From positions 1 to 64,000 of the IMG/VR virus record IMGVR_UViG_3300024265_000033: 64,000 bases of DNA. One strand, 5' to 3'. The notes beneath the pieces are model-generated. The model ran no database searches. It was not told where the DNA came from and saw nothing but the letters and a program-made list of their open reading frames with translations. This stretch comes from a virus. Shown in pieces: positions 1 to 64,000 of this stretch. Each line of letters starts with the position of its first letter. Position 1 is the stretch's first letter. The translations under genes were made by a program, and so were the position numbers.

Positions 1-74
1 CATAAATTGATTTTGGCGACTTTTACCCCATTCAGCTTGACGGATGCTTTTGATCCCGATAATACTTGACTCAT
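1..74 (-). CDS. probable tail tube protein, N-terminal fragment
   Basis: Only the first 24 codons are inside the window; the gene runs off the left edge. AAGGAG lies 9 bases before the ATG. The peptide begins MSQVLSGSKASVKLNGVKVA, which resembles the first beta strands of myovirus tail tube proteins (XkdM-like). It lies two small genes downstream of the tail sheath, where a tube gene is expected. The call rests on this short match and on synteny, so it is an inference. Confidence 0.45.
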   Translation of the reverse strand, partial: MSQVLSGSKASVKLNGVKVAKINL

Positions 75-75
75 T

Positions 76-330
76 TTACTTTCTCCTTAAAACCTTATTA
101 AGCAATTTCTCTACTTGGGGCCAAACCCACCTACCACTCAAAATCCCCAAAATCAATTTATGGGATTCTAGGGACGGTAAAGCTGCACTAGCTCCTTCAA
201 CAATTATAGCACAAAGCATTGCGGTCGCTAAAAGCACCCAAGCGGCCTTAAACCACTTCGGCGTCATTTTTTTGACCTTCTGCCTCAACTCATTCCACTT
301 CATCTTGGCTTCTAATAGCCACTTTTTCAT
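76..330 (-). CDS. small membrane protein between sheath and tube genes
   Basis: 84 residues. A basic amphipathic N-terminus (MKKWLLEAKMKWNELRQKV) is followed by a hydrophobic stretch at about residues 28-50 (AAWVLLATAMLCAIIVEG) and a weaker hydrophobic segment near residue 60 before a basic tail. It sits 1 base from the upstream 171-residue gene and just before the tube-like gene. A holin-like or tail-assembly membrane role is possible but unproven. I do not recognise a family. Confidence 0.6.
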   Translation of the reverse strand: MKKWLLEAKMKWNELRQKVKKMTPKWFKAAWVLLATAMLCAIIVEGASAALPSLESHKLILGILSGRWVWPQVEKLLNKVLRRK

Positions 331-331
331 T

Positions 332-847
332 CTACTCGCCCTCGGCGTTCAGGGCATCTACCACAGTCTTGTAAATACTCGTACTAGTCAAAAGTCCCCA
401 AAACCCGCCATTTGGCACTTGTTGCTGAGTCCCTTGGGGACCGGGCACAAGAACTACCGGAGAGTTGTAAATGGCTACTTCGTCCTCATTGCCTTTGGCA
501 TCCACACTTTTGAAGATCCATTGGCCCATAGTCTTATCCGTCACATCGAAGGTCAAAACTGTTCCGACAGGAATCTCTTGGACACCTGTTTGATATCCGT
601 GACTTTTAGTCAGAACATCTCCAACATTTTTGATAGGAGCTAAAACAGTGATGGGTTTATGATTAACCATATGGTCTAAAAGGCTTTTTCGCAATGCAGG
701 TTCAATCGTCTGGAAATGGGCTTTGGCCTGTTCAGCGGATTCCTCGCGCTGATGGGCTTTAGCCATCTTTTCCTTCCAAGTGCCGCCGGGTCGATGTCCC
801 CGAATGGCTCCCCTGTAATGCTTATTCCAATTTACACCTTTGCTCAT
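332..847 (-). CDS. unknown tail-region protein
   Basis: 171 residues. The N-terminus is basic and rich in H, G, R and K. Residues 55-170 look like a compact beta-rich domain (TVLTFDVTDKTMGQWIFKSV). It lies immediately downstream of the tail sheath gene in the same transcription direction. No family is recognised. Position suggests a tail assembly or structural function. Confidence 0.65.
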   Translation of the reverse strand: MSKGVNWNKHYRGAIRGHRPGGTWKEKMAKAHQREESAEQAKAHFQTIEPALRKSLLDHMVNHKPITVLAPIKNVGDVLTKSHGYQTGVQEIPVGTVLTFDVTDKTMGQWIFKSVDAKGNEDEVAIYNSPVVLVPGPQGTQQQVPNGGFWGLLTSTSIYKTVVDALNAEGE

Positions 848-857
848 AATCCCTCAC

Positions 858-2711
858 TTATGCAGATTGTCGAATGTCCCCTAAAGTGAACTCGATGAAG
901 ATGAAGTCAAGCCCTTGAACCGGAATAACCTTAACTTGGACAGTTGCGGTATTTCCGACAATAGTGACTGTGAATGTTTCTTCTTCAAATCCCTGAGGAG
1001 CCCCGTCAGAAGCCGTAGTGATTCGAGCATCATTCAGCTCGACCAATTTGCTTCGAAGTACAGATTTGATAGAATCTGCAGTCCCGTTGGCAACTTTTTG
1101 ACCAACGAAAACGAGTTCTGCAGTCTCTCTAAGAGTCTTAGCGATGAACTGAGAAGCCTCAACGACTGATCCTCGGTTGAAGACAAAGCTTTGGTCTTTT
1201 CCGTAAGTTGTGTTATCCACAACACATCGGAATCCGCCAGCAACTTGCTCCAAGAAGGATACGCCAGCGTCGATAGCCGGGTCAAAATCAGTCTCAGGAA
1301 CGAAATCTCCGCCAGAGATCCCGGTGTCAGCATCTACGACGTGTCCCTTTCCGCTGATATTCGCAAATTTGTGTGTAAGAGGCTCACCTACTTCAGATCC
1401 AAGTCGGATACCCGCTTGAACTGCACCCATAACGTGTGGCTGTTTCCAAGTAAGGTCTGCATTGACGTCTTGGACAAGAACGTCTTCAATCCACATCTGA
1501 ATAAGAGCAGATCCTAGAGTGCTTGCCGCGTCATAAGCAGTTTGGACAACGGCTTCTCTTCGTCCTACCATTCCCTGAGCTTCTCTTCGGTTCTTTACGT
1601 TGCCGCGAAGAATCAAGTGAGAGTTCAAAGAAGCAGTCACAGAAGCAATTGTGTATGCAGAAGAGGCATCAGTAATTCCGCCTAAAAGGATATCTGCAGA
1701 AGCGTCTTGAGATACTCCCGGAACTGATACGTTCCAATCAGTAGCTAAAGAAGCTGCGTAACCATCAGCGAAATCGCTGTTAGCAGAAGAACCAAGTGCT
1801 CCGCCAAGAAAGAAAGTCTTAGTGAGATTGGCAGCTTGACCAACTACATTTGAGACTTTTTCCATCAAAGCTAGAGGAGATTGCTCATTGACAATGTCCA
1901 TAAGCTCTTCTTGTGCGCGAAGGAGATCTACGGGCGCGGAAAGTACGTCAATGGCAGTTACAGGATCAAGATCCGTTGCAGGAGTGATTGCTCCGAGAGC
2001 TGCGTCTTGAAGAGTAGCAGTCCATCCGCTATTAGCATTGATGAATTCTGCCAAGGTCTTCATAGTGAAGTCTTTGAGATCGATATCCAAATCTTCAGAA
2101 GCTGCTCCGCCAGTGATGGCAGAAACCAAAGTTTTAGCACTTTCAGTCGCTCCAGAAATAGTCAGAGTAACGGGATTTCCGCCTCCAGTGTATTGGATTT
2201 GAATTTGAGCTTTAGCATCATTTTCAGGAAGAATGTTGATTTCATCTCCACGTTCGATAGTAATCTGTTTTTGTTCAGGACTTGATCCTGCACTCACAGT
2301 AGCTGCAATTTGATTTCCCAACACGCCAAAGTTTCTATCTTTGAGTTTGAAAAGGTCAACTGCAGATCCATTTTCAAGATCCAATTCCGCTTGCGTAGAA
2401 GAGTTTGTCTTCCAAACAATAAAAGTGTCTGCTCCGCCAATTCCCTGTCCGGGCTGGGCCGGAGTCAAAGCTGCGCGAGCCATATCTACGATAGCACCGT
2501 CACCGAATTCTTCGATCAAATTCGGCATTTGAGCCGAACTGAAAACTTGCAAACCTTCCGTATCGCCGGGAGCACCTTTTGATGCTTCTCCAACTAACAT
2601 GAGTGTTCCGTTATCTCCCAAAGGAGCCCCACCGGAAAGGTCTACTTTAGAAATAGAATAAGCTCCGGGTTTCCTAATACTTGCGCCGCCAAAAGAGCGT
2701 TTAATTCCCAT
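858..2711 (-). CDS. tail sheath protein
   Basis: 617 residues. The N-terminus (SIRKPGAYSI followed by a small beta domain) and the C-terminus (a GGFRCVVDNTTYGKD region, a long helix with ETAELVFVG, then a beta hairpin ending in FIFIEFTLGDI) match the layout of contractile tail sheath proteins. The N-terminal domain polymerises and the C-terminal arm inserts into neighbouring subunits. The middle (about 110-330) is expanded and variable, as in other large-phage sheaths. A good ribosome site (AAGGAG) precedes the ATG. This gene defines the phage as a myovirus. Confidence 0.85.
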   Translation of the reverse strand: MGIKRSFGGASIRKPGAYSISKVDLSGGAPLGDNGTLMLVGEASKGAPGDTEGLQVFSSAQMPNLIEEFGDGAIVDMARAALTPAQPGQGIGGADTFIVWKTNSSTQAELDLENGSAVDLFKLKDRNFGVLGNQIAATVSAGSSPEQKQITIERGDEINILPENDAKAQIQIQYTGGGNPVTLTISGATESAKTLVSAITGGAASEDLDIDLKDFTMKTLAEFINANSGWTATLQDAALGAITPATDLDPVTAIDVLSAPVDLLRAQEELMDIVNEQSPLALMEKVSNVVGQAANLTKTFFLGGALGSSANSDFADGYAASLATDWNVSVPGVSQDASADILLGGITDASSAYTIASVTASLNSHLILRGNVKNRREAQGMVGRREAVVQTAYDAASTLGSALIQMWIEDVLVQDVNADLTWKQPHVMGAVQAGIRLGSEVGEPLTHKFANISGKGHVVDADTGISGGDFVPETDFDPAIDAGVSFLEQVAGGFRCVVDNTTYGKDQSFVFNRGSVVEASQFIAKTLRETAELVFVGQKVANGTADSIKSVLRSKLVELNDARITTASDGAPQGFEEETFTVTIVGNTATVQVKVIPVQGLDFIFIEFTLGDIRQSA

Positions 2712-2731
2712 TGTGATTTCTCCTTAAATAA

Positions 2732-2989
2732 TTAAAATTTAGAATAAGCCTTCTCATATTTCTCTATTTCTTCCATATCGCCTAGGCCGCACTCTTGAAG
2801 ATAACACTCCAAGGCCGCCATGTATTCTGGACGTAATCTACGGTCCGCTTTAAGTCGATTCCGCATCCAAGCCATCTTACTCACTTTTTCAGATGCCTTC
2901 TTTTGCTTCTTCATCTCAACCTTCGCTTCTGACGCCTCTTTTTGAGGTTTCTCAGCTCGTTTTTTAGATTTCGACTTTTTGCTTTCCAT
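2732..2989 (-). CDS. small lysine-rich protein
   Basis: 85 residues. The first 40 are almost all K, E, A and S (MESKKSKSKKRAEKPQKEAS). The C-terminal half is a short folded-looking segment with two cysteines (ECYLQECGLGDMEEIEKYEK). A TATAAT box stands just upstream at 2999-3004, so it may head its own transcript with the sheath gene. Function unknown. Confidence 0.55.
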   Translation of the reverse strand: MESKKSKSKKRAEKPQKEASEAKVEMKKQKKASEKVSKMAWMRNRLKADRRLRPEYMAALECYLQECGLGDMEEIEKYEKAYSKF

Positions 2990-2990
2990 A

Positions 2991-3010
2991 CTCTCTAAAT
3001 TATACCGCTT
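2991..3010 (-). promoter_or_regulatory. late-type promoter (TATAAT box)
   Basis: On the minus strand this reads AAGCGGTATAATTTAGAGAG, with the hexamer at 2999-3004. It lies 10 bases upstream of the gene starting at 2989. It shares the TATAATTnAGAG core with sites at 7732, 13381, 31831 and 41381. No TTGACA-like -35 box is seen. Confidence 0.5.
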
Positions 3011-3019
3011 TTGGCCGAT

Positions 3020-3091
3020 TTATTTTACGATGAGCCACAAGGCTATAGCTATCATGATTGACAAAACAGCTTTCCCTATATGGACCCTCAT
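3020..3091 (-). CDS. putative 23-residue membrane micropeptide
   Basis: An ATG overlaps the stop codon of the upstream 325-residue gene (TAATG). It opens a 24-codon frame whose product is one hydrophobic helix (VLSIMIAIALWLIV) flanked by basic residues. The start overlap is typical of translationally coupled phage genes. It is too short for statistics and could be chance. Confidence 0.35.
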   Translation of the reverse strand: MRVHIGKAVLSIMIAIALWLIVK

Positions 3092-4068
3092 TATTCATCA
3101 TCTTCCTCAGGCTGCACAGTCTGATCTTCGAAGCATTCTTCCCCTGCAAGATCCTTTTCGACCTTGACGGCGACTTCGACGAGATCAATTGGAACGACCT
3201 TGTCGGAGGCCCAATTGTTCTGTACAAACCCAGAAAGCGTTAAATATCGGCTAAATACGACATCTCCTTTATATTCTTCGTTTCTTGTGAAATCAGATCC
3301 GCTGAATGTGGATAGCTGATAACCCCTATCAATTATGTCTTTTTTGCGGGCAGAGAGGATATATTTGACTAAAATGTACAAATAAATAGTGATGAGACGG
3401 TCCTGCGTGTGAATGCCCATGAGCATTTTTTCGTCTTCTTGATTACCCCTGCGTTCGAACTGTGTGAAATTGACGGCGGACTTGATTAGGGCCGGACCTA
3501 CAGTATTCAATTCTGAGCCTGCCGCGATCATGACTTGTTTGGACCCGTCATCCTCTATAATGCCGCCCACAATAGGGAATTCCGTACCATCAACATCCTC
3601 AAAGATATTATTCGCATGCACAGCCGCTAAATCAGTGGCGTCACTTATTTTGATGGTTCCCGAGGCAGAGTCGTAGGAATCAATAGAGATAGAACTCTGG
3701 ATTATCAGAGCCGCCAACTCTTCGGAATCTGTGATTTCTTCTTCTACTACAGCTTCGTGGTCATCTAGATAAGCCCCTCCAGTTTGCGTGCGAGCCGTTT
3801 TCTCAGTATTATCGACAAGTTGAATAGATATACAGGGAAGATTTGAGGGCACTTGTGCGAAGGAGTGTACGACGCTCACTTCATTTTCTTGAAAATACTC
3901 TTTAATTTTGCGTATTTCTTTGTCGCCATATTTTTGGCCCATGAGCGGGCCTAGTTTGGAGCTGATATCCCCGAAAATGTCATCTACGATTGATTCGTCC
4001 CTGCGAACTGATTCGAGGCCGTCGCGGATAACTGATTCGATTATGAGGTCTGTTACTTTGAAACCCAT
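3091..4068 (-). CDS. putative virion protein (head-tail or neck region)
   Basis: 325 residues, acidic, mixed alpha/beta. The N-terminal 80 residues are helical and charged. The middle holds beta-rich segments (IKISDATDLAAVHANNIFEDV, shown in part), and the C-terminal third contains a hydrophobic helix (RLITIYLYILVKYIL) followed by an acidic tail. It sits between a gp10-like neck protein and the sheath, where terminators or tail-completion proteins usually lie. No family is recognised with certainty. Confidence 0.6.
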   Translation of the reverse strand: MGFKVTDLIIESVIRDGLESVRRDESIVDDIFGDISSKLGPLMGQKYGDKEIRKIKEYFQENEVSVVHSFAQVPSNLPCISIQLVDNTEKTARTQTGGAYLDDHEAVVEEEITDSEELAALIIQSSISIDSYDSASGTIKISDATDLAAVHANNIFEDVDGTEFPIVGGIIEDDGSKQVMIAAGSELNTVGPALIKSAVNFTQFERRGNQEDEKMLMGIHTQDRLITIYLYILVKYILSARKKDIIDRGYQLSTFSGSDFTRNEEYKGDVVFSRYLTLSGFVQNNWASDKVVPIDLVEVAVKVEKDLAGEECFEDQTVQPEEDDE

Positions 4069-4091
4069 TGCGGCTCCTCCTATATCCTATT

Positions 4092-4865
4092 TTAACTCAA
4101 AAAGTGCTTTAAGATTGTGTCGATCTCTTTGTCAAGCCATTGCTCTGCTTTCGAGAAGCCGTCTACACCCTCGAAGCCGGGATTGATCCATCCGTCCCCC
4201 TTGTCGCTGATTGTACGGTATTTGACGTACAAAGACTCCGTCCGGTCTTTTCCGGATTTAGTCTGGGAAGTTCTCTGATACTTGACTAATCCCTCAAGAT
4301 CGCTAACCCCCTCCACAACTGCTACTTTGCCCTGCATGGCCTTCCCGCCGGGATCTTTGAAGATAGACGTCAATTTTTGCTTCCTACCTCTTGAATTCTC
4401 TATTTCGACCGCTTTTAGCATCTGTCCTAAGTTTTGTGCTCCTGCGGCCTTAGAAAAGGGTTTCTTCTCCATGGGGACACTTGCGTACCTATTTCCCTCT
4501 TGCGACTGTCTCACCCATGGTAGGCCTGCTCTGGAGCCCACTTCTACAGTCTTTGTGGATTTTAACAGGGTATTGCGCTGATCGTAGGGTGCCCAGCCGG
4601 ATTCTAGGGCATTTGAGAATTTACCCTCCAACGTGATGAGGTACGAATTTGCTCCTACCGTCTGGAAAGATAGACCTTTTAGGTAGTCTTTTCCTGTAGT
4701 ATTGAGTTTTTCTTGAGCCTCTGATATGATCTTCGCGTAGGCCCCGTGAGTGACGTCTTTGATAGCCGCGTTGAATTCGGCTTCCACATCCTCAGCGAGA
4801 CGCTCTAGGTTCAATCCTAGGTCTTCCGCTTTGATTTCAATATCTATCTCACCTTTTTTTGCCAT
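4092..4865 (-). CDS. HK97 gp10-like neck/tail-completion protein (putative)
   Basis: 257 residues. The start (IDIEIKAEDLGLNLERLAED), a central YLKGLSFQTVG...GKFSNALESGWAP region and the end (WINPGFEGVDGFSKAEQWLD) resemble HK97 gp10-like proteins, in which a conserved HPG-type segment precedes a C-terminal helix. That family helps join tail to connector. The protein is longer than usual because of a mid-protein insertion. Placement between connector-region genes and the sheath fits. Similarity was judged by eye only. Confidence 0.55.
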   Translation of the reverse strand: MAKKGEIDIEIKAEDLGLNLERLAEDVEAEFNAAIKDVTHGAYAKIISEAQEKLNTTGKDYLKGLSFQTVGANSYLITLEGKFSNALESGWAPYDQRNTLLKSTKTVEVGSRAGLPWVRQSQEGNRYASVPMEKKPFSKAAGAQNLGQMLKAVEIENSRGRKQKLTSIFKDPGGKAMQGKVAVVEGVSDLEGLVKYQRTSQTKSGKDRTESLYVKYRTISDKGDGWINPGFEGVDGFSKAEQWLDKEIDTILKHFLS

Positions 4866-5029
4866 TAGATGATTTTCTCCAGAAAAAATAATACTAAAAG
4901 TAGCATTATAAATAATCCTGCCCAGTCCATAATGTTTTGCGCGGCATTACTATGCTTCTTATCTTGACGATTTTGCTCGGCTTTTTCCTTTTCTCGCCTT
5001 TCAAATTCTTTTTTCACATCGTACTTCAT
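4865..5029 (-). CDS. small tail-anchored membrane protein
   Basis: 54 residues from the ATG at 5029. A longer in-frame start at 5074 would run into the divergent gene and adds an unlikely sequence. The N-terminal 30 residues are a charged helix (KKEFERREKEKAEQNRQDK). Residues 35-52 form a hydrophobic helix (WAGLFIMLLLVLFFLE). The stop overlaps the start of the next gene (4865). It may be an accessory lysis or membrane-remodelling protein, but this is open. Confidence 0.55.
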   Translation of the reverse strand: MKYDVKKEFERREKEKAEQNRQDKKHSNAAQNIMDWAGLFIMLLLVLFFLEKII

Positions 5030-5050
5030 GATATAATTATAACAAATACT
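5028..5050. promoter_or_regulatory. divergent promoter region between opposed genes
   Basis: The gap between the minus gene at 5029 and the plus gene at 5069 holds ATATAATTATAA, which is close to palindromic and gives a TATAAT box in both directions. It is the only place in the window where two accepted genes diverge. Confidence 0.4.
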
Positions 5051-5068
5051 TGACAAAGGGATGAATGT

Positions 5069-5398
5069 ATGCATGAAACCTTAGTAGCCTTTCTTTGCGC
5101 CGGAGCATTGATGCAAAATGTACATAACGGAGCTTGTAAAAGTGCGGCCACAGCTACTTCCATGACCGTGGAAATCAAACAAAATGTAGACAAGTTGGAA
5201 AACTACGTTCGAACAAAAGCTGAAAAAAAGTACAAAGAAATAGTCCCTAATTATATTACAGTCCCTATTGGTTTAGCTGCCGCGTATCAACGTGATAAAT
5301 ACCTCAAAACTGGGTTTCGCGTTAAAAAAGTAGTCGATAGAATTGAACTGAAGGGCGGCCCTGCAATAGCAGAAGTCTCTCTTAGATGGAATTTCTAA
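5069..5398 (+). CDS. lone plus-strand gene, unknown small protein
   Basis: 109 residues. AAAGGG lies 8 bases before the ATG. The N-terminus is weakly hydrophobic (TLVAFLCAGALMQNV, with two cysteines) and could be a signal or anchor. The rest is charged alpha/beta (VEIKQNVDKLENYVRTKAEK, then a beta-rich end). Its stop codon shares bases with the stop of the convergent minus-strand gene (TAA/TAG at 5395-5398), so there is no room for a normal terminator. It is a candidate moron-type insertion. Function unknown. Confidence 0.55.
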   Translation: MHETLVAFLCAGALMQNVHNGACKSAATATSMTVEIKQNVDKLENYVRTKAEKKYKEIVPNYITVPIGLAAAYQRDKYLKTGFRVKKVVDRIELKGGPAIAEVSLRWNF

Positions 5399-6183
5399 TC
5401 TTCGTCTTCGTCCCGAATTACATTCTTGGTTAAACGATTCCCTTTGAAATCTTTACGATCTACGAGATATTCTCTTTGGAGAACCCATTGCTCATTCATA
5501 TGAACCATTTCCACGTTCTTATCTCTTCGTCCAACTTGGACAAATCGGTTGACGTGCAAGGCTTCTATTGCGCGAAACTGCACTTTACAATCATAGTTGA
5601 GTGAGTAGATAACGCCTGCATCAGGACCTCTTCCCGGTAGCCAGCTTATTGAGCCGTTAACATCTAAGTTAAAATCATTGCCTTGGAAATATTCCTTGCC
5701 GGAGCTGTCCTTAACCAAATGCACGCAAATTGCCGGATATTTCAAAACGTCTATTGCGCCTTTTTGACGCTTGATTCTTTCTATAAAAATGTCGGTGAAG
5801 TCCAGTAATTCCACTAGAGTAAAGTATTGAAGCCCTATGTCTTGTAAGAATGTGGCTGTAGTTTTAGTGCCATCCACATAACCTTCTGGCCTGATTTTCT
5901 TCTCTAAAGACTGTTTGTCGAGTACAGCCATGGTTTGAATTGGTCGAGAATCCGTGAACCCACTGCCTTTGCAAAGTTGACAATCGATCTCATGTTCTCC
6001 GCCGTCGATAGATTTCACATTGGGGCAAAAGGTAGTTCTATAGACCTTGACGCGAATGCCTTGCTGATTAACTAGGGCATCGTATTTTCCCGGACGGAAA
6101 TTAAGACGATTCTTTTGGTCGGCTAGGTCTTTTTTTGGTATTTGGACTGACTTTTTTACATTCCAGCCGGGAGGTTTGCTCAT
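5395..6183 (-). CDS. putative neck/head-completion protein with a zinc-knuckle-like motif
   Basis: 262 residues. After a basic N-terminus a Cys pattern (TTFCPNV...IDCQLCKGSGF) resembles a zinc-binding knuckle. The remainder is beta-rich and ends in an acidic tail. GGAGG precedes the ATG. Its place between the internal coiled-coil protein and the gp10-like protein suggests a connector or neck role. No exact family is recognised. Confidence 0.6.
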   Translation of the reverse strand: MSKPPGWNVKKSVQIPKKDLADQKNRLNFRPGKYDALVNQQGIRVKVYRTTFCPNVKSIDGGEHEIDCQLCKGSGFTDSRPIQTMAVLDKQSLEKKIRPEGYVDGTKTTATFLQDIGLQYFTLVELLDFTDIFIERIKRQKGAIDVLKYPAICVHLVKDSSGKEYFQGNDFNLDVNGSISWLPGRGPDAGVIYSLNYDCKVQFRAIEALHVNRFVQVGRRDKNVEMVHMNEQWVLQREYLVDRKDFKGNRLTKNVIRDEDED

Positions 6184-6194
6184 TTAGATCCTCC

Positions 6195-6245
6195 TTATTC
6201 TTCAGCTTTTTTTGGGCTTTCGGCCTTACTTAAGACTTTTTTTTT
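6195..6245 (-). other. possible -1 frameshift site and extension
   Basis: On the minus strand GTA is followed by A9 (plus-strand T-run 6237-6245), so a slippery A-AAA-AAA heptamer lies just before the zero-frame stop. The -1 frame continues with K, E, A and S-rich codons like the rest of the protein and stops immediately before the GGAGG of the next gene. No strong downstream stem is obvious. A homopolymer assembly error would give the same picture. Confidence 0.4.
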
Positions 6246-7708
6246 ACGTCTACGCCAAGAATCTTGGCTGCAGCTTCCTCAGAAATACCCATATCTCGGG
6301 CAATTTGAGCTTCGTCAAAAGTCTTATGCGTGTAAGAGCCTCTTTGCTGAGGACTTTGGTTAGCTACGGCAGCGTTATAACGAGACTCGTCTAAATCGAC
6401 ACCTTTTTCGATCATGTCTTGAACATCGAGTTCTTTCTTTTCAGACTTTTCAATCTTCTCTTCAGACTTTTCGCCGTAATATGTGGCTCCTGATTTCTTA
6501 AAATCTTCTCGCTTCTCTTGATCCTTGATAATAGAATCAGCCACACTATAATGGCAGTTTTGACCCCTACGAGTAGATGCTGTTAGGAGACGCTCAGTAT
6601 TGCCGGGTCCCCATTTGACCGCTTTTTCAACGACTTCTTCAGTCTTTTCTTCCGCCTTAGCAATAAGATTTCCTTCGTTGTCCATTTCTTGGGTGTTAGC
6701 CTGCATTTTGGCCCTAAGAGCCTTCTCTTCTTCAGAGTGCTCGATTTTAGAGTTTGCTTCAGCGTTCAGCTCAGCTTCTGCGGCAGAGACTGCACCGGCT
6801 TTTTCAACGGTTTCAGATTTAGCCATTGGCTTTTTCTTTTGCCCTTTAGCCTTCTTCTTTTTGTCGGTATCGACCATTCTGCCAGCTTCTTCGGCTTCGT
6901 CCTTGTTGTCCCATGCTTTTGCAGCAATCTCGTGGTCGTAGCCTTTTTTCTTCATAGCTTCTAGGCATTTGTCTCGATGCATTCCGCGCTCTTTCATGCG
7001 GTCAACCATTTGCTTCATAAGGTAAGATTTTTCCATTGTGTCCTTTTCCTCTTCGGATTTAGATAGATCTCCGGAAGACTTAGAACCGTCTTTGGCATCG
7101 CCCGAGAGAGGCTCTTTAGCTTTATACTTGTTTTGGTAAGAATCTGCATTGCTTCCGCCTGCAGAGTTGCCATCAGAATTTTGATAATTTTCAGCGTTTG
7201 ATCCGCCCTTGGCGTTCTTGTCATCTTTTTTGTAAGGCTCGTCGTCTTTAGCCATTGGTTGATCGCCGGGTTCCTTTCCTTTGATTACTTGGCCTTCCCA
7301 AGCACCGTCTTTTCCAGTTCCACCTTGATGGTTCTGGGAAGCGTTGCGGGCGTCCATCATTTCTTCATCCCACTCGTCAACACCCTCTGAAGAGTTAGAT
7401 CGTTCAGAAGTGAGAGGCTCTTGTGCCTTTTGAGGTTTCTTGTTATCGTCTTTCCAAGCCTTTTGCTTGAGGTCAATTGCTTTCTCAAGAGCTTTGTTCA
7501 ATAAATCTAATTGTGTTTCGTTCAAAGTCGGAATAGCCTTCTTCAAACCTTCTTGTCCCAAAGCCTCAATAGTTTTTAGCAACTCGTCCATTTCTTTGTC
7601 CTCTTTCAATTTTTCGACAGTCTTAGGTTCGACGTTCTTTTTGAAGAATTTTTCCATTGATTCTGCGGCCTTAGCCATATTTTCTTCAATATTTTTAGCG
7701 TCTTTCAT
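6230..7708 (-). CDS. large charged low-complexity virion or scaffold-like protein
   Basis: 492 residues, strongly enriched in K, E, A and Q, largely predicted coiled coil or disordered. It contains a near-repeat (GGSNAENYQNSDGNSAGGSN) around residue 180 and ends in a compact segment (ARDMGISEEAAAKILGVDV). The zero-frame stop follows a run of nine A residues. A -1 shift on that run would extend the protein by VLSKAESPKKAEE to a stop at 6195, exactly up to the next ribosome site. It is probably an internal, scaffold or tape-like virion component. A promoter lies at 7732-7750. Confidence 0.6.
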   Translation of the reverse strand: MKDAKNIEENMAKAAESMEKFFKKNVEPKTVEKLKEDKEMDELLKTIEALGQEGLKKAIPTLNETQLDLLNKALEKAIDLKQKAWKDDNKKPQKAQEPLTSERSNSSEGVDEWDEEMMDARNASQNHQGGTGKDGAWEGQVIKGKEPGDQPMAKDDEPYKKDDKNAKGGSNAENYQNSDGNSAGGSNADSYQNKYKAKEPLSGDAKDGSKSSGDLSKSEEEKDTMEKSYLMKQMVDRMKERGMHRDKCLEAMKKKGYDHEIAAKAWDNKDEAEEAGRMVDTDKKKKAKGQKKKPMAKSETVEKAGAVSAAEAELNAEANSKIEHSEEEKALRAKMQANTQEMDNEGNLIAKAEEKTEEVVEKAVKWGPGNTERLLTASTRRGQNCHYSVADSIIKDQEKREDFKKSGATYYGEKSEEKIEKSEKKELDVQDMIEKGVDLDESRYNAAVANQSPQQRGSYTHKTFDEAQIARDMGISEEAAAKILGVDVKKKS

Positions 7709-7731
7709 TGATTACTCCTTAAAACCTTTGT

Positions 7732-7750
7732 CTTACTCTCAATTATAGCA
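7732..7750 (-). promoter_or_regulatory. late-type promoter with extended -10
   Basis: The minus strand reads TGCTATAATTGAGAGTAAG, with the hexamer at 7742-7747, 34 bases before the ATG at 7708. It has the TGn extension and the downstream GAGTAAG shared with other late sites. No convincing -35 box. Confidence 0.5.
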
Positions 7751-7758
7751 AAAAAACC

Positions 7759-10700
7759 TTATTGCAATTCTCCTGTAACCCGAACCCTCTTGATATATGA
7801 TACCATTTTCCACAGCATGTCCTTGGCTACAGCCACATAATACGGGTCGTTGCGAAACCTGTCGTCAATTGTGGAGTAGTCTTCTTCAGTATTCTTGACC
7901 ATGGACTTGATTAAGTCTTCCGGCACGAAAATTCCCGAGTATCGGCATTGATCTACGAGGTCTGAAACGCTCGAATTGGGCTCGTTCCAAGTGTACTCGA
8001 AGCCCTCCATGGACTTGGGAAGAGGTCTTTTTGCATAATCATTTCCCCCGCCTACGCCCCACATATAGAATCCAGCTACCCGGTTCTCTAGGTGATTTTT
8101 GAGCATGTGGTCATATTTACCCTCTTTGTGGGCAGCTTGAGTCTTCTCGGGATTCTTGATATCCCCGTCAAATAGCTCCTTGGCCTGTTTTTGAGTCAAA
8201 GTGAGGTTCGCGCACACGAGGCGGTCAAACATGGCTTTGAGGCTAGAAGTGACAGATCCCCAGTTTGTGGGGCTCAAAACGATAAATCCGTCAGCACGCT
8301 CTAGACGGTCATACACCTTTTCATCATGCATGATATCTCCGAGTTTTTCCCCGGCAGATCCCGGACCGTAGCAGGAGCATTTCCAGTGGCAATGATAGCC
8401 ATTGGCCGTACCTACACAATTCTTGCAATTTCGAATGATTCGGTCCTTGTCAGTGACTTCGAGATCCAACACGTCAATCTCAAGGCCCTCTGGGGCGGCT
8501 TTTCTGAGAGCTTCCACAAGCAACTTTCCTTTAGAGTCTTCGCCCGGGCAAGAGTTTTCGCTGCGTGCTCCGCCCTGAATGAGCATAATGCGTACTGGAG
8601 CAGAATTTGCTTGAATCAAGGCCTCATTCAGATCTATAAGGCTGAGAGCTTTTTTGATCTCATCTTTGGCAAAAATCTGATCCATGATCTTGACTATTTT
8701 TGACTTGTATTCTTTACTTCTAGAATCAGATACGGGAACCCAGCCCCCTGTAGTTTTTTCCAAGGCTCCGCTGAGTTGGGCATATAATTTAGTACGCTCG
8801 TCAAGTAGATCGCCCGTTTTTCCAGCTTTTCCCCCAGTGCCGTAAAGTTTTTGCGAAATATCGCTAATCTTTTCCCGGATTGCCTTAACCTTAGGATCTT
8901 TGACTTTCATGACATCTGGCATGAAAGTATCCATGAATTCTTTCGAAAGTTTCATTTTCTCGGCTCGGTCTAAAGAATAGACTTCAAAAGCTCTGGCAAA
9001 CACTTCTGTAGGCTCTAGGAGGTATCTCTTAAAAGATCGTTCCTCCGTTTGGGTGTAATAATCAGATCCCGTGACTATATCGTGCATTTCAACATACAAT
9101 TTTTGAAGTTCTGTGGGATTTTCTGCGAACTTAGCTTCTTTGAGCATTTCCCCATGACGCCCTCTTCGATCTTTTTCAGTCATAGCGTAATCAATTGCGT
9201 GTCCGATTTCGTGCATGACAGTTTTACTGGCCGCACTGACGTCTTTTAATGCTATGGTTTTTGTAGAATGACTATAAGTTCCGCGAGTAGTTTTTCCGGT
9301 TTTTGCCAAATTGACAGCCTTGAAATTAATAGGGGTTTTGAATTTAATCCCCATATCTTCAATCAATAAATTGCATTCATTTAAGGTTTTTTTGAAACTC
9401 TCTTTTACTTTTTTACTAGACTTTCCGAGATCTACAGAACCAATCATATTGGTTTTTTCGTTGGTTTTGAGATCCACACCTTCTGCGATGTCGCCGGATA
9501 GCTCGGGGTACTCCTTTAGGGCTTTGTCTGAGACGGGCAGGCCTGCCTTTAGGGCTGTTTTGTTTAGGAGATGATGTACGTCTTTGAATCTTTTATTATA
9601 AGTTCTCTTTTTTCTATTAAAATAGTCCGCGCTTTGCGGGCGATCTTTTATGAGTTGCTGAAGCATGGCCTCTTGGTATTCTTTTACAGACATCTTAGTG
9701 TGGTCTATTGCTTCGTTGCCATACACTTTAACTGCAGCTTTATATTTATATTCTAGCTCGGATGGCAGTTTTTTGGGCTCTTCTTTGGGTTTCGGAGCTT
9801 CTTTTTTAGGAGCTTCCGGCTTGGTAAAATCGTGCCCTTTATGCTCATCCGCATGTTCTGTGTGAGTGGGTTCTTTTTTGAACTGCCCCAGCAATTTGCC
9901 GTGATGGGCTCCGCCTACAGCTACCCAACCGTCAACATGTTTGACATACTTTCTACCGCTCCATACGCGCATAGTACCGACAGGCATGGGTTTCTTAGCT
10001 TTATTGAGTAATTCGATTAGTTTTTTTTTTTCTGACTGCTCAGACTTTTGAATGTAGATATTCAAGTCACCTTGAATCTTTGCAGTTTGAAGAATTTCTT
10101 TCAATTCAGAAACGCCATGGGCGTCTTGCTCTTCTCTAGGGCCTTCTTCTTTTGCTTCTTCTTTGGGCTTGCTGATAAAATTTTTGGCCATCAAAGCTGA
10201 AGTCATCGCAGGGAGGGTCATTTTTTTGACTTGAAATACTACTTGTCCGTAATCCCCGGAATACTCATCCATATTCTTGACATACCCATCGTAGATACCA
10301 TCATCTACTTGAGAGGCGATTAACACCCAAGGGCGATCTAGAGGAACTTCCCTTGGAACTTCTGCTAGTTCGAAATCTTTCAAACAATTGTCTAAGTATT
10401 CTAACCACGGACTCTCCTTCATGGCATCCACTTCGATAGCATGATTCGTAGTGTCTATATTGACGCCCGAAAGTTCAGATTCTCCGAGGGATTTTTTAAG
10501 AGCTTTGATCTTCTGTACGCTTCGAGACGTTATCTGGACGGGGCCTGCTAGTTTTTCAGCGGCTTTGATTTTGTCGTGAACCTGTCCCCAAGCACTGTCG
10601 AAAGTTCGGGCTTGTACTATGAATTCTTTCTGGCTCGTTCTATTCCCATTATATTTAATGGTTACAGTAACTTTGTAGTGGTGCCCGTTGACTCGACGCC

Positions 10701-11256
10701 AGTCTCCCGCACCGACTTTGATATACTTTCCGTCCGGAGATATAGTACCGACTGGAGCCTTCTTACCCTTTTCTAAAATATGTGGCAATTCTAAAGTATT
10801 TGCCTTTTTCAGGCCCATGAGTCGCATCTTAGCTTCTAGGAATGATTTCTGGCGATTTTCGCACATAGGTTCTGGTAATCGCTTTTCAATCGGGTACCAT
10901 CTCCATCTCCAAACTTCTTTGTCAGGATCGTGTTGAACGCCTATTTTTTGGTCATCCTTTAGGACAGCCACAAAGCAATGACATACCTTGCCGTTTTTTA
11001 GGTTCGTGATAGGAAGTTCTTTGAGCATTCCGGGAGTCAGTCGTAGGTTTGCTTCCTCGTAGGCCTCTCTGATTGCGGTCTGTTTGGGGGTTTCGCCTAG
11101 ATTCGCTCCGCCCGCAGGGGAGGTGTAGATATCATCTTCCTTGCGTTTTCCCATGAGGAAATGAGTCTTTTCTTTATTGACGACAACAACGGCAGAATAA
11201 AAGGGGGTGTCTTCCCCTTTTTTAAGCTGTTCTGTCAAATCGATAATCTTACTCAC
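7759..11256 (-). CDS. 1165-residue fusion: Nudix hydrolase, zinc metallopeptidase, flavodoxin-like reductase
   Basis: Residues 15-145 hold a Nudix domain with a near-complete Nudix box (G49 x5 E55 x7 REAYEEAN, the usual Gly replaced by Asn), predicted to cleave nucleoside-diphosphate-linked compounds. Two short related modules follow (APVGTISPDGKYIKV near 170 and MPVGTMRVWSGRKYV near 425), then a coiled linker. Around residue 681 there is a zincin motif HEIGH. Residues about 885-1080 look like an NAD(P)H-dependent FMN reductase/flavodoxin (start RIMLIQGGARS, core PTNWGSVTSSLKAMFDR), with an inserted Cys cluster (NCKNCVGTANGYHCHWKCSC). It lies among connector and neck genes, so it may be a virion-associated or ejected protein. 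Catalysis is inferred from motifs only. Confidence 0.75.
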   Translation of the reverse strand: MSKIIDLTEQLKKGEDTPFYSAVVVVNKEKTHFLMGKRKEDDIYTSPAGGANLGETPKQTAIREAYEEANLRLTPGMLKELPITNLKNGKVCHCFVAVLKDDQKIGVQHDPDKEVWRWRWYPIEKRLPEPMCENRQKSFLEAKMRLMGLKKANTLELPHILEKGKKAPVGTISPDGKYIKVGAGDWRRVNGHHYKVTVTIKYNGNRTSQKEFIVQARTFDSAWGQVHDKIKAAEKLAGPVQITSRSVQKIKALKKSLGESELSGVNIDTTNHAIEVDAMKESPWLEYLDNCLKDFELAEVPREVPLDRPWVLIASQVDDGIYDGYVKNMDEYSGDYGQVVFQVKKMTLPAMTSALMAKNFISKPKEEAKEEGPREEQDAHGVSELKEILQTAKIQGDLNIYIQKSEQSEKKKLIELLNKAKKPMPVGTMRVWSGRKYVKHVDGWVAVGGAHHGKLLGQFKKEPTHTEHADEHKGHDFTKPEAPKKEAPKPKEEPKKLPSELEYKYKAAVKVYGNEAIDHTKMSVKEYQEAMLQQLIKDRPQSADYFNRKKRTYNKRFKDVHHLLNKTALKAGLPVSDKALKEYPELSGDIAEGVDLKTNEKTNMIGSVDLGKSSKKVKESFKKTLNECNLLIEDMGIKFKTPINFKAVNLAKTGKTTRGTYSHSTKTIALKDVSAASKTVMHEIGHAIDYAMTEKDRRGRHGEMLKEAKFAENPTELQKLYVEMHDIVTGSDYYTQTEERSFKRYLLEPTEVFARAFEVYSLDRAEKMKLSKEFMDTFMPDVMKVKDPKVKAIREKISDISQKLYGTGGKAGKTGDLLDERTKLYAQLSGALEKTTGGWVPVSDSRSKEYKSKIVKIMDQIFAKDEIKKALSLIDLNEALIQANSAPVRIMLIQGGARSENSCPGEDSKGKLLVEALRKAAPEGLEIDVLDLEVTDKDRIIRNCKNCVGTANGYHCHWKCSCYGPGSAGEKLGDIMHDEKVYDRLERADGFIVLSPTNWGSVTSSLKAMFDRLVCANLTLTQKQAKELFDGDIKNPEKTQAAHKEGKYDHMLKNHLENRVAGFYMWGVGGGNDYAKRPLPKSMEGFEYTWNEPNSSVSDLVDQCRYSGIFVPEDLIKSMVKNTEEDYSTIDDRFRNDPYYVAVAKDMLWKMVSYIKRVRVTGELQ

Positions 11257-11265
11257 TTCCGCTCC

Positions 11266-12120
11266 TTAAATGATATTGATTCTTTGGCCTTGGTAGTAAT
11301 CCCTAAGCTTCCGTACCAAACCTCTGTTTGGGGAATTGATGCTTTCTCCAAATAGTTGCTTTTGAAACTCCTTAACCTTTGCAGAATAACCATGGTTCTC
11401 TGCGGAAGAGGTCGTATTGACATTCTGAGAAAGCCCGTCCAAAGACAAACTTTCGCTGGCAATACCCGCTCCAACAATCAAGTCTCCGGCGATATTCAAA
11501 GCAAAGATAGCCGCCATGAGGCCTATAGCTGCATTGATATCTTTAGGTATCTTACCATCATCGAATCCAGAAATATAGTCAATTTGCCAAACTAATGGCA
11601 CATGTCCATTATTCCTAAAGATTTCAGGGAAATATTGGCCCCCTGCATCAACTGCAAATTGAGAAAGAGTCCCGGCAGTAGGGATGAGCCTAAGGATACC
11701 ATCGTGTCGCTGAAGTTTGTACCATTCAGGAGGATAAGAGAGGATGTTTGCATTAGGATAAACGGCTCGAACTTCTTTCACTTGAATAACAGGGATGTTG
11801 TTCAATTGAAAATAGCCCCACTGCCAGTAGTCGTTTGATTGGAAATCTTTTTCTTCCGCGCCTCCGCCCGGGATAATATCACCTTCGGGAGTGAATGAGG
11901 GTCCAATATGCTCTTGGCGGACGATGGAAATGTCCAAATCGTGCTCAAGTTCCGAGACAGCCATATCAATATAATCTTGAAGAGTATCATCGGGCATTTC
12001 ATTGCCATCATTGTCAACGATCTCAACCCCAAACAAAAATCTGGCTCTTAGCTTTTTAGGCGTAATTAGAGGCTCAGTTCTTTGAATAATTCGATTATCT
12101 CTTACAATACCTTCTGACAT
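11266..12120 (-). CDS. putative head-tail connector/adaptor protein
   Basis: 284 residues. An early helical segment (DDTLQDYIDMAVSELEHDLD) is typical of head-tail adaptor proteins, which dock below the portal. A beta-rich middle (IPVIQVKEVRAVYPNANIL) and a C-terminal helix (GLVRKLRDYYQGQRINII) follow. It starts the neck gene block just before the fusion protein. The family match is by eye. Confidence 0.55.
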   Translation of the reverse strand: MSEGIVRDNRIIQRTEPLITPKKLRARFLFGVEIVDNDGNEMPDDTLQDYIDMAVSELEHDLDISIVRQEHIGPSFTPEGDIIPGGGAEEKDFQSNDYWQWGYFQLNNIPVIQVKEVRAVYPNANILSYPPEWYKLQRHDGILRLIPTAGTLSQFAVDAGGQYFPEIFRNNGHVPLVWQIDYISGFDDGKIPKDINAAIGLMAAIFALNIAGDLIVGAGIASESLSLDGLSQNVNTTSSAENHGYSAKVKEFQKQLFGESINSPNRGLVRKLRDYYQGQRINII

Positions 12121-12123
12121 ACC

Positions 12124-12486
12124 TTACACCTCAAAATAAACTAAAGGAGTTCCTGCAGCACTTCGTTCCTCGTTGAACTTCATAAATACAGGTCGCCCAG
12201 TTAAAACAAAAAAATCTCTTAATTCAATCAACGCCATCAAAGCTCCGCGAGGATCTGTAATCCTCTCATCATCCATGCTCTCATTCATACACTGCATAAT
12301 GGTCAAAAAAGACTCTACTTCTTTGATACGTTCTGCGGACTCTCCTTTTAACTTCTCTTTAATATAGGACAAATCTAACGGTCGGGTTTTAATCACTGTT
12401 AAACTTTTTTCTTTAGAGTCCGTTTTCATATTTCTCATTCCAAAAAGTAACCCTATAATGGCAAAAAATCTCCTTATACGGGCCAC
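12124..12486 (-). CDS. small protein with N-terminal hydrophobic segment
   Basis: 120 residues. The first 17 (MARIRRFFAIIGLLFGM) form a basic-hydrophobic anchor; the rest is a helical soluble domain ending in a beta strand. An internal ATG (MKTDSKEK) could serve as an alternative start lacking the anchor. Lies 3 bases from the connector-like gene. Function unknown. Confidence 0.55.
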   Translation of the reverse strand: MARIRRFFAIIGLLFGMRNMKTDSKEKSLTVIKTRPLDLSYIKEKLKGESAERIKEVESFLTIMQCMNESMDDERITDPRGALMALIELRDFFVLTGRPVFMKFNEERSAAGTPLVYFEV

Positions 12487-12497
12487 TACCTTTCTCC

Positions 12498-12881
12498 TTA
12501 GCAGTCAACAACTACCTTGCTCAATCCGCTCCTAACTAGGCCCTTGGCAATCTCAGTCCCATTTCCTAGCAAATCGATACTAAATGTGAAATTTCCGCTC
12601 AGCATCTCCGCCGTATCCGCAGCGGTGAGAGCCACAGTAGCTAAAGCCCGGTCGTCGGCATTCAATGTGGCTGTTTTTACAAGCGTTCCTGTAGTTGTGT
12701 TAAAAGTGACAGTCATGATCGCAGCCGCAGGCGGCGTGAATCTGATTCCCTCGTCTTGGTCGAAAATCCTCATTTGGAGGGTTTTAGTCTCTCCGGGCTG
12801 AAAAGTCAGAGATCCTATTTCGGTCCAAGAATTGAGAGTCGCGTCACTATTTAGAATTTTAGCAGTTAAGTTCATCGACAA
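12498..12881 (-). CDS. beta-rich virion protein
   Basis: 127 residues of alternating beta strands rich in T, V and A (LATVALTAADTAEMLSGNFT), resembling an Ig-like or decoration domain. A TATAAT box stands upstream at 12914-12919 with the ATG 33 bases later. Sits at the head of the connector group. No specific family is recognised. Confidence 0.55.
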   Translation of the reverse strand: MSMNLTAKILNSDATLNSWTEIGSLTFQPGETKTLQMRIFDQDEGIRFTPPAAAIMTVTFNTTTGTLVKTATLNADDRALATVALTAADTAEMLSGNFTFSIDLLGNGTEIAKGLVRSGLSKVVVDC

Positions 12882-12909
12882 TTCTCCCTTATTTGGTACA
12901 ATATCCTAA

Positions 12910-12923
12910 TCAAATTATAGCAT
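12910..12923 (-). promoter_or_regulatory. late-type promoter with extended -10
   Basis: The minus strand reads AAATGCTATAATTTGA (hexamer 12914-12919), preceded by a C-rich tract. TGn precedes the hexamer. It would serve the gene starting at 12881. Confidence 0.45.
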
Positions 12924-12939
12924 TTTGGGGGTAGGGGGG

Positions 12940-13362
12940 TTAGAACCAACCGGAGATACGACCTATGGTGTATATGGCTCCTGCTACGGCTCCAACACCT
13001 AGGAGGATGTTTTTGGTCATCTTGAACCACTTTCGGGGTTCTTCGAGGCGTTCTATCCGGCCTTGGATGGATTTTTCGGGATTTGGGGAGTCGATACCAA
13101 AGATTTTGGCATCAATTTCTTTTTTAGTGAGTTCATTTTGTGCCTGCAAGGCTCTTGAATAACCTGCGTGTTCGGCCAATTCTTTGTTCTGGATTTCGTC
13201 TTGGGCATGGATTTTTTCGAGTTCGTAGGTCATCTTTTGATCTAAATGGTCAACTTTTTTGTCGAGCTTGGTTACACACTTGCGCGTCTCTTTTTGCTCT
13301 TTGGCAATTTCTTCCAGTAATCTCAGGTAGATATTGCTGTTTTTGTCGTTTTTATCGTCCAC
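12940..13362 (-). CDS. coiled-coil protein with C-terminal membrane helix (XhlA-like)
   Basis: 140 residues. Residues 10-80 are a long heptad coiled coil (CVTKLDKKVDHLDQKMTYEL). After a PRKWFKMTKN turn there is one membrane helix at the C-terminus (ILLGVGAVAGAIYTIGRISG). This is the layout of XhlA-type hemolysin/holin-associated proteins, so a lysis or membrane-adapter role is plausible. A promoter lies at 13381-13399. The assignment is by architecture, not by a diagnostic motif. Confidence 0.6.
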   Translation of the reverse strand: MDDKNDKNSNIYLRLLEEIAKEQKETRKCVTKLDKKVDHLDQKMTYELEKIHAQDEIQNKELAEHAGYSRALQAQNELTKKEIDAKIFGIDSPNPEKSIQGRIERLEEPRKWFKMTKNILLGVGAVAGAIYTIGRISGWF

Positions 13363-13380
13363 TTTGCAAGTCCCTTAAAT

Positions 13381-13399
13381 CCTTACTCTAATTATATCC
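13381..13399 (-). promoter_or_regulatory. late-type promoter
   Basis: The minus strand reads GGATATAATTAGAGTAAGG with the hexamer at 13391-13396, 29 bases before the ATG at 13362. It is almost identical to the site at 41381-41399. Confidence 0.5.
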
Positions 13400-13401
13400 T
13401 A

Positions 13402-13833
13402 TTAAGCCTTTGTGTATTCCAACCAAACTACTGCCGACACGAAAGCGTCATCGCCATTGTAAACATTCCCTATCCAAAAATTAATATTTGTATCATCTAC
13501 GGAATTGATACCAGCGGAATCATTCGCGTTAAAACTGCTATTAACAATTGGAACAAAATCGCCATCGGATTGTTTGAAGGAACCTCCACTATTTACTAGA
13601 GTTTCTATGGTAGATATGCCATGTGCAAAACTGACAATTTGATTCCCTCCCGTAGCCCCAGTAACAATGACTTTTCTAAAGATGGGTTTCCCATCAATCC
13701 ATTTTTTGCCAGTGTCTTCTTCTGAAACAGAAAAAGACACGTCAGATTCTAATACCTCTATGATTTCATCAGATTCATCAGAATTGCTCATTATATTTTT
13801 AAGTCTGCTTTTTGCTCTACTTGATAAACCCAT
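13402..13833 (-). CDS. virion/appendage protein, paralogue of the next upstream gene
   Basis: 143 residues. It shares with the gene at 13843-14262 a helical start (LSSRAKSRLKNIMSNSDESD), the core EEDTGKKWIDGKPIFRKV and the ending LEYTK. The middle is divergent and beta-rich. The pair looks like a tandem duplication, common among fibre or decoration proteins. A helical foot plus a beta-rich sandwich suggests a surface structure. Confidence 0.6.
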   Translation of the reverse strand: MGLSSRAKSRLKNIMSNSDESDEIIEVLESDVSFSVSEEDTGKKWIDGKPIFRKVIVTGATGGNQIVSFAHGISTIETLVNSGGSFKQSDGDFVPIVNSSFNANDSAGINSVDDTNINFWIGNVYNGDDAFVSAVVWLEYTKA

Positions 13834-13842
13834 ATTTTACTC

Positions 13843-14262
13843 CTAAACCTTAGTATACTCTAAAATGACAAAGCCGCCGTCGTGGGCACCTGCGCTACCC
13901 GCATGAACTTGTAAAGTAACTCCAGAAGCGATTATGGCCACTCCCACTACGCCAGTATTAGAATTTGGAATTGGAACGGGCAACATTAATATGTTTGCCC
14001 CATCGTTCACATATCCTCCCACACTTATCAAAGCTTCTATAGTGGAACCTACGGGTTGATGGTTTTGATTATTATTTGCTTGTGCTGGCACGGCAAACAC
14101 TTTTCTGAATATTTTCTTGCCATTGATCCATTTTTTACCCGTATCTTCTTCCTGAAGTTGATAAACCGTATATCCATCCAAAGCTTCCATAAGCTCATCA
14201 GCCTCAGGACCATTGGAAAGTGCGCTTCTTAGTTTGGCTTTAGCGTTTCTTGATAATGACAT
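13843..14262 (-). CDS. virion/appendage protein, paralogue of the downstream gene
   Basis: 139 residues. It carries the shared elements LSRNAKAKLRSALSNGPEAD, EEDTGKKWINGKKIFRKV and the end VILEYTKV. The central part differs strongly from its neighbour, consistent with diversification of a surface-exposed region. ATG and the upstream gene's stop overlap at 14262. Confidence 0.6.
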   Translation of the reverse strand: MSLSRNAKAKLRSALSNGPEADELMEALDGYTVYQLQEEDTGKKWINGKKIFRKVFAVPAQANNNQNHQPVGSTIEALISVGGYVNDGANILMLPVPIPNSNTGVVGVAIIASGVTLQVHAGSAGAHDGGFVILEYTKV

Positions 14263-14540
14263 TATTTCAATACCTCATCATTGTTTTTATCCCATGAAAA
14301 TTTTCCACCAATTCGTACTAAAAAGTAATAGACGAAAGCCACAAATCTCCATTTCAAACTATTCTGAGCCTGCCTATTCATGTGGTCCTGAAATCTAGAG
14401 TCCGCCTCATCTCTAGAATATTTCTTAGTGCCATAATCTAAATCGTGAATTTTACAACTGGCATTGAACTTATTGCTCAAAAGCCGACGTGCCCACCTAG
14501 GCATCCAGTACGGTCCGCAATAATCCTTACGCTTTGCCAT
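14262..14540 (-). CDS. phospholipase A2-like protein
   Basis: 92 residues. The core CGPYWMPRWARRLL followed by ASCKIHDLDYG contains the Cys-x2-His-Asp-x-x-Tyr pattern of the phospholipase A2 active site (catalytic His-Asp on the central helix), and a second helix (DEADSRFQDHM) follows as in that fold. A hydrophobic region (FVAFVYYFLVRIG) near residue 70 may bind membrane. Similar short proteins occur in phages. It could help breach or modify membranes at entry or lysis. Calcium-loop residues are not clear, so activity is unproven. Confidence 0.55.
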   Translation of the reverse strand: MAKRKDYCGPYWMPRWARRLLSNKFNASCKIHDLDYGTKKYSRDEADSRFQDHMNRQAQNSLKWRFVAFVYYFLVRIGGKFSWDKNNDEVLK

Positions 14541-14697
14541 TTTCAGAAGCCTCTTTAGCTTTTTTATCTATGACTTCCTTCATGACTTCATTGACATTTT
14601 TGCCCTTGTCGCTCAACCTAACTTTATTTATGGCCTTGGTTTGTTTCTCACCATTAATGTAAATTTCTCGGTCTTTTCCGTCTATCTTAAACTTCAT
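14527..14697 (-). CDS. 56-residue charged small protein
   Basis: ATG at 14697 overlaps the end of the upstream gene (stop 14687), and the 3' end overlaps the PLA2-like gene by 14 bases. The product begins MKFKIDGKDREIYINGEKQT and continues as a charged helix. It resembles the short beta-hairpin plus helix proteins of phage structural operons. Unknown function. Confidence 0.55.
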   Translation of the reverse strand: MKFKIDGKDREIYINGEKQTKAINKVRLSDKGKNVNEVMKEVIDKKAKEASENGKA

Positions 14698-15160
14698 TGT
14701 ACCGCTCCGTAATCTTAAATTTTACATCGTCCGCGCCCGTACTGAGATATGCCACTCTTAGAAACAAACCTGCTATAACCTGTGAAGCACCGTTAGATGG
14801 AAACTCGGATCTATTTGTTCCGGGATTCACATATTCTGTTCTAACAAATTTTTTGAGTTCTAAAATATCCACTCCTACGGTGAGGCCAAGCCCCTCAAAC
14901 AAACCCATTACGTCATTCTTATCTATAATAGAGAACTCCAAGTAGTCTCCTATGACTGCATTATCACTTAATATTTCGTACCAACCGCCACGCATACACA
15001 TCTCGGTATTGACTTCTTCGTCGAAAAAACTCAAGGCTCCTGCAGTAGCGGTATACAATCTACCCCGCCATACTGGAGTTAATCCTCTAGAATCTTCAAA
15101 GGTAGGAGCTATAACTCCATAGCCATCTGCGTTTTTCTTTGGTATCCATCCTGCGCCCAT
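14687..15160 (-). CDS. virion protein of the appendage block
   Basis: 157 residues, beta-rich with few charged helices (GWIPKKNADGYGVIAPTFED at the start). It follows the 392-residue protein with a stop/start overlap at 15160 and is likely co-translated. The context suggests a baseplate, fibre or head-decoration component. No family is recognised. Confidence 0.55.
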   Translation of the reverse strand: MGAGWIPKKNADGYGVIAPTFEDSRGLTPVWRGRLYTATAGALSFFDEEVNTEMCMRGGWYEILSDNAVIGDYLEFSIIDKNDVMGLFEGLGLTVGVDILELKKFVRTEYVNPGTNRSEFPSNGASQVIAGLFLRVAYLSTGADDVKFKITERYNEV

Positions 15161-16338
15161 TAGAACTCCCTCTCAAAGCCGAAGCCGATAAATCTGAACT
15201 GTGCAATACCAGAAGTTAAATCATCTTGTATGGTCACAGAAATAAAATCGTCTGTAGCAAAAGTACCTTGTTTGAATAATTGGAAGGGTGCAGTGAAGGT
15301 CAATGTTGCCCTAAAATAGTCAGTACCCGAAACATCGAAAAAGTCGAAGTCGCTAGGACCTCTAGAAAAAACACTCGCAAAGTCTTCTGTAGTAAAGATA
15401 TCCGGAAAAGTAACTTCGCTATCTCGGGACCTAATTTTAACCATTACTCCGTTAGTTATTGCTGTATTTTGACTAAGGAATTTGGTAAATTGGATTCCGT
15501 TCCCCAAAGCTTCGAAACGCAAAGAAGTAAAAAATCTCTCTTTATCGGCAGATGCATCAATTGTAAATGTTACAGGAGTTGAAGAACCATCGATTCTCAT
15601 ATCATCAGAACTGCTTACGTCTTCTGCAAATTCAACGATACGACCGGAAACATCGCCTTCCCCGGCTGTAACTGATCCGGAGATTCCCAAAACTCCCAAA
15701 GTCGGATTTGCAGGGTCCCGCGCCAAACTGGTATTTTTTTGTTTTTGCGTGACCGAGTCAAAAGCCCTAGTGGCCACAGTTACTCCTGTGGTCGTGACTA
15801 AAAAGTCATTTGTATTAGGACGCGACCCTCTAGGTCCCGGAGTTCTAGAAGTGATGTACACTGTAACGGCATCTTCGTCAATTCTTCTGGCGAAATAGTT
15901 TAGAGAAAAATTCACATCCCCATTAAGATCTTGAACAATTTTATTACCCAGAGCAGTTTCGTCATTCGCTTCTGAGGCGGTTAGAGTCGTAGTAACATCG
16001 ATTGCAGGGAATTTGACTACGTCATCTCCAGCTAAGATTTGAACCCGAACTGTATCTCCCGAATCCCCTGCCCCTAAAGAGTCTAATTCAGTACCAATAA
16101 AGAACCAAGTATCTGCAATTGGGTCAAAACCTCTTAAACTATTTACAGTTACGTCCGCTTTGGATCTAAGTTTTCGTTCCCCGTCCTCTAAAATTACATC
16201 TGCTTCGTGGACTCCGTCCCCGCCGGTTATTGTGGAACGAACAGTTAATTGGTTCTTGCCTCCGCCGCCAACAACGATATCGACAATTTTGCCGGTTACG
16301 TCAACTATAAATGAGAGAGCTTCTACGATTCTAAACAT
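15160..16338 (-). CDS. large beta-rich virion protein, possible fibre or adhesin
   Basis: 392 residues. A hydrophobic N-terminal segment (IVEALSFIVDVTGKIVDIVV) resembles the helix-plus-glycine anchor of fibre proteins and leads to repeated beta modules with T/V-rich strands and DGSSTP-type loops. The neighbours at 16715 and 18524 look similar in composition. Receptor-binding or decoration is plausible, by context only. Confidence 0.5.
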   Translation of the reverse strand: MFRIVEALSFIVDVTGKIVDIVVGGGGKNQLTVRSTITGGDGVHEADVILEDGERKLRSKADVTVNSLRGFDPIADTWFFIGTELDSLGAGDSGDTVRVQILAGDDVVKFPAIDVTTTLTASEANDETALGNKIVQDLNGDVNFSLNYFARRIDEDAVTVYITSRTPGPRGSRPNTNDFLVTTTGVTVATRAFDSVTQKQKNTSLARDPANPTLGVLGISGSVTAGEGDVSGRIVEFAEDVSSSDDMRIDGSSTPVTFTIDASADKERFFTSLRFEALGNGIQFTKFLSQNTAITNGVMVKIRSRDSEVTFPDIFTTEDFASVFSRGPSDFDFFDVSGTDYFRATLTFTAPFQLFKQGTFATDDFISVTIQDDLTSGIAQFRFIGFGFEREF

Positions 16339-16704
16339 CTAAGTCCTCACATTACTAGTATCTACTGTGTTGATTGTTTTATTGGCATTTCTAGTGACAG
16401 TCGTAGTGACTGTAGAAGCCACAGTCACGCCGTCTTTTAGATACACTTTCTTGGTGACGGAACTTACAAAAGGAGGGGAGGTACGAGCCACATCAATTTC
16501 TAGTAATTTCAGAGTCTTCCCCGAGTCGGTCCAAATAGTAATATTTGTGACTTGAAGATTACCATTTCTAGTAATCTCCTCGAAGCCAATATCGTCCATT
16601 TGCTGATTTATATCAGTAAGAATCGACTGAAGTTCGTCGTTCCTAAAAGAGTTATTCTCGCCTTCCAGATCTTGGCTTACCCTCTTAGAGTTAGTCTGTG
16701 GCAT
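16339..16704 (-). CDS. small beta-rich virion protein with helical N-terminus
   Basis: 121 residues. A charged helical start (RNDELQSILTDINQQMDDIG) precedes strands rich in T and V (VTVASTVTTTVTRNANKT). It is packed between two larger virion genes (stop at 16339, next ATG at 16338). The helix-then-strand layout suits a trimeric fibre or connector subunit, but no family is recognised. Confidence 0.55.
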   Translation of the reverse strand: MPQTNSKRVSQDLEGENNSFRNDELQSILTDINQQMDDIGFEEITRNGNLQVTNITIWTDSGKTLKLLEIDVARTSPPFVSSVTKKVYLKDGVTVASTVTTTVTRNANKTINTVDTSNVRT

Positions 16705-16714
16705 TAGCTACCTC

Positions 16715-18022
16715 CTAGCGGTCTACGTTATCCCTTGCTCGGGCGTATTCTACTACCATTTCTTCATCGTCTTCTGGAGGAGCTGACAGACGATTTCTTT
16801 CGTTTGGTCGCATGTGCATTGATAACCACTTGAAGCCGGTACCTGCAATGACGTTTTCGAACACTTGTTCGAGTTCTGCATAGTCGCCAGTTCCATCGTC
16901 AAGTCCACCTAAAAGATTGGTAGGACCAAAAGTAGCAACAACCGCCGAACCGTCTCCGCCCCATTGAGCGAGCATGATTCTTTTGGCATCCGCATCCGCG
17001 TTGATAGCATCTGCAATCTCTTGGGCAGTAGCTGCTCCGCCATTATCATTGACCGTTACTACATAAGAGGTAGATCCCGGAAGAATAGCACTAGCCGAAG
17101 CGTTATAAGCCTTGGTCACGGCAACTGTGAATCCAGCACCACTTTGAACTTCAATTTCCACTTCATTGCCGAGTAAACCTAGCATCAGGGAAGTAAGGAT
17201 CAATTGAGCATCGCCCGCACCCTCGGTGTGAGTAGCCCTTGTTCCCGCAGTTCCTAATCGAAGACGTCTTCCGTCAATCGTCAGTTTACTAGTACCTTGA
17301 ACGAACAAATTATCTGCTTCAAAATTAGTATCGAGAGCGTTTCCTACACTGATAAACTCATTATTTACAGGTAAATCAATCTCATCAATCGCTTCTTGAT
17401 TACGCTTAATGGCGCGTTCTGCGTTCAACGTGTTGTTTTTCAAGAACGGATTGGTCAAAGCAGAGGCATCGTGAACCCCCGCGACCGCGATTGTAGCCCG
17501 GTTTAGAGTATCGTCGGCATTAATAGAAACCGCAGTTACGGTAGTAGTGGCAAGTAAGCCCTCATCACCGATAACGTCCACAGCATCTCCTACCTTGAAC
17601 AAATTCGCGTCAGCAACATCGTATTTGGTTTGGCCGCCAACGGGAGCATTGAGTTCCGTATCAAGGATGTCTTCTCTTCGGTCGAATCGTCCGGCAGCCG
17701 GATTTTCTCGGGTAAAGAGACGATCCCAAGCTTGCTGTCCGTCGTCGATCTCTTGGTTTCGAATCATTGGAGTGCCAGAAGCACTTGAGGTATCAACCGC
17801 AGAATCTAAAATTACCGCGATATCTGGAATGATTGAGTCAATCGTTCGGTTATCCGATATAGTTCCTGTGATATTCCCAGCCGCATCGACATCGATTACG
17901 TCAACCGTATCCCCTACGTTAAAATAGCGGGTTTGGTCTACCGCCTGAAACGTACTATTTTGGGGTGCCGTTGCCGTCGCCCGAAATTCCGAATGTATTC
18001 TTTTTCCTCTAGTTTGACCCAT
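16715..18022 (-). CDS. beta-rich virion protein with internal repeat-like domains
   Basis: 435 residues. Two segments look related: QTRYFNVGDTVDVIDVDAAG near residue 30 and KYDVADANLFKVGDAVDVIG near residue 135. Both are compact beta units with an N-F/L-VGD-VDVI core. A C-terminal region (MHMRPNERNRLSAPPEDDEE) is acidic. Probably a surface or appendage protein; exact role unknown. Confidence 0.55.
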   Translation of the reverse strand: MGQTRGKRIHSEFRATATAPQNSTFQAVDQTRYFNVGDTVDVIDVDAAGNITGTISDNRTIDSIIPDIAVILDSAVDTSSASGTPMIRNQEIDDGQQAWDRLFTRENPAAGRFDRREDILDTELNAPVGGQTKYDVADANLFKVGDAVDVIGDEGLLATTTVTAVSINADDTLNRATIAVAGVHDASALTNPFLKNNTLNAERAIKRNQEAIDEIDLPVNNEFISVGNALDTNFEADNLFVQGTSKLTIDGRRLRLGTAGTRATHTEGAGDAQLILTSLMLGLLGNEVEIEVQSGAGFTVAVTKAYNASASAILPGSTSYVVTVNDNGGAATAQEIADAINADADAKRIMLAQWGGDGSAVVATFGPTNLLGGLDDGTGDYAELEQVFENVIAGTGFKWLSMHMRPNERNRLSAPPEDDEEMVVEYARARDNVDR

Positions 18023-18036
18023 TATCTAATCCCCTT

Positions 18037-18522
18037 TTAGGTTCCGCCCTTTGTATTAAAAGTAATTCTCTTTGCATAGCTTATCTGTAGGCCCTCATTC
18101 TGAAATGGGGGAGCATTTAATCTATGAGCCTGACTCGCATCTAATCTCAAAACGACACCCTTATTCGTATTTGGTCCTACAGAAATTATATCATAATCTC
18201 GGTCTGAGTCTGATTGGTCCCCGTTTAGACGCGAACCGCTTAAAAACACCACTTCCGTGCCCGGGATGAACTCATTTGCAAGCGTAAACGTCAGATTTGT
18301 GCTGTTTTTTAGTCCCGTGGGGTTCTCCCCTTTGATGGGGATGCCCACTTGACTAAAATAGCTCTCTAAAGTCCTCTGGACGTTATCATTGGCACCTGCG
18401 CCTAGGCAGATAATCTCCGCATCCAAGACCCCATTTTTGTACTGGAGCTGAAACTGGACGTCCGCAGCCGTGTGAATCAGCGGGGCATGGAGGGTTATGA
18501 TATCGTCTTCACAGTTTTTCAT
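18037..18522 (-). CDS. unknown virion-block protein
   Basis: 161 residues, alpha/beta. It contains LDAEIICLGAGANDNVQRTL and a beta-rich C-terminus (ITFNTKG). It lies between two virion proteins with almost no spacing (1-14 bases). No family is recognised. Confidence 0.55.
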   Translation of the reverse strand: MKNCEDDIITLHAPLIHTAADVQFQLQYKNGVLDAEIICLGAGANDNVQRTLESYFSQVGIPIKGENPTGLKNSTNLTFTLANEFIPGTEVVFLSGSRLNGDQSDSDRDYDIISVGPNTNKGVVLRLDASQAHRLNAPPFQNEGLQISYAKRITFNTKGGT

Positions 18523-18523
18523 C

Positions 18524-19336
18524 TTACACCACAGTCAAGACATCGGTATGATTGGTTAAATCGAACGGATCGACCCCCTGATAAGTAAAAGTTCGAGTCA
18601 AAGTGACTGTACTGCCCTCATTGGTGTTCAAATTAGCTGAGGTCCAAATAATTGTGGCTACCCGGCGAACTCCGTTGATTTCAGACCATGTGTAGGCTAC
18701 GATCTTGTCGTCCATGCATTTGAGTGCATTTGTCAACTTTTCTCGGGCAGTAGTTCCTACCCTACGGATATCAATATCTTTATTTGGATAAATTTCTAAG
18801 GTTCTGCCCGTTATCCCATTACCTATTCGAACGGAATCCGCGTCATCTGCCGTAGGGGTGTAACTTTCTCGGTGGGTCATAGCCACATCAATCGTCGGGA
18901 TTGTGACTGTCTGAATGTCTATTGGGAAGGGGTTGGTCTTGCTCCAGTAATTTCCTTGTTCATCTACTCCTGCAGTACGGATGGCAATCATAGGCTCTTC
19001 TGCGTACACGGCGTTTTGCCATTGTAGGGGTGGTATGGCGGCGCGTCCTTGCTTAGGGGCTCTAATGTCAGCCCCGTCGGCAGTCAGATAAGCTGTGAGG
19101 TCTGTGCGGGCATCTATGTCGCTTGTTTTTGGCCCGACTATCATTGAAGTCAGGGAATCAATCCTTTTGACTTCCAATTTAATGGAATCTTGGGTACTCG
19201 ATCTTAGGTTAACTGTTTGTTTTACTTTGAAATCTAACGTGGAGGTTAGAGTTACTTGGCCGTATTGGCCGCCATCCGCTGTGAATGGACGTGGTGATAT
19301 TGCGAGCCATAAACGCTCAGTAATGAGTTTACTCAT
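18524..19336 (-). CDS. beta-rich virion protein
   Basis: 270 residues, dominated by beta strands (YGQVTLTSTLDFKVKQTVNL at the start; VTLTRTFTYQGVDPFDLTNH at the end). It is the first gene of the appendage block (19.3-14.7 kb). Related in composition to the 392- and 435-residue proteins downstream. A baseplate or decoration role is inferred from context. Confidence 0.55.
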   Translation of the reverse strand: MSKLITERLWLAISPRPFTADGGQYGQVTLTSTLDFKVKQTVNLRSSTQDSIKLEVKRIDSLTSMIVGPKTSDIDARTDLTAYLTADGADIRAPKQGRAAIPPLQWQNAVYAEEPMIAIRTAGVDEQGNYWSKTNPFPIDIQTVTIPTIDVAMTHRESYTPTADDADSVRIGNGITGRTLEIYPNKDIDIRRVGTTAREKLTNALKCMDDKIVAYTWSEINGVRRVATIIWTSANLNTNEGSTVTLTRTFTYQGVDPFDLTNHTDVLTVV

Positions 19337-19381
19337 TAGTTCCTTTTCCTTTTCCCAAAATAAATCTAACCCGTGCTAGAT

Positions 19382-19624
19382 TTAGTCTTCTTTTTTGTCC
19401 TTTTTCAAAGACTTTTTTGCTTCTTCGAGCTTTTCAATTTCCGCTTTTAGCTCTTTCCGTTCTTCCCGCATTCGCTTCAAATCGCCCTGATCCCACAGAG
19501 CAGCTTCCATTCTATTCGCCATGGTTTGGGCTTCTTCGACCAAACCGTCTAAATATGAGTAATTACGGGTTTTTCCCGCTTTTCTCATTTCTTCGAGTAC
19601 GTCGCAAAGCGTTCTATTTGGCAT
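19382..19624 (-). CDS. small coiled-coil protein
   Basis: 80 residues from the ATG at 19624, with AGGGG 9-10 bases upstream; a longer frame from 19657 has a poorer ribosome site. The N-terminal half (MPNRTLCDVLEEMRKAGKTR, then SYLDGLVEEAQTMANRMEAA) is a compact helical unit I associate with small conserved phage/bacterial proteins. The C-terminal half is a K/E coiled coil. Function unknown. Confidence 0.55.
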   Translation of the reverse strand: MPNRTLCDVLEEMRKAGKTRNYSYLDGLVEEAQTMANRMEAALWDQGDLKRMREERKELKAEIEKLEEAKKSLKKDKKED

Positions 19625-19661
19625 TTCTCTCATCCCCTGATAGCGGCGAAACCGCATAAAC

Positions 19662-19964
19662 TTACAACGCTTCTGCTCTTAATACCGCTATAGAAGTTCT
19701 CACAAATCTACCAGTAACAGCAATCATGTGTGTTCCGGGAGATAATTCGATTGCATTCTTAGTCGTGACTGAAACAGCTCCTATCGTACTCGTTTTTCCA
19801 AAAGCCAAGTAAGTAAGGGCAGTGACCCTCACTCGAATAACGCTAATTTGCTCACCTACATCTACGGCAGCCGAAGCAAGATCCAATGCTAAAAGACGTT
19901 TCGGAGTTTGTACCATCCCCGTGCTGACTTTGTCAATATTTCCGTTTAATTTTTCGCTGGCCAT
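19662..19964 (-). CDS. small beta-rich protein
   Basis: 100 residues of beta strands (ISVIRVRVTALTYLAFGKTS; GTHMIAVTGRFVRTSIAVLR). It resembles the 126-residue protein at 40982 in style: short strands with A/V/T and no cysteines. Likely a virion decoration or baseplate element, by composition only. Confidence 0.5.
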   Translation of the reverse strand: MASEKLNGNIDKVSTGMVQTPKRLLALDLASAAVDVGEQISVIRVRVTALTYLAFGKTSTIGAVSVTTKNAIELSPGTHMIAVTGRFVRTSIAVLRAEAL

Positions 19965-19967
19965 TCT

Positions 19968-20258
19968 TTAATCCCCTATTTGGTCTTTCAGTTTACTATT
20001 AAAGTTTCTAATTTCTTTATGTACTTCTTTCAAAAGCAACTTATTATATTCCCTAAATCTTTTTTCGCGGCTATTTATGAAAACTCTTTCGAGATCCCTA
20101 CAATTCTGTTTTTCGTCCGAGAATTGCAACATAGCTTTGGGCTCATCCCTTCGAGCATCAATAACTATCCTGCATCCGACCCACTTAATGCCTTCCAGCA
20201 TCAAATAAGCTCCTAGATCCAGATTGTGAGTCTCGAAGATTTTCTTTTCAAAATCCAC
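19968..20258 (-). CDS. unknown small protein
   Basis: 96 residues, helical and charged. It begins MDFEKKIFETHNLDLGAYLM and has an R-rich second half (RVFINSREKRFREYNKLLL). It lies 2 bases from the lysine-rich zinc-knuckle gene. No family recognised. Confidence 0.5.
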   Translation of the reverse strand: MDFEKKIFETHNLDLGAYLMLEGIKWVGCRIVIDARRDEPKAMLQFSDEKQNCRDLERVFINSREKRFREYNKLLLKEVHKEIRNFNSKLKDQIGD

Positions 20259-20260
20259 GA

Positions 20261-20590
20261 TTACTCCTTGGCTTTAGCTTCCTCAGCTTTTTTAGCCTTT
20301 TTCTCAGCTCGTTTCTGCGCAGCATCTTCTTTTTTCTTCTTTTTATCCCGCTCAGCTTTTTTCTTCTTCGCTTCTGCTAGGGCTTCTGCGTGAGTCTTCT
20401 CTTTTGGAGCTTCCTCTTTAGGCTTCTCCTCGGATTTGGCCTCTTCAGCCTTCATTTCCGCAGGTTCTTCCTTTTTTCGCTCTTTGCCCATCTCTTCACA
20501 AGAATCGCACAACCAACTTTTCATGTCACCCGGTTTGAGATTTTGGAATTTCATCTTCCTCTCACAACCGTCACACTTCATTTCTAACAT
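20261..20590 (-). CDS. zinc-knuckle protein with lysine/glutamate-rich tail
   Basis: 109 residues. Residues 4-35 hold two Cys pairs (CDGCERKMKF and WLCDSCEEMG) forming a probable zinc ribbon. The remainder is nearly all K, E and A, an extended charged helix. GAGGAG precedes the ATG and a TATAAT box lies at 20634-20639. It could bind nucleic acid, or the tail may be a flexible linker. Function unknown. Confidence 0.55.
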   Translation of the reverse strand: MLEMKCDGCERKMKFQNLKPGDMKSWLCDSCEEMGKERKKEEPAEMKAEEAKSEEKPKEEAPKEKTHAEALAEAKKKKAERDKKKKKEDAAQKRAEKKAKKAEEAKAKE

Positions 20591-20629
20591 ATCGTTTTCT
20601 CCTCTAAATCTAGTTCGTATTGAACTTAG

Positions 20630-20645
20630 ATATATTATAGCATTT
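20630..20645 (-). promoter_or_regulatory. late-type promoter with extended -10
   Basis: The minus strand reads AAATGCTATAATATATC with the hexamer at 20634-20639, in a 111 bp gene-free gap upstream of 20590. The extended TGn is present. No TTGACA is seen at the usual distance. Confidence 0.5.
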
Positions 20646-20701
20646 GGGGAGATATACCTTTTGGAAGGCTATTGGAGGATATTAGTGAATACTAGCAGAT
20701 A

Positions 20702-21157
20702 TTACTTCAGTTTTCTCTTCGTCCATAGAATGGGAGTGACTTCTTCGTCACATTCGGGGCACTGGTATCGGCCCTTGGAATTCTTCTCAGAACGCATATG
20801 GGTACATGATTTGACCTCTATGCCGTCCTTTTTAAGGTTTATGAGGTAGGGCATGAGGCCTTCTCCCCGCATATAGTCGTGAGTGGCCTGTACGAAGCAG
20901 TAGGCACGCGCTAGATCGCCGTTATAGCGAAATTGCTCGCCTCCTAAGCCGGATCGGGGATCGAGATCAACCATTATTTGAACTGCTCGGGATTGGATGG
21001 CATTTACAGCATATTTATCCCAATACCGGATTTCTTCCATTAATCCCAATTCATTTTCCATGAAATTAGACAATAGGCGGATCTTGGAACTTTGCTCCAT
21101 ATCCTCCATATCATTAAGCAATGTGGCTAATTTTGTTTTAAGATTATGTTTTGACAC
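20702..21157 (-). CDS. unknown protein with C-terminal zinc ribbon
   Basis: 151 residues. The N-terminal two-thirds are helical (LKTKLATLLNDMEDMEQSSK). The C-terminus has a C-x3-H...C-x2-C pattern (CTHMRSEK, then YQCPECDEEV), a probable zinc site. ATG overlaps the upstream stop at 21157. Function unknown. Confidence 0.55.
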   Translation of the reverse strand: MSKHNLKTKLATLLNDMEDMEQSSKIRLLSNFMENELGLMEEIRYWDKYAVNAIQSRAVQIMVDLDPRSGLGGEQFRYNGDLARAYCFVQATHDYMRGEGLMPYLINLKKDGIEVKSCTHMRSEKNSKGRYQCPECDEEVTPILWTKRKLK

Positions 21158-21555
21158 TACTTCACTTCCTCGTCTTCTATTATAAACGATTCCAGCAATT
21201 TAGGCAAGGCGTGGCCATCTCCTTGCACAGCCACAATGAAGTTGAGGGATACGAAGTCTCGAATTCTTCGGTAAGACTTTTGCACGAAATCTACGGTTAG
21301 GTTCTGACTCGTTGTGTCGGCTCCTACCAGATAATAGTCATAAATACTGTGGTCTAGGACTTTGTAAAACCCGACCATAGTCATGAGCTTTATGTGGCCG
21401 CGCTTGAAGGGCTCTCTAGTGACGAAAAGCACATTTATGGGGTACCCTTCGGGGGACTTCGCGCCTACGACCTCTCCGAGCACACAAGGGGTTGTGGAGC
21501 CTTTCGTGCCGTATGTTAGATTGGGGGCTGCTAACATCCGTATGAGGGCTCTCAT
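21157..21555 (-). CDS. unknown protein
   Basis: 132 residues, alpha/beta with a glycine-rich early region (TYGTKGSTTPCVLGEVVGAK). It is embedded in an overlapping run with the uracil-DNA glycosylase gene. No motif is recognised. Confidence 0.5.
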   Translation of the reverse strand: MRALIRMLAAPNLTYGTKGSTTPCVLGEVVGAKSPEGYPINVLFVTREPFKRGHIKLMTMVGFYKVLDHSIYDYYLVGADTTSQNLTVDFVQKSYRRIRDFVSLNFIVAVQGDGHALPKLLESFIIEDEEVK

Positions 21556-21809
21556 GCGGACATCTTACTTTCTATATCCCACTGAGACTGATATTCAGAG
21601 AAGATAAAAGTGCCGTTTATTCCAAAATCTGCATAATTATGTCCATCGATCTCCATACTTATAATAGCCCTTTCCACTTCATTCAGAGAGATCTTCAACT
21701 GCTTCGCTTTAGAACACAGGCTTCGTAAATTACTACAATGATAGTGTTTTTTCTCCAGGGGGTCTGTTATGACATATGTCAAAAAGTTCAACCAAATTAT
21801 TTTAACCAT
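21552..21809 (-). CDS. small unknown protein
   Basis: 85 residues. I prefer the ATG at 21809, which has GGGAG 8 bases upstream, over the GTG at 21815 that overlaps the previous stop. Content: MVKIIWLNFLTYVITDPLEK, then a helical Cys-containing middle and a short beta end. No family. Confidence 0.5.
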   Translation of the reverse strand: MVKIIWLNFLTYVITDPLEKKHYHCSNLRSLCSKAKQLKISLNEVERAIISMEIDGHNYADFGINGTFIFSEYQSQWDIESKMSA

Positions 21810-21811
21810 AA

Positions 21812-22468
21812 TCACGTCTCCCAGTTTATCGGGTTCATTCCCGAAGACTTCAAATGCATGTTTATTTTAGAGAAATGTCCGCATTTGAAAAAACCTCTAG
21901 ATGCAGACAGGGGGGATGGGTGCGCAGCCGTCAAAACTATGTGACGTTTTCCATCTATTAGCTTTTGCTTTTTTTTGGCCCAATTACCCCAAAGTACGAA
22001 TATAATTGAATTTTTTTGGTCACTAACCGCTTTTATTACCTTATCTGTGAAAATTTCCCATCCTACGCCCCCGTGCGACCCCGGTCGGCCCGCTTCTACC
22101 GTGAGACATGTGTTGAGTAGGAGAACGCCTTGTTCGGCCCACGGAGTGAGATCTCCGGACGTACAGAGGATGCCTGTGTCATTTTGGAGTTCTTTGAAAA
22201 TATTTCGCAAAGAGGACGGAAGGGGTGTGTCCGGATTGACAGAAAAACAAAGCCCATTCGCTTGCGCTTCTCCGTGGTAGGGGTCTTGACCGATAATGAC
22301 CACTTTTACTCTATCTAGGGGTGTTAGCTCTAAAGCCGTAAATATCAAATCAATATCGGGACAAATAGTAAAATCTTGACCCCGTTCTTCTAAATACCCC
22401 ATGATTTTTTGCATATAGCGTTTCCCAAACTCGCATTTCATAAAGTATTCCCATGATTTAGCCTGCAT
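21812..22468 (-). CDS. ung: uracil-DNA glycosylase, family 1
   Basis: 218 residues, normal length for Ung. The water-activating motif GQDPYH lies near residue 68 and the minor-groove loop motif HPSPLSASRGF near residue 192. The SLRNIFKEL segment and the GVLLLNTCLTVE strand are also typical. It excises uracil from DNA in base-excision repair. Phage copies may repair uracil in newly made DNA or act against uracil-containing competitors. The ribosome site GGGG lies 4 bases upstream. The start overlaps the response-regulator gene by 11 bases. Confidence 0.95.
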   Translation of the reverse strand: MQAKSWEYFMKCEFGKRYMQKIMGYLEERGQDFTICPDIDLIFTALELTPLDRVKVVIIGQDPYHGEAQANGLCFSVNPDTPLPSSLRNIFKELQNDTGILCTSGDLTPWAEQGVLLLNTCLTVEAGRPGSHGGVGWEIFTDKVIKAVSDQKNSIIFVLWGNWAKKKQKLIDGKRHIVLTAAHPSPLSASRGFFKCGHFSKINMHLKSSGMNPINWET

Positions 22469-23297
22469 TTTGCCCCTTTCTCCAGCGTGCCATAATCTCT
22501 TTTAGATCCAAATCTTGATTAAATAGCTTTGCTTTTGATTTGATTTCCTCCCATTTTTCCTTTCGCTTAGTCTCATTATCCGCCAAAAACATCTCATCAA
22601 TCATGCCGTCTAATCGGTCTTGGATTTTCCGGTGTATGATTTTTTCGAATGGCATTTTTTGGCCAGAATAGTCTTTTAAGATATTTTCGGAAGGAACCCC
22701 GAATTTCGAATCAATCTCCCTTTTCATTTTTCTGATTATGGCCGGATCATAATTCACAATATCGTCAGATTTTTCAATAATCCCGGAAGAACCTTTTTGA
22801 AACACCGGTACTGAAGTAGGGGTATCAAAGCCTCCTGAAAAAATAATCGACTTGGTATCTGCGTAATTTCTCTTCAAGAACTCAACCAACTTCAGACCAT
22901 TAGGCCCGGGCATGGAATAATCAATTACAGCCAAATCCACAATGGTTTCAGTCATGTCAAGCCGTCGTAGTTGCGCCATAGCCTCTTTTACCGAACCGGA
23001 CTCAAAAACTTGATATCCTTTGGTTTCAAAAGAAAATCTGAGAACCTCCCGTAAAGCCGCATCATCGTCTACAATCAAAACCGTTTTTTTCCGCTTTTCT
23101 CGTAATTGCTTGAAATGGACCTTACCACTTTCTAGATCTTCAATTATTTCGATGGCATTGTTTATGTTGAAGCCCCGTTTTGTTAGCCACTCGGTCATGG
23201 CTGGGGATTCCGTCCAATTTCTGATTAGGGGTATAATCTCGGAAGTTTCTATCCCGACTTCCTGAAATTTCCCCAGTTCTAGATATACCCTTAACAT
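22458..23297 (-). CDS. response-regulator-like protein with receiver domain
   Basis: 279 residues. An unfamiliar N-terminal 70 residues precede a complete receiver domain: acidic pair in VLIVDDDAALREVL (about D78, D79), phosphoacceptor Asp in VIDYSMPGPNG (about D126), Ser in IIFSGGF (about S154) and Lys in IIEKSDD (about K176). The C-terminal 90 residues are helical with no recognised DNA-binding fold. It should accept phosphate from a histidine kinase, of host or other origin. A sigma70-like promoter stands at 23331-23359. The HisKA-like mini-protein at 58007 may be a partner. Confidence 0.85.
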   Translation of the reverse strand: MLRVYLELGKFQEVGIETSEIIPLIRNWTESPAMTEWLTKRGFNINNAIEIIEDLESGKVHFKQLREKRKKTVLIVDDDAALREVLRFSFETKGYQVFESGSVKEAMAQLRRLDMTETIVDLAVIDYSMPGPNGLKLVEFLKRNYADTKSIIFSGGFDTPTSVPVFQKGSSGIIEKSDDIVNYDPAIIRKMKREIDSKFGVPSENILKDYSGQKMPFEKIIHRKIQDRLDGMIDEMFLADNETKRKEKWEEIKSKAKLFNQDLDLKEIMARWRKGQNAG

Positions 23298-23330
23298 AAT
23301 ATTTCTCCTCCTGCCGACGTTCTACTTTTA

Positions 23331-23359
23331 ATCCTACGATAAATAACGGTTTTTGTCAA
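23331..23359 (-). promoter_or_regulatory. sigma70-like promoter
   Basis: Minus strand: TTGACA at 23354-23359, 17 bp spacer, TAGGAT at 23331-23336. It lies about 34 bases upstream of the response-regulator start, in a gene-free gap. Confidence 0.6.
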
Positions 23360-23363
23360 CTAT

Positions 23364-23585
23364 TTAATTCATTTGGTCCGAGGTGCGGTTACATTTGACA
23401 CAGTACAATCTCGTTACTCCTGTGTGCTCGCCCCTAGGTCCCAATATAACTTTCTCTCCCCACTTATGAACTTCTGGGGGAATTTTGTTGTAACATGCCG
23501 TATTGTCTTGGGAATTTTTCCCAAAAACAGCGTTCATGGTAACAGCCGCGAGCACTCCGAATAATAATACGATTATAACTTCCAT
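23364..23585 (-). CDS. small membrane-anchored Cys protein
   Basis: 73 residues from the ATG at 23585, which has GGAGA 5 bases upstream; a longer frame to 23639 overlaps the upstream gene. An N-terminal membrane helix (EVIIVLLFGVLAAVTMNAVF) is followed by a soluble part ending in a YCVKCNRTS zinc-like pair. Function unknown. Confidence 0.55.
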   Translation of the reverse strand: MEVIIVLLFGVLAAVTMNAVFGKNSQDNTACYNKIPPEVHKWGEKVILGPRGEHTGVTRLYCVKCNRTSDQMN

Positions 23586-23586
23586 A

Positions 23587-24333
23587 TTATTCTCCTGCGA
23601 ATTCTGCGTGAATACCTTCCTTCTCAAACCACTCTTCAATGAATTGAGTTACGAAATCATGATCCACATCAAATCGAATCCGGATGTCGTCCGTGCATTT
23701 TTGCTTGATAAGGCTCAATAGATCCTCATCTCTAGGTAGTCCGTTGAAAGAATTGTAGCAAGCGTGCATTCGTTCTGTGGCTATATAGAGATTGAAAGTA
23801 GGTTTCTCCGGATCTCTATTCAAAGATATAGGTTTCTCCGGATCTCTATTCAAAGATATAAGTTTAGTTTCTCCCGTTTCCGGATCTGTGCCGAAAAGTT
23901 GAACATTCTTTACAATCACTCCTTTTCGAGGCGGGGTTCCTGCAGGAGGCTCTTCTAAAATAACTTCATTGTCGTGATCTGCAGCATCTAATTGAGCGTT
24001 AAGCCCCAGAAAGTCGATCCCGGCGGGATCTATGCTTTCTCCGGGAGAATCGAGAGGCACTTTGCCTACAATAGTGTAGAAGTCTGATCCATATCCATCG
24101 GATACTTGGACTCTATCTCCGGGTTTGAAATTATGCGCCGAATGCCCTAGCATTTTCTGGAGTTCTTCAAACTCAATCATGAGATCGCTATTTTCGTCCA
24201 CTTCAACCTTACATTCCCGGCACCAAAAATAGTAGTCTGATTCTTCGATAGGACCGTAGGCCTTAGCGTGGGCTCTCACCACGTTTTCGTTCTCCAGACA
24301 TTTTGGACACTTTGGCATTTTTTCGTTTTCCAT
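23587..24333 (-). CDS. zinc-ribbon protein with a duplicated 10-residue repeat
   Basis: 248 residues. The N-terminus has two Cys pairs (CPKCLENENVV and FWCRECKVEV), a typical zinc ribbon. Residues about 75-95 resemble a small beta barrel (FKPGDRVQVSDGYGSDFYTI). A perfect tandem repeat of ISLNRDPEKP occurs mid-protein, from a 30 bp DNA duplication. The C-terminus (VTQFIEEWFEKEGIHAEFAG) is acidic. Possibly a nucleic-acid-interacting protein. Confidence 0.6.
   Translation of the reverse strand: MENEKMPKCPKCLENENVVRAHAKAYGPIEESDYYFWCRECKVEVDENSDLMIEFEELQKMLGHSAHNFKPGDRVQVSDGYGSDFYTIVGKVPLDSPGESIDPAGIDFLGLNAQLDAADHDNEVILEEPPAGTPPRKGVIVKNVQLFGTDPETGETKLISLNRDPEKPISLNRDPEKPTFNLYIATERMHACYNSFNGLPRDEDLLSLIKQKCTDDIRIRFDVDHDFVTQFIEEWFEKEGIHAEFAGE
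23801..23860. repeat. 30 bp perfect tandem duplication within a gene
   Basis: Two identical 30-base units (23801-23830 and 23831-23860) lie in frame inside the zinc-ribbon gene. They are identical at DNA level including synonymous positions, which points to a recent duplication. Confidence 0.9.
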
Positions 24334-24424
24334 CGAGAAATCTCCTTACTAAATATGTCCCGCCGACTATCAATCCGCCGGGTATAAAAATTAAACCTAA
24401 GCCAATAATCAATACCTTAATCAT
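24263..24424 (-). CDS. putative small membrane protein overlapping the next gene
   Basis: 53 residues. An N-terminal hydrophobic helix (LIIGLGLIFIPGGLIVGGTY) is followed by a very basic tail (RRFLDGKRKNAKVSKMSGER). Its 3' half overlaps the start of the zinc-ribbon gene (24333) in another frame and covers that gene's ribosome site. The ribosome site for this ORF is weak. Could be real or a shadow. Confidence 0.35.
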   Translation of the reverse strand: MIKVLIIGLGLIFIPGGLIVGGTYLVRRFLDGKRKNAKVSKMSGERKRGESPR

Positions 24425-24444
24425 ACCATCTCACACCCTTGGTT

Positions 24445-24486
24445 AAAAAATGGCCCCGTCCACCGAAAGGTGAGTGAACGGGGCCT
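24445..24486 (-). terminator. rho-independent terminator
   Basis: On the minus strand an 8-bp GC-rich stem (GGCCCCGT/ACGGGGCC, 24478-24485 with 24452-24459) with an inner 4-bp hairpin is followed by ATTTTTT (24445-24451). It stands directly after the stop of the winged-helix gene at 24497. Confidence 0.85.
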
Positions 24487-24496
24487 ACCGCATTTA

Positions 24497-24889
24497 CTAA
24501 GCGGTGTCTCCCCCGTGATTATCATTTACCGGAGGCGTAACAGGCGTTCCATACGGAATCGTAGAAACGGGAGTTCCGACAAGGGCCTGTGTGACCAATG
24601 CCTGAACTTTCGCGCTGTTTGTCTCCAGATCAGATACCGTCGAGGTAACTCCTAGAACAGTGATTACTTGGTTGAAATTTGGAGCAAAAGACTCGGGGTT
24701 TAGCGATACTCCGCCCCCGGGACCTTTTTTGACTGTGATTAAACTAGCAGCTCGTAAATCTCTTACGATTTGCTGAAGAAAATCCTCAGTCGTCCCCAAA
24801 TATGTGGCAAGTACAGCCACAGTCAATGGTTCAGTTCCTAGGAAATGGAATAAGTCCAATCCCAGTTTTTGCTTTTTACTCAGTTTCAT
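24497..24889 (-). CDS. Rrf2-like winged-helix regulator
   Basis: 130 residues. Residues 1-60 form a winged helix of Rrf2 type: LTVAVLATYLGTTEDFLQQI as helix-turn-helix and KKGPGGGVSLNP as the Gly-rich wing. No Fe-S cysteines are present. The C-terminal half is a helix rich in T, V and A followed by a proline-rich end. It has its own promoter (24955-24983) and terminator (24445-24486), a monocistronic unit expected for a regulator. Targets are unknown. Confidence 0.7.
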   Translation of the reverse strand: MKLSKKQKLGLDLFHFLGTEPLTVAVLATYLGTTEDFLQQIVRDLRAASLITVKKGPGGGVSLNPESFAPNFNQVITVLGVTSTVSDLETNSAKVQALVTQALVGTPVSTIPYGTPVTPPVNDNHGGDTA

Positions 24890-24954
24890 AGCATTTCTCC
24901 TCCATTAATGGTGTTAAATCAACCCATTGTGGGCAGATTCATAGCTATGGTCTA

Positions 24955-24983
24955 AATATAGCAAAAAGAGGGCCAGAAGTCAA
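24955..24983 (-). promoter_or_regulatory. sigma70-like promoter with extended -10
   Basis: Minus strand: TTGACT at 24978-24983, 17 bp spacer ending in TGC, TATATT at 24955-24960. It drives the winged-helix regulator gene. Confidence 0.65.
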
Positions 24984-25035
24984 GTATATAATAGGGAATT
25001 TAGGTAGGGTTATAAAGGTATGAAACTACTCAATT

Positions 25036-25057
25036 ATTACATATTACAATATGTAAT
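25036..25057. repeat. 22 bp perfect inverted repeat
   Basis: ATTACATATT-AC-AATATGTAAT is a perfect 10-bp inverted repeat with a 2-base centre. It abuts the terminator after the capsid gene and lies 50 bp upstream of the regulator's -35. It could be an operator or a second hairpin. Confidence 0.6.
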
Positions 25058-25092
25058 AAAAAAGGCCCCCTAAGTTTCCCTAGGAGGCCTTT
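25056..25092 (-). terminator. rho-independent terminator after the major capsid gene
   Basis: On the minus strand a stem AAAGGCCTCCTA...TAGGGGGCCTTT, about 12 bp with one mismatch, is followed by a run of T. It lies 30 bases after the capsid stop at 25121, so it should end the high-level capsid transcript. Confidence 0.85.
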
Positions 25093-25120
25093 ACGAAAGG
25101 AGGGTTAAATCAGATCAATC

Positions 25121-26539
25121 TTATGCAGATTGGATTCCGATATTCTTCACGATTGCGTGTTTCCTTGGAGCCTGAATCACAATCATTCCATATAGCAACT
25201 GGAGCCATCTGTATGAAGTGTCAGTAACAGCAAGGTCATACTTAATCATGCTTCCGAGTTGTCGGAAGACGAGAGTATCAGGATCGTGCATAAGCAAGTA
25301 TGCGCTTCCTAGACCGGGTTCCTTCTCATTGAAGTCGATATCATGAGTTGAGCCAGATCCGCCGGGAGCGACTCGACCAATGAATTCAGCTTCGCCTGTT
25401 TGGTCATCTTTCGCAGTACGGAAGATGTTCAGGTAAAGAGGGCTGCCTGTGTAGGTGATATCCGAAGTTACTTTGTCGCCTGCAGAAACTGCAATCGCGG
25501 CAAGAGCACTCGCTTCAGTTTCTCCGTCTGCGTAAACAGAAGAGACTCTGTAGCCATAAGTTCCGGCATCATCAGCCGTGAACTTCGAATCTCCATCAGA
25601 AGGCGATGCTTCTGAAGCAGTCGTTGGAGCACCTGTGGCTGAAATCGCAGAAGCCAAAGGCTCTCTACGAGGACGGTTGAAAAGGTTCGGCTTAAATCGG
25701 AAGTTCAAAGAACCTACGAATTCAGGAACCAAATAACCAGCCGCAGTTCGATCTCCGGGCCTAGTTCGCTCTTTAGCGTAGAACGCCTTAGAGAATCGGC
25801 TATGGATATCAGTGGACAAGTACATGTCCATTGGCATACCGAAGTTGTTTAGAGCTGTAAGAACGGCGTCCTCACAAGTATCTTCATCAAGAACGTCTCC
25901 GCCTCTGTCGAGGATTACGCTATCAGAAGAACCGGCTCCATTAAAACCTTGGAATGCGGTTGATTTGAACTTAGAATTTGACTCGTTTGCACGAATTTGC
26001 TTTTCAATTCCATCATACTCAAGAGCATTGATGTCAGAGTCAGCATCAAACATGGCGCGTTCGTTTCGAGCCAAAAGTTCGATTGTTTTGTTTTTTACTT
26101 CGCGTGCAACAACTGGACCGTGAGCCGCTTGGATCAAGGTAAGGTTGTGCTGAACTTGCCCTTGAGTACCTAGGTACTTAACGATAGCAACTTCACGATT
26201 GTACTGAGCGTCAGTCGCCTGAGGCACTCCGCCGATTTGGAAGAACACTGGAACTTCCGAACCGTAAGAGTTCTGGACGTTGAACTCATGCACAGTCTGC
26301 GTTTGTTTTTCTTTGATAATATCTTTCCACAGTTTGAGATGTTCCATGCCGTGGGTAACGAGCTTCAAAGTTCGGTCGAGGTCCTCAACTGCGAGAGCTG
26401 CACCGCCAGAGAGATCTCCGGGTAGGGTTGTAGCATATTCGCCGCCAATTGACAACGCCTTCTGAAGGTCATTGACCTCTTCCGCGCTATGGACTCCAAA
26501 ACCTGAGAGGGCTGGATTTCCACTTCCTAAATCATTCAT
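25121..26539 (-). CDS. major capsid protein
   Basis: 472 residues, following the prohead protease and a scaffold-like gene and ending at a strong terminator, the canonical order. Residues 27-59 contain a segment (ALSIGGEYATTLPGDLSGGA) nearly repeated in the C-terminal part of the prohead protease (293-325), a candidate cleavage or targeting element. The body has the E-loop to P-domain style of HK97-fold proteins (RNERAMFDADSDIN, DVLDEDTCEDAVLTALNNFG). An FnIII/Ig-like insertion (about 305-405, TYGYRVSSVYADGETEAS) interrupts the C-terminal half. The end VIQAPRKHAIVKNIG is typical of the A-domain. Confidence 0.85.
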   Translation of the reverse strand: MNDLGSGNPALSGFGVHSAEEVNDLQKALSIGGEYATTLPGDLSGGAALAVEDLDRTLKLVTHGMEHLKLWKDIIKEKQTQTVHEFNVQNSYGSEVPVFFQIGGVPQATDAQYNREVAIVKYLGTQGQVQHNLTLIQAAHGPVVAREVKNKTIELLARNERAMFDADSDINALEYDGIEKQIRANESNSKFKSTAFQGFNGAGSSDSVILDRGGDVLDEDTCEDAVLTALNNFGMPMDMYLSTDIHSRFSKAFYAKERTRPGDRTAAGYLVPEFVGSLNFRFKPNLFNRPRREPLASAISATGAPTTASEASPSDGDSKFTADDAGTYGYRVSSVYADGETEASALAAIAVSAGDKVTSDITYTGSPLYLNIFRTAKDDQTGEAEFIGRVAPGGSGSTHDIDFNEKEPGLGSAYLLMHDPDTLVFRQLGSMIKYDLAVTDTSYRWLQLLYGMIVIQAPRKHAIVKNIGIQSA

Positions 26540-26604
26540 TTAATTACTCCTTAAAAGTATGTTTATTAAAACTATTTTCTTAACTTCGAGCGTTTTGCTC
26601 TAAA

Positions 26605-26635
26605 AGTAGGAGTATTTTTGAAAAGGGTTCCTACT
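26605..26635 (-). promoter_or_regulatory. hairpin in the capsid mRNA leader
   Basis: A 7-bp stem (AGTAGGA/TCCTACT) with a 17-base loop lies in the 143 bp gap between the scaffold and capsid genes, downstream of the TATAAT box at 26664. It may stabilise or regulate the capsid mRNA. Confidence 0.4.
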
Positions 26636-26659
26636 GTAATCAGTGACCCTTTGTATGAC

Positions 26660-26675
26660 TATTATTATAGCCTAA
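26660..26675 (-). promoter_or_regulatory. late-type promoter for the major capsid gene
   Basis: The minus strand reads TAGGCTATAATAATAG with the hexamer at 26664-26669 in the gap upstream of the capsid ATG. It has the GC-TATAAT form of the late sites. No -35 box. Confidence 0.5.
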
Positions 26676-26682
26676 AACTTAA

Positions 26683-27552
26683 TTACTTTTTTCTAAGCTG
26701 CTTTTCGAGCAATTTTCGGGCTTGAGGATCTTGGATGCTTCCAGAATCATCTAGCTCAATTGCATGCTCAATGTTGAAGCCGGGAGTTTGGGATTTAACC
26801 AACTCATCAGCCGCATCCTGCATATCTTCCATAGTAAATTCATTAGCTTTGGCTTTCTGAAGCTCTTCTTGCTCAGCTCCACCGAAACTCTTTTCCATGG
26901 CATGGATATTATCCACAGACTTTCGTCTCTGGGGCTTAGAAGCAATAGCTTTTACAAGCTCTTGCGTTTCCTGTAAAGATTTTCTCAGCTCTTCATTCTC
27001 GGCCTGAGAAGCTTTAGTGGCTTCTGCAACGGCAGATTTAATAAGATCTGACTGTTTTTCTTCAACTTTTTTGAGTTCTTCGTCTTTAATGGCCTTAATT
27101 GAATCAGCTTTGGCTTTCTGAAGAATTTCGTAGTCTTCTTTAGAGACTTCTACTTTGTCCTCAGCTTTTGCTTCAGTTTCAGATTTGACCATGGCACCAT
27201 TTGCAGAAATTTCAGGAGTTTTCTTCTGTTCTTTCTGAATATGGTCATAGCCTTTTGCTCGGCTGCCATCTTCGTCAGAGTTAGGAACGTCTTGAACTTC
27301 TTTAGGGCGACCATTTTCGCCTTCTTTTTCCTGCTTAGCTTTTTTGGGCTTTTCGCCTTCGTCAGCGGTTTGTTTGCCGGGGCCAGCATCAGAACCGTCT
27401 TTCATTAAGCTAGACTTTTTTCCACCTTCATATACCGGTGCAGCTTTCTCGACTGACTCGCCAGAACTTTCAGGAGCTTCTACGGGTTCCGCTTCTGTGG
27501 CAAAAAGCTCGTCGATCTTTGCATCGATAGATTTTTTTAATTCTTTATCCAT
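26683..27552 (-). CDS. scaffold-like capsid assembly protein
   Basis: 289 residues, strongly charged and helical (K, E, A, Q), with a long coiled coil at about 130-215 (KVEEKQSDLIKSAVAEATKA) and low-complexity N-terminus. It lies between the prohead protease and the major capsid gene, the usual place of a scaffolding protein. The composition resembles the 492-residue protein at 6230. The assignment rests on position and composition. Confidence 0.65.
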   Translation of the reverse strand: MDKELKKSIDAKIDELFATEAEPVEAPESSGESVEKAAPVYEGGKKSSLMKDGSDAGPGKQTADEGEKPKKAKQEKEGENGRPKEVQDVPNSDEDGSRAKGYDHIQKEQKKTPEISANGAMVKSETEAKAEDKVEVSKEDYEILQKAKADSIKAIKDEELKKVEEKQSDLIKSAVAEATKASQAENEELRKSLQETQELVKAIASKPQRRKSVDNIHAMEKSFGGAEQEELQKAKANEFTMEDMQDAADELVKSQTPGFNIEHAIELDDSGSIQDPQARKLLEKQLRKK

Positions 27553-27577
27553 TGTCTTTAGCTCCTTAAATATAAAA

Positions 27578-27967
27578 TTACTTCAAGTCAACTTTTGCAA
27601 GAGCTTTAGCTCTAGAAACAGTAACTCGAATTTCAGCACCTGCGCCGGGATCTGCACTCCATACTCCCGTTAGAGCGTCATCTGCTTGAGTATTAAAACC
27701 AAGAAGAGGTAAACTATTACCTCCATCTACTTCTTGCGAAACAGCTAGAATTTGATCCGTCGCTAAAAGACCTGTCACAGTCATAGCTTCTGTGGCTCCT
27801 CCGCCAGACCCTGCGGCTGACAAAATTGAAATAATCTGTCCATCAGAATTCAAATCATCGATAATTTCATCTTGTTTTTTTAACATGCCCTGCTCAGCCG
27901 ATTTGGGAGCAATCGTATTATCGAAACGATTCTGACTGTTATCTTGTCTACCTTTACTTGTACTCAT
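27578..27967 (-). CDS. putative head decoration or minor head protein
   Basis: 129 residues. A charged N-terminal helix (GMLKKQDEIIDDLNSDGQII) leads to beta strands rich in A, T and V (EAMTVTGLLATDQILAVSQE). The layout resembles small head-surface proteins coded between protease and capsid. An AT-rich box (TATTATTATATAA) lies upstream near 28005. Confidence 0.5.
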   Translation of the reverse strand: MSTSKGRQDNSQNRFDNTIAPKSAEQGMLKKQDEIIDDLNSDGQIISILSAAGSGGGATEAMTVTGLLATDQILAVSQEVDGGNSLPLLGFNTQADDALTGVWSADPGAGAEIRVTVSRAKALAKVDLK

Positions 27968-28030
27968 TTTTCAATACCCCTTTAATTTTCAAGTTCCTTA
28001 TATAATAATAACACTATCCACAAACTTATT

Positions 28031-29218
28031 TTAATCTAGATCCAGACCTTCGAACCTGCGATTGAGTCTTTCCTTGAAAGCCTCCCACAACGCAGTCTTT
28101 GGGACTTCTGGATGTAATTCCTGAAGTTTTTCCAAAACATTCAAAAGCTCGGACTTGTAAAATTCCGCACTGCCTTTTTTCATTGATTCCGCACACTTAC
28201 ATTGCGATTTTTTACACTTTTTACACATTTTTTCAGAATATTCTGCTTTTTTGACCTTAGAATCAAGGTCTTCTTGGGCTAAAGCGGCTCCTCCGCTGCG
28301 TTCTGAGGGGGTTGTGGAGGCATATTCTCCGCCCACGCCCAACGCTTTTTCCACTTTATAGTGGATTTCGTCCAATCTTTCTGCTCTTTCGGCATTAGCT
28401 TTTCTATCTTTTTCATAGTCTGGATGAGGATTGCTAGGATTGTGCTTATAATCTTTATATTTGTCCATATGAGCGACAAATTCGCCTCTTAATTTTGCTG
28501 ACTCTTTTTTCTCGGAATCTGAGAGTTTTCTGTGTTGTAAATCTCCAGAACCTCTTTTTCTCCTAGGCTTTAGATCCTTGCCTCGGCCTTTTTCCAGTTC
28601 TATGGCTTTTTGAATCAGATCCACAACCTGATCGGCTGTAAATAGGCCCTTTTCTTGAGCTGCTTCGGCATCTTCTTCGGAAGGGCTAAAATCTGTCCCA
28701 ATTTCGTTGCCTTCGAATTCAACTTCAGCACCATTCAAGGATTTGACTAAACTGACAAAAGTATCTGTATTTACAGGACTCATCGTGAAAGCACAACTGT
28801 GAATCATGGCCTTATTGATGGTTTTTCCGTCGTTTCCGGTCCGTTGCTTGATAACTCCCTCAATGCTCATTCCCATCCGGCCTCTGTCGGATTTACCTAA
28901 AGAACCCATGATTTGATATAGGGATTTGGCTCTGTCGTGTTCTTTGAAAAGATATCCGCCTAGATATAATCCGCTGTCATCCTTCTTATAGGTATCAATG
29001 ACGCCTACTGTATTCTCGGGACCCTTTTTGTGGTCATAGTTGAAAATACCCTTACCCTTTTCGATTGGACTTAAATCCAGACCTTTTAGATTGACTTTTT
29101 CGTTTTGGAGATCCTTGTTTGCGGTGGACGCTAAACCATAGACTCGCCAGTCGCCGGATTCGGATTTCTCTATTTGGGCGGGGATTACTACTTTGAATTT
29201 CTTGTCTTTAGACGCCAT
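28031..29218 (-). CDS. prohead maturation protease (HK97/U35-like) with a long C-terminal extension
   Basis: 395 residues from the ATG at 29218 (a TTG two codons upstream is possible). The N-terminal 160 residues match the prohead serine protease: VYGLASTANKDLQNE, catalytic His in FNYDHKKGPENTVG, catalytic Ser in GMSIEG, then SCAFTMSPVNTDTF. The remaining 235 residues are charged and unusual: a Cys-rich motif (MCKKCKKSQCKCAE) and a segment (VGGEYASTTPSERSGGAALA) nearly identical to the N-terminal region of the major capsid protein. It cleaves scaffold and capsid N-termini during head maturation. A TATAAT box at 29225-29230 is so close that the transcript may be leaderless. Confidence 0.85.
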   Translation of the reverse strand: MASKDKKFKVVIPAQIEKSESGDWRVYGLASTANKDLQNEKVNLKGLDLSPIEKGKGIFNYDHKKGPENTVGVIDTYKKDDSGLYLGGYLFKEHDRAKSLYQIMGSLGKSDRGRMGMSIEGVIKQRTGNDGKTINKAMIHSCAFTMSPVNTDTFVSLVKSLNGAEVEFEGNEIGTDFSPSEEDAEAAQEKGLFTADQVVDLIQKAIELEKGRGKDLKPRRKRGSGDLQHRKLSDSEKKESAKLRGEFVAHMDKYKDYKHNPSNPHPDYEKDRKANAERAERLDEIHYKVEKALGVGGEYASTTPSERSGGAALAQEDLDSKVKKAEYSEKMCKKCKKSQCKCAESMKKGSAEFYKSELLNVLEKLQELHPEVPKTALWEAFKERLNRRFEGLDLD

Positions 29219-29220
29219 CT

Positions 29221-29240
29221 TCAAATTATACCAAAAAACG
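29221..29240 (-). promoter_or_regulatory. late-type TATAAT box next to the protease start
   Basis: The minus strand reads TTTTGGTATAATTTGAAG with the hexamer at 29225-29230. The ATG at 29218 would lie near the expected transcript start, suggesting a leaderless mRNA or a different true start. Confidence 0.35.
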
Positions 29241-29265
29241 CCGAGAGGCTTTTTATTGGAGTTTT

Positions 29266-29766
29266 CTACTCGTCTGACGCCTTAGGCTCGGGTATGGCCG
29301 CCTCTACATTCATCCCAGAGCCGTAGGTATCCGGGGCATCCGTTGTGGCGTAATCCTTCAAAACATCGATATAATCACTCTTTTTCAGATTTTCGAAGGC
29401 TTCTTTCAAAATAAAGTGAATTTTAGTGGAGGAGCAATTCATCAGTTTGGCGATTTCATTCTGTAAAAGAGGGTCCATGCGGCCATCTGGCAGGCTGATA
29501 TCTTGTACCCATCTCCAAAAACAAAAATTGTGTTCTTTTGAATTAATCCACCACTCGCAAGAAGGCGGGGTATTGGATTTCAATTGACTAGATTCATATC
29601 CTAAGGCGCACGGGGAGTCTGGCATAAGATCCAATTTCAAAGGACAAGAATTCCAGAAATTGCGCGACCGTATTAGACGGATCGGTACTACTTTCTTTTC
29701 CTCAATTCTAGGTGTTCTGAGGAGGATTAGCTCCGGCCTCTTGCCGGGAGTCCTCTTTTTTGACAT
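29266..29766 (-). CDS. putative HTH regulatory protein with Cys cluster
   Basis: 166 residues from the ATG at 29766 (GGAG 7 bases upstream; a longer frame reaches 29790). The N-terminus is very basic. A set of cysteines (FWNSCPLKLDL, DSPCALGYESS, PSCEWWINS, HNFCFWRWV) may bind metal or Fe-S. It is followed by a sigma-region-4-like helix-turn-helix (LLQNEIAKLMNCSSTKIHFI). The start is flanked by a stem (29773-29812) that would cover the ribosome site. A role in late gene control is plausible but unproven. Confidence 0.55.
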   Translation of the reverse strand: MSKKRTPGKRPELILLRTPRIEEKKVVPIRLIRSRNFWNSCPLKLDLMPDSPCALGYESSQLKSNTPPSCEWWINSKEHNFCFWRWVQDISLPDGRMDPLLQNEIAKLMNCSSTKIHFILKEAFENLKKSDYIDVLKDYATTDAPDTYGSGMNVEAAIPEPKASDE

Positions 29767-29772
29767 ACGAGT

Positions 29773-29812
29773 CTCCATAATTCTGTGCAAAAAAATAGTG
29801 CTATTTATGGAG
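29773..29812 (-). promoter_or_regulatory. stem that hides the ribosome site of the Cys-cluster regulator
   Basis: CTCCATAA (29805-29812 read on minus) can pair perfectly with TTATGGAG (29773-29780), which contains the GGAG of the gene starting at 29766. The loop is 24 bases. This could repress translation until opened by a factor or by temperature. Confidence 0.4.
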
Positions 29813-29888
29813 TTTTAAGAGTAAAATCTTCTCCGTGGGTTTTTCCCTTATAATCACTATAGGTCGGAAGGAATCAGATGTCAAGGAT

Positions 29889-30608
29889 TTATTTGATTTT
29901 ATTGCAAAAAAATTCGACTAATCGAGCGGTATGTGCAGCCGTAGCCTGAGAGGTGCCAGACATCATTACTTTATCTGCGTGCCTATTAAAGCTGTAAACT
30001 TCATGTCCGATCTCCCAAACCATTGAATTCTTTCCGTGATTTGAAGTAGGTGCCCGTTCTCGGGTTGGCATAATAGATCCTACTGCTATAATGTTAGACT
30101 CGGCGTAGGCCGCTGGGTAATAGGGCGGTTCGTTGAAAATACTAGCTTTGTCGTTGCCCGCCGCTGCCACAATTGTCGTTTTGTTTCTATTTAGGATTTT
30201 TACCAGATCGTGCTCTTCTGCATAATAAGCCCTTCCGCCTGCGGAATAATTAACAATATCGACATTTTGCCGAATAGCTTGCTTGAGGCATTTGAATTCC
30301 GTTTTGAAGGAACCCTCTTTTTTACCTTTTTTGAAATCGACGCAGGGGATTAATTGGACCCCGGGGCAAGCCTTTTCTGCTATGATTCCGAATATATGGG
30401 TTCCGTGGCCATGCCGATCATTGAGAGCTTTTGACTTCAGATCTCTCTTGGAGAGAAATTTTCGATATTTTAGTCGTACTCTTTGAGAAACTCCTGTATC
30501 AGCGATCAAAACTTTTAATGTAGGTGTAGTTCGGCTCCCTTCCTGTGAAAGTGCTCTAGGGACGCCTACTACTGCGAGGGCTGTTAATATGGCTAAAAGC
30601 CATTTCAC
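29889..30608 (-). CDS. secreted subtilisin-like serine protease
   Basis: 239 residues with an N-terminal signal peptide (WLLAILTALAVVGVPRALSQ) and a complete S8 triad: Asp in VLIADTGVS (about D37), His in GHGTHIFG (about H68) and Ser in MSGTSQATAAH (about S220), with the oxyanion Asn in AAAGNDKAS. There is almost no prodomain. It is probably exported to the periplasm. Its start overlaps the stop of the membrane ClpP/SppA-like protease (ATGA-type), so the two are likely made together. The target is unknown; it could process envelope or superinfection-related proteins. Confidence 0.85.
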   Translation of the reverse strand: MKWLLAILTALAVVGVPRALSQEGSRTTPTLKVLIADTGVSQRVRLKYRKFLSKRDLKSKALNDRHGHGTHIFGIIAEKACPGVQLIPCVDFKKGKKEGSFKTEFKCLKQAIRQNVDIVNYSAGGRAYYAEEHDLVKILNRNKTTIVAAAGNDKASIFNEPPYYPAAYAESNIIAVGSIMPTRERAPTSNHGKNSMVWEIGHEVYSFNRHADKVMMSGTSQATAAHTARLVEFFCNKIK

Positions 30609-31624
30609 TTCTGCACCTCCGTGTAGGACCCATTAAGGATGTATTCTTTCACGAAACGTCTCTTGTGGTTAAAAAGAGAATCTACATATTTTAGCAATCT
30701 ATCTCTTTTCGTAGAATCGTTCGTCAGAAATCTGGCTTTTCCTATTTTTACAGGATAAGAAATCAGGGGACATTTAGAAAAGTGGGCATCTATAGACCCG
30801 AAAAAAGAACTTATAGTAACAATTTCAGTACCTTTCAAATCCTTGCCGCACCTTACGAGGGCTACTCTGTCGGCTGATTTTTCTACTACCGCGTCCGATC
30901 CGTCTACCCAGTATTCGTCTCTAATGAGGTCTTGGTACTTTTTCAGTGGCATTTTGAGTCGTTTCGCTACCTTGGAGTCCATAATTTTTAGCTGGCGCAG
31001 AATCCAATTGGTTCTTGTCAGGTATTCTCCTTTGCCGTCGCTGCCTATTTCGCCTCCCATGCCGCCTAGACGGGCTCTGTGAGACATTAGGGTTCCGGAA
31101 GGAGTGATGATTCTCTCGTCCAAATTTTGTACCATGTGATAGGCCATCGAAGCAGAAAACAGAGTAATGGTCTTTACTTTCTGGGGGATTGCCTTAGCCG
31201 TGTCAATAAATACGTTCCCGGCATCAATACTGCCTCCCGGGGAGTCAAGTACCAAATAGATAGTGGCATTTCGGGGAAGCCTGTAACTCATATTGAGAAG
31301 CTTCCTTTGGAGTTTTGATACGGATTTGGACGTTACAACTTCCCGAAAAGAAAGAGTATTCTTCTTTCCTAAGACAATTAGAGGCAATTTTTTATTTGGA
31401 TTTGGAAAAGGTAGTATGGAGACTTTGTCCCCGACTTTGGAACTCTGAGCTATCGCCTCTGGCGCAGTCATCGTGGAATACGTTTCGACACTATACTCCC
31501 CCGGGGCTTCCGGAAGGGCTATCGGTACCTCATTCTGGGGAAAAATCTGCCCCATGCCTACAAAAATTGCTACAAAAGCCGCCAATGCTACGACTCCTTT
31601 TGCGATAATTCCTAGAAAATTCAT
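30605..31624 (-). CDS. membrane-anchored ClpP/SppA-like serine protease
   Basis: 339 residues. An N-terminal membrane helix (IIAKGVVALAAFVAIFVGMG) precedes a ClpP/crotonase-fold protease domain: YLVLDSPGGSIDAG (oxyanion Gly-Gly), nucleophile Ser in FSASMAYHMV, His in LMSHRARLGG, and a C-terminal acidic segment (RDEYWVDGSDAV) like the ClpP Asp/SppA region. The active site should face the periplasm. Close to SppA/NfeD-type membrane ClpP relatives. Adjacent to a secreted subtilase and downstream of a cytosolic ClpP-like gene. Confidence 0.75.
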   Translation of the reverse strand: MNFLGIIAKGVVALAAFVAIFVGMGQIFPQNEVPIALPEAPGEYSVETYSTMTAPEAIAQSSKVGDKVSILPFPNPNKKLPLIVLGKKNTLSFREVVTSKSVSKLQRKLLNMSYRLPRNATIYLVLDSPGGSIDAGNVFIDTAKAIPQKVKTITLFSASMAYHMVQNLDERIITPSGTLMSHRARLGGMGGEIGSDGKGEYLTRTNWILRQLKIMDSKVAKRLKMPLKKYQDLIRDEYWVDGSDAVVEKSADRVALVRCGKDLKGTEIVTISSFFGSIDAHFSKCPLISYPVKIGKARFLTNDSTKRDRLLKYVDSLFNHKRRFVKEYILNGSYTEVQK

Positions 31625-31821
31625 TTGACAATACTCCTGTGACCATTATTGTATGCGTTCAATCTACACTCCCTCAAAAGCGTATTACACACCTCCAGAT
31701 TTACATACAAAAATCTGTAGGTTTCCATGTCTATCACGTCCCTCGACATCAACTGCCGCATGGCATCGGAATACCTTTGGCGAATGGTCAAGATCTTAAT
31801 TTCTGAGTCTGTTCTTCTCAT
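31621..31821 (-). CDS. small unknown protein
   Basis: 66 residues from the ATG at 31821 (a TTG seven codons upstream is less likely). Charged helix with cysteines near the end (FLYVNLEVCNTLLRECRLNA). It lies directly downstream of a TATAAT box at 31831-31836 and its stop overlaps the protease start. Unknown function. Confidence 0.5.
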   Translation of the reverse strand: MRRTDSEIKILTIRQRYSDAMRQLMSRDVIDMETYRFLYVNLEVCNTLLRECRLNAYNNGHRSIVK

Positions 31822-31828
31822 AACTCTT

Positions 31829-31845
31829 AAATTATACCGCAATTT
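31829..31845 (-). promoter_or_regulatory. late-type promoter
   Basis: The minus strand reads TTGCGGTATAATTTAAGAG with the hexamer at 31831-31836. It precedes the small gene and the two exported proteases, suggesting they form a late transcript. A second ATAATTATA element lies about 35 bases upstream. Confidence 0.45.
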
Positions 31846-31894
31846 TTATCATAATACCATCGTTTTTCTATGATATAATTATAGAGTTGTGCGT

Positions 31895-32704
31895 CTAAAT
31901 GCCTTTCTTCTCCTTTTTGCATTTTTCCCGAAAATCACACCAATTACAAAAATCCTCTGTTTTATCCGGCAGGGTCCCCTCTTCTACATGTTTTAGGGTC
32001 CCGAATATCTTATCTGCCACTTCTAGGAAGGGCTCCTCATCTTTTTCTACTACAAATTCTTTCCAATTATCTTCCGTATCGTCAGTTTCCCGATTGATGT
32101 ACACATAAATGATTCCATTCACTTGAGTAAATCCTTCAAGCTCTTCTATGTGGTCAAATTCCCCGTCAGCAAGATTTTGTTCGAAAAGATACACATAGGT
32201 CATAGCTTGCTGAAGATGTTCGTCTTTGGGACCCGTCTCGATATAGCGGTCGTACCCTTTTTGATTTATTGACTTGTACTCGGCGAGCCACAATCCGTCC
32301 TTAATGCCGTCGATTCCTTCAAGAATTAATACGTCGTCGATTTTGGCGTTCTTGATGTGGAGGTCTTTCGCGCTCACGGGAAACTCCGGATCGGGTTCTT
32401 TGGTCTTCCAATGCTTTGGGATCTCGCCCTTCTTATTGCGGTAGGGCACAGAAACTCCAAGTCCTTTGAACCAAGACTTAATGAGATTGTGAAACATGTC
32501 ACCTTTTTCAAAGTTTTCTATCTTTTGGGCAGTCCAACCATAGTCGGGTTTCACTCGGTTGTAACAATAATAAATCTTACGAAGACAGGAAGTGCCTAAG
32601 AAGGACGGCTTCATGTTCTTATTCCAATACTTGGACTTCGGATTGTAAGCCCATTCCGATTCCAGTTTTTTGGCTATTGCGTCCTTTAGCGGTCTATTGC
32701 TCAC
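31895..32704 (-). CDS. Cas4-like PD-(D/E)XK nuclease with Fe-S cluster
   Basis: 269 residues. Motifs: GTSCLRKIYY near residue 37 (first cluster Cys), a G-x-x-FH helix (KGDMFHNLI), the PD-(D/E)XK core with LEGIDGIKDG and WLAEYKSINQKG, a Q-helix (HLQQAMTYVYLFEQ) and the C-terminal triple Cys (FCNWCDFREKCKKEKKG). This is the Cas4/RecB-family exonuclease arrangement, common in large phages and used in DNA processing or recombination. No cas1 or CRISPR array lies nearby. Confidence 0.8.
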   Translation of the reverse strand: MSNRPLKDAIAKKLESEWAYNPKSKYWNKNMKPSFLGTSCLRKIYYCYNRVKPDYGWTAQKIENFEKGDMFHNLIKSWFKGLGVSVPYRNKKGEIPKHWKTKEPDPEFPVSAKDLHIKNAKIDDVLILEGIDGIKDGLWLAEYKSINQKGYDRYIETGPKDEHLQQAMTYVYLFEQNLADGEFDHIEELEGFTQVNGIIYVYINRETDDTEDNWKEFVVEKDEEPFLEVADKIFGTLKHVEEGTLPDKTEDFCNWCDFREKCKKEKKGI

Positions 32705-32897
32705 TAGGCATCCTTTCGAGAATCTTCTGAGGCTCTATGTGATATTCATCTTTCCAGACGTTATCGTAAGCCTCTCCTCGGGTGCTAACAACTAAATCCA
32801 GATTTACCAAAGCCTGACTAAATCGAATATCTGGATATTTTGTCAAATACTGTCCCAGCTTATTTAGAATTTCAAGATTAGCTTTTTGCCTAGTCAT
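32694..32897 (-). CDS. small conserved-type phage protein
   Basis: 67 residues, helical, with the segment YPDIRFSQALVNLDLV. The pattern of a helical protein with PD-RF-Q-L is one I associate with small phage proteins of unknown role. It overlaps the Cas4-like gene start and the previous gene stop. Confidence 0.5.
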   Translation of the reverse strand: MTRQKANLEILNKLGQYLTKYPDIRFSQALVNLDLVVSTRGEAYDNVWKDEYHIEPQKILERMPSEQ

Positions 32898-33145
32898 TTT
32901 TTCGGTACTCCTGCAAAAGGATCTTTGAATTTTTCGTTTTGAATTACTTTTATTTTCTCCATGAGATTATCTACAAGGGTATCGATACCTTCGATATGGA
33001 GATCCGTATGGTATTTTAAGTTGAATCCCCGAATACCTCTGTCTACCAGTTTCAGGTTAGTTATGATGTCAGTCAGATCCCTAATTCTTATATTCTTGTA
33101 ACCGTCTGATTTGACACCTAAGCCCTTACCTTTTTTCTTTTTCAT
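32894..33145 (-). CDS. unknown basic protein
   Basis: 83 residues from the ATG at 33145, which overlaps the stop of the zinc-ribbon gene. Lysine-rich start (MKKKKGKGLGVKSDGYKNIR), then a helical body. No family recognised. Confidence 0.5.
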   Translation of the reverse strand: MKKKKGKGLGVKSDGYKNIRIRDLTDIITNLKLVDRGIRGFNLKYHTDLHIEGIDTLVDNLMEKIKVIQNEKFKDPFAGVPKK

Positions 33146-33366
33146 TTGACACTCTTCTTCTTCTTTTTCCCGGGGAGTATTTCTTTCAGAGTTCCCATAA
33201 TATTTCTTGATCTGCACAACCTACAAATTCCCCCGTTTCTCACATACGCCCAATTAACCCGAATATTCTTTATAGGTCCGCAGTTACTACATTCCACATA
33301 ATGGTCATCTGTCGTGAATTCTATCTTTTTCTTTGTTTTTTTCTTCTCTGTTTTCTTCTTTTTCAC
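33142..33366 (-). CDS. small zinc-ribbon protein
   Basis: 74 residues. A lysine-rich start is followed by two Cys pairs (VECSNCGPIKN and GGICRLCRSRN), a classical four-Cys zinc ribbon, then a basic tail. It may bind nucleic acid. Overlaps both neighbours. Confidence 0.6.
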   Translation of the reverse strand: MKKKKTEKKKTKKKIEFTTDDHYVECSNCGPIKNIRVNWAYVRNGGICRLCRSRNIMGTLKEILPGKKKKKSVK

Positions 33367-33629
33367 GGTGCGATTTCCTTATACTTGATATTGATATCCC
33401 CGTTAGTTTCATTTACAGAAGCACTCTTCAACTCGTAATCCGGCAAAGCATCGTCTATACAACTCAGGGCTGCTTCTAAGCCTTCTTCAATCTCGGGAGC
33501 AGGCTCCCCTTGCGGTCCCTTATCTCCTTTGTCCCCCACGTCTCCCTTGGGTCCGGGCGGGCCAGTTTCGATGTCTGAGCCACATCCTACGAGCATCAGT
33601 AAAATCAATAAAGTCCTAAAAAATCTCAT
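33363..33629 (-). CDS. lipoprotein with collagen-like repeat
   Basis: 88 residues. A signal sequence ends in a lipobox (LILLMLVGCGSD), so the mature protein should be lipid-anchored. It is followed by about eight Gly-X-Y triplets (GPPGPKGDVGDKGDKGPQGE), then a small acidic domain with one Cys. The Gly-X-Y stretch should form a short collagen-like trimer. It starts directly after the ClpP-like gene. Surface or superinfection-exclusion roles are possible but unproven. Confidence 0.7.
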   Translation of the reverse strand: MRFFRTLLILLMLVGCGSDIETGPPGPKGDVGDKGDKGPQGEPAPEIEEGLEAALSCIDDALPDYELKSASVNETNGDINIKYKEIAP

Positions 33630-34472
33630 CTATTCCCCCTTATTGTCTGAATCTTCCGGTTCTGTATTAATAGGAGAGTTGTCTATGACTACGTTTGGAT
33701 CTGCTTCGTCCGGAGTGGGAATATTTATAATTATTTCTTTTCCACTCGGATTTACCCCCACTCTCTTATATAGCTTTTTTATAAGATCGTTCAACGCTTT
33801 TTTGTCTACATTTTTCATGTGAGCTAGGCGTTCTTTTCTTAGATTTCCTCTTTTGGGAAGAGGTACGATTTTCTCCGCTAGTTTGGCATCTACTGCCATT
33901 TGTGCTGATATTTTCAAATCTCTGACTAAGACTTCATCCCATACCTTTTTTGGGATTAAGCTATTCTCCGCATAAATTCTATTGAGTCTTTCCGCCTCTT
34001 CTTTTTCATATTCTACGTCTATTAAATTATCATTATAGGAAGTCGAAGTTGGGGCATTATAGCCACTACGACCATTGTGCAGCATCACTGTGGCATTTTC
34101 ATATAAATATCTTCTATCACACACTGCCATAATCCAAGTAGCGGAAGAATTTATTCGACCTCCTCCATAAAAATGAAACGCACAGGTACTAGCTCTTATA
34201 ACGTCATATAGATATAACATGGCCTTGTAATCCCCCCCGCACGAGTTGAGATGAATTTCAATAACGTGCTTGGGATGATCTTTCTCCATACGTTTAATAG
34301 CGCGTACTGCCATCTCGACGGAAGCTTCCGTAAAATCATTATAACCGACTTCTGCATCATCTCCGATGTGGCCCCAATCAATAGGATGCCCGAAGAAGAT
34401 ACGTCGATTTTTTAGATCTATACCATAAACTAGATAGTTTTCTAGTTGAGTACGCTCTCTTGGAATGGCCAC
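33630..34472 (-). CDS. ClpP-like serine protease (cytosolic)
   Basis: 280 residues. The ClpP/crotonase fold shows as VIEIHLNSCGGDYKAMLYLY (Gly-Gly loop), a nucleophile region INSSATWIMAV, the His in VMLHNGRSG and a C-terminal LKISAQMAVDAKLAEKI like the ClpP DRD-x2-Ms-x2-EA segment. There is no signal or membrane helix. A long C-terminal extension (about 215-280) is polar and acidic. It lies one base from the GroES-like gene. In phages such proteins often act in head maturation, but here a separate U35-type prohead protease also exists. Confidence 0.75.
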   Translation of the reverse strand: MAIPRERTQLENYLVYGIDLKNRRIFFGHPIDWGHIGDDAEVGYNDFTEASVEMAVRAIKRMEKDHPKHVIEIHLNSCGGDYKAMLYLYDVIRASTCAFHFYGGGRINSSATWIMAVCDRRYLYENATVMLHNGRSGYNAPTSTSYNDNLIDVEYEKEEAERLNRIYAENSLIPKKVWDEVLVRDLKISAQMAVDAKLAEKIVPLPKRGNLRKERLAHMKNVDKKALNDLIKKLYKRVGVNPSGKEIIINIPTPDEADPNVVIDNSPINTEPEDSDNKGE

Positions 34473-34751
34473 TTAGGACTCCTTTTCAATGCCGATGACG
34501 TTCCGGGCTTCCATAACCAGAATTTCTTCGCTCCCTATTTGTATAGGCTCGATTTTGTTACCGAAGTAAACTTGATCCCCCACTTTTAGAGAAGAATCTT
34601 TTACCTGAGTCCCGATGAATCGGACTACTCCGAAATTATTGGAAACTTTCACATCTTTGATAAACATATCTCCGGAATTTTTTTCTTTGGCTTTTTTATC
34701 CCGGAATACGCCTACCTTATCCCAAAGGAATTCTATTTTACTTTTTTGCAT
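34473..34751 (-). CDS. GroES-like co-chaperonin
   Basis: 92 residues, typical length for GroES/gp31-type co-chaperonins. The middle has the mobile-loop/roof pattern (VRFIGTQVKDSSLKVGDQVY) and the C-terminus the conserved GSEEILVMEARNVIGI strand (compare the GroES ending with an ILAIVE-like strand). It should cap host GroEL and help fold capsid protein, as T4 gp31 does. Overlaps the trigger-factor-like gene by 14 bases. Confidence 0.75.
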   Translation of the reverse strand: MQKSKIEFLWDKVGVFRDKKAKEKNSGDMFIKDVKVSNNFGVVRFIGTQVKDSSLKVGDQVYFGNKIEPIQIGSEEILVMEARNVIGIEKES

Positions 34752-35397
34752 CTGTGGCCTCCTTTTTTGTAGCCCCCTTCTTGCCTTTGCCCTTTACAGG
34801 AGCTTCAGCTTTAGGCGGGTCAATCAGAACTGAAATGCGATCCACAGTGATCTTGAAGTCGTAAGTGAAATCGACGTCCTCAAGTTCGCCCTTTTTATTC
34901 TTGGCCTTTGTCACGGTAGTGATTGGGATTGTTCTAGTCTCTCCCGGCTTAGCACCGTACAGGCCTTCTTCAAGTTCCTTTTGAAGTTGATAAGGTTCAT
35001 TACCTAGGCTACGCACCTTGAGAACTGATTCTTGACCGAATTCTTTTTCTTTGTCGGGCTTTCCGCAAACTGTTACTCGTAGCATATCGCCATTTTTCGC
35101 CGGAGCTTTGGACTCTTTATATCCCCAAGCTTTGTCTTCCTCATCAGCATAGAGATCTTTTAGATCCCCTTTGGTGAGTCCGAAACGCTTCATGGCAACG
35201 CCTTCCAGCACGGTGAGACGTGTATTCGGAATGGCAAAAAGCCCCATCAATTGTTGCTGGGTTTGCTGAGCATATTGCTGAAACAGATGATGGATATATG
35301 GCTTTAAGTTCTCAGTCTGAGTCTTAGATACCAATTGTTGGAAACTCTGAGGTTGATGAGCCCCTTTTCCTCTGCCTTTTCCTTTACTTTTTCCCAT
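34738..35397 (-). CDS. trigger-factor/FKBP-like chaperone (putative)
   Basis: 219 residues. Residues about 95-195 read like an FKBP/trigger-factor PPIase domain: NGDMLRVTVCGKPDKEKEFG, then VLKVRSLGNEPYQLQKELEE, GAKPGETRTIPIT and a final VDFTYDFKITVDRI strand. Basic low-complexity N- and C-termini flank it. It directly precedes the GroES-like and ClpP-like genes. Assignment is by eye and the PPIase residues are not fully conserved, so this is a hypothesis. Confidence 0.5.
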   Translation of the reverse strand: MGKSKGKGRGKGAHQPQSFQQLVSKTQTENLKPYIHHLFQQYAQQTQQQLMGLFAIPNTRLTVLEGVAMKRFGLTKGDLKDLYADEEDKAWGYKESKAPAKNGDMLRVTVCGKPDKEKEFGQESVLKVRSLGNEPYQLQKELEEGLYGAKPGETRTIPITTVTKAKNKKGELEDVDFTYDFKITVDRISVLIDPPKAEAPVKGKGKKGATKKEATDAKK

Positions 35398-35406
35398 TTT
35401 TTTCTC

Positions 35407-35892
35407 CTATGCTAATTTAATGGTTTCCGGAATTACTGAATGTAGAAAACCTTCTTGTTCGACTAAAATTTCTGCGGGGGGGTTAACCATCTTTACCATC
35501 CCCGTAACTTGTTCGCCTTCAGCATTCTGAGCTGTGACTTTTTTGTTGCTGAATTGTTTGTATTTTGTAACAAACTCAATGAGTTGTTTATTGCGATCCA
35601 CTTTAGATTTGGGAGCTGGCTTGTGAACAGGCTCGGGAGCTTTTGAACCCGGCTGAATAGCGGCAGAAGGCATAGTTCCTTGCTTCTCTGGCGCGGGCAC
35701 TCCTACCCCGGCCTCTAGTTGAGCAACACGATTAGATACGAAATCAGAGAACTCGGAAACTATCTCCGTCTTATTAGCCTTATTTGACTTATCAACATCC
35801 AAGGCCTTAATCATAGTTAAAACCTTTTCATAAAGCTCTACTTTGGCTTCAAGCTTTTCTAGAGCTTCTCTCATTTCTTTGATTCTACTCAT
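35407..35892 (-). CDS. coiled-coil protein of the chaperone block
   Basis: 161 residues from the ATG at 35892 (GGAGA upstream; a longer frame reaches 35928). Residues 1-40 are a coiled coil (EMREALEKLEAKVELYEKVL), then a flexible P/A/K-rich linker (PVHKPAPKSKVDRNKQ), then a small beta domain (GEQVTGMVKMVNPPAEILV). The layout resembles an adaptor. Function unknown. Confidence 0.55.
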   Translation of the reverse strand: MSRIKEMREALEKLEAKVELYEKVLTMIKALDVDKSNKANKTEIVSEFSDFVSNRVAQLEAGVGVPAPEKQGTMPSAAIQPGSKAPEPVHKPAPKSKVDRNKQLIEFVTKYKQFSNKKVTAQNAEGEQVTGMVKMVNPPAEILVEQEGFLHSVIPETIKLA

Positions 35893-35928
35893 CGGAGTTC
35901 TCCTAAACTGTCTCTTATGGTAACTCAA

Positions 35929-36153
35929 CTATTCGTCTTCGTCAAGTGTTTTATCCGGCCCATAGTAATACACTGGACTGGTTTTGTCAAGATATTCCTC
36001 TTGCGCGTCTGGGCGATGTGAGACGAGATGCCCGTGTATAAGACTCAAGATATCGCCCCATTGCAGATCGTGGGAATCCACCATTTCGTCTAGAACTTCT
36101 TCCAGATCCAATAAGATGTCCCCGAGCTTTCTAATCTTCTTTTTCTTCGACAT
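35929..36153 (-). CDS. small acidic protein
   Basis: 74 residues. Helical (KKIRKLGDILLDLEEVLDEM), then a His-rich middle (SLIHGHLVSHRPDAQEEYLD) and an acidic end. Overlaps the end of the metallophosphoesterase gene by 23 bases. Function unknown. Confidence 0.5.
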   Translation of the reverse strand: MSKKKKIRKLGDILLDLEEVLDEMVDSHDLQWGDILSLIHGHLVSHRPDAQEEYLDKTSPVYYYGPDKTLDEDE

Positions 36154-36820
36154 CTTTCTCTATCTCCAAGAAAATTGGTTTATTGGTCGGAAAATAACCT
36201 CCGTCGCAAATACTGGCATTTACGAATTGGGTATCCCCTACGAAGTGGGTACCGTAGGCTTCGTGAATGTGGCCAAAAGAATGAAAAAGTGGCTTAATAC
36301 GATGTAGGACCTCATCTGCTAGAGCCGCACACCCTACATTGCCGTCGCCACATCTGTCCAGAATGAATTGAGGAGGTCCGTGTGTGAGGAGTCCGTCCGT
36401 ATCCGTAGGGATCTTTAACCAGTGTTTTTTGATATCCATTCCCCGGTCGGCCATAAATGCCCAGTTGAAAAACGTAGGAGTGATGGGAGATCCCCAAAAC
36501 TTAAAGCCATCAATTTCTACGCCAGAATCGTTGAGATAAATAACATTCTTAGGGAGCATACTCTTGGCTAGGGCTTCGTCCTTTTCGAAAATGAAATCGT
36601 GATTACCGGGAACGAAAAGCACATGTTTGAAATGCGCGGAGACTTCATCCAGCCAATGGCAAAAATCTTCTGTTTCTCTGACAGAGCCTCGGAAAGAATA
36701 GTCCCCTGTGTACGCGAATACGTCCACCTTATCTTGCGGAAAAGGTAGATACCTATTTATTGTGGTATGCCTCTGATGGGTGTCTGAGGCGCACATGATA
36801 CTAAGTTTTTTCTTTGCCAT
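36131..36820 (-). CDS. calcineurin-like metallophosphoesterase
   Basis: 229 residues. Metal-ligand motifs of the superfamily are in order: SDTHQRH, YTGDYSFRG, PGNHDFIF, LLTHGPPQ and FGHIHEAYG. This fits phosphodiesterases of the MPPED/YfcE type. One of three such enzymes in the window (also 62154 and 62945). Substrate cannot be told; it could act on nucleotides or nucleic acid ends. Confidence 0.85.
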   Translation of the reverse strand: MAKKKLSIMCASDTHQRHTTINRYLPFPQDKVDVFAYTGDYSFRGSVRETEDFCHWLDEVSAHFKHVLFVPGNHDFIFEKDEALAKSMLPKNVIYLNDSGVEIDGFKFWGSPITPTFFNWAFMADRGMDIKKHWLKIPTDTDGLLTHGPPQFILDRCGDGNVGCAALADEVLHRIKPLFHSFGHIHEAYGTHFVGDTQFVNASICDGGYFPTNKPIFLEIEKDVEEKED

Positions 36821-37127
36821 ATTTTTCTTTCCACTTCTTTTTAAGCTTCCTTAAACTATCTCTGCAACTACTTGCAAAACCGGCCCAAAACCCTCCCTGT
36901 TCTGCATATCGACCTATGGCCCGTTCGTACCAAGAAATTCGATGTTTTAATCGCTCCTCTGCATTTTTTGTACGCTTGCTTATATGCCTGTGTCTGAAAC
37001 TAGGGTCCTGCTCATCAATTTGTTGCGCTATATCTGATCGGATATATTCTCGCTCCTTGGCTTTTCTGGTACCTTTATAGGACTTGCCTTGATTCCAGTT
37101 GCCTTTATCTCGCTTTTTGTAGCTCAC
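36801..37127 (-). CDS. small basic helical protein
   Basis: 108 residues, basic (MSYKKRDKGNWNQGKSYKGT at the start), helical to the end (SCRDSLRKLKKKWKEKYGKE). It overlaps the metallophosphoesterase start by 20 bases. The basic charge could serve nucleic-acid contact. No family is recognised. Confidence 0.5.
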   Translation of the reverse strand: MSYKKRDKGNWNQGKSYKGTRKAKEREYIRSDIAQQIDEQDPSFRHRHISKRTKNAEERLKHRISWYERAIGRYAEQGGFWAGFASSCRDSLRKLKKKWKEKYGKEKT

Positions 37128-37146
37128 TCAGTCACCATAATCCCCA

Positions 37147-37335
37147 TTATGTTTCCCTTTTAGGAAAAGAAGATACTTTAAGCGCGTTTGCCGCTTCTTG
37201 TAAATCCCTTACCAAAATTTCCAATTCTATAGGAAGTTTATGCTTCGTTCTATAAAGCCTTAGCCCAAACTCGTGCTCTGCTTTTAATAAAGCCTGCACT
37301 AGAGGTTGTTTGTTTAATTCTTCCTTTGTCACCAT
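37147..37335 (-). CDS. small helical protein downstream of the tRNA-like RNAs
   Basis: 62 residues from the ATG at 37335 (AGAGG 5 bases upstream). A longer frame to 37383 runs into the gene-free stretch. MVTKEELNKQPLVQALLKAE and a helical body. Unknown function. Confidence 0.5.
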   Translation of the reverse strand: MVTKEELNKQPLVQALLKAEHEFGLRLYRTKHKLPIELEILVRDLQEAANALKVSSFPKRET

Positions 37336-37386
37336 AATGCCTCTTATGCTCCCTAAAAATAAGGTCCGCGACCAACTCACCACTCA

Positions 37387-37409
37387 CAAAAGCCGCCCTC
37401 AACGGACGG
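37387..37409 (-). terminator. weak rho-independent terminator after tRNA-like RNA B
   Basis: A 6-bp stem CCGTCC/GGGCGG (one G-U pair) with loop GTTGA is followed by CTTTTG on the minus strand. It lies 18 bases downstream of the encoded ACCA end of RNA B. Confidence 0.4.
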
Positions 37410-37427
37410 GCAGGTGACGCAAAATTT

Positions 37428-37572
37428 TGGTCCGAGAGGCAGGGATTCTCACCCATGCACCGTCGCCCTCATGCAAGGAGTATCCATCGCGGCGATCAAC
37501 CCTAGGACCTCTTCTCGCTTATAGACAACACACCCCCGAGTGGGATGCGCGTATATATTCCGCCACTCTCGG
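37428..37572 (-). ncRNA. tRNA-like RNA B (expanded tRNA, CCA encoded)
   Basis: 145 nt. The ends pair as a perfect 7-bp acceptor stem (CCGAGAG with CTCTCGG) followed by ACCA. After the 5' strand comes TG, then a leucine-tRNA-like D-arm (GCG-GAATATATA-CGC). A T-arm-like hairpin (GGG-TGAGAAT-CCC plus outer pairs with one bulge) abuts the 3' acceptor strand. The loop lacks the usual T-T-C. The space between D- and T-arm is about 90 nt instead of 30-45. A sigma70-type promoter places the start exactly at the first base. It could be a diverged tRNA, an intron-bearing tRNA or a decoy; no clean anticodon arm is seen. Confidence 0.55.
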
Positions 37573-37578
37573 AATTAC

Positions 37579-37607
37579 AGTATCTCAAATTAGGGGGATT
37601 TTGTCAA
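37579..37607 (-). promoter_or_regulatory. promoter of tRNA-like RNA B
   Basis: Minus strand: TTGACA at 37602-37607, 17 bp spacer, GATACT at 37579-37584. The first base of the predicted acceptor stem (37572) is 7 bases downstream, at the expected start. The sequence from -35 to +1 is very similar to the promoter of RNA A. Confidence 0.65.
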
Positions 37608-37632
37608 GGATAAAGCTGCGTCCCCTGTTTTT

Positions 37633-37764
37633 GAAAGAGACAGGATTCGATACCTGCAAACGCTGGACCTCATATAATAACCAGCATACATTTGATCGAA
37701 GGAGCTGCTAATAGCAACTTTGTCCCTGATCGCCTAAGGCGCGTTTATCTTTCGCCACTCTTTC
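37633..37764 (-). ncRNA. tRNA-like RNA A (expanded tRNA, no CCA encoded)
   Basis: 132 nt. A perfect 7-bp terminal stem (GAAAGAG with CTCTTTC) is followed on the 3' side by a single A and no CCA. TG and a D-arm-like hairpin (GCG-AAAGATAAA-CGC) follow the 5' strand. A T-arm (GCAGG-TATCGAAT-CCTGT) abuts the 3' acceptor strand; its loop looks like TTCGAAT with one inserted base. Extra hairpins fill the middle (GTTGCT-ATT-AGCAGC and ATGCTGG...CCAGCGT). Same layout as RNA B and the same promoter type. Confidence 0.5.
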
Positions 37765-37772
37765 TTAATTGC

Positions 37773-37801
37773 AATATCTCAAATATGGAGAGTTTTGTCA
37801 A
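37773..37801 (-). promoter_or_regulatory. promoter of tRNA-like RNA A
   Basis: Minus strand: TTGACA at 37796-37801, 17 bp spacer, GATATT at 37773-37778. The RNA's first base (37764) lies 9 bases downstream. The -35 region overlaps the stop end of the MuF-like gene spacing. Confidence 0.6.
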
Positions 37802-37804
37802 GTA

Positions 37805-38692
37805 CTATTGAACTTTTTCTTGGATGTATTCAGCCCAAGCTTCTTGGCCTATGAAAGTGACTGAGCCTCCGGGAAGGAGTCTGAATCCCGGCTTGAGTTC
37901 GATGACTTGGGAGCATCGCTCATTGGGATGTGTGGACATGGCCGTAGGCTGCCAATCTGCCGCCTTCTTGCCGTAATTGGAACCGTTGGATAAAAGCTCT
38001 GACATTCTGTATAGTTTTGGGCTACCGTCAGAATCCATATAAAACCTGCGACAATATTTACACAGGGCTGCGTCATTTTTGACAATCCGGTAGACGTACA
38101 CCTCTTTCATATCTTTGGTCGGGTTGTCATCCACAATGCGATCCACAGAACCGAGGCTTATTGCATTGCTCATTTCGGTGTTGACAATGCGGTCCCAATT
38201 GCGGTTTGCGTCCCTAGAATAGTCTCTGAGCTGGGTCTTCAACCCCCTAACGCTTTTATCCTTGGATAAGTCGTCTAATTTCTGTAGCTTATCGAATTTG
38301 AACTGATTATTTGTGTCACGAATATAGCCCTCTATTTGTGACAAAACATTGGTCTTTTGCTTCTCGATGAGATGCTTCATGTTGGAATGTAAATGATCCT
38401 TCGAAGCCTCGTGAGTGGCCGCGCCCGGGAGGGTCTGAACCTTCCTTTGCTGTGCTTTCATCTCCCCTACATTAGTAGGAGCTGTGAGCTTGCCGTGCTC
38501 GTTCAAATAATTATGATGATAAATTGCTTCCAAGACTGACTCTTCGCCTTTGAGATTTATGCCCGCTTCAATGAGTTTTCTGCGCTGATAGTCCGTGATG
38601 CCCTTCTTTCCGAGGGTGCCTACCAAGAGCCCAGCGTGATGCTTTTCTATAACGGCCTTGATTTTTGCTATTGTTTTTTCGTCAAGTACCAT
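37805..38692 (-). CDS. MuF-like head morphogenesis protein
   Basis: 295 residues, directly downstream of the portal gene (after one small gene). The C-terminal region reads LCKYCRRFYMDSDGSPKLYR, then a TAMSTHPNERCSQVIELKPG segment, the C/H-P-N-E-R-C pattern typical of SPP1 gp7/MuF head proteins. The N-terminal 200 residues are helical. Such proteins sit inside the head with the portal and assist DNA ejection or minor-head assembly. No toxin domain is fused. Confidence 0.75.
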   Translation of the reverse strand: MVLDEKTIAKIKAVIEKHHAGLLVGTLGKKGITDYQRRKLIEAGINLKGEESVLEAIYHHNYLNEHGKLTAPTNVGEMKAQQRKVQTLPGAATHEASKDHLHSNMKHLIEKQKTNVLSQIEGYIRDTNNQFKFDKLQKLDDLSKDKSVRGLKTQLRDYSRDANRNWDRIVNTEMSNAISLGSVDRIVDDNPTKDMKEVYVYRIVKNDAALCKYCRRFYMDSDGSPKLYRMSELLSNGSNYGKKAADWQPTAMSTHPNERCSQVIELKPGFRLLPGGSVTFIGQEAWAEYIQEKVQ

Positions 38693-38901
38693 TACGCTTG
38701 CTCCAATAAGGCTTCGATCTCAGCCATCATGTCGGCCATGCGTTTACGGTAATCCGCTTTGAGGTCCGAAGCTAGATGCTCCATTACTGGATCTGGGAAT
38801 TGTTCGTTGTGAGTTCCGCCCGTGCGCTGAGCTTTAAGAGCCTTGAAGAGAAGATCTTCTGTTTCTTCTTGGGACTCGCCCTTCTCTAGAAAGATCTTCA
38901 T
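38692..38901 (-). CDS. small helical protein between portal and MuF genes
   Basis: 69 residues. MKIFLEKGESQEETEDLLFK and a helical C-terminus ending in MMAEIEALLEQA. The stop overlaps the MuF start (ATG at 38692). Helical and acidic; perhaps a portal-associated peptide. Confidence 0.55.
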   Translation of the reverse strand: MKIFLEKGESQEETEDLLFKALKAQRTGGTHNEQFPDPVMEHLASDLKADYRKRMADMMAEIEALLEQA

Positions 38902-38903
38902 CT

Positions 38904-40967
38904 TTACTCCTCATCGCCAATTTTGTACCATTCAACTTTGAGGGCTTTTTTGAGCTTGTTATCTTTGGGACCCAGTTCTTCTTGCACGTTAGAAACTTCC
39001 TCGTTAATGGACTCATCTTGAGCTTGCATTGAATCTTCTTGTCCCTGAACTTGGGCTTGTGTGGCTTCTTCTTCTTTATTGGCATCCTCTTGCATAGCGT
39101 CGCTCATGCCTTGAATGTCTTGGTTCTTTTGGTCTTCCTTTTTATTGGCATCGTCTTCAATAGAGCTTGTCATATCACTCAGTTCCTGATTACCTTGCAT
39201 TTCTTTTTGCATCTTCTTTCCATCCGGATGGAATTGACTGAACCACATGAAATACACTTGATCTAAAATCAACTCATCGCATCCCGGCCAAGGAGGTAAT
39301 CCGTCTTCTGCGCGAATCTCGTTAACGGATTTCTTGAACTTGATCTCTTCTTTTTGACGGTCGAGAGTTTCTTTGGAAGACTCTTCTCCTACGCCTACGA
39401 AGGTAAGCTTGTAGTCTGGGTCGATCTTATCCACAACATGCTTATTTAGGTACCGCTCCAAGAACTTCAGAAGTGGGATCAAGCCTTTGTTTTTAGAGGC
39501 TGTGAACTTCTCTGAAGTGTTATCTCCAGAAAGACTTCCGCCAGTTCCCCCTTCTTCTTTCATACCGAATCCAATTTCGAGGGGATCGATCTGATAGACA
39601 GAGCACATTAATTTGATGAGGTAATTCATCCAATTCGTGAATTCCATATCAGAATGATTCTGAGTAAGGGGAATCCATTTTACTTCATCCATACCAGAAA
39701 GGATGGGAGTTTGGAAAGAGTTCTTATTGCCCTTAATCATATGCTGCCATTGAACTCTGAGCGATTCTAGTTTCCTGCGATTCAGAGGAGCTTTGACGTG
39801 CAAGATACCTTTAGAAGAAAACCCCTGAGTGAAATAAGATTTGTTGTAATTCTCAGTGAAGATGTGACTGGTAATAATTGCAAGGAGAACCTCTAGTTCG
39901 GATACGGAATATCCGTTTGCATACAAATTCGTAGTAGGATTTCTCATACCCACAAACATCTCGTCGGGAGTGAAAGCTCGTATGATTTTTCCTCTAACTA
40001 CTTGAACGTATTTGTAATCATCATTTTCTAATTTTTCGTCATCAAGCTCTAGGGCGTCTCTTTGCTCTGACATGGCCCTGAGTTCTTTTTCCGGAAACAA
40101 AAGATCATAGCCGGGTTGTTGCAGATCCATCTCATTATATTTTCTGAGCGAAGGGGTAGAATATCGAATAGTCCCGCCATCTACCGGTACCCAGTGATGT
40201 GGACGATTGGCATTATCCGGAATCATTTCAGTTCCGATTTGATCGTAAGTAAGAGAATCGCGCACAATGGCTCTTAAATAAGCATCGAAATCCCAGCGTT
40301 GAGACTCCCATGGACGGTCTTCTTTCCTCCCACAATTTAGAATCATGTTCTCAATTTCTTTCACGCGGGCGCGTGTTTGCTTGTGGAGTTCTTTTTTGGC
40401 CATTCGAATCATCTCTTTTTCGGATAATTCGCCATCCTTGTCTTTATCTGCGTCGTCTTCTGCTTCGGGATTCTTATCTATTCCGTCTACGGCATCTCCA
40501 ACTTCGTCGTTGTCCTCAAGCATTTTTTTGCCAGATTCGTAGGGATCTTTACCCGCCGATTTAGGATCTTTGAGATCTCCGTATTTCTCCGGAAACATCG
40601 TTTTGAGCATTTCCTGTAATTTTTCGTCCTCATCTTTGAGCTTGATTTTGAAACCTTTGTCGTGTTGTAGCTCGGCAGGACAGGCGTGAGCTGCGACTTT
40701 GTTTTGATAGGTTTGAATGATAGTCGCAATAATGGTATTTTTGCGGCTCATATGCTGTAGGTTATCGTAGGAGAGTCTATTGGCTTTTTCCTGATACCCC
40801 ATCACTCCCGAAGAATATGTGATATCTCGGTAAATAGATTTACGATAAAAGGCGTTGTCTTCCTCTTGTGACATCTCAGACCGGGCTTTAGACACATATC
40901 GATCTAGAGCTACTTCCGTAGCCTGAGCGATTTTTTGAAAAATTGTAGGCTTTTCGTTCTTATCCAT
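38904..40967 (-). CDS. portal protein
   Basis: 687 residues, next after the terminase group and before MuF. N-terminal region RLSYDNLQHMSRKNTIIATI is typical of the clip/stem side. A central part with KGILHVKAPLNRRKLESLRV, then MDEVKWIPLTQNHSDMEFTN and YLIKLMCSVYQIDPLEIGFG matches portal cores, in which the dodecameric ring threads DNA. An acidic low-complexity insert lies at about 140-190. The C-terminus is a Q/E-rich coiled tail. Confidence 0.85.
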   Translation of the reverse strand: MDKNEKPTIFQKIAQATEVALDRYVSKARSEMSQEEDNAFYRKSIYRDITYSSGVMGYQEKANRLSYDNLQHMSRKNTIIATIIQTYQNKVAAHACPAELQHDKGFKIKLKDEDEKLQEMLKTMFPEKYGDLKDPKSAGKDPYESGKKMLEDNDEVGDAVDGIDKNPEAEDDADKDKDGELSEKEMIRMAKKELHKQTRARVKEIENMILNCGRKEDRPWESQRWDFDAYLRAIVRDSLTYDQIGTEMIPDNANRPHHWVPVDGGTIRYSTPSLRKYNEMDLQQPGYDLLFPEKELRAMSEQRDALELDDEKLENDDYKYVQVVRGKIIRAFTPDEMFVGMRNPTTNLYANGYSVSELEVLLAIITSHIFTENYNKSYFTQGFSSKGILHVKAPLNRRKLESLRVQWQHMIKGNKNSFQTPILSGMDEVKWIPLTQNHSDMEFTNWMNYLIKLMCSVYQIDPLEIGFGMKEEGGTGGSLSGDNTSEKFTASKNKGLIPLLKFLERYLNKHVVDKIDPDYKLTFVGVGEESSKETLDRQKEEIKFKKSVNEIRAEDGLPPWPGCDELILDQVYFMWFSQFHPDGKKMQKEMQGNQELSDMTSSIEDDANKKEDQKNQDIQGMSDAMQEDANKEEEATQAQVQGQEDSMQAQDESINEEVSNVQEELGPKDNKLKKALKVEWYKIGDEE

Positions 40968-40981
40968 GTTCCCTCTACCTA

Positions 40982-41362
40982 TTATTTATCAGCCGTAACA
41001 ATATCTACATTTGCCGCCGAGCCCGATGCGTTGGAAAGCAACAAGGCGGTGACATCACCTCTTGAGTAATATACTGCAGTTTTGGTTCCTGCAGCTCTGG
41101 GTTTCAATGTAATAGAATCTCCGCTTCCGTTTAATTTGATTGAAATTTCTTGATCCGTGAGAATTAAAAGATATTCGGTATTTGCAGAAGGAAGTTCAAT
41201 GACTTGATCTACGGTTGAATCTGCTACTGAAATCTGACAGCGTTTTACGCCCGTGATGGAATCTTCCGAAGTTCGGTTTTTAACTTTTGTGGCATCTGCC
41301 GGATCATTGGTTGGCGAGGCGTTATCGTAGGCCAAAAAATCTATCAAAACATCCAATCTCAT
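40982..41362 (-). CDS. small beta-rich virion protein
   Basis: 126 residues, beta strands with a late-type promoter upstream. ISVADSTVDQVIELPSANTE is followed by a compact strand-rich body (TKTAVYYSRGDVTALLLSNA). It lies between the terminase and the portal. Perhaps a decoration or connector-associated protein. Confidence 0.5.
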   Translation of the reverse strand: MRLDVLIDFLAYDNASPTNDPADATKVKNRTSEDSITGVKRCQISVADSTVDQVIELPSANTEYLLILTDQEISIKLNGSGDSITLKPRAAGTKTAVYYSRGDVTALLLSNASGSAANVDIVTADK

Positions 41363-41380
41363 CTTTAATCTCCCAATCTA

Positions 41381-41399
41381 GGTTACTCTAATTCTACCA
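41381..41399 (-). promoter_or_regulatory. late-type promoter between terminase and portal
   Basis: The minus strand reads GGTAGAATTAGAGTAACC with hexamer at 41391-41396 (TAGAAT). The GAATTAGAGTAA core matches the site at 13381. Confidence 0.45.
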
Positions 41400-41431
41400 T
41401 AATAGCAAGTTTAGGACCAAGGCAGTCGGGT

Positions 41432-43258
41432 TTAGAAGGAAAAATCCGCTCCGCCTTCATTCCCGCCTTCCGGCTCTTCGTCCTCTAATTCACTAATATG
41501 CTTCCATTCTCCTGTTTCCTTATCCTTGATCCATTCTTTTGAGTTATCTACGAACGCGGTCCCGTACATAGGCGCGAGCATTTCTGGGGTAGGGGCGTCA
41601 AAAGCTCTACCCGTGGCATCCGTCCTGATTTCCGGCCCTTCGGACCCAGCCACATCTCCCTCTGCGATTCCTAAGGCATTGAGATCGTAGGTCAAAATGA
41701 ACACTGATACGGCCAAGGCGTCAGAACAGTCATCACTTCCTCCGGGAGGGTGTCCTATGCGGACGGTGCCCGTCGCGGTCTGCTCGACCTGTAATTGCTT
41801 GATTTCGTTCGACTGGAGTTCGTAGTCAAGTAAGTCAATCCTTTGGTTGTGGATCACGTTCTTCAAGTTGAAGTAAATCTGCTTTTTGAAGGTATTCGTA
41901 AACGGCTTCTCGATCAAAGTCACACCATATTGCTCAAATATTTCCCGCAGGGGCTGGAAGGAGAATTGGTCGGCATGGACCCGGGTGATGCCATATTCCT
42001 TGCAAATATTTCGAATATATTCCGCAACTATCTTAGATTTAACAGGTTTTAATCTGGAGCCCTTCCAAGTTTTCACGACATACTGCTTCATTTTATGGCC
42101 GTCATAACCTACCAAAGTGAAGGCGAACCTATCCCCCTTAAAGGCAGCATCAATGGAGGCGCAATACACCACGTCAGAGTTACGGGGTTCCGGGACTTCG
42201 AAAGTCTTGCCTTTGATCGTACAAAGATCCACGAATTCTGGCATGATGAAATTCGAAATGGAGTCAACGAAATTGGCTCGATACTCGGCGTCAAACCCGA
42301 CCGGATCTAGAATGTATTCATCTTTGAACTCGTTTTCCATCAAGATCGTATTCCAGACCCAAGACGGAGCTTTGAGCGTCAGGTAACTTTTGGGCAGTTC
42401 GTCCTTTCGCATGAACTCATCGTAGAGAATCCCTTGCTTGATTCCCGGAGAAGAAAGCTTGATTAAAAGCCCGTGTTCCCGGAACTGGAGTAGGGCGGGT
42501 CGGGCAGCTCGAAGGATGTCTACATCCCGCTCCGCCGCGTTCTCGTCTAGGTTCCAATACGCGATCTCGTCACAAAGTAGGGCGCAAATAGCTTGTCCCC
42601 GGACGTTCTTTTTATTGGCGGTACCCACTTTGATCCGGACCAAAGAATTCACGATTTTTCCCTTTTCTATAAAAGGGATTTTGAGGTTGAAAATTGATTG
42701 GGTCTGCTTCTCCTTCTTGTCAATGAGACGGGCCAAGATAGGGGAGCTTTCCATAAAGTGTTTAATTAATTCGAGAACTTCATCTGAGAACTCTCTGGAG
42801 TGGGAGAGAATCACGACTGCCGCTTTTTTGTTCTTTTTCAGATACGGCTTCCAGTTCATTTTGATGGCACAGTAAATTGCCAGCATAGCGGAAATGGTAG
42901 TCTTTCCCCCCCGTCGTCCTACGATGAGATTGATTCTATTACGCTCGGATTGGTACTCTGGCTGATATTCTTTATCAGTCATGAACTTGAAAAGATCGAC
43001 CTCAGTCATCTGGATCTTTTCTAGGGCAAAATTTCCATCCGGATCTTTACATTCCATCCAGACGTAATGTGGAGTAATCGGGTCAAGCTCTTGTCCGAAG
43101 ACGCATTTCAGGGCCACTACCTGCGCGGGCGTGGGCTCGAAATCCATGAAAATCTTACTTTCAATAAAAAACCCTAAGGGATCTTCTTGAATTTGTTCGA
43201 GATAATCGTTAAATGCTAGGGCGAATTCCTTATCGCTCTTGAATTCAATCTTCTCCAT
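41432..43258 (-). CDS. terL: terminase large subunit
   Basis: 608 residues. ATPase Walker A in LIVGRRGGKTT near residue 113, Walker B in ICALLCDEIAYW near residue 225, and an RNase H-like nuclease start at VVYCASIDAAFKGDRFAFTL with C-terminal DDCSDALAVSVFIL. This is the motor that packages DNA through the portal. The acidic C-terminal tail (DEEPEGGNEGGADFSF) is longer than usual. No small terminase subunit could be named; candidates are the coiled-coil genes just upstream. Confidence 0.95.
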   Translation of the reverse strand: MEKIEFKSDKEFALAFNDYLEQIQEDPLGFFIESKIFMDFEPTPAQVVALKCVFGQELDPITPHYVWMECKDPDGNFALEKIQMTEVDLFKFMTDKEYQPEYQSERNRINLIVGRRGGKTTISAMLAIYCAIKMNWKPYLKKNKKAAVVILSHSREFSDEVLELIKHFMESSPILARLIDKKEKQTQSIFNLKIPFIEKGKIVNSLVRIKVGTANKKNVRGQAICALLCDEIAYWNLDENAAERDVDILRAARPALLQFREHGLLIKLSSPGIKQGILYDEFMRKDELPKSYLTLKAPSWVWNTILMENEFKDEYILDPVGFDAEYRANFVDSISNFIMPEFVDLCTIKGKTFEVPEPRNSDVVYCASIDAAFKGDRFAFTLVGYDGHKMKQYVVKTWKGSRLKPVKSKIVAEYIRNICKEYGITRVHADQFSFQPLREIFEQYGVTLIEKPFTNTFKKQIYFNLKNVIHNQRIDLLDYELQSNEIKQLQVEQTATGTVRIGHPPGGSDDCSDALAVSVFILTYDLNALGIAEGDVAGSEGPEIRTDATGRAFDAPTPEMLAPMYGTAFVDNSKEWIKDKETGEWKHISELEDEEPEGGNEGGADFSF

Positions 43259-43553
43259 TCCTATCCTTCTTCAATTCTTTAGCCACATCTGCGTAGATCG
43301 GGTCGTTTGGTGCGGGCAATTTGTGGACGTCTGCCAGCCTTTTATGTAAATAAGTTACTTTTTCGGGCGGTTTTTTATGTTTTATTACACATTTATCGCC
43401 CCACTTGACGACTTCAACCCGGAGCCCGCATACGCATCGGGCTTTCCAAGTCACGGGACCTTTCGTTTTCATAGTGATTCTGGAATCGCATCCTATTTCC
43501 ATGCGCTGCCCTGTATGCTCGCACGAGAATCCGAATCTAAATTGTGTTCCCAT
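43245..43553 (-). CDS. small Cys-containing protein upstream of the terminase
   Basis: 102 residues. Beta-rich with a possible zinc site (FSCEHTGQRMEIGCDSR; WKARCVCGLRVEV) and a helical C-terminus. Overlaps the terminase start by 14 bases, so translation may be coupled. Could assist packaging, but no family is recognised. Confidence 0.5.
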   Translation of the reverse strand: MGTQFRFGFSCEHTGQRMEIGCDSRITMKTKGPVTWKARCVCGLRVEVVKWGDKCVIKHKKPPEKVTYLHKRLADVHKLPAPNDPIYADVAKELKKDRNGED

Positions 43554-43600
43554 ATTTAACCCCGTTTACTTCTATGGAAAAAACCGCGAAAATTTGAAAA

Positions 43601-44011
43601 TCAGACCTTTTTAGTCTTCTTTTTCTTCGTGGCTTTCTTCTTAGTCGCTTTTTTCTTCGTTACTTTTTTCTTAGTCGCTTTTTTCTTAGCCGGAGCCTTC
43701 TTCTTTTTGGCAGGTTCTCTGGTGAGAAAAGAACTCACTAAAAGTGATTTAGAGGCATCCGGATTCATACCCGCACTTAGCGGTCTATGAATACATAAAG
43801 CTCCCTCGGCCCCATACTTGATATCCGAACTGCAAGCTTCCAAAGCTGCCGCCAGTTGACGGTATTCTTTTTCCGTGGGGAATTTCCCCTTACATTTTAC
43901 GCTCAGAGAAGTCGCGGAAAAGTCTTCCACTAAAATAGTCTTGGACATCCGTTCTCTTGTTGCGTCACGCAACATTGGACTGAGTCGGCCCCATTTATTT
44001 TCCTTCTTCAT
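43601..44011 (-). CDS. protein with histone H1-like lysine tail
   Basis: 136 residues from the ATG at 44011 (GGAGG 7 bases upstream). The N-terminal 95 residues are a mixed alpha/beta domain. The last 35 are tandem KKKATKKKVTKKKATKKK-type repeats ending in KKTKKV, like histone H1 and bacterial Hc-type tails. The tail could bind DNA or RNA. It sits just ahead of the terminase. Confidence 0.6.
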   Translation of the reverse strand: MKKENKWGRLSPMLRDATRERMSKTILVEDFSATSLSVKCKGKFPTEKEYRQLAAALEACSSDIKYGAEGALCIHRPLSAGMNPDASKSLLVSSFLTREPAKKKKAPAKKKATKKKVTKKKATKKKATKKKKTKKV

Positions 44012-44480
44012 TTGGAAATCCTCCTCCCACCGCATCGAAGAAAACACACGTCGGATCGTGTTTCATCTCCAGATCAATTCTCTCGGCAGCTTGTGGTGTA
44101 AAAGCTATGTAATAGAGAAAGAAAGCCTGCGGCCCTTCTTCTTCTCCTTGATAAAATAAGTCGAATTTTAGTGCAGTAGAGAGTTGCCCTACGACTTTGT
44201 AGGCCATACAAACATCATTGACTTTTTCAGCCAATTTTTTGGCTCCGCCTTCGATATCAATGGCTGGGTGTTTGATTCCTATATATCGAACCATATAGTC
44301 CGAACCCATCGTCTGCGTGACGGATCTGGCGTCGAGTTCTTTTTTCACAGATTCCCAAAGGAGATCTTTGACCGCCCAATCTATATCATCGACTCGTAGA
44401 GGTGATCCCTCTACAGATTCTTTTTTCAGTGCTTCGATACATTTTTCAGCATCGTCCAAAGCTTTACTTTCTTTTTTCAT
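43995..44480 (-). CDS. unknown acidic protein
   Basis: 161 residues. It begins MKKESKALDDAEKCIEALKK and has a mixed alpha/beta body with FFLYYIAFTPQAAERIDLEM. Its end overlaps the start of the H1-tail gene by 17 bases. No family recognised. Confidence 0.5.
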   Translation of the reverse strand: MKKESKALDDAEKCIEALKKESVEGSPLRVDDIDWAVKDLLWESVKKELDARSVTQTMGSDYMVRYIGIKHPAIDIEGGAKKLAEKVNDVCMAYKVVGQLSTALKFDLFYQGEEEGPQAFFLYYIAFTPQAAERIDLEMKHDPTCVFFDAVGGGFPNEEGK

Positions 44481-44907
44481 AATCTCTTCCTTCTACCGGC
44501 CCTGCGACCTTGATCTTTTTCGGTTTTTCTAGCAAAATTCCTAGGTGGGCATGGCAATAAAGCGTCCCATCCGGATTAAATATGAGCCTAAAGGGCTCAT
44601 CTACTATTGTAACAGCTCCTTCGACGGTATTCTTTACGGCCTTCAACTTACCATCAAATGGTAAAAAGGTCTTACCTTGGTACTTAAGTCCTCGGAATTT
44701 AACTGTATCCCCCGCATGAAAGCGGTCGTAGGTGGGAATTTCTCGGGGTCTGCCCTTCCCAATCTCGATATTCAAGGACCCGCATTGGGCATTGGTACAT
44801 TTTTCCGCCTTGGAAGCGATCCAAGTATGATGGCACCGATTACATGTGAATTTCTCTACAATGAGGGTGTTCTTTTTACTACGAAGTTTCTTTTTTTTCT
44901 TAGCCAT
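44464..44907 (-). CDS. zinc-ribbon protein
   Basis: 147 residues from the ATG at 44907 (GGGAG upstream). A basic start is followed by a zinc ribbon (FTCNRCHHTWIASKAEKCTN, then AQCGSLNI), a small beta domain (FHAGDTVKFRGLKYQGKTFL) and a YCHAH end. Overlaps both neighbours. May bind nucleic acid. Confidence 0.6.
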   Translation of the reverse strand: MAKKKKKLRSKKNTLIVEKFTCNRCHHTWIASKAEKCTNAQCGSLNIEIGKGRPREIPTYDRFHAGDTVKFRGLKYQGKTFLPFDGKLKAVKNTVEGAVTIVDEPFRLIFNPDGTLYCHAHLGILLEKPKKIKVAGPVEGRDYEKRK

Positions 44908-45154
44908 TTTCCGGCTCCCATTCGTTAATCTTAGAAGGCTCTTGAAGCCACTGAGAATAAGTAATGCCCCGTTCATTCCAATCATGAGGTCTGGAATAGC
45001 CGGGAGGTATCATACCTTTTTCTTCAGCTTTTTTCAAAACATTCTCAGCTATTTGAAAAGCATATTCGAGTCCTATCTTGGTTCTAGGACCGTCCCAAGA
45101 ATATTCTCCACATATTTCGTCTGCCAAAATTTCAACCATTTTACTGCGCTTCAT
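44900..45154 (-). CDS. small unknown protein
   Basis: 84 residues, helical (SKMVEILADEICGEYSWDGP), with a W/Y-rich end (GITYSQWLQEPSKINEWEPE). Start overlaps the upstream stop at 45154. No family recognised. Confidence 0.5.
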   Translation of the reverse strand: MKRSKMVEILADEICGEYSWDGPRTKIGLEYAFQIAENVLKKAEEKGMIPPGYSRPHDWNERGITYSQWLQEPSKINEWEPENG

Positions 45155-45567
45155 TATTCTTCTTCCATATCCATAAGTTTTTTACGATCCCTGAGTTCCT
45201 TTTCCCGGATGAGTTGCTCCTTGGGGCTCAGTTTCCGGCCCAAAGCGTCCCTAGTGAAATCGGGCTCTTCGTCTGCGCGTGGGATATTCCCACTTGGGGG
45301 TTCCCCCTCCATAAGCTTGGTATCGATAATGGCTAGGCATTCGAGTAGACTTTTGATGTCCAGACGCCATAGGGCTGCCATGGGCTGCTTTAGAATCTCC
45401 GTGACCTTGTCTTCTTGCTCGTCAATCCTGTGGTAGAGATCTCCATGCTGCTCCCTATATGCTTCCAGATAAGCAGAATTGGCATCAATCTCTCTTTGAA
45501 TAATCAAGAGCTGGCGTTCGATGGATTTCCGAAATTCTGTGAGATTTAATCTTTCAGTTTCTTTCAT
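45154..45567 (-). CDS. coiled-coil protein upstream of the terminase
   Basis: 137 residues with a long helical coiled coil (SIERQLLIIQREIDANSAYL, then RIDEQEDKVTEILKQ) and a charged C-terminus. In some phages the small terminase subunit is a coiled coil near this spot, so it is a weak candidate for that role. No HTH is visible. Confidence 0.55.
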   Translation of the reverse strand: MKETERLNLTEFRKSIERQLLIIQREIDANSAYLEAYREQHGDLYHRIDEQEDKVTEILKQPMAALWRLDIKSLLECLAIIDTKLMEGEPPSGNIPRADEEPDFTRDALGRKLSPKEQLIREKELRDRKKLMDMEEE

Positions 45568-45803
45568 TTTTGCTCCTTGGAATTTTCGAGACGATCCGCG
45601 TAATAATGCTTGAAACCCTTAGGCCCCAGCTTAACTTCTTCAAGAATGCCCTCGTAGATTCCAATCAATCCATAAGACATAAAAATACAAATTGTGTAAG
45701 CGAATCCAATGGTGTTTACTAACATAATCAGCCCGTAAACTAGAGCTGCACAAGCCGCTAATGCCCCAACCATAATCCCTATGACTTTTAGATGATCTTT
45801 CAT
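45564..45803 (-). CDS. small double-helix membrane protein
   Basis: 79 residues with two hydrophobic helices (VIGIMVGALAACAALVYGLI and IGFAYTICIFMSYGLIGIYE) and a basic tail. Membrane insertion is likely. Overlaps neighbours by a few bases. Confidence 0.6.
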   Translation of the reverse strand: MKDHLKVIGIMVGALAACAALVYGLIMLVNTIGFAYTICIFMSYGLIGIYEGILEEVKLGPKGFKHYYADRLENSKEQK

Positions 45804-46030
45804 TCTCCGTCTCCTTCGACGTACCCGGCTACAACCCGATTACAAAACCCATGGGCTAGGGCTCTGTGAGATCCATTCAAGACGCGGTACTCGCCCGTAG
45901 GCAAATGCCTTACTTGGATCGGCGGAAACTCGGCACCGTCCTTTAACTCTCTAATGAATTTCAATAGTTTATTGACATCCACTTTGGACTGATACTTGAG
46001 TTCTAAAGGCTTAAAATAGATGTCACTCAT
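45800..46030 (-). CDS. ParB/sulfiredoxin-fold small protein
   Basis: 76 residues from the ATG at 46030. The DVNKLLKFIRELKDGAEFPP helix followed by RVLNGSHRALAHGF is the ParB-fold core, a Gly-x-H-R/K motif after a strand. In ParB relatives this box binds CTP or phosphate. The second ParB-like protein is at 50388. Confidence 0.65.
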   Translation of the reverse strand: MSDIYFKPLELKYQSKVDVNKLLKFIRELKDGAEFPPIQVRHLPTGEYRVLNGSHRALAHGFCNRVVAGYVEGDGE

Positions 46031-46221
46031 CACAATGGCCAATCAATTTCGTCATATTTTTCTTGGAGCTTCTCGAATTCGTCTAAGAGAGTCCGGATAT
46101 CCTTCACAGCCCATCCAGCTCGCATGTGGTCTGGTTTAGGGGTAGGTGGGTCGTTACAGCCTGCGCGATCCCATTTTTCGGCCCACTCTAATCTTTCTCT
46201 AATTTGCTCTATTTTGCTCAT
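46030..46221 (-). CDS. small helical protein
   Basis: 63 residues, helical and amphipathic (MSKIEQIRERLEWAEKWDRA) with a P-rich middle (NDPPTPKPDH) and an acidic helix (LLDEFEKLQEKYDEIDW). Stop and next start overlap at 46030. Unknown. Confidence 0.5.
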   Translation of the reverse strand: MSKIEQIRERLEWAEKWDRAGCNDPPTPKPDHMRAGWAVKDIRTLLDEFEKLQEKYDEIDWPL

Positions 46222-46490
46222 TTTTTCTCCTTAATTATTTTAAGGAAATCTTCTTTTGCATTGAAAAATATAGACACAGTGTCAGCATTTGGGCATTTAG
46301 TTAAATGCGCATGGTACCGGATGCCCACTTCTTCTATAAAAGCAGAACTTACATAGCCTGAACATCCCCGAAAAAATCCTTTGACAACCTCTACGGCATC
46401 GTTATATTTGAATTTAGGTTCTGACTTGGGCTCAGGTACCGGAGTGTTACACCCAACCATTAAAAGCGCGATCAGTATTAGCTTTTTCAT
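46218..46490 (-). CDS. small lipoprotein
   Basis: 90 residues. Signal sequence with lipobox (LILIALLMVGCNTPV). The mature part is a compact domain with two further Cys (KGFFRGCSGYVSS and LTKCPNADT) that could form a disulfide. Overlaps both neighbours by 4 bases. Confidence 0.65.
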   Translation of the reverse strand: MKKLILIALLMVGCNTPVPEPKSEPKFKYNDAVEVVKGFFRGCSGYVSSAFIEEVGIRYHAHLTKCPNADTVSIFFNAKEDFLKIIKEKK

Positions 46491-46684
46491 TTTTTCTCCA
46501 ACTTATAAATCTCAATAAAGGTATCCCGGTCCATGTCACCGAGTTCGAGCCGGGAAAGTTGATTGACCATGGCCAAAATACTAAATACCCGATCTTTCTC
46601 TACAATGCCTGTGAGCATTCTGACGGTCTGGGGGAAGGATTCTTTCCCGTCTAGGTAATCTTGAAAGAGGTCTTTAATCGTCAT
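46487..46684 (-). CDS. small unknown protein
   Basis: 65 residues, helical (MTIKDLFQDYLDGKESFPQT; VNQLSRLELGDMDRDTFIEI). Start overlaps the end of a 32-codon frame upstream (ATGA). No family recognised. Confidence 0.5.
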   Translation of the reverse strand: MTIKDLFQDYLDGKESFPQTVRMLTGIVEKDRVFSILAMVNQLSRLELGDMDRDTFIEIYKLEKK

Positions 46685-46779
46685 TTTAGCTCCTGTTCGA
46701 CAGATCCGTCCTTGTACACTATTCTGATATCTAACCCGGTCCGAACGAAAGTAATTTCAATATGATCTATTTCTTTCAT
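46681..46779 (-). CDS. 32-residue small protein
   Basis: ATG at 46779 overlaps the upstream stop (ATGA) and has GGAG 6 bases upstream. The product begins MKEIDHIEITFVRTGLDIRI and is a likely two-strand beta peptide. Its own stop overlaps the next start. The coupling on both sides supports a real gene. Confidence 0.5.
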   Translation of the reverse strand: MKEIDHIEITFVRTGLDIRIVYKDGSVEQELK

Positions 46780-46997
46780 TTTTGCTCCTTCACGCCTACG
46801 ACAATGCCGTACAATACGCCGTCTTCAATCATGGGTTTCATATTAGGACGGGCTTCCCACCATTTGGGATCTTTCAACTCCGCTTCGGTAACTCCGGTTT
46901 GTTCCATGAAAACTCCGATATTCATCATAATCTCGTTTGGGGCACCAAAATTCTCAATCGCTTTCAGGGCGGCTTCTTCTATCGCTGCGCTCTTCAT
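46776..46997 (-). CDS. small unknown protein
   Basis: 73 residues from the ATG at 46997 (GGGAG 7 bases upstream). Helical N-terminus (AAIEEAALKAIENFGAPNEI) and a beta end (EDGVLYGIVVGVKEQK). No family recognised. Confidence 0.5.
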   Translation of the reverse strand: MKSAAIEEAALKAIENFGAPNEIMMNIGVFMEQTGVTEAELKDPKWWEARPNMKPMIEDGVLYGIVVGVKEQK

Positions 46998-48145
46998 TTC
47001 CAACTCCCTTTTCGATACAACACCGAGTTCTTGATAAAACTTCTCAAGCTTTCTAATTCTTGGACCCGGAACTTCATTTGCTCTATTGTATCCTTCGACA
47101 CCACTTTTGTCAATGTTTTCTTACTTGACAAATCCCTTCGGAGCTGTTCTATGCGATACTCGACGGCCTTTTGTAGCTGCCTCTTGGTTTCTAGCTGAAC
47201 CTTCATACACGCATTTTCTATCTGAACTTCCCGGGATGGAGCCACAAGTCTTGGCTTGGCGGCGGACTTCCGGGGAGGCTTGCGTAGCTCGCGGGCGGGG
47301 ACCCTACCCCGGCGCGATTTAGCCGACATTTTTTGTAAAATATCATGCCAGAACTTTTTCTTACGGGACTCCTTTGTGGATACTACTTGAAGGCGGGGGG
47401 GCTTATTCTTTTTCTTGGTCGCTACGCTCTTCATCGGAACTACCTTGCAATTCTCACATCTTTCGGGCGGTACGATACGCGACATGCCATATGCGCCCGA
47501 ACAAGCCTCGCATAGCCATGGGAGGTCGTTGGCGGATATGCTTGTTTTTTGCGTCCTATTTGCGTCCTGTTTACGTCCTATTTGCGTTAGGTTTGCGTCA
47601 GGTTCTTGGGATTTACATTTAAGGTCCTTATTTGTATATTTAAGCTCCTTAAATATATATTTAAGCCTCTTAAATATCGGTGTTGGACTCTTTAGGTCAT
47701 GATTCTCTGCAGTTGGGACTCCCATTTTTATGCCGCCCGGGGCTTCTAAACCCTTGCCAGAGGGCGGTCCTAGTTGGTTCTGGGTAGGTTTTTGGGGGCT
47801 ATTTTTGGAAAATAATTTCTTGGTGCAAATATCGCAGTTATTTGAATCTAGTATGCTCTCTTGTCCAACTTTTCGGTGGGTCCATGTATGTTCCGGGCAG
47901 TGTCGGGGAAGTGGCGACCTCGGTGCCTCAGCTATTTGGCCATTTCGCGTATAACCTGTCTGGGTCCCGGCATAAGGGACCTCCGCCATGGAACCGTCTT
48001 GGGACTCCGGTTTTACCGGTTTTGCATGCCGGGGGCTTCGTGCTCCCCTCTTGCGTGGCATACCCAGCAACTTGACAGCTATCTCTCCTCCTATCACAGC
48101 TACACATATACAATATAGTGTATATATTATGGCGATCTCAATCAT
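46994..48145 (-). CDS. long basic protein; its gene contains an origin-like repeat block
   Basis: 383 residues. A membrane helix at 1-25 is followed by a basic disordered region. Cys pairs (NNCDICTKKLF, LCEACSGAYGMSR, RCENCKVVP) suggest zinc sites. Residues about 155-190 are repetitive (RLKYIFKELKYTNKDLKCKS; DANLTQIGRKQDANRTQK) because the DNA holds 21 bp palindromes and an 11 bp array. ATG at 48145 overlaps the upstream stop. The reading frame is real-looking, but the DNA may be doing a second job. Confidence 0.5.
   Translation of the reverse strand: MIEIAIIYTLYCICVAVIGGEIAVKLLGMPRKRGARSPRHAKPVKPESQDGSMAEVPYAGTQTGYTRNGQIAEAPRSPLPRHCPEHTWTHRKVGQESILDSNNCDICTKKLFSKNSPQKPTQNQLGPPSGKGLEAPGGIKMGVPTAENHDLKSPTPIFKRLKYIFKELKYTNKDLKCKSQEPDANLTQIGRKQDANRTQKTSISANDLPWLCEACSGAYGMSRIVPPERCENCKVVPMKSVATKKKNKPPRLQVVSTKESRKKKFWHDILQKMSAKSRRGRVPARELRKPPRKSAAKPRLVAPSREVQIENACMKVQLETKRQLQKAVEYRIEQLRRDLSSKKTLTKVVSKDTIEQMKFRVQELESLRSFIKNSVLYRKGSWK
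47548..47602. repeat. 11 bp iteron-like tandem array
   Basis: Five consecutive 11 bp units of the form TTTGCGTCCTA (last two with TAGG or CAGG endings) with no spacer. Five identical-phase, directly repeated units resemble replication-initiator iterons. 33 bp equals 11 codons, so the frame stays open. Confidence 0.8.
47615..47677. repeat. three tandem 21 bp palindromes
   Basis: Units at 47615-47635, 47636-47656 and 47657-47677. The second and third are perfect inverted repeats (ATATTTAAG-3 bp-CTTAAATAT); the first has two mismatches. They are AT-rich and adjoin the 11 bp array, as a DNA-unwinding element would. Confidence 0.8.
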
Positions 48146-48402
48146 GTCTCTATACCCCTCTCTATGGGCCTACTCATGCATACCCTATATACGCCCTTCT
48201 CATATGTACACGTTTTTCCCTGTACATACACCCCCTCTTTTTGGGACCTTTGCATATGCCTTTTTGAGGGGCCTTTATCCACATCTGGAGTGGGGTATAT
48301 AGGAAAGTTCTTAATGGCCTTGTATGCAGTACAGCCTCCTCCTATGAGGTAGCCTAGGTACATCCCTATAGCGGCCATATACAGGATTCTAAGCGAAGTC
48401 AT
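48142..48402 (-). CDS. small membrane protein
   Basis: 86 residues from the ATG at 48402 (GAGGTG 5 bases upstream) rather than a GTG at 48414. Hydrophobic N-terminal helix (LYMAAIGMYLGYLIGGGCTA), then a polar basic body with two Cys. Unknown function. Confidence 0.45.
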   Translation of the reverse strand: MTSLRILYMAAIGMYLGYLIGGGCTAYKAIKNFPIYPTPDVDKGPSKRHMQRSQKEGVYVQGKTCTYEKGVYRVCMSRPIERGIET

Positions 48403-48829
48403 ATCGCACCTCACAGTGATTTTCCCATAGGAAGGCTGCTATATCGGCGACGTCATAATTGCCCAAATCCCACAGATCCTTTCTATGGCCTGTACGCGTT
48501 GTGAGGATCTTCGCCCCTGAAAAGCTCGTACTGAATTCTAGGCCTATTAGGAAAGGCGTTAATCGACCCGTTTTGTGGACCGGAGCTGTGAAGGCCTTGC
48601 CATGGGTTAGAAAATCCTTTACATGCTGTTCTAAGGCCTGTGTGGAGCGTTCTAGGCCCACGCCTGAGAGTTCCCTGAGTTCCCCCTTCACAACGGCTTT
48701 CCTACGCTTTTGTCGCGCATAATCGAGCTTATTGTAACAAGGCTTGCAATGGGCTTTGATCCTACCAGAGCCGTTCTGATAGTAATCCTCAATAGGTTTG
48801 ATCTGACGGCATGTGATGCAACGCTTCAT
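48389..48829 (-). CDS. zinc-finger protein resembling HNH/endonuclease VII N-terminus
   Basis: 146 residues. The start CITCRQIKPIEDYYQNGSGR followed by HCKPCYNKLDYARQKRR is the two-Cys-pair zinc finger typical of endonuclease VII/HNH phage nucleases. The catalytic His-Asn-His part is not seen; the remainder is a mixed domain. It may be DNA-binding without cleavage. The upstream side opens onto a gene-free region. Confidence 0.55.
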   Translation of the reverse strand: MKRCITCRQIKPIEDYYQNGSGRIKAHCKPCYNKLDYARQKRRKAVVKGELRELSGVGLERSTQALEQHVKDFLTHGKAFTAPVHKTGRLTPFLIGLEFSTSFSGAKILTTRTGHRKDLWDLGNYDVADIAAFLWENHCEVRYDFA

Positions 48830-49278
48830 CTATTCAGTATAGCAAATATTCCTTCCATCTCTGCAGCGCGGCAGTGTGCATGGCAGAGTAGGGCTCTCGT
48901 TGCGTGCAGCGAGCCCCCATTTTCCGGTCACTGCATAGTAAAAGTATAGGCGGGCATAGAGATTGTGTAGTGATATCGCATAGATACAACAATACCATCA
49001 CATAAGCGTCACATAAAGAGCGTTTTTCGATTGTTCGAGGTGTATAGTGGCCCTACACTGCCGTAGATTGGTTATGCATCTGAATAGGCTTATATGACAA
49101 TTGAAACGTATAACACCTAACATATGATGTATTAAGTGCGTATTTGGGGGTTAACTACTCATATTCTGTGTGTTGTGGGGAATTGCCACACTTGCCCGTA
49201 ATGTTCACTATTCTATACGTTACGCTGGGTTTATGTCCATTATACGTTACGCTGGGTTTATGTCCATTATACTTTACA
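48830..49278. other. 449 bp gene-free region with repeats
   Basis: No accepted gene. It contains a 27 bp tandem repeat (49214-49267 plus a partial third copy), the inverse of its AACGTATA core at 49105-49112, and a small hairpin TGTGG/CCACA at 49174-49190. GC- and AT-rich tracts alternate. I see no tRNA, CRISPR array or strong promoter. Likely regulatory or replication-related. Confidence 0.6.
49214..49267. repeat. 27 bp direct tandem repeat
   Basis: Two perfect copies of a 27 bp unit (begins TATACGTTACGCTGGG, ends TTATGTCCAT), followed by a partial third (TATAC). Non-coding. The unit holds TATACGTT, whose complement appears at 49105-49112. Confidence 0.85.
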
Positions 49279-49467
49279 TTATGACTGGCTTGGGTTCTGG
49301 CCTTTTTTGGATTTGTTGCCATTTTCGTATTTGTGGAAGGAAACTATGATTTTCCCGTCGATGACCTGCTCCTTGATATATCCATCCTTGAGATATCGAA
49401 TTAGCCATGTTTCTGGCATGGGATCTAGGCCGTAGACATTCTCAACCGTGACGATTGATTTCTTCAT
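49279..49467 (-). CDS. small unknown protein
   Basis: 62 residues, beta/alpha (IVTVENVYGLDPMPETWLIR). A basic tail (YENGNKSKKGQNPSQS). Its stop adjoins the repeat region and its start overlaps the DnaJ-like Cys gene. Confidence 0.5.
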   Translation of the reverse strand: MKKSIVTVENVYGLDPMPETWLIRYLKDGYIKEQVIDGKIIVSFHKYENGNKSKKGQNPSQS

Positions 49468-49802
49468 TTCAACACTTTCCCCTCGCCCCTACAATGAGGA
49501 CAAGTTTCGCCTTTCTCTACATTTTCGAAGCTTTCAATCCACGCTGATATCTGGAGGCTGTGAGAATTGATCCCTTTCCCTTGACAAGGCCTGCACTGTC
49601 TCATGGCCGCTTGCTTTATGGTTTTGAGTCGTTTCTTTTTGGCGTCGAAGAATCGTATTTCCAGCGAGCCATTACCATCCTTGATCGGGATTATTCGGTG
49701 ATACTTGACCTTTTTGATATCTATTAGGTCCGCGAAGGCTGAGATGTCTATGTAGGTTTCTCCGGTCTTGGGATCTGTTTGGACGCTGATAGTTTTGCCC
49801 AT
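49464..49802 (-). CDS. protein with DnaJ-like zinc motif
   Basis: 112 residues from the ATG at 49802, which overlaps the upstream stop. Longer in-frame starts overlap the previous gene. The C-terminal half has CRPCQGKGINS and CPHCRGEGKV, the CxxCxGxG signature pair of the DnaJ Cys-rich domain. Only half of the four-repeat DnaJ zinc domain is present. Possibly an RNA- or protein-binding zinc domain. Confidence 0.55.
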   Translation of the reverse strand: MGKTISVQTDPKTGETYIDISAFADLIDIKKVKYHRIIPIKDGNGSLEIRFFDAKKKRLKTIKQAAMRQCRPCQGKGINSHSLQISAWIESFENVEKGETCPHCRGEGKVLK

Positions 49803-50023
49803 TAGAACCAACACTTCTTTAGGTGATATTTGATTATTGAGCTGATCTTGAAATATCGATTCGAAAAGGCCACAAATCCATCTTTCTCTCCCGAGCTTTG
49901 CCAGCATTCGTCGATCATTGAAAATGCTCTACCGATGGAGTCGTCTTTATCAGTAAATCGTATTTTGTGGACTGAGCCCGTGGTGAGTTCCAAGGTCACT
50001 TTGTATTTCTTTGGTTTGCTCAT
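49802..50023 (-). CDS. small unknown protein
   Basis: 73 residues, beta strands (KYKVTLELTTGSVHKIRFTD) with a helical middle and a Lys/Cys end. ATG/stop overlaps with both neighbours. No family recognised. Confidence 0.5.
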   Translation of the reverse strand: MSKPKKYKVTLELTTGSVHKIRFTDKDDSIGRAFSMIDECWQSSGEKDGFVAFSNRYFKISSIIKYHLKKCWF

Positions 50024-50313
50024 ATATCGTCCCTTCGTGCTTCTTCACAATGGTCACACATTGCCCAATAGTTCTTTTCGCCGTCAATATCGGCTGCGTA
50101 GGGATCGAGTCTGACAGATACGTCTGGTTTTTCTCTTCCACAGCATCCACACTTCGTTTTCTTAGCCTCATTCCAAGCTGCTTTCATCACTGTCAAAGTC
50201 TCGGTAGAATATCTGTTCTCAAAGCCTGTGATCCAAGTCTTGAAATCGGAGTCAATATTCGGTGCTATCTCTGTGATCCAATTTCGAGTCCATTCTAGGT
50301 CTACTTTATTCAT
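50020..50313 (-). CDS. small zinc-binding protein
   Basis: 97 residues. Helical N-terminal half (WTRNWITEIAPNIDSDFKTW) and a Cys-rich C-terminus (CGCCGREKPDVSV and AMCDHCEEARRDD), a probable four-Cys zinc site. A weak terminator lies upstream at 50337-50369. Confidence 0.55.
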   Translation of the reverse strand: MNKVDLEWTRNWITEIAPNIDSDFKTWITGFENRYSTETLTVMKAAWNEAKKTKCGCCGREKPDVSVRLDPYAADIDGEKNYWAMCDHCEEARRDDI

Positions 50314-50336
50314 GACTGATTCCCTGCTAAAAGCAT

Positions 50337-50369
50337 CGGGAGACTTCTCTCAATGAGAAAAGCCTCCCG
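50337..50369 (-). terminator. hairpin terminator (weak)
   Basis: Stem CGGGAG/CTCCCG with an inner partial stem (CTTTTCTC...GAGAGAAG). The minus-strand tail is ATGCTTTTAGC, so the U run is short. It follows the stop of the ParB-like gene at 50388. Confidence 0.6.
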
Positions 50370-50387
50370 GTTGGTTGGACGTTATGA

Positions 50388-51347
50388 CTAGTTTTTACGC
50401 TTGAGCGCAGCGACTAACGTAGTTGCGTTAATCTTTTGAGCCTCTTGATTTCCAGTAGTAATATTAGTCACATAATGACTGATATTTGATGCGTTAAAGA
50501 TTACATTTTCCGCAACTCTGGCCAAAATCCTTGGGGTCACGAACTTTGGATTGTTACTCAAATAATCGGCCAAGAAGAATCCAAAAAATGTACCAGATCT
50601 TAGTACTTTCAGACTATCGTCAGGCAATTTCTTTTTTCCAGACTCTTTCATCGGTGCGAGCTTGTGAGCCAAGGCTTCTAATTCAGAAAACTTGACTAAA
50701 GCTACTCCGAGTTTCATTTTATTGCTATTTGACAAAGAGATCAAAGAGCCGGGACCTTGAATATCAGCATATCCTGACTCTGTTCGAGCCTTGAAAACTT
50801 GCTGATAATCAACAACTCCGCCATTTTCTAAAATGGTTACTATCGCATAAGCCATCTGTGTAACGAAACCGGCCTTGATATTTTCCCATTCATATTTTCT
50901 AGGTAATGAAGAAAACCCAATAATTTCCTTGATGAGTGATGCTATCGCATAATCTTCATTAGTCCATTTATTTCCTTTGGTATGTCCCTTCGCGGTACCA
51001 ATGTCTGCGTAAGCTTGCATTCCTTCACTCTTTTTGGGAAAATACTGCAAACACACCTTTTGCGCATAATCGAAAGTCGAAAGAGTGCCTTCGTTATGTT
51101 TCAACATAATTGCCCCAACTCTATGATGTCCATCCATTTGAATGTATGAGTTGCCAGAGCCATTAGAAGTCAAAGCAATAGTCCCTAAAGAACTCGGCCT
51201 AAAATCATCCGCGATACCGCGAACTCTTTTCCGGCTTATTCCTTGGAACCCTCTGTTATTTAGATAAGGGTTGAGTTTCCCAGATTCTACCAATGAAACA
51301 ACATCTTCGATTGGGACGATGTTAAATCCCTGTTTTAGTTCGTTCAT
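50388..51347 (-). CDS. ParB-fold nuclease-like protein
   Basis: 319 residues. N-terminal ParB/sulfiredoxin domain: VPIEDVVSLVESGKLNPYLN, then the nucleotide-contact box in IQMDGHHRVGAIML (about residues 65-85). The rest is helical and lacks an obvious helix-turn-helix. Many phages and mobile elements carry such single ParB-domain proteins for regulation or partition. Expressed from a sigma70-like promoter at 51416-51444. Confidence 0.7.
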   Translation of the reverse strand: MNELKQGFNIVPIEDVVSLVESGKLNPYLNNRGFQGISRKRVRGIADDFRPSSLGTIALTSNGSGNSYIQMDGHHRVGAIMLKHNEGTLSTFDYAQKVCLQYFPKKSEGMQAYADIGTAKGHTKGNKWTNEDYAIASLIKEIIGFSSLPRKYEWENIKAGFVTQMAYAIVTILENGGVVDYQQVFKARTESGYADIQGPGSLISLSNSNKMKLGVALVKFSELEALAHKLAPMKESGKKKLPDDSLKVLRSGTFFGFFLADYLSNNPKFVTPRILARVAENVIFNASNISHYVTNITTGNQEAQKINATTLVAALKRKN

Positions 51348-51415
51348 GTTTTCTCCTACGAGGAGCCTTTTCCTTTTGACTTTATTGTCTGGAAGGGCTT
51401 CCTCTATTTAATTGA

Positions 51416-51444
51416 ATATTACAACACTCTCTAAAAGAAGTCAA
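51416..51444 (-). promoter_or_regulatory. sigma70-like promoter
   Basis: Minus strand: TTGACT at 51439-51444, 17 bp spacer, TAATAT at 51416-51421. It overlaps the 3' end of the methyltransferase gene and drives the ParB-like gene. Confidence 0.65.
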
Positions 51445-52202
51445 GTATTTTCTATCCTTTTTTTGGCTATTTCGAAAAAACCAGAATCCAGCTCCACGAT
51501 CACAGCTTTTCTACCTAAGTTCAAGGCGGCCACTCCTGTAGTACCAGAGCCGCCAAATGGGTCGAATATGACATCCCCGGGTTTGGTAGTCAGGTTTATT
51601 ACTTGCTCTGCCAGCTTTACGGGCTTTTGTGTAGGATGTCCGCACTTCTCTGCCTTTTTAAGGGAGAATACCCAATCCACTATCTCTGATATACGCTTTC
51701 TGTCAGCGAGTTCTTCTTTACCGGGCTTCCCTCGCATTACTTTAACAGGGTTGAATTCGGCTTTGCCTTTGGAAAAATAACTGATAGGTTCCCACTCGCG
51801 CTTCATAGTGGTTTTCAAACCCCCTCCGATGGCAAATCTCTTGTTCCAAGCCACAGTGCCTTTGTATTCGAACCCGCATTTTTGGATGAGATCTCCATAT
51901 TTGATTAAAAAGGGCATGTTGTGATGAAGGAACAAAAATGACCCGTCTTTCATGACGCGATGACACTCTTTCCAAAAAGACTCCCACTCAGTGCCTCCTT
52001 GATCGCCATCTATTGCTTTCTCGAATCTTGATTCACTCTCTCCGGTTTTATTCCACGTTTTGTCGCCCGGGATGTTAGACAAATAGTTCATCTCATAAGG
52101 TGGATCGGTGTAGATCAAATCTACGCTAGAGTCTTCCATAATTTTCATATGGTTTTCACTCAAATCGTTGAATAGCTTTATTCCCTTTTTTTCGAAATTC
52201 AT
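51441..52202 (-). CDS. DNA adenine/cytosine N-methyltransferase (beta class)
   Basis: 253 residues. Catalytic motif IV DPPY (LIYTDPPYEMNYLS) near residue 35 precedes the SAM-binding motif I (IFDPFGGSGTTGVAALNLGR) near residue 217, the beta-class order. A DPPY box points to N6-adenine or N4-cytosine methylation. It probably marks phage DNA against host restriction; no partner restriction gene lies beside it. Confidence 0.9.
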   Translation of the reverse strand: MNFEKKGIKLFNDLSENHMKIMEDSSVDLIYTDPPYEMNYLSNIPGDKTWNKTGESESRFEKAIDGDQGGTEWESFWKECHRVMKDGSFLFLHHNMPFLIKYGDLIQKCGFEYKGTVAWNKRFAIGGGLKTTMKREWEPISYFSKGKAEFNPVKVMRGKPGKEELADRKRISEIVDWVFSLKKAEKCGHPTQKPVKLAEQVINLTTKPGDVIFDPFGGSGTTGVAALNLGRKAVIVELDSGFFEIAKKRIENT

Positions 52203-52217
52203 TTCAATCCCTTTGGC

Positions 52218-52658
52218 TTATGCTAATTCTACTTCCTGCATTTTGACTTCTACTTCCCTTATTTCGACCTCAATCAACATCTCGTTTTTCTTTTTGACCT
52301 TCCGAGGCTTGAGGGTCTTCATGGTTATTTCTTTAATCAAATCAGTGTTGACTGCCCTTTTTTCGTCTATTCTAAATATTTTGCGATCTGAATTAAGACC
52401 TAACCACTCTTCAACATAGCCCATGCCATTTATAGTGTGATATTTACTTTTGCAATCGCCTACCATATTAGTGCCGTAGTTCCCATAATCGCGTACCGTC
52501 CCCTCGAATTTCGTGACGATAGGCTTCTTCCCGTTTTTGAACTTTATAGTTACTTCCGCATCCGCCACTTCAAATTCTTGCTCTATGTCCTTAAATATGT
52601 GGTGTTCGACTTTTCTAGTTTTAGGCTTCTCTTTCTTGCCAAATATCCAAAAGCTCAT
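52218..52658 (-). CDS. unknown protein with duplicated beta modules
   Basis: 146 residues. Segments DVEVTIKFKNGKKPIVTKF and VKMQEVELA-type ends are beta-rich; a K/E tail (RKVKKKNEMLIEVEIREVEV) follows. Its start overlaps the next small gene. No family. Confidence 0.5.
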   Translation of the reverse strand: MSFWIFGKKEKPKTRKVEHHIFKDIEQEFEVADAEVTIKFKNGKKPIVTKFEGTVRDYGNYGTNMVGDCKSKYHTINGMGYVEEWLGLNSDRKIFRIDEKRAVNTDLIKEITMKTLKPRKVKKKNEMLIEVEIREVEVKMQEVELA

Positions 52659-52840
52659 TTCAATTCCTCATCTATAAATTCATGCGCTTTGAGTTCAGTA
52701 TCGAAATAGAGAGTCTCTTCTCTGCCTGCGCCTCCCGGCAAACCCATCCAACGCTTTTTGAGCGTGAACCAAATGAATAGATTCTGATATTCAATGATGA
52801 ACCGGGCATCTTTTGTCCTTGTCACTCTGTATTTACTCAT
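52655..52840 (-). CDS. small unknown protein
   Basis: 61 residues, beta-rich (YRVTRTKDARFIIEYQNLFI), a glycine turn and an acidic end (TELKAHEFIDEELK). Overlaps the HAD-phosphatase stop. Unknown. Confidence 0.5.
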   Translation of the reverse strand: MSKYRVTRTKDARFIIEYQNLFIWFTLKKRWMGLPGGAGREETLYFDTELKAHEFIDEELK

Positions 52841-53358
52841 TTCAACCTCGTGATTATTTCCTTGGCCTTATTGAAATCAAGGCCGACTTTGCCATCCGTT
52901 TGAACCAAATGTTTCATCAAGTGGGCCATATCGCCATCGTCATCCACTATCACAAAATCGCTGATCTGTTCATTGACTTTGCCATGCTGTTTATGTTCTG
53001 TGAGCCACGATTGAATCTCAAGGCCGCGCACGTCACCTCTTTGAACGGGAGTCTTATCAATAATGGCTTGCGGTATGACTTCCGACCATTTGAATAAATC
53101 TTTTAGAGTATCGACTGTCTCTCCCTTACGCCAAGTGCTTGAAATAACTATTTTGAGATCTGGCACCTCTTCCATAATCATTTCTAAATTACTTGTGGCT
53201 ATCGGACAAAACTCTTGAGCTAGATATCCTTTGAGTGAGCCTTTCCATGCCACAAATAACTCATTCTCCCATTTGTCTTGATCGCGGCGGCGATGCCAAA
53301 ACGTCATTGATTGATGTGAGTTGAGTACGCCGTCGATGTCTAAAAATAATACTTTCAT
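52837..53358 (-). CDS. HAD-superfamily phosphatase of the RNA-repair type
   Basis: 173 residues. HAD motif I LDIDGVLNS at residue 6, motif II Thr/Ser strand KIVISSTWRKG, and motif IV acidic pair VIVDDDGDMAH. This short HAD form (Swiss-Army-Knife type) occurs in RNA-repair clusters with ligases and kinases, matching the HD-Pnk and ligase genes 3-5 kb upstream. It may remove 3'- or 2'-phosphates from broken RNA. Driven by a promoter and operator pair at 53375-53462. Confidence 0.8.
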   Translation of the reverse strand: MKVLFLDIDGVLNSHQSMTFWHRRRDQDKWENELFVAWKGSLKGYLAQEFCPIATSNLEMIMEEVPDLKIVISSTWRKGETVDTLKDLFKWSEVIPQAIIDKTPVQRGDVRGLEIQSWLTEHKQHGKVNEQISDFVIVDDDGDMAHLMKHLVQTDGKVGLDFNKAKEIITRLK

Positions 53359-53374
53359 TTCAGCTCCTAACTAA

Positions 53375-53403
53375 ATACTCTCATGTCCTGTCCGTTTTGT
53401 CAA
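53375..53403 (-). promoter_or_regulatory. sigma70-like promoter of the HAD gene
   Basis: Minus strand: TTGACA at 53398-53403, 17 bp spacer, GAGTAT at 53375-53380. The two 18 bp palindromes lie just upstream. Confidence 0.6.
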
Positions 53404-53414
53404 GCTCTACTCCC

Positions 53415-53462
53415 TTACTCAATCTTGAGTAAAAAGCTTCATAATTACTCAAAGTTGAGTAA
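53415..53462. promoter_or_regulatory. two operator-like palindromes
   Basis: TTACTCAA-2-TTGAGTAA occurs twice, perfect, at 53415-53432 and 53445-53462, with centres 30 bp (three helical turns) apart. They stand 12 and 42 bp upstream of the -35 box. They look like sites for a dimeric regulator. Confidence 0.75.
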
Positions 53463-53466
53463 CTTC

Positions 53467-53493
53467 TTGTAAAGCGTTGTAAAAAGTTGTAAA
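53467..53493. repeat. three 10 bp phased repeats
   Basis: TTGTAAA occurs three times at exactly 10 bp steps (53467, 53477, 53487), upstream of the palindromes. Helix-phased short repeats next to an operator suggest regulator or IHF-type contacts. Confidence 0.6.
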
Positions 53494-53509
53494 ACCAATA
53501 ATTGGCAAA

Positions 53510-53815
53510 TTACTTAGATTTTTGCCGTTTATTGGTTTTTTCTAGCTCCTTCTTACGAGCCGTGGCGTAGGCTCTAGCTATCCTTTGGCACTCTTCAAAC
53601 TTATCGTGTTTGCCCTCAACCACAACCTCAGTCTTCCCATCGTGTCCGTGCAGTTCCTTTACAGTAGTGACCTTATCGAATACCGTGACGGTGGGATGCT
53701 TTGAGAGCCACGTCATAGCGCACATGCCGGAGTCGTATATAGTGCCTTCTGCTACAACGCCTGTGCCTGAATTGTTGTGGACATCTTCATGTCGCAGTAG
53801 ATAAAATGACTTCAT
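53510..53815 (-). CDS. small unknown protein
   Basis: 101 residues from the ATG at 53815 (GGGGAGG 5 bases upstream). It begins MKSFYLLRHEDVHNNSGTGV, then a beta-rich middle and a helical basic tail (ARKKELEKTNKRQKSK). The RHE/D start recalls histidine-phosphatase style motifs but the rest does not match. Function unknown. Confidence 0.55.
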   Translation of the reverse strand: MKSFYLLRHEDVHNNSGTGVVAEGTIYDSGMCAMTWLSKHPTVTVFDKVTTVKELHGHDGKTEVVVEGKHDKFEECQRIARAYATARKKELEKTNKRQKSK

Positions 53816-53843
53816 ATGACCTCCCCGGAACATAATCAGATTG

Positions 53844-54419
53844 TTATCGTGTCATCAAATTAGAAAACGCACGTCTAATAGTGCGCCAAAATCCAGTGGT
53901 TTCGCCACTGTTAAATTTTTCTAGCTTGTTGGCTAGTTCTTCTTGCTTTCGGAAGTGAAACGTCACATTCTTTTCAAGGGTTCTGATGTACTCACTGACT
54001 TCTTGGACTTTTTCATCAGGCCTCTTATAAAATACCTTGCCTGCTAATACAGTCATTGTGCCGGGTTTCAAATCTCTTGTAGCCTTCACAAACTGCACCT
54101 TATCCACTCCATTGTCTCGGCACCATGCGTCAAAGAGCCTGTGATGCTGAGTCTCAAATACATCGTTGATCTCGTCCATTGCGGAGTTGGCAACATCCAA
54201 CACTGCTTTTTGTTTATCGGATAACCCGGCTCGGAATTTTGCATTGTGAGCTGCGGCGTGGGCGTGGGGATTCATATTGCCTGCTACAGGCGTAATCTCA
54301 AACTCTCCCGGGGGCTTGATGCTCAGCTCTACCATTTCCTCTGCAGTAGTTTTCTTCGCGGCCTTGCCCTTAGCCTTTTTCTTAATAGTTTTGCTTTTCT
54401 TAGTTACTCGTACAGGCAT
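53844..54419 (-). CDS. unknown basic helical protein
   Basis: 191 residues. A very basic N-terminus (VTKKSKTIKKKAKGKAAKK) precedes helical regions and a coiled C-terminal part (VSEYIRTLEKNVTFHFRKQE). The first 20 residues could bind nucleic acid. No family is recognised. Confidence 0.55.
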   Translation of the reverse strand: MPVRVTKKSKTIKKKAKGKAAKKTTAEEMVELSIKPPGEFEITPVAGNMNPHAHAAAHNAKFRAGLSDKQKAVLDVANSAMDEINDVFETQHHRLFDAWCRDNGVDKVQFVKATRDLKPGTMTVLAGKVFYKRPDEKVQEVSEYIRTLEKNVTFHFRKQEELANKLEKFNSGETTGFWRTIRRAFSNLMTR

Positions 54420-54428
54420 AATTCTCTC

Positions 54429-54674
54429 CTATGCTACTTCTACTTCAAGTTCTTCGATCATTCTAAGATCTTCAGCGTCAAGCTCTTCATATCTATCGTT
54501 GATACGACGAAGCTCATCAAGCGTGAATTGTCTATCACACGCATCTTGCATATAAAGATCCACATCTTTATCGTCATGAAATATTGATTTTTCGCAGTCC
54601 GGACATCGAACATTATAAATGCTGTCATCCAGTACCAAACTATCTTCTTCTTCTATCATTATCTTGTGTGCCAT
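54429..54674 (-). CDS. small acidic Cys-containing protein
   Basis: 81 residues from the ATG at 54674 (GGAGG upstream). Two Cys pairs (VRCPDCEKSIFHD, then a later QDACDRQF) suggest a zinc knuckle. The C-terminal half is an acidic helix (RYEELDAEDLRMIEELEVEV). A promoter lies at 54697-54725. Confidence 0.5.
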   Translation of the reverse strand: MAHKIMIEEEDSLVLDDSIYNVRCPDCEKSIFHDDKDVDLYMQDACDRQFTLDELRRINDRYEELDAEDLRMIEELEVEVA

Positions 54675-54696
54675 CTTACTTACCTCCATTGGGATC

Positions 54697-54725
54697 AGTA
54701 TCTCAAACCCGGTGCAAATAGTCAA
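54697..54725 (-). promoter_or_regulatory. sigma70-like promoter
   Basis: Minus strand: TTGACT at 54720-54725, 17 bp spacer, GATACT at 54697-54702, just upstream of the ATG at 54674 and inside the end of the ligase gene. Confidence 0.6.
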
Positions 54726-55801
54726 GTTAAAATGTTGCCTGTAGGCCTAATTTGTTTCTTAATATATTCATGCACTTGACTCATATTCCTATCGAGCCTT
54801 ACAAAAGCGGCTGCAGGATGCTTTAATTTGAGAGTCTTATTTTTGATGCCCAGTCCTATCTCTCGTTTTATGTGAGACTCCTCAGATACCTCTAAATCGA
54901 GTACCAAACGATAATCCGCATCTATTTCACACCACAATGCAATGTGGCGGCTCTCAAGCGTCGCGGCCATGTCATCGAACTGTTTGCGAAATTCTTCCGG
55001 GATCTCTTGTAATGTGTCTTGACTGACTTTGCCTCTTTCCATAGTCTCCCACAGAGCCAAGGGAGAGGCTCCTGAAAGGATGCGAGCTATTCTAAGATAG
55101 GCTTTACTCTTGATCTTTACGCGCTCCCCATTATTAAAGAGCACGACAAAGCCCTCTTCATCAGCCCCCATAGTTTGTTGTTTGGCTATCATCTCTTCAA
55201 TTGAGATATCGAGCTTCTTTACCAACTCAAGACCTGTGAGTTCTGCAGCCAGCATCAATTGTGGCCAAGCATATTCTATCCCAGTCGAGGTGTCGTACAT
55301 TGCGAGCAGGACAAGCTTTCGCTCCGTTCCATAATCTAAAATGATTCTATTCTCTGGATAAATGATCTCAACCAAGTATGTGGCTTCCTTGACAAATTTA
55401 TCAGTATTATATAAAGCCAGCATGCCATGAGCCTCTAGGGCTTGATCTGATGAGAAACTACCTCTGGTATTGACGCGCCACATGTCATTGTGATAATAGA
55501 CAATGCCTAAAGAGCCGTCCGCTTTGTCGCACACTCGATATTGCGACTTATCTTTTTTGATAAGGTTCCGCCACTTGGATGCTGCGAGTTCTTCCCAATT
55601 GAAGAACTTAGGGAATGCCTTAGCTACAACTCGGCCTGTGTTTTTGTCGTACACCGTGCCCCTTGCGTTCTTCGTGTACTTATTCCATTTCTTTTCATAA
55701 GTGCAATGGTCTGTATAATTGTATAGCACTAGGTCGCCGTCTTCTACCTTTCGCAAAAAGCCATCGGCTGCCAATTCATCAAGCCTTTTAATATGATCCA
55801 T
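54722..55801 (-). CDS. RNA ligase (T4 Rnl1-like)
   Basis: 359 residues from the ATG at 55801. All nucleotidyltransferase motifs are present: motif Ia PKFFNW, active-site Lys in CDKADGSLGIVYYH (about K93), motif III YLVEIIYPENRIIL, motif IV DEEGFVV and motif V VKIKSKAYL. It adenylates itself and seals 5'-phosphate/3'-OH RNA ends. It lies next to an NTase and HD-Pnk, the minimal set for repairing cut tRNA or mRNA, as in T4 defence against anticodon nucleases. Confidence 0.9.
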   Translation of the reverse strand: MDHIKRLDELAADGFLRKVEDGDLVLYNYTDHCTYEKKWNKYTKNARGTVYDKNTGRVVAKAFPKFFNWEELAASKWRNLIKKDKSQYRVCDKADGSLGIVYYHNDMWRVNTRGSFSSDQALEAHGMLALYNTDKFVKEATYLVEIIYPENRIILDYGTERKLVLLAMYDTSTGIEYAWPQLMLAAELTGLELVKKLDISIEEMIAKQQTMGADEEGFVVLFNNGERVKIKSKAYLRIARILSGASPLALWETMERGKVSQDTLQEIPEEFRKQFDDMAATLESRHIALWCEIDADYRLVLDLEVSEESHIKREIGLGIKNKTLKLKHPAAAFVRLDRNMSQVHEYIKKQIRPTGNILT

Positions 55802-56780
55802 TGATAACCCCCAAATGAATTCGTGCAAGGACATCGTCCAATTTGTGTCGATTGAGCTTGGCGGGCAAACTACTGGAGAGCCGTGCCCGTTCTAAATCTA
55901 TCAAATTACTCTCTATGAGAACTGCTACCTCTTTGTAATCAATCAATCCTTGTTTGATATCGGTGACTAATTTCCTATCGGATTCTTTGAGAGGTAGCGT
56001 GATGTGATTAGTCTCCAAAAGCTCTACTCCCTGAATACTGACTCTTACTGCGTGACTCAAAGCTTTCCAATCAATGCCATTGTTGTTTTTGGCCTCTCTC
56101 GCTCTGTGTCCATAATTCTTGTAGATCTTCTTTAGAATCTCCAACACATAAATGAAGTTGCAGTGGTAGTCGAACTTTTTACCTAGGATATCCATGGCAG
56201 GGGTCAAAGGACCTCCCATCCCTTTGGTAGTATCCAGTTGTATAAAATGGATGTGATCGAAATCCTTTAATGCTTCTTGGATCTCATACCAAGCGTGTTT
56301 GAGTTTGGCTCCTTGAAAATCAAATCCTTTTTGAACTTCTTTGAGAACCGTAATACATTTGGATAGTTCTCCCATCCGAGAGCCTTTGATGCCGTATTTG
56401 TTTGCTTGCTGTCGGGCGTACCCAACCATAGCACTCACTTGACTGCTTAGAAAGAAACCTCTATCCCCACGCAGCTCTTTCCAAAGACGGCTCTGCTCTA
56501 GTATGAATTCCTCGGGAGTGAAGAGTAGCTCAAGTGCTGCAGTGTCTCCTTTCTCAAGCATCTTTAAGAACTTCTTGAAGCTGTAGAATTCCACATCAAC
56601 GTCGTCCTTTGAATTCTTGAGATTGTCATCCCCTGTGGAAGATCGTCGCGTGTCCTTGTAATTGCCTATTAGAATTTCTCTAGCCTCGGGTAGATATACG
56701 CCCTTGAAATCCTTATCGGACGTCGGAGTGTTGGTACCAAACAAATGTGAGCCTGCTACTGCTTTGACTAATATTTTCAT
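55788..56780 (-). CDS. nucleotidyltransferase-like protein (T4 NrdC.11 type)
   Basis: 330 residues from the ATG at 56780 (GGGAG 6 bases upstream). The Pol-beta NTase signature VAGSHLFGTNTPTSDKDFKG sits at the N-terminus (the G-S...S-D-x-D pattern); the C-terminal two-thirds are helical. Similar proteins (T4 NrdC.11) are linked to RNA end processing. The start overlaps the HD-Pnk stop (ATGA). Confidence 0.75.
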   Translation of the reverse strand: MKILVKAVAGSHLFGTNTPTSDKDFKGVYLPEAREILIGNYKDTRRSSTGDDNLKNSKDDVDVEFYSFKKFLKMLEKGDTAALELLFTPEEFILEQSRLWKELRGDRGFFLSSQVSAMVGYARQQANKYGIKGSRMGELSKCITVLKEVQKGFDFQGAKLKHAWYEIQEALKDFDHIHFIQLDTTKGMGGPLTPAMDILGKKFDYHCNFIYVLEILKKIYKNYGHRAREAKNNNGIDWKALSHAVRVSIQGVELLETNHITLPLKESDRKLVTDIKQGLIDYKEVAVLIESNLIDLERARLSSSLPAKLNRHKLDDVLARIHLGVINGSY

Positions 56781-57784
56781 GATAACTCCCATACGATTTC
56801 GTCGAACTCGTCGTACAGTGGTGGATAAAAGCTTTTAATCATAAACTCGAATACGTCCGGGGTAAGCACCTTACCAGTCCTCTCGGCGTTACGCTGATGG
56901 ATGACTGACATTGGAGGCAACAATACTACTGCCTTCTTGTGCCAACTCTTATCTAATTGACTGAGTATTCGCCTACGACTCTTCTTACTCATGTGAGTCA
57001 TGTCAGCTACAAAGTTCTTATGGGCCTTAACCAATTCTGTTTTTCTTATTTGCTCTAACCTAGTCACAGCCTTTTGATCCACACTTGCCCACTTTTGAGT
57101 GTATGTGTCGCCTGTGCCCAGCTCTTCTACAAATGAATCGCGTGATAGTACCGCGTGGTCTGGAAGGTTTTGCTTTATGTATGTAGATTTGCCGCTACAA
57201 GGCAGGCCAATCATGACTACGGCTTCTCTAACCTTAGACACATCGAATATTCTATTGGGAGGGGCTGGAAATATAGGCACTACTTCTTCGTGCGAAAAGA
57301 ATCGGCCCTCTCTGTCTGCGGTGGATAATGCTATCAGTTTGTCATACAACTCAGGATTCGCTACCATTCGCTCAGATAACTGTTTAGGAGTGAGTTTGAA
57401 GGGCTCCGTGTGCATAGCAATCATTTGAAATATAAGTCTACTCTCGTAAGGAGGTACATCAAGATCCTTCAAGATATCTAGAGCCATGAATGCAGACACC
57501 GCTTCGTGACTGAAAAACCTTACTCGCTTCGTCTTCTCAACCGCCTCTCTACACAGAGGCTTTCCAATATCATGCAGCAAGGCTGCTAGCTGCACACACT
57601 CGTCGTATTGTTCGGCCATTTTACATACCATCATTGTATGAGTCCACACATCGCCCTCTAAATGATAGGGATTGAGACTGAAGTCGCCCTCGGGATAATC
57701 GAAATGATGATCGCTCTCTTGCATGTGGGACACATTCTCTGGGTAGTTCTCTTGGAACCATACTACAAGCTTATTCATTGTCAT
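56777..57784 (-). CDS. HD-Pnk: HD phosphoesterase fused to 5'-OH polynucleotide kinase
   Basis: 335 residues. Residues 20-180 hold an HD phosphohydrolase domain (HTMMVCKMAE, then LAALLHDIGKPLCREAVE; H and HD pairs). Residues 180-335 are a P-loop kinase (VMIGLPCSGKSTYIKQNL, SRDSFVEEL), the 5'-kinase module of T4 Pnkp. In characterised HD-Pnk enzymes the HD part removes 2',3'-cyclic phosphate and the kinase adds 5'-phosphate, healing both RNA ends. Here it replaces T4's HAD-type Pnkp. It forms a repair set with the NTase and ligase. Confidence 0.9.
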   Translation of the reverse strand: MTMNKLVVWFQENYPENVSHMQESDHHFDYPEGDFSLNPYHLEGDVWTHTMMVCKMAEQYDECVQLAALLHDIGKPLCREAVEKTKRVRFFSHEAVSAFMALDILKDLDVPPYESRLIFQMIAMHTEPFKLTPKQLSERMVANPELYDKLIALSTADREGRFFSHEEVVPIFPAPPNRIFDVSKVREAVVMIGLPCSGKSTYIKQNLPDHAVLSRDSFVEELGTGDTYTQKWASVDQKAVTRLEQIRKTELVKAHKNFVADMTHMSKKSRRRILSQLDKSWHKKAVVLLPPMSVIHQRNAERTGKVLTPDVFEFMIKSFYPPLYDEFDEIVWELS

Positions 57785-58010
57785 CAGGAACTCCGCATAT
57801 TGCCCAATAAGAATGGGTAGTTCTCTTGCTGATCCATTTCAAGCAAGGGTTTTCTGGCGCATATCGTGTGCCGCATACATATTTACATCTCTTCAGAATT
57901 CTGAGATCCTTCTCAGTTCCCCAAAGCTCTGAAGAGACGTTATTAATTACTGTTTGTGGGCAGGTTATACCCAGTACAAGGTATAAACTGGCTATGAAAG
58001 GTGATGTCAA
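57771..58010 (-). CDS. small secreted protein with TTG start
   Basis: 79 residues from a TTG at 58010, favoured because GGAGGA lies 6 bases upstream and the TTG overlaps the upstream stop as TTGA. The N-terminus (MTSPFIASLYLVLGITCPQT) is a signal-like hydrophobic segment. The mature part holds five cysteines, suggesting an exported disulfide protein. A GTG at 58055 is the alternative. Confidence 0.5.
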   Translation of the reverse strand: MTSPFIASLYLVLGITCPQTVINNVSSELWGTEKDLRILKRCKYVCGTRYAPENPCLKWISKRTTHSYWAICGVPDDNE

Positions 58011-58276
58011 GAATATTCCTCCTCCGAAATTAGAGATTTGCCGCTCTCGGCACACCTATCGAAATATTTCACATATTTGTGTATTTTGTCCGCTTGGTCT
58101 TGGGCCTTAGTCAAAATCTCTTTAATCTCAGGATCGTCGGTTTTTCTGGCCGCTGAGTTGAGTTTTGCCATCAATATAGCTAAGCGATTGTTAAGATTGT
58201 GTCCTAAATGTGACGCTATCTTTTCTGTTACCTTAGTGTTTTCTTCATTCCATTTGTAAGCGTTATCTTTTTTCAT
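58007..58276 (-). CDS. HisKA-like phosphotransfer mini-protein
   Basis: 89 residues from the ATG at 58276 (GGGAGG 7 bases upstream). Residues 18-75 read like a HisKA dimerisation/phosphoacceptor hairpin: HNLNNRLAILMAKLNS is the H-box (candidate His about 26, with Arg instead of Pro), followed by the second helix ILTKAQDQADKIHKYVKYF. No ATPase domain is attached. It could be phosphorylated by, or bind, host kinases or the phage receiver protein at 22458. Promoter at 58300-58328. Confidence 0.6.
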   Translation of the reverse strand: MKKDNAYKWNEENTKVTEKIASHLGHNLNNRLAILMAKLNSAARKTDDPEIKEILTKAQDQADKIHKYVKYFDRCAESGKSLISEEEYS

Positions 58277-58295
58277 GATAACCTCCCTTTCTTTC

Positions 58296-58511
58296 CTAAA
58301 GAATACCAATAGACTCGGGTATTGTCAAGCCTTTTTGGATGGAATAATCTTTAGTATTGCTGATTAAAATAAGAAATCCCTGAGGCAAATCCGTGCCCGG
58401 GGCAGCGTTGCCTCTAAAATCAAAATAAGTCCATCTGGCGGCTGCTTCTGCGTCCTCAACTGATTTGTGGGTGCTCAGGTATGCAGATTTATAAAATAAT
58501 TTTATGGTCAT
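58296..58511 (-). CDS. small unknown protein
   Basis: 71 residues from the ATG at 58511 (GGAGG 5 bases upstream). TIKLFYKSAYLSTHKSVEDA at the start, beta end with GFLILISNTKDYS. No family. Confidence 0.5.
   Translation of the reverse strand: MTIKLFYKSAYLSTHKSVEDAEAAARWTYFDFRGNAAPGTDLPQGFLILISNTKDYSIQKGLTIPESIGIL
58300..58328 (-). promoter_or_regulatory. sigma70-like promoter of the HisKA-like gene
   Basis: Minus strand: TTGACA at 58323-58328, 17 bp spacer, TATTCT at 58300-58305. It lies inside the end of the upstream gene and 24 bases before the ATG at 58276. Confidence 0.6.
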
Positions 58512-58519
58512 GTGTCCTC

Positions 58520-58915
58520 CTAATCCCATGGGTCTTTTAAGCTTTCACACCATTCAGAGTGTCCATCGGAACCCTTCATGAATGTGTGCTTCAAGCCACA
58601 ATCACAGTCCCGCTTAGTGCCCTCTCTAGGCCCTATGTACTCTAATTGATCCTCTGTTACATTTTGGTGATGCCCCTTCCATTCCCACTCTGGGATGGGA
58701 GTGTATAAAATGTCCCAGTGGTCCTTCTCCCAGTTGGCTGCCTGTGCTTGCCAAGGGATTCCCCGATACATCACTATACTGCCGAACTCTTCGTGAGGTC
58801 TGGAGTTCTCGTCAACCGAAGGCATCCACTCTTCTTCCTTAAACTCTCGGTCGCCGCTCTTGAAGTTCCGGTGTACGTTATTTGAAATATTCAAATTTAT
58901 ATCAATATAGTCCAT
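58520..58915 (-). CDS. unknown Trp/Cys-rich protein
   Basis: 131 residues. The ATG overlaps the methyltransferase stop (TGATG). Rich in W, H and E (GIPWQAQAANWEKDHWDILY) with Cys pairs (RDCDCGLKHTFMKGS, EWCESLKD). Possibly metal-binding. No family recognised. Confidence 0.55.
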   Translation of the reverse strand: MDYIDINLNISNNVHRNFKSGDREFKEEEWMPSVDENSRPHEEFGSIVMYRGIPWQAQAANWEKDHWDILYTPIPEWEWKGHHQNVTEDQLEYIGPREGTKRDCDCGLKHTFMKGSDGHSEWCESLKDPWD

Positions 58916-59493
58916 CACTTATTCCAAATCAGAGCAAGATCGTATCCATCATTGAATTCGATTATCTGCTCGGGTTTACAAATCTTACGCCATTCGTCTG
59001 GAGTCATTAGACGTTCATCTCCAAAACTAGGCTCTTCATATTTTGCTGAGGGTACATAATGAAGCAAGGTCTTCGTGTGGGTTCTTTGAAGCGCAATAAT
59101 ATTGCGTATTGCTTCGTCTGGAAAATGCTCCAGTACCCCATGAGAGTGTATTAGACCTATATCATAGACATCGCTAGGAAAGGGCTGTGAAATATCATGC
59201 TCGTGTATATTAAAATCAGGACCCGCCTCATTCATATTCCTATAAGCCAGATCTAACATATCATGCTCTACATCGAGTAGCAGATAAAAGTTATCCCCCC
59301 CGAACCGCTCTGCCAAGATACGACTGACATTGGCCGCCCCGCATCCAAACTCCGCTATTGTGGAGCCCTTCATCTGAGCCGCGTAGTCTGCGATCAGTGT
59401 GAGAAATGGGTTGTACTTAGTGGCTACATGAGTCCTATATCGATCATTCATGCGGTCAACATAGTGCTCAAACCAAGTCTTTGTCATAGACAT
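58915..59493 (-). CDS. class I SAM-dependent methyltransferase
   Basis: 192 residues from the ATG at 59493. SAM-binding motif I in TIAEFGCGAANVSRILAE near residue 43, acidic loop LLLDVEHDMLDLAYRNM, and a later IGLIHSHGVLEHFPD. Substrate unknown; it is not of the DPPY DNA-methylase type. Could act on a small molecule, RNA or protein. Confidence 0.8.
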   Translation of the reverse strand: MSMTKTWFEHYVDRMNDRYRTHVATKYNPFLTLIADYAAQMKGSTIAEFGCGAANVSRILAERFGGDNFYLLLDVEHDMLDLAYRNMNEAGPDFNIHEHDISQPFPSDVYDIGLIHSHGVLEHFPDEAIRNIIALQRTHTKTLLHYVPSAKYEEPSFGDERLMTPDEWRKICKPEQIIEFNDGYDLALIWNK

Positions 59494-59752
59494 CAGTGTT
59501 TTCCCTTTTCTTTTGATCTTCATAGCCCGCTGCAACTCTTCTGTAATACTCGAAAGCCACACAAATCAGAGTGCCCATCACAATACAAATAGTGAGGTAC
59601 TTCTTACCGCGCATCATAGTGAAACGATCTAGCACGCTACTAATGAAGTAGTTGAGGTCCCCGGGATCGGCTCCGCCTTTCGCTAATGCAAGCTCTGCGT
59701 CCCGAATGGGTTTCTCAAATGGTTTTCTTCTTTCCTGTTTAGTGTACGGCAT
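59468..59752 (-). CDS. small conserved-type phage protein (DUF6899-like)
   Basis: 94 residues from the ATG at 59752 (GGGAGA upstream). MPYTKQERRKPFEKPIRDAE, GGADPGDLNYFIS and the ending EYYRRVAAGYEDQKKRENTD follow the pattern of a small conserved phage family of unknown function (DUF6899-like), including the P-G-D/E-L-N-Y and Y-E-x2-K-x3-N-x-D-V-Y anchors. Family name from memory, not searched. Confidence 0.65.
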   Translation of the reverse strand: MPYTKQERRKPFEKPIRDAELALAKGGADPGDLNYFISSVLDRFTMMRGKKYLTICIVMGTLICVAFEYYRRVAAGYEDQKKRENTDVYDKDLV

Positions 59753-59754
59753 AT

Positions 59755-59898
59755 CTATCTCCCTTTGCCAAAACAGCATTGATCTATGGATGTCTGCAGC
59801 CTGTCGTTTATTCCGGCATACCTTACAATCATATATTGCTGCAATGCCATGAATATCACTGCAGCAACTGCGATGGTTACTATTGATTCCTTGCTCAT
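59755..59898 (-). CDS. 47-residue membrane protein
   Basis: ATG at 59898 overlaps the upstream stop (ATGA). The N-terminus ESIVTIAVAAVIFMALQQYM is one membrane helix; a polar Cys-containing tail follows. AGGAGAAAAAAGC precedes the start. Too short for firm assignment. Confidence 0.5.
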   Translation of the reverse strand: MSKESIVTIAVAAVIFMALQQYMIVRYAGINDRLQTSIDQCCFGKGR

Positions 59899-60173
59899 GC
59901 TGCTTTTTTCTCCTCACGTCCAGAGTCTATAATGGCGTAGGAAATCATAGAGTCCTGAAACTCGGGGTCTTTGCATACCCGTAGGAATGCGGCACCGCAT
60001 AGGACTTCTTTTGTGACGTCCTTTCGAGCTTCTACATCATAGATTTCCAGATCCAAAATGTCTACCATGAGTTCCGAGATGTCAGATAGACTTAGTTCTT
60101 TTTTGCTCAGGGTATCGTAATACCTGCCTTGCCCATGTCGTTCTATTATGTGCTCATCCATTTGCTTACGCAT
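59895..60173 (-). CDS. PhaR-like (PHB accumulation regulator) DNA-binding protein
   Basis: 92 residues from the ATG at 60173 (GGAGG 7 bases upstream). Residues 8-60 (IIERHGQGRYYDTLSKKELS, ISELMVDILDLEIYDVEARK, DVTKEVL) match the N-terminal DNA-binding domain of PhaR-type regulators, which bind near polyhydroxyalkanoate genes. The tail is short and basic. In a phage it might alter host storage metabolism or serve as a phage repressor. Confidence 0.65.
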   Translation of the reverse strand: MRKQMDEHIIERHGQGRYYDTLSKKELSLSDISELMVDILDLEIYDVEARKDVTKEVLCGAAFLRVCKDPEFQDSMISYAIIDSGREEKKAA

Positions 60174-60199
60174 ATATCTACCTCCTGTGTTAGATATAA

Positions 60200-60514
60200 T
60201 CAATTCTGGACTCTAGCGTACTCCTTGGGATCTCTATCGTCCAAAACAGTTAGTTCGTACTTACTGTTCAAAGTCTGAAAAAGAAACTTCCTGTCCTTTT
60301 CTACATAGCTGCACTCTTGAATCTCTGAAGTTGAAATCCGGCGGAAGGGTAAGCCCGGTGTCAAAGACTTTCCAAAAATAATGAAACCATAGCCCACTTC
60401 GGGAATGTGCGTACACTTGCCCTCCATCTCCTTAGTTCTGACATTATTGTGGCTAGATTCAATTTGCTCTAACTTCACATGTAGCATATCCTCTCCCTTC
60501 ATAAAATTCTTCAT
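60200..60514 (-). CDS. unknown protein
   Basis: 104 residues, start at 60514 supported by GGGGAGG 5 bases upstream. Beta-rich, with GYGFIIFGKSLTPGLPFRRI and a basic-acidic end. The stop of the endolysin overlaps its start. No family recognised. Confidence 0.55.
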   Translation of the reverse strand: MKNFMKGEDMLHVKLEQIESSHNNVRTKEMEGKCTHIPEVGYGFIIFGKSLTPGLPFRRISTSEIQECSYVEKDRKFLFQTLNSKYELTVLDDRDPKEYARVQN

Positions 60515-61143
60515 AAATACCTCCCCACTAATTTCTTATAAGTCTGACAAGTAAGTCGTTTCGTTGACCGCTTGGTGCCACAGTTATACCGGGTCCACCA
60601 ATCAGGGTCTTTCCCAAAATCTTTTCTGAAGTCTCCCAGTATCAGGGCTCCTGAATTTACAGAGTATGTCAAATCGGTCATGATTCGTTTATAGTCCATT
60701 TCATATCTTCTAGACGTTATGTAGTTGACCTGTGAGATCCCGGCGTCTGCAACAATACAAGAAGGTTTTGCACTCAACGCTGCAAAATGTCTGCCTGTTT
60801 GATTTTTTGGTATAGGTCCCCGCATAGAAAATACAGCCTCGGCTATCTTCTTGTAGGGAAGACCGCACTGAATGTTTTTGGCTTTGAGATTGTAATTGGA
60901 CTCTTGCCTTAGCATAGCAGTATAAAGGCGTGCTGGGATTTTGTACTTCCGAGCTGCTAGGTGTATCACATTGGATAAACGCATAGCGTATCGCCTGTTT
61001 ATTTTAGGGCTATTCTTTATAATCTGACAATAGATAGGATGCTTTACACACCTATTTGTCTTCGGGGGTTCCGCTGCCAGAGTCTGTAACACTGTCAGTA
61101 GGAACACTGTCAACATTATCATCGGTATCTTTAACTTCTTCAT
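60511..61143 (-). CDS. secreted lytic transglycosylase (SLT family), candidate endolysin
   Basis: 210 residues. A signal sequence (IPMIMLTVFLLTVLQTLAAE) precedes a goose-type SLT fold: catalytic Glu in LYTAMLRQESNYNLKAKN, then IVADAGISQVNYITSRR and the WWTRYNCGTKRSTK end. It cleaves peptidoglycan glycan strands. A signal-anchored endolysin would reach the cell wall through the Sec system. Its start overlaps the upstream acidic gene. It is likely the lysis enzyme. Confidence 0.85.
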   Translation of the reverse strand: MKKLKIPMIMLTVFLLTVLQTLAAEPPKTNRCVKHPIYCQIIKNSPKINRRYAMRLSNVIHLAARKYKIPARLYTAMLRQESNYNLKAKNIQCGLPYKKIAEAVFSMRGPIPKNQTGRHFAALSAKPSCIVADAGISQVNYITSRRYEMDYKRIMTDLTYSVNSGALILGDFRKDFGKDPDWWTRYNCGTKRSTKRLTCQTYKKLVGRYL

Positions 61144-61534
61144 CTTTTTTACCGTCCTTTTTTTTGGCTGGAGATCTATTTATGATCTCCTCTGCCTTCT
61201 TCAGAGCCATATTGAATATCTCTTCCGAATATATTACTCTCACTCTAAAGGAGGGTAATACTTCTTGGAGCATATTCATTATGCCCTCGGCGATTGTTCT
61301 CTGCCTCCTGAGCAATCGTCCTAGCCACTTCAGCTTCAAATAGATTAACATTACCTTGTAGTTTGTGTCAATTAAAATATTCACGTCATTGATATATTTC
61401 GATGAGCTGTAAATATTTAGAACTAATGCATTTTTCAACTGAGGTGTGTCAAGCATCTCCATTTCAAGGAGCCATGCAGTGCCTTCCTGCAGCATTTCTT
61501 CTCTAGTTGATAGTTCTGAATTACCGTCTTTCAT
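61052..61534 (-). CDS. unknown helical protein with acidic tail
   Basis: 160 residues. Helical (LVLNIYSSSKYINDVNILID) with an acidic D/S/T-rich C-terminal tail (KDTDDNVDSVPTDSVTDSGS). TTGACA...TATTCT-like elements stand just upstream (61541-61569), but the ribosome site lies between them, so use of that promoter is uncertain. Overlaps the endolysin start by 92 bases. Confidence 0.55.
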   Translation of the reverse strand: MKDGNSELSTREEMLQEGTAWLLEMEMLDTPQLKNALVLNIYSSSKYINDVNILIDTNYKVMLIYLKLKWLGRLLRRQRTIAEGIMNMLQEVLPSFRVRVIYSEEIFNMALKKAEEIINRSPAKKKDGKKDEEVKDTDDNVDSVPTDSVTDSGSGTPEDK

Positions 61535-61554
61535 GGTTGTAGAATACCTCCTTT

Positions 61555-62154
61555 TTAGTCAAATGTCAAGTGGAAGTGAATAATGGCATGGCCTAATCCT
61601 ATGGCATCGCAGACATCCGAGTCAGATTTATTCTTATCCACATCAAATGCGGTGTGGTAGGCCTTGTTGACGTACCGACATGCCAAATGTTTCTTAGTGA
61701 TTATAGGGAGCTGCCTAGCCCCTTTAGGGAGCTTCTTATTCCAAGCCCTGCGGGTCTTATTGAGCCTCTTATCGTCCTCTGAGAGTCTCAGGTTGAGGTC
61801 TGTACGCCATCCTACAGGCCCGTCAGAGTCCTTGTAGATGACTGTGTCTATCTTGTCCTCAATGCGGTCTAAGAGGATGAAATGAAGGCCGTCTAGAGTC
61901 TTCTGTGAGATCCTGTTCTTGCCTAAGTTGACCTCTTCTATAATGATCCGCTCGGGCTTGTGTGTGTCAATTAAGTCGCGGCACTGTCTCGCCATATCTC
62001 TGAGACGGTATAGTTTCTTCCTGAGCTTTCCCAATTTGGTCTGCCCTTTGGTATTTGGTTTGATAACTCCATAATTCATGAGAGGTTTTTCTCTGGCAGG
62101 ATCAAACAGAGCCCAGCCTGTACTTGTGGAGCTGAGATCGAATACCAAAAGCAT
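61555..62154 (-). CDS. RuvC-like Holliday-junction nuclease (putative)
   Basis: 199 residues from the ATG at 62154, which overlaps the upstream stop (TGATG). RuvC/RNase H-fold signature: VFDLSSTSTGWALFDP (first acidic residue), PERIIIEEVNLGKN (second) and a C-terminal DSDVCDAIGLGHAII (third). Usually involved in resolving recombination junctions, or in packaging. Length fits phage RuvC-like proteins. Confidence 0.75.
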   Translation of the reverse strand: MLLVFDLSSTSTGWALFDPAREKPLMNYGVIKPNTKGQTKLGKLRKKLYRLRDMARQCRDLIDTHKPERIIIEEVNLGKNRISQKTLDGLHFILLDRIEDKIDTVIYKDSDGPVGWRTDLNLRLSEDDKRLNKTRRAWNKKLPKGARQLPIITKKHLACRYVNKAYHTAFDVDKNKSDSDVCDAIGLGHAIIHFHLTFD

Positions 62155-62948
62155 CAGTCGTAGCCTCGCTCTTCTTTGACAGTCCAATCCTCTTCGTAAG
62201 TTGCATCCTTCCAATCATCAAATATCCAAGTGTCGTACACGTCTACGTTCCGTTGTCGGTAGACTGTCATTTCCGGATATTGAATAGCACTCAAAAACCC
62301 ATGACCTTGGCCCCTACAAAAAGCTCCTGTATCTACATTAGCGTAAAAGCTTCTGATTCTAGGTGTCAGAGGTTGAGGGGTGTGTCCGTGAATATTATAG
62401 ATGTCTGGATTGTCCTTCAACTTACTAGGTCTGCCCCAAACAATGTGTTCTTCAAAATGATTTGCTTGATTTTTTCTCCGCTCTTCGTCCCAACGCCATA
62501 CATTGCCTATGAACGAGTGAGAAATGACAAGCTTCCTGCCAAGCGTATTCGTGCAGTCTGGGTATTCGATAAACAAGGGAAGTGTTTCGAACCAATCCAT
62601 ATGATCTTTCATGTCAACTTCTACTTTGTCCCTATTATCGTCATAAGTCTTTCTGGTATCAGGACCATAGGACATGAAATAACTGTGAACTGTCGCATCT
62701 CCTCCGTTTCCGCCCCATATGCTACTGTAGCGAGGGAAAGGACCTTCGTCCATCATCATGATTTCGTGATTTCCTTTGACACAATCGTAGCCTCCGGCTT
62801 TAACGAAATCTACCACTTGTTTGGACTTTGGACCTCTGTCAATAAGATCTCCCACAAATGATACTGGTACGTCTTTCGGGAACTGCTTCATGAGTTCCAT
62901 CAAGGTATCAAAACATCCGTGAACATCCCCAATTACAATACGGCTCAT
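62154..62948 (-). CDS. serine/threonine-type protein phosphatase (PP2A/lambda-PPase-like)
   Basis: 264 residues from the ATG at 62948. Phosphoesterase motifs: VIGDVHGCFDTL, VGDLIDRGPKS, VKGNHEIMM, then ISHSFIGN and IHGHTPQP. Matches the lambda phosphatase/PrpA group. It may dephosphorylate proteins or diadenosine compounds. Start overlaps the stop of the next gene (ATGA). Confidence 0.85.
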   Translation of the reverse strand: MSRIVIGDVHGCFDTLMELMKQFPKDVPVSFVGDLIDRGPKSKQVVDFVKAGGYDCVKGNHEIMMMDEGPFPRYSSIWGGNGGDATVHSYFMSYGPDTRKTYDDNRDKVEVDMKDHMDWFETLPLFIEYPDCTNTLGRKLVISHSFIGNVWRWDEERRKNQANHFEEHIVWGRPSKLKDNPDIYNIHGHTPQPLTPRIRSFYANVDTGAFCRGQGHGFLSAIQYPEMTVYRQRNVDVYDTWIFDDWKDATYEEDWTVKEERGYD

Positions 62949-63523
62949 GAGTTCTCCTTGATTATCTTCAAGATAGTGGTATGCGGGATGGGTTTCAAAT
63001 CCCACGCATCAACTCCTACATGAATCATGCGGCCTTTTCTCTTCTTTCTAGCATGAGTATGGCCGTGTAACAACCATTCCCCTTGATCCATGATTCTCTT
63101 GTGCATATACCGAGTGTCCCAATATCCTCCAAGGAATTTGTGCTTTAGCCACATACGAAACGTGGGCTGATAGGGAAAATGGCTTAGGAATATCTTGTAA
63201 CGATCCTCCCCGTCATTGAGGTAAATGAAAATATTCTCATGCACTTCGTCAAATCCTGCCTCAAGCATCCATTTGGCGTGTTTGTCGTGGTTTCCCTTGA
63301 TTAAAATCTTACGTCCGTTCAGACGCTTTAGGGTCTGAGTTGTGAGTTCTTTCCCCGCAAATGCGAAGTCCCCTATTACATAAATTGTGTCTCTTTTTTT
63401 AACCCTATCATTCCAATTCTTAATCATGATCTCGTTCATTTCTGATACACTCTTGGCCCTCTTCGGACAAAAGTGTAAGATCTTTTTGTGATGAAAGTGG
63501 TTATCGCTTGTAAACCATATCAA
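62945..63523 (-). CDS. metallophosphoesterase
   Basis: 192 residues. Motifs: FTSDNHFHHKKI, YVIGDFAFAG, LIKGNHDKHAK, LSHFPYQPT and LLHGHTHARKK. A calcineurin-like phosphoesterase, similar to phage MPP proteins. Its substrate is unknown. Third member of this superfamily in the window. Confidence 0.85.
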   Translation of the reverse strand: MIWFTSDNHFHHKKILHFCPKRAKSVSEMNEIMIKNWNDRVKKRDTIYVIGDFAFAGKELTTQTLKRLNGRKILIKGNHDKHAKWMLEAGFDEVHENIFIYLNDGEDRYKIFLSHFPYQPTFRMWLKHKFLGGYWDTRYMHKRIMDQGEWLLHGHTHARKKRKGRMIHVGVDAWDLKPIPHTTILKIIKENS

Positions 63524-63534
63524 AATATACTCCT

Positions 63535-63891
63535 TTATAAATCATCTATCTTCTTACGTTTGTTGCCTTTCGCGTCAATCCATTTATTGCGCAAGGCTTC
63601 TTTCTTATCATTAGTCTGTATTAAATCTTCCATTTCCACATCCCTAGCGTGGTTTCGTGATCGTGCTTTCAATACGGCATTCTGGCCCTTCTCTACCGAC
63701 CTACCCTTCTCTTTGGCTGTGGGATCTCTAGGCTCCAGAAACTTGGTATCCGGAGCTACCAAAATCTTTTTCATTACTGTTAGGGGATGTGGCATACCCT
63801 CTTCGTCTTGATTGTGATTACACTTAGGCTCCTTCTTAAAAGAGTCCCTCTCGTATCCACATAATTCACATCTATATCTTTGTAACGGCAT
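63535..63891 (-). CDS. FmdB-like zinc-ribbon protein
   Basis: 118 residues. N-terminus MPLQRYRCELCGYERDSFKK is the FmdB/zinc-ribbon start, followed by a K/R-rich body and a basic tail. TAATG overlap with the upstream gene. May regulate or bind nucleic acid. Confidence 0.6.
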   Translation of the reverse strand: MPLQRYRCELCGYERDSFKKEPKCNHNQDEEGMPHPLTVMKKILVAPDTKFLEPRDPTAKEKGRSVEKGQNAVLKARSRNHARDVEMEDLIQTNDKKEALRNKWIDAKGNKRKKIDDL

Positions 63892-64000
63892 TAAGCGGCC
63901 TCCTTGGATACCCCGTCGATTAACTCAACTTTGAAAGTATTGTCAACAATCGATTTGAATATCGAGTTGTGCTCAATCAATATTGTACACCCTTGGAGTG
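63891..64000 (-). CDS. C-terminal end of an upstream gene (possible ABC/SMC-type ATPase)
   Basis: Only the last 35 codons are in the window (ends GVSKEAA), with stop overlapping the FmdB-like ATG. The piece GCTILIEHNSIFKSIVDN resembles the H-loop region of ABC-type ATPases (strand-Glu-His-Asn). Too short to name. Confidence 0.4.
   Translation of the reverse strand, partial: LQGCTILIEHNSIFKSIVDNTFKVELIDGVSKEAA

Follow-up and report, generated by a model that had tools for sequence, protein, structure and literature searches.

Polyvalent proteins, in which unrelated enzyme domains are combined in one chain, are encoded beside the virion genes of portal-terminase phages (Iyer et al. 2017, PMC5512222). 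Autoprocessing by an MPTase domain has been proposed to free the units of such proteins, and virion proteins with an MPTase are in some cases processed before packaging, as P1 DdrB is, and in others packaged whole, as N4 RNAP is (PMC5512222). Nudix domains are also tied to virion or cargo proteins, as in the T4 NudE-like Nudix-head protein fusions; where the partner is MuF, portal or head protease, the fusions are likely packaged and have been proposed to degrade ADPr-type signals (PMC9503650). The internal proteins of T4 are packaged cargo against host defences (PMC9026906, PMC3012670) and include the anti-restriction head protein IPI (PMC3012670). For IPIII, the first 10 residues suffice for packaging, positions 4 and 7 acting in targeting and positions 8 and 10 in processing, and gp21 cleaves after L/I-x-E (PMC9026906). 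Here we compare with these systems a protein, P0001, encoded in a 64,000-nucleotide stretch of viral DNA (the window) from an IMG/VR record of 121 kb. By its portal, sheath and adaptor the virus is SPO1-like.

The P0001 gene and its predicted domains

The coordinates of P0001, its domains and its flanking genes are collected in Table 1. The gene is a single unbroken frame of 1165 codons, as the initial annotation had it, with a GTG at 11256, the N-terminus MSKIIDLTEQ and a Shine-Dalgarno-like AAGGAG just 5' of the start; the adaptor gene ends 9 bases ahead of the GTG. Neither a full-length relative nor an orthologue with the trio of Nudix, zincin and flavodoxin domains was found in the viral-contig database, the phage database or 47 related records, the last of which gave Nudix matches only. 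This result, the metagenomic source of the record and a GC3 that is unequal along the gene (0.39 in the zincin part, 0.54 in the flavodoxin part) would fit an assembly chimera of separate genes, a possibility that the initial annotation had itself named. However, the frame is without a break and has a ribosome-binding site, the overall GC is close to that of the adjacent genes, both flanks keep SPO1 synteny and relatives carry similar cargo in the same place (see below). We therefore regard a chimera as extremely unlikely.

Table 1. Positions in the window of P0001, its predicted features and its flanking genes
Feature	P0001 residues	Position	Strand	Basis
SPO1 gp6.4 orthologue (phrog_1004), right anchor		5395..6183	minus	
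Lys/Glu-rich protein of 492 aa, encoded second in the slot insert		6230..7708	minus	
Polyvalent protein P0001, 1165 aa, GTG start		7759..11256	minus	ORF call
Predicted flavodoxin-like FMN reductase domain	885-1165	7762..8604	minus	PF03358; AF2; Foldseek
Cys cluster CxxC-x8-CHxxCxC	944-962	8371..8427	minus	five Cys invariant, 19 rows
Predicted zincin peptidase with LPD1-type C-terminal part	about 560-800	8857..9579	minus	hhalign; invariant residues
Glu751, presumed third zinc ligand, within EVFARAFE	751	9004..9006	minus	invariant column
HEIGH zinc-binding motif	682-686	9199..9213	minus	pattern match
Lys/Pro/Glu-rich linker, probably disordered	about 455-497	9766..9894	minus	sequence; low pLDDT
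Linker module copy 2 (PVGTMRVWSGRKYVKHVDGWVAV)	425-447	9916..9984	minus	held-out HMM E 1.1e-4
Linker module copy 1 (PVGTISPDGKYIKVGAGDWRRV)	168-189	10690..10755	minus	HMM that included this copy
Nudix domain	21-135	10852..11196	minus	PF00293 E 1.8e-12
Nudix box, final G replaced by N	49-71	11044..11112	minus	pattern match
Head-tail adaptor, SPO1 gp6.3 orthologue (phrog_772), left anchor		11266..12120	minus	

The Nudix domain (PF00293) scored 47.9 bits against a curated Pfam cut-off of 21.1. Its box, GX5EX7RExxEE from residue 49, departs from the consensus GX5EX7REUXEEXGU only in having Asn for the last Gly, and it retains the catalytic Arg and Glu. The domain is 39% identical (E 5.6e-22) to the N-terminal Nudix domain of the cargo ORF in a related record, G018, and 30% identical to the Nudix domain of the Myxococcus phage Mx1 protein described below. 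By family score and box, the Nudix box that the initial annotation placed at about residues 49-71 is confirmed.

Pfam matches to the zincin stretch were all below cut-off (LPD1, E 0.0027; ATLF, E 0.0064; SprT-like, E 0.066) and coincided on one stretch. Profile-profile alignment with hhalign matched residues 540-830 to a phage zincin profile with a probability of 95.4 and an E of 1.9e-8, running through HExGHAxD and E[MV]FARAFE. In the 18-row alignment of phage zincins, where a P0001 residue is the alignment number plus 149, every invariant residue of the signature HExxH..D..Y..ExxAR.FE is kept; these include H682, E683, H686, D689, Y745, E751, A754, R755, F757 and E758. A segment that is conserved upstream of HExxH in the relatives is mostly missing. 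A tblastn search of the phage database with the zincin region alone gave no match, and the bridge to the phage zincins is a relative protein in record G001. Its zincin has matches among the polyvalent proteins of many other phages, including one that carries a DdrB-like ParB domain. For the 731-residue middle region the AF2 model was poor (pLDDT 47.9), and Foldseek gave no significant fold match. In the domain check proposed by the initial annotation, the Nudix and FMN_red domains exceed their Pfam cut-offs and the zincin is recovered by hhalign, with a poor structural model. The HEIGH motif, expected at about residue 681, starts at 682, and with Glu751 as the third ligand and all signature residues in place P0001 is predicted to carry a zincin peptidase.

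The C-terminal domain matched FMN_red (PF03358) over residues 904-1015 with 44 bits against a cut-off of 24 (E 2.1e-11), and its AF2 model was good (pLDDT 80.4, pTM 0.84). Foldseek with this model retrieved the FMN-dependent NAD(P)H reductases AzoR, WrbA, ArsH and SsuE, and also RosB, at E values of about 1e-6, so that a flavodoxin-like fold is shared; the P0001 domain is 9-16% identical to these proteins and has in addition a Cys cluster and a C-terminal region that they lack. Large phages encode solo proteins of ~285 aa (in one 735-kb phage and 18 IMG/VR records, 8 of these >100 kb) with which residues 885-1165 share 35-44% identity, and the five Cys, C944, C947, C956, C960 and C962, are invariant among relatives in an alignment of 19 rows. 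The FMN reductase-like domain with a Cys cluster, initially placed at about 885-1080, thus holds as a five-Cys flavodoxin-like domain of the FMN reductase type, a predicted enzyme.

Archaeal-type iron-sulfur flavoproteins have a compact CX2CX2CX4-7C motif, and this assignment was rejected for P0001, whose motif is CX2CX8CX3CXC. Plasmid matches to the domain proved to be solo flavodoxins of the Rhizobium type, on a distant branch of the tree, and the match in MT837942 is a bacterial-type fragment rather than phage cargo. A scan of genome contigs gave 3 distant matches only, and its pattern would not have picked up flavodoxins of the Rhizobium type. One solo flavodoxin, in L029 (IMGVR_UViG_3300012000_002412, 8735-10681), has an intein-like insert exactly within the conserved Cys cluster. 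Inteins favour essential active-site motifs, and the insert is thus a hint that the cluster matters.

The gp6.3-gp6.4 slot and the linker modules

The gene order of SPO1, 6.3-6.4-7.1-7.2-8.1-sheath-tube, is the same in the window, with P0001 and the 492-aa gene inserted between 6.3 and 6.4; the neck-block setting proposed for P0001 is thereby borne out. A relative of the 492-aa protein was looked for and none was found. The gp6.3-gp6.4 gap was measured in the 30 related records that have the two anchor genes, some of them near-duplicates, so that the counts are not of independent lineages: it is at most 110 nt in 22 records, 306-705 nt in three and >1 kb in five. The slot is therefore empty in most relatives and the P0001 gene is accessory. 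In Mx1 the slot holds a protein of 1479 aa, which matches GNAT, ART-PolyVal, Nudix and, weakly, YunG, and a 619-aa GNAT/kinase-like protein. In G001 (65.9 kb), which of the longer records is nearest to the window by portal, it holds genes for a homing endonuclease, a SAM-lyase-like protein of 979 aa and a 629-aa zincin protein with an unambiguous LPD1 match (E 1e-14), and in G048 a 10.9 kb insert encodes a 1080-aa protein with zincin and LPD1 and a transglycosylase. The slots of G005 and G014 encode short Lys-rich proteins whose effector nature is not obvious. The Nudix cargo of G013 and G018 lies directly after the portal, outside the slot. Since the large inserts hold effector-like genes and most relatives have none, the slot reads as an accessory cargo site in SPO1-like phages.

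These data also bear on whether the slot has a connector-building role, with P0001 as an assembly factor whose zincin would be a head or neck maturation protease and whose Nudix and redox parts would act late within the cell or be relics. The position of P0001 among neck genes and the short Lys-rich proteins of G005 and G014 are consistent with such a role, as is the finding that encapsidation of the N4 virion RNAP requires the region bearing its MPTase (PMC5512222). However, the absence of the insert from 22 of the 30 relatives means that it is dispensable for assembly, a ClpP-like protease is encoded elsewhere in the same virus, upstream of its capsid gene, and the slot cargo elsewhere is effector-like (ART, GNAT, SAM lyase, transglycosylase). 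We consider the assembly role unlikely, and prefer to read P0001 as cargo.

A module of ~25 residues, (P/N/A)(V/I)G(T/E)xRxWxGxxYxKxxxGW, occurs in two copies in P0001. An HMM built without P0001 finds copy 2, which supports the two related linker modules of the initial annotation, and also finds the module at the N-terminus of two zincin proteins, L131 and L132, and in a portal-adjacent ORF, L049. A wider HMM that included these three gave no further strong copies; L056 has a weaker one, and one protein of Chryseobacterium phage MA9V-3 has two. By these matches, the module recurs in other cargo of the SPO1-like virus group. A second module type, HKYIRREGxxGNYxYxY, takes an equivalent position in G001, G013, G018 and others. 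Both types tend to lie either between domains or close to the start of a cargo ORF, and P0001 may therefore represent several cargo units joined as one gene. The slot proteins in G005 and G014 contain the sequence P[VI]GTIRNGRKK...W, which resembles the first module by eye, but the HMM gave it no support.

Several other genes were noted. The 979-aa slot protein of G001 (L122, 4288-7227, minus strand) matches an S-adenosylmethionine lyase family (PF23780, E 1e-6), bears both linker module types and is a candidate virion-borne anti-restriction enzyme. Downstream of the portal, the ORFs at 3546-5126 in L049 and 3981-5395 in L056 start with linker module A, followed by a P-loop ATPase-like sequence (GSGGVGKT). 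In the window, a 109-aa ORF on the plus strand (5069-5398) opposes the minus-strand reading of its block and is all that occupies the interval from the gp6.4 orthologue to that of gp7.1. The remaining window genes noted are all on the minus strand. A ClpP-like protease (30605-31624, E 6e-10) is probably the prohead protease, and the product of 25121-26539 has a weak match to an SU10-type major capsid protein. Uracil-DNA glycosylase-like (GQDPYHG) and receiver-domain-like proteins were recognized by eye amid the structural genes (21812-22468 and 22458-23297). A T4 RNA ligase 1-like gene (PF09511, E 2.4e-20) lies beside an RlaP gene (E 5.9e-16) at 54722-56792, giving this virus an RNA-repair pair. 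A PADLOC search for defence systems returned nothing.

Capsid-targeting leaders on some of the solo flavodoxins

Six of the 19 solo flavodoxins, among them one beginning MRSFLEYIAEA, carry the N-terminal pattern M-x-x-[FY]-x-x-[FY]-[IL]-x-E, in the exact register of T4-type capsid targeting. The pattern was found in 5 of 4235 other ORFs, all five within loci of the same solo-flavodoxin set. The leader-bearing proteins fall in two separate, well-supported clades, and two of their records, G056 and G059, encode a T4-type S77 prohead protease. Given the T4 register, the two clades and the protease in two records, some members of the five-Cys flavodoxin family are very probably carried in the head. 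A T4-type leader was not found at the N-terminus of P0001, and the case for its packaging therefore rests on its class, its slot and its relatives.

Nudix and FMN reductase genes are common in ordinary metabolism and 13 of the 19 solo flavodoxins are without a leader, as would be expected if P0001 were a late accessory enzyme that stays in the cytosol and never enters the virion, serving for example nucleotide pool hygiene and redox balance at replication. Against this, P0001 joins these parts to a polyvalent zincin and has linker modules in common with other cargo, its gene lies among virion genes, and leaders are present in two clades of its solo relatives. A purely cytosolic role is thus judged quite unlikely.

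Proposed function and comparison with known systems

P0001 combines at least two unrelated domains with the zincin/LPD repertoire and a virion-gene setting in a portal-terminase phage. On its sequence we place it in the polyvalent protein class, because of its zincin-LPD1 homology and because its slot is shared with polyvalent cargo in Mx1, G001 and G048. The class, the shared cargo slot and the leaders on the solo flavodoxins support its reading as a packaged effector, and suggest that it is brought into the host cell to disarm the host. Overall, P0001 is probably a virion-borne polyvalent effector, ejected with the DNA, whose domains are freed by the zincin and act on nucleotide signals and redox state.

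We infer the packaging, ejection, cleavage, substrates and all activities of P0001, which could be ordered as follows. P0001 would be produced late, together with the head and neck genes, and, following established polyvalent biology, would be loaded into the virion and enter the host with the DNA. The zincin would then cleave P0001 near the linkers, giving free Nudix and flavodoxin units, or might cleave a host protein. The steps that follow have less support. The Nudix unit would hydrolyse an NDP-X compound, for which ADP-ribose, NAD-derived defence signals and NAD-capped RNA are the likeliest candidates; these substrates are guesses from knowledge of the families. The role of the flavodoxin unit is the least certain part. 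Its modelled fold suggests that it uses NAD(P)H to reduce a target of the host or of the phage, and with FMN and NAD(P)H it may alter the redox state of a host target or guard the incoming complex. More tentatively, and with rather more doubt than confidence, we suggest that large phages deliver the five-Cys flavoenzyme into the host at the start of infection, T4-type phages by a leader and SPO1-like phages by polyvalent fusion, and that the linker modules are general cargo tags.

If this is true, effectors delivered by the virion would have a redox arm, the five-Cys flavoenzyme, which is described in no paper that we found. The slot between the gp6.3 and gp6.4 orthologues of SPO1-like phages gives a precise place where effector-like genes gather, and the linker module is a possible handle for finding further cargo. 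Since internal head proteins include the anti-restriction protein IPI of T4, cargo found by slot or module may lead to counter-defence functions.

The initial annotation knew of no described protein with this trio, a claim that stands for the addition of the flavodoxin, for which no precedent was found, and is narrowed by the comparable Nudix polyvalents of Mx1, G013 and G018 and by the published Nudix fusions. The word flavodoxin is absent from PMC5512222, and flavodoxin cargo is unmentioned in surveys including PMC9503650. No paper was found that treats polyvalent proteins, flavodoxin and phage together, which is weak evidence of absence as most subscription journals lay outside the search. 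P0001 shares with the polyvalent proteins of PMC5512222 its unrelated enzyme domains in one chain, its zincin with an LPD1-type part and its place beside virion genes, and adds the five-Cys flavodoxin. The Mx1 protein (WNM70333.1, annotated as a NUDIX hydrolase) is likewise polyvalent, has a Nudix domain and occupies the same slot after a gp6.3-type adaptor, but it has GNAT, ART-PolyVal and weak YunG matches and none to a zincin or a flavodoxin. The Nudix domains of PMC9503650 are fused to MuF, portal and head protease, whereas that of P0001 is fused to a zincin and a flavodoxin. The T4 internal proteins have a capsid-targeting leader, which P0001 lacks and some of its solo flavodoxin relatives share. 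Thus the polyvalent class and Nudix-bearing cargo are known, and the added five-Cys flavodoxin is new by the literature that could be searched; with signs of packaging by two unrelated ways, P0001 points to an apparently unreported kind of virion cargo, a packaged redox enzyme.

What the first reader, a model, noticed from the sequence alone, without database searches (positions are those of the whole stretch)
37387..37804. Two promoter-driven tRNA-like RNAs with expanded middles
Between the MuF-like and next small gene lie two tandem units, 132 and 145 nt. Each has a perfect 7-bp acceptor stem, TG plus a leucine-tRNA-like D-arm (GCG/CGC), and a T-arm touching the acceptor stem. One unit encodes ACCA. 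Each has a TTGACA-17-GATAYT promoter whose start falls close to the first acceptor base. The D-to-T distance is about 90 nt, far above even long-variable-arm tRNAs, and the T-loops are altered. This suggests a diverged tRNA, an intron-bearing tRNA or a new tRNA mimic, perhaps a decoy for tRNA-cutting defences, given the phage's RNA-repair genes.
Basis: partly seen in the sequence, partly recalled or inferred. Interest (0 to 1): 0.8.

Follow-up and report, generated by a model that had tools for sequence, protein, structure and literature searches.

The report
Phage tRNA-like RNAs with swappable middles
Many unrelated phages carry small RNA genes that keep the two ends of a leucine tRNA but replace the codon-reading part with a rapidly exchanged, folded insert; this looks like an unrecognised class of viral RNA, and its function is still unknown.

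Summary
The two units are real. Unit A is window 37764-37633 (-); unit B is 37572-37428 (-). They fill a gap between two genes. Each has its own promoter, a perfect 7-bp acceptor stem, U8-G9, a Leu-type D-arm (GCG...CGC) and a T-arm touching the acceptor, with 83 or 90 nt in between and no anticodon arm found. ARAGORN and Rfam find no tRNA.

Scans of viral contigs show a widespread class: 95 distinct elements by a strict descriptor (0 in reversed sequence), 66-329 nt, in phages that share hardly any neighbouring gene. Acceptor and T-stem covary strongly (0.613 versus 0.152 shuffled). The T-loop is UAUCGAAU (unit A) or GGG-UGARAGU-CCC (unit B, with a bulge). The middles are hypervariable. Orthologous loci hold different middles, and one middle can recur in frames with different acceptors and T-loops. 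Position -1 is often U, as in ordinary tRNAs, but discriminator base and encoded CCA are relaxed, so charging is probably not selected.

Best reading: a natural tRNA scaffold that carries an exchangeable effector RNA and does not decode. Structure and class are shown; expression, processing and function are inferred. The decoy idea remains open; intron, tmRNA and pseudogene readings are disfavoured. No description was found in the open-access library searched.

The parts
37773..37801 (-). promoter A, TTGACA-17-GATATT with TG before the -10
   Evidence: 10/12 matches; last base is 9 nt before the first acceptor base; similar motif at 54725(-)
37633..37764 (-). unit A, type-1 tRNA-like RNA, 132 nt
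   Evidence: member of the covarying set A2
37758..37764 (-). unit A acceptor 5' strand GAAAGAG (pairs with 37633-37639 CUCUUUC)
   Evidence: 7/7 Watson-Crick; helix 1
37741..37755 (-). unit A D-arm GCG-AAAGAUAAA-CGC, Leu-like, lacks GG (G18G19)
   Evidence: class consensus GCG-GAAGAUAGA-CGC
37658..37740 (-). unit A hypervariable middle, 83 nt, in place of anticodon and variable arms
   Evidence: folds into its own hairpins; no antisense match longer than 13 nt in the 121-kb record
37640..37657 (-). unit A T-arm GCAGG-UAUCGAAU-CCUGU (8-nt T-loop), no spacer to acceptor
   Evidence: matches inside unannotated gaps of phage tRNA clusters and the class T-arm
37579..37607 (-). promoter B, TTGACA-17-GATACT with TG before the -10
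   Evidence: closely resembles promoter A
37428..37572 (-). unit B, type-2-like tRNA-like RNA, 141 nt core plus encoded ACCA
   Evidence: T-loop UGAGAAU resembles type 2 UGARAGU
37549..37563 (-). unit B D-arm GCG-GAAUAUAUA-CGC
37459..37548 (-). unit B hypervariable middle, 90 nt
37439..37458 (-). unit B T-arm GCAUGGG-UGAGAAU-CCCUGC, long T-stem with one bulge
37428..37431 (-). encoded ACCA of unit B
   Evidence: only about a tenth of class members encode CCA
37393..37409 (-). intrinsic-terminator-like hairpin after unit B
   Evidence: the number of such sites in the region is not above chance

Best explanation
Shown by sequence: both units belong to a widespread class of phage RNAs built on a tRNA-Leu-like frame. 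The frame has a 7-bp acceptor, U8 and G9, a GCG/CGC D-arm keeping A14 and A15, U48, and a T-arm stacked on the acceptor. The anticodon and variable arms are replaced by a folded insert that is hypervariable and exchanged as a module. Inferred: the frame works as a natural tRNA scaffold. The RNA is transcribed, trimmed at its 5' end by host RNase P in most members (in this phage the promoters may set the end almost directly), trimmed at its 3' end by tRNA 3' processing, and protected by the tRNA-like fold. It cannot decode. The insert is the working part, a trans-acting effector, most likely an inhibitor or decoy aimed at a fast-changing host factor, which would explain why inserts are swapped while the frame stays.
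For: Both units fold this way with their own promoters. 77 type-1 and 18 type-2 distinct elements by strict descriptor, 0 in reversed sequence. With instances taken from a D-arm pattern and the T-loop located by loop letters alone, acceptors pair at 6/7 or better in 29/33 (type 1) and 24/29 (type 2); full 7/7 pairing occurs in 19/33 and 19/29 against 3-7% with swapped partners. Covariation score 0.613 against 0.152 (sd 0.017) shuffled and at most 0.148 slid. Position 48, not used in the descriptor, is U in 94/95. -1 U is about 52% in elements and 204/336 in ordinary phage tRNAs, so the 5' mark is kept; CCA is encoded in 10/95 versus 158/336, and the discriminator is C in 19/95 versus 5/336, so 3' charging marks are relaxed. 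Cassette exchange: L064/L080, L099, L132, L136 and L165 share the acceptor and flanks on one or both sides but hold different inserts of different length; L255/L262 (acceptor AGTCAGG, canonical-length T-loop) carry the insert of L067/L074/L100 (acceptor AGCAAGG, T-loop UAUCGAAU); L081 (type 1) and L195 (type 2) share insert segments. Inserts show compensatory changes: CGCA/UGCG to CGCG/CGCG, and the L241/L247 hairpins.
Against: No transcript, processing or phenotype data exist for any member. The inserts share no motif found here, so a single target is unlikely or unrecognised. Insert folding is only modestly better than mononucleotide shuffles (mean z -0.97). Some members are 66-76 nt with barely any insert (S-CAM9, the 76-nt element of the E. 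coli phages). No conserved partner gene was found. Antisense action inside the own genome is not supported.
Confidence: 0.55

Rival explanations
1. The frame itself is the active part: a tRNA mimic that titrates a tRNA-recognising host enzyme or defence nuclease or toxin, with the vulnerable anticodon and variable loops replaced so that it is not cut.
For: Acceptor, D and T arms and U48 are the conserved parts. Known defences cut tRNA: Septu and retron-Eco7 cut the tRNA-Tyr variable loop and phage tRNA can counter them (PMC13096335). The window phage has an RNA-repair operon. Some members sit in tRNA clusters, and some inserts contain further T-arm-like or tRNA sequence (L183, L223).
Against: A decoy of constant form does not need a different folded insert in each phage. 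No anticodon arm, so anticodon nucleases have no site. T-loop and D-loop contacts of the elbow are altered, and the 3' end is relaxed. 79/95 elements have no ordinary tRNA within 500 nt.
Confidence: 0.2
2. A cis-acting leader or riboswitch-like element, as proposed for the manA motif.
For: Weak manA matches to unit A and to a unit in L065 (18.8 and 25.9 bits). The manA RNAs of P-SSM4 and P-SSM2 have a comparable layout: closing stem, UG, T-like arm touching the closing stem.
Against: No consistent downstream gene. A terminator-like hairpin follows unit B. Own promoters and tRNA-like ends in the window units, some members inside tRNA clusters, and encoded CCA in some members.
Confidence: 0.08
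3. A charged, tmRNA-like or LeuRS-dependent RNA.
For: Like the tmRNA tRNA-like domain, it lacks an anticodon and has a long insert between D and T arms. A14, A15 and U48 are retained; from general knowledge these contribute to Leu identity.
Against: Discriminator base is not constrained (C in 20%) and CCA is rarely encoded. Insert alignments show no conserved reading frame. A real permuted tmRNA-like gene occurs separately next to one element (L165).
Confidence: 0.05
4. tRNA-Leu genes carrying introns.
For: Leu-like D-arm; some type-3 elements keep full Leu D-loops and canonical T-loops.
Against: No anticodon arm found by ARAGORN in 93 of 95; no Rfam intron family at the loci searched; members down to 66-76 nt; inserts interchangeable among frames.
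Confidence: 0.03
5. Decaying tRNA pseudogenes with neutral insertions.
For: Hypervariable length and sequence of the middle; annotated 'pseudo' tRNAs occur in some phage clusters.
Against: Frame stems covary strongly, U48 and D-loop A residues are kept, inserts show compensatory changes, and dedicated promoters exist in this phage.
Confidence: 0.04

Closest known systems
tRNA-Leu (Rfam RF00005)
   Same: 7-bp acceptor, U8, GCG/CGC D-arm with A14 and A15, U48, T-arm stacked on the acceptor, -1 U; some type-3 elements score 30-42 bits as tRNA
   Different: No anticodon arm found; types 1 and 2 mostly lack G18G19 and have 8-nt UAUCGAAU or UGARAGU T-loops; insert of tens to over 200 nt; discriminator and CCA not maintained; ARAGORN calls only 2 of 95
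manA RNA motif (RF01745)
   Same: Closing stem followed by UG, several helices, and a T-like arm GG-UA...AAU-CC directly on the closing stem; phages; own promoter in P-SSM4 and P-SSM2
   Different: 5-bp closing stem, 5' extra hairpin, 11-nt or longer T-like loop, conserved middle; unit A scores far below the family cut-off (18.8 versus 55.2 bits); described as a cis-regulatory candidate (PMC2864571)
T4 RNA C (species 1 RNA, rnaC)
   Same: 139 nt, in a phage tRNA region; canonical T-arm adjacent to an acceptor-like stem with covarying pairs in Moon, KMB20, EnC15 and VR25; expanded body; function unknown (PMC9697503, PMC3014915)
   Different: No Leu D-arm, two conserved U-U mismatches in the acceptor-like stem, canonical T-loop, body much less variable
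tRNA-like domain of tmRNA
   Same: Acceptor, D and T arms without an anticodon and with an insert between D and T arms (general knowledge)
   Different: No conserved reading frame seen in the inserts; discriminator and CCA relaxed, so charging not under evident selection
Artificial tRNA scaffolds used to express RNA (general knowledge)
   Same: Insert placed where the anticodon arm was, stabilised by the tRNA frame
   Different: Natural here, with altered D/T elbow

Membership tests
tRNA | acceptor, D and T arms in cloverleaf order | tested here: met
tRNA | anticodon arm with 7-nt loop | tested here: not met
   ARAGORN 0; no RF00005 hit to the units at E<=5
tRNA | G18G19 in the D-loop and UUCRA T-loop | tested here: not met
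   unit A AAAGAUAAA / UAUCGAAU; unit B GAAUAUAUA / UGAGAAU; class consensus
tRNA | discriminator + CCA, aminoacylation | tested here: inconclusive
   unit B encodes ACCA, unit A does not; class shows relaxed 3' marks; charging itself not testable
manA RNA (RF01745) | score above the gathering cut-off of 55.2 bits | tested here: not met
   18.8 bits for unit A, 25.9 bits in L065
manA RNA (RF01745) | closing stem-UG and T-like arm on the closing stem | tested here: met
   compared by eye with L277 and L278; a resemblance of layout, not proof of kinship
tmRNA | match to tmRNA models, tag reading frame | tested here: not met
   ARAGORN 0 tmRNA in the window; no tmRNA family at E<=5 for the units
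tRNA with group I or other Rfam-listed intron | intron model match | tested here: not met
   no intron family
class described here (frame) | 7-bp acceptor-U[GA]-Leu-like D-arm-long middle-NU-T-arm (type 1 or type 2 loop)-acceptor | tested here: met
   unit A meets all; unit B meets all except one bulge in its long T-stem
T4 RNA C | sequence homology to rnaC | not tested
   resemblance in layout only

The most novel reading that the evidence does not exclude
A previously unrecognised, widespread class of phage RNA in which a tRNA-Leu-derived, non-decoding frame acts as a universal carrier for exchangeable effector RNAs, a modular RNA-based counter-defence or host-control system, with manA and T4 RNA C as distant or parallel members.
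Probability: 0.35. Interest if true: 0.93.

Novelty: categorically new. Interest (0 to 1): 0.85.

Why it matters
If right, phages carry an unrecognised class of tRNA-shaped RNA genes that annotation pipelines miss: of 95 distinct elements ARAGORN flags 2, and more than 80 sequenced phage genomes, mostly of E. coli, carry one unannotated inside a tRNA cluster. It offers a natural version of the tRNA scaffold, raises how T-loop and D-loop contacts work without G18G19, and gives a testable frame for long-unexplained phage RNAs such as T4 RNA C and manA. Rapid swapping of the insert points to a host-phage conflict at the RNA level.

Tried and rejected
Pattern GAGTGGCGNANNNNNNACGCGC gave mostly chance hits and ordinary tRNA-Leu. 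A first idea that the D-loop GAUA pairs with the T-loop UAUC was dropped because type-2 elements keep GAAGAUAGA with a different T-loop. Antisense inserts: longest match in the own record 13 nt, near chance. Shared promoter across the class: none; only AT-rich flank and -1 U. Conserved neighbour gene: none, though terminase small subunit recurs in a few loci. Known RNA in inserts: no Rfam hit except ordinary tRNA. Bacterial genomes: only 10 loci for the type-1 T-arm pattern, mostly MAG contigs. Plasmids: only weak chance-level hits. Literature: nothing describing the class in the open-access library; subscription papers and preprints were not searchable, so prior description cannot be excluded. 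I did not run a covariance-model census; prevalence is therefore not measured.

Full report
WHAT IS IN THE WINDOW. The genes around the site are on the minus strand. Between the gene ending at 37805 and the gene starting at 37383 lie two units. Unit A (37764-37633): GAAAGAG-UG-GCG-AAAGAUAAA-CGC, 83 nt, GCAGG-UAUCGAAU-CCUGU, CUCUUUC. Unit B (37572-37428): CCGAGAG-UG-GCG-GAAUAUAUA-CGC, 90 nt, GCAUGGG-UGAGAAU-CCCUGC, CUCUCGG, ACCA. Free-energy folding recovers acceptor, D and T arms in both. Each unit has a TTGACA-17-GATAYT promoter ending 9 or 7 nt before the acceptor; the same promoter type occurs at 54725(-). ARAGORN and Rfam at gathering score find nothing. The record is a 121-kb virus contig whose portal protein resembles SPO1-like phages at about 35% identity.

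IT IS NOT ALONE. BLAST of the region against phages gave only tiny hits, but several were informative: the unit A T-arm lies, letter for letter, in unannotated gaps of tRNA clusters of E. coli Justusliebigvirus and Lactobacillus Tybeckvirus phages. Reading those gaps showed complete elements: GGACTTG-TA...CGAGTCC (76 nt) and TCATTAG-TA-TGC..GCA...CTAATGA (119 nt). A short one (66 nt) occurs in cyanophage S-CAM9 (L173 963-1028). BLAST shows the 76-nt element in more than 80 records, mostly E. coli phages. A scan of viral contigs with the T-arm GCAGGTATYGAATCCTG returned 110 stretches, most of which sit in such an element.

UNBIASED TESTS. A second scan used only the D-arm TGGCGGAAGATAGACGC, leaving acceptor and T-arm free. 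Of 72 instances, 35 have a strict acceptor partner plus adjacent T-arm within 330 nt, against 0.2% with swapped acceptors. When the T-loop is located by its loop letters only, in a slightly wider D-arm set, acceptors pair at 6/7 or better in 29/33 and 24/29 cases; 7/7 pairing is 19/33 and 19/29 against 3-7% in the swapped control. In that set 35 further instances had neither loop and were not scored; they include type-3 elements and some chance matches. On the 33 type-1 cores plus unit A, 94.9% of cells pair, the covariation score is 0.613 against 0.152 shuffled and at most 0.148 for slid partners; six of seven acceptor pairs and four of five T-stem pairs have changes on both sides. The D-stem does not vary because it was the search key. 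Across 2.4 Mb of fetched loci a strict descriptor found 77 distinct type-1 and 18 type-2 elements, and none in reversed sequence; these loci were fetched by class patterns, so this is not a prevalence estimate. The nucleotide before the T-stem (position 48), which was not used in the descriptor, is U in 94 of 95; with A15 in the D-loop it allows the A15-U48 pair typical of tRNA-Leu (general knowledge).

TYPES. Type 1: 5-bp T-stem and 8-nt loop UAUCGAAU (unit A). Type 2: 7-bp T-stem and loop UGARAGU (unit B is close, with a bulge and loop UGAGAAU). Type 3: canonical UUCGAAU loop but expanded middle, sometimes in arrays with the same acceptor (AGTCAGG...CCTGACT in L241 and L247). Some elements carry an insertion in the D-loop as well (L084, L135, L161, L166, L151).

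THE MIDDLE IS A MODULE. L064/L080, L099, L132, L136 and L165 share the acceptor GGATGGG and flanking sequence on one or both sides but hold different middles, the elements being 103 to 185 nt long. Conversely the same middle recurs in different frames: L255/L262 (acceptor AGTCAGG, canonical-length T-loop) and L067/L074/L100 (acceptor AGCAAGG, UAUCGAAU loop); L081 (type 1) and L195 (type 2) share segments. Within such families hairpins are kept by compensatory change (CGCA/UGCG to CGCG/CGCG; L241 versus L247). So the insert is a folded, inherited unit, not random filler, although on average its folding energy is only modestly better than shuffled (z -0.97).

ENDS. Ordinary phage tRNAs in the fetched loci have U at -1 in 204/336, encoded CCA in 158/336 and discriminator C in 5/336. 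Elements have U at -1 in about 52%, CCA in 10/95 and discriminator C in 19/95. I read this as keeping the RNase P-type 5' signal while relaxing what charging needs. That is inference; no RNA data were available.

CONTEXT. 79 of 95 elements have no tRNA within 500 nt. Neighbouring genes are almost all different; the largest shared families are terminase subunits in a few loci. Hence the class is scattered over unrelated phages. The window phage has an RNA-repair operon: RNA ligase 54722-55834, RlaP 55788-56792, HD + AAA_33 kinase 56777-57784.

COMPARISON. manA (RF01745) is the only Rfam family besides tRNA that rings on elements, weakly. Two true manA RNAs fetched from P-SSM4 and P-SSM2 show closing stem, UG and a T-like arm on the closing stem, with a promoter just upstream; manA is listed as a cis-regulatory candidate in PMC2864571. 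T4 RNA C, of unknown function (PMC9697503, PMC3014915), also ends in a T-arm touching an acceptor-like stem with covarying pairs. These are resemblances in layout; kinship was not established. Known defences cut the tRNA variable loop (Septu, retron-Eco7; PMC13096335), which keeps the decoy rival alive.

VERDICT. The intron reading is disfavoured. The best-supported mechanism is a non-decoding tRNA scaffold with an exchangeable effector insert; the function of the insert is open.

Noticed in passing
L165 2217-2429 (contig IMGVR_UViG_3300006483_000020): A permuted-tmRNA-like gene (RF04321, 49.6 bits against cut-off 47; RF01851 also rings) lies a few hundred bases from a type-1 element in a virus contig.
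   Followed up: partly
L172 1909-2047 (T4 rnaC) with L269-L272: T4 RNA C ends in a canonical T-arm stacked on an acceptor-like stem; acceptor and T-stem pairs covary among T4-like phages.
   Followed up: partly
L277 1501-1686 and L278 1501-1698 (P-SSM4, P-SSM2): manA RNAs have a tRNA-like layout (closing stem-UG, T-like arm on the closing stem) and TTGACA/TATAAT-like sequence right upstream.
   Followed up: partly
L183 2766-2838: ARAGORN and Rfam find a tRNA-Val-like gene nested inside the middle of a type-1 element.
   Followed up: no
L223 from about 1085: The middle of this element contains further T-arm-like hairpins next to stems, as if tRNA-like domains were nested.
   Followed up: no
L084, L135, L161, L166, L151: Extra hairpin-like insertion inside the D-loop, near where G18G19 would be.
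   Followed up: no
window 54722-57784: RNA-repair operon: T4 Rnl1-like ligase, RlaP, HD + AAA_33 kinase; a copy of the units' promoter type lies at 54725(-).
   Followed up: partly
L174 about 1435-1526 (Xanthomonas phage X1): Unannotated tRNA-like element with a canonical T-loop and expanded middle in a tRNA cluster, CCCGTTG...CGACGGG.
   Followed up: no
window 51441-52202: N6/N4 DNA methylase gene (PF01555).
   Followed up: no
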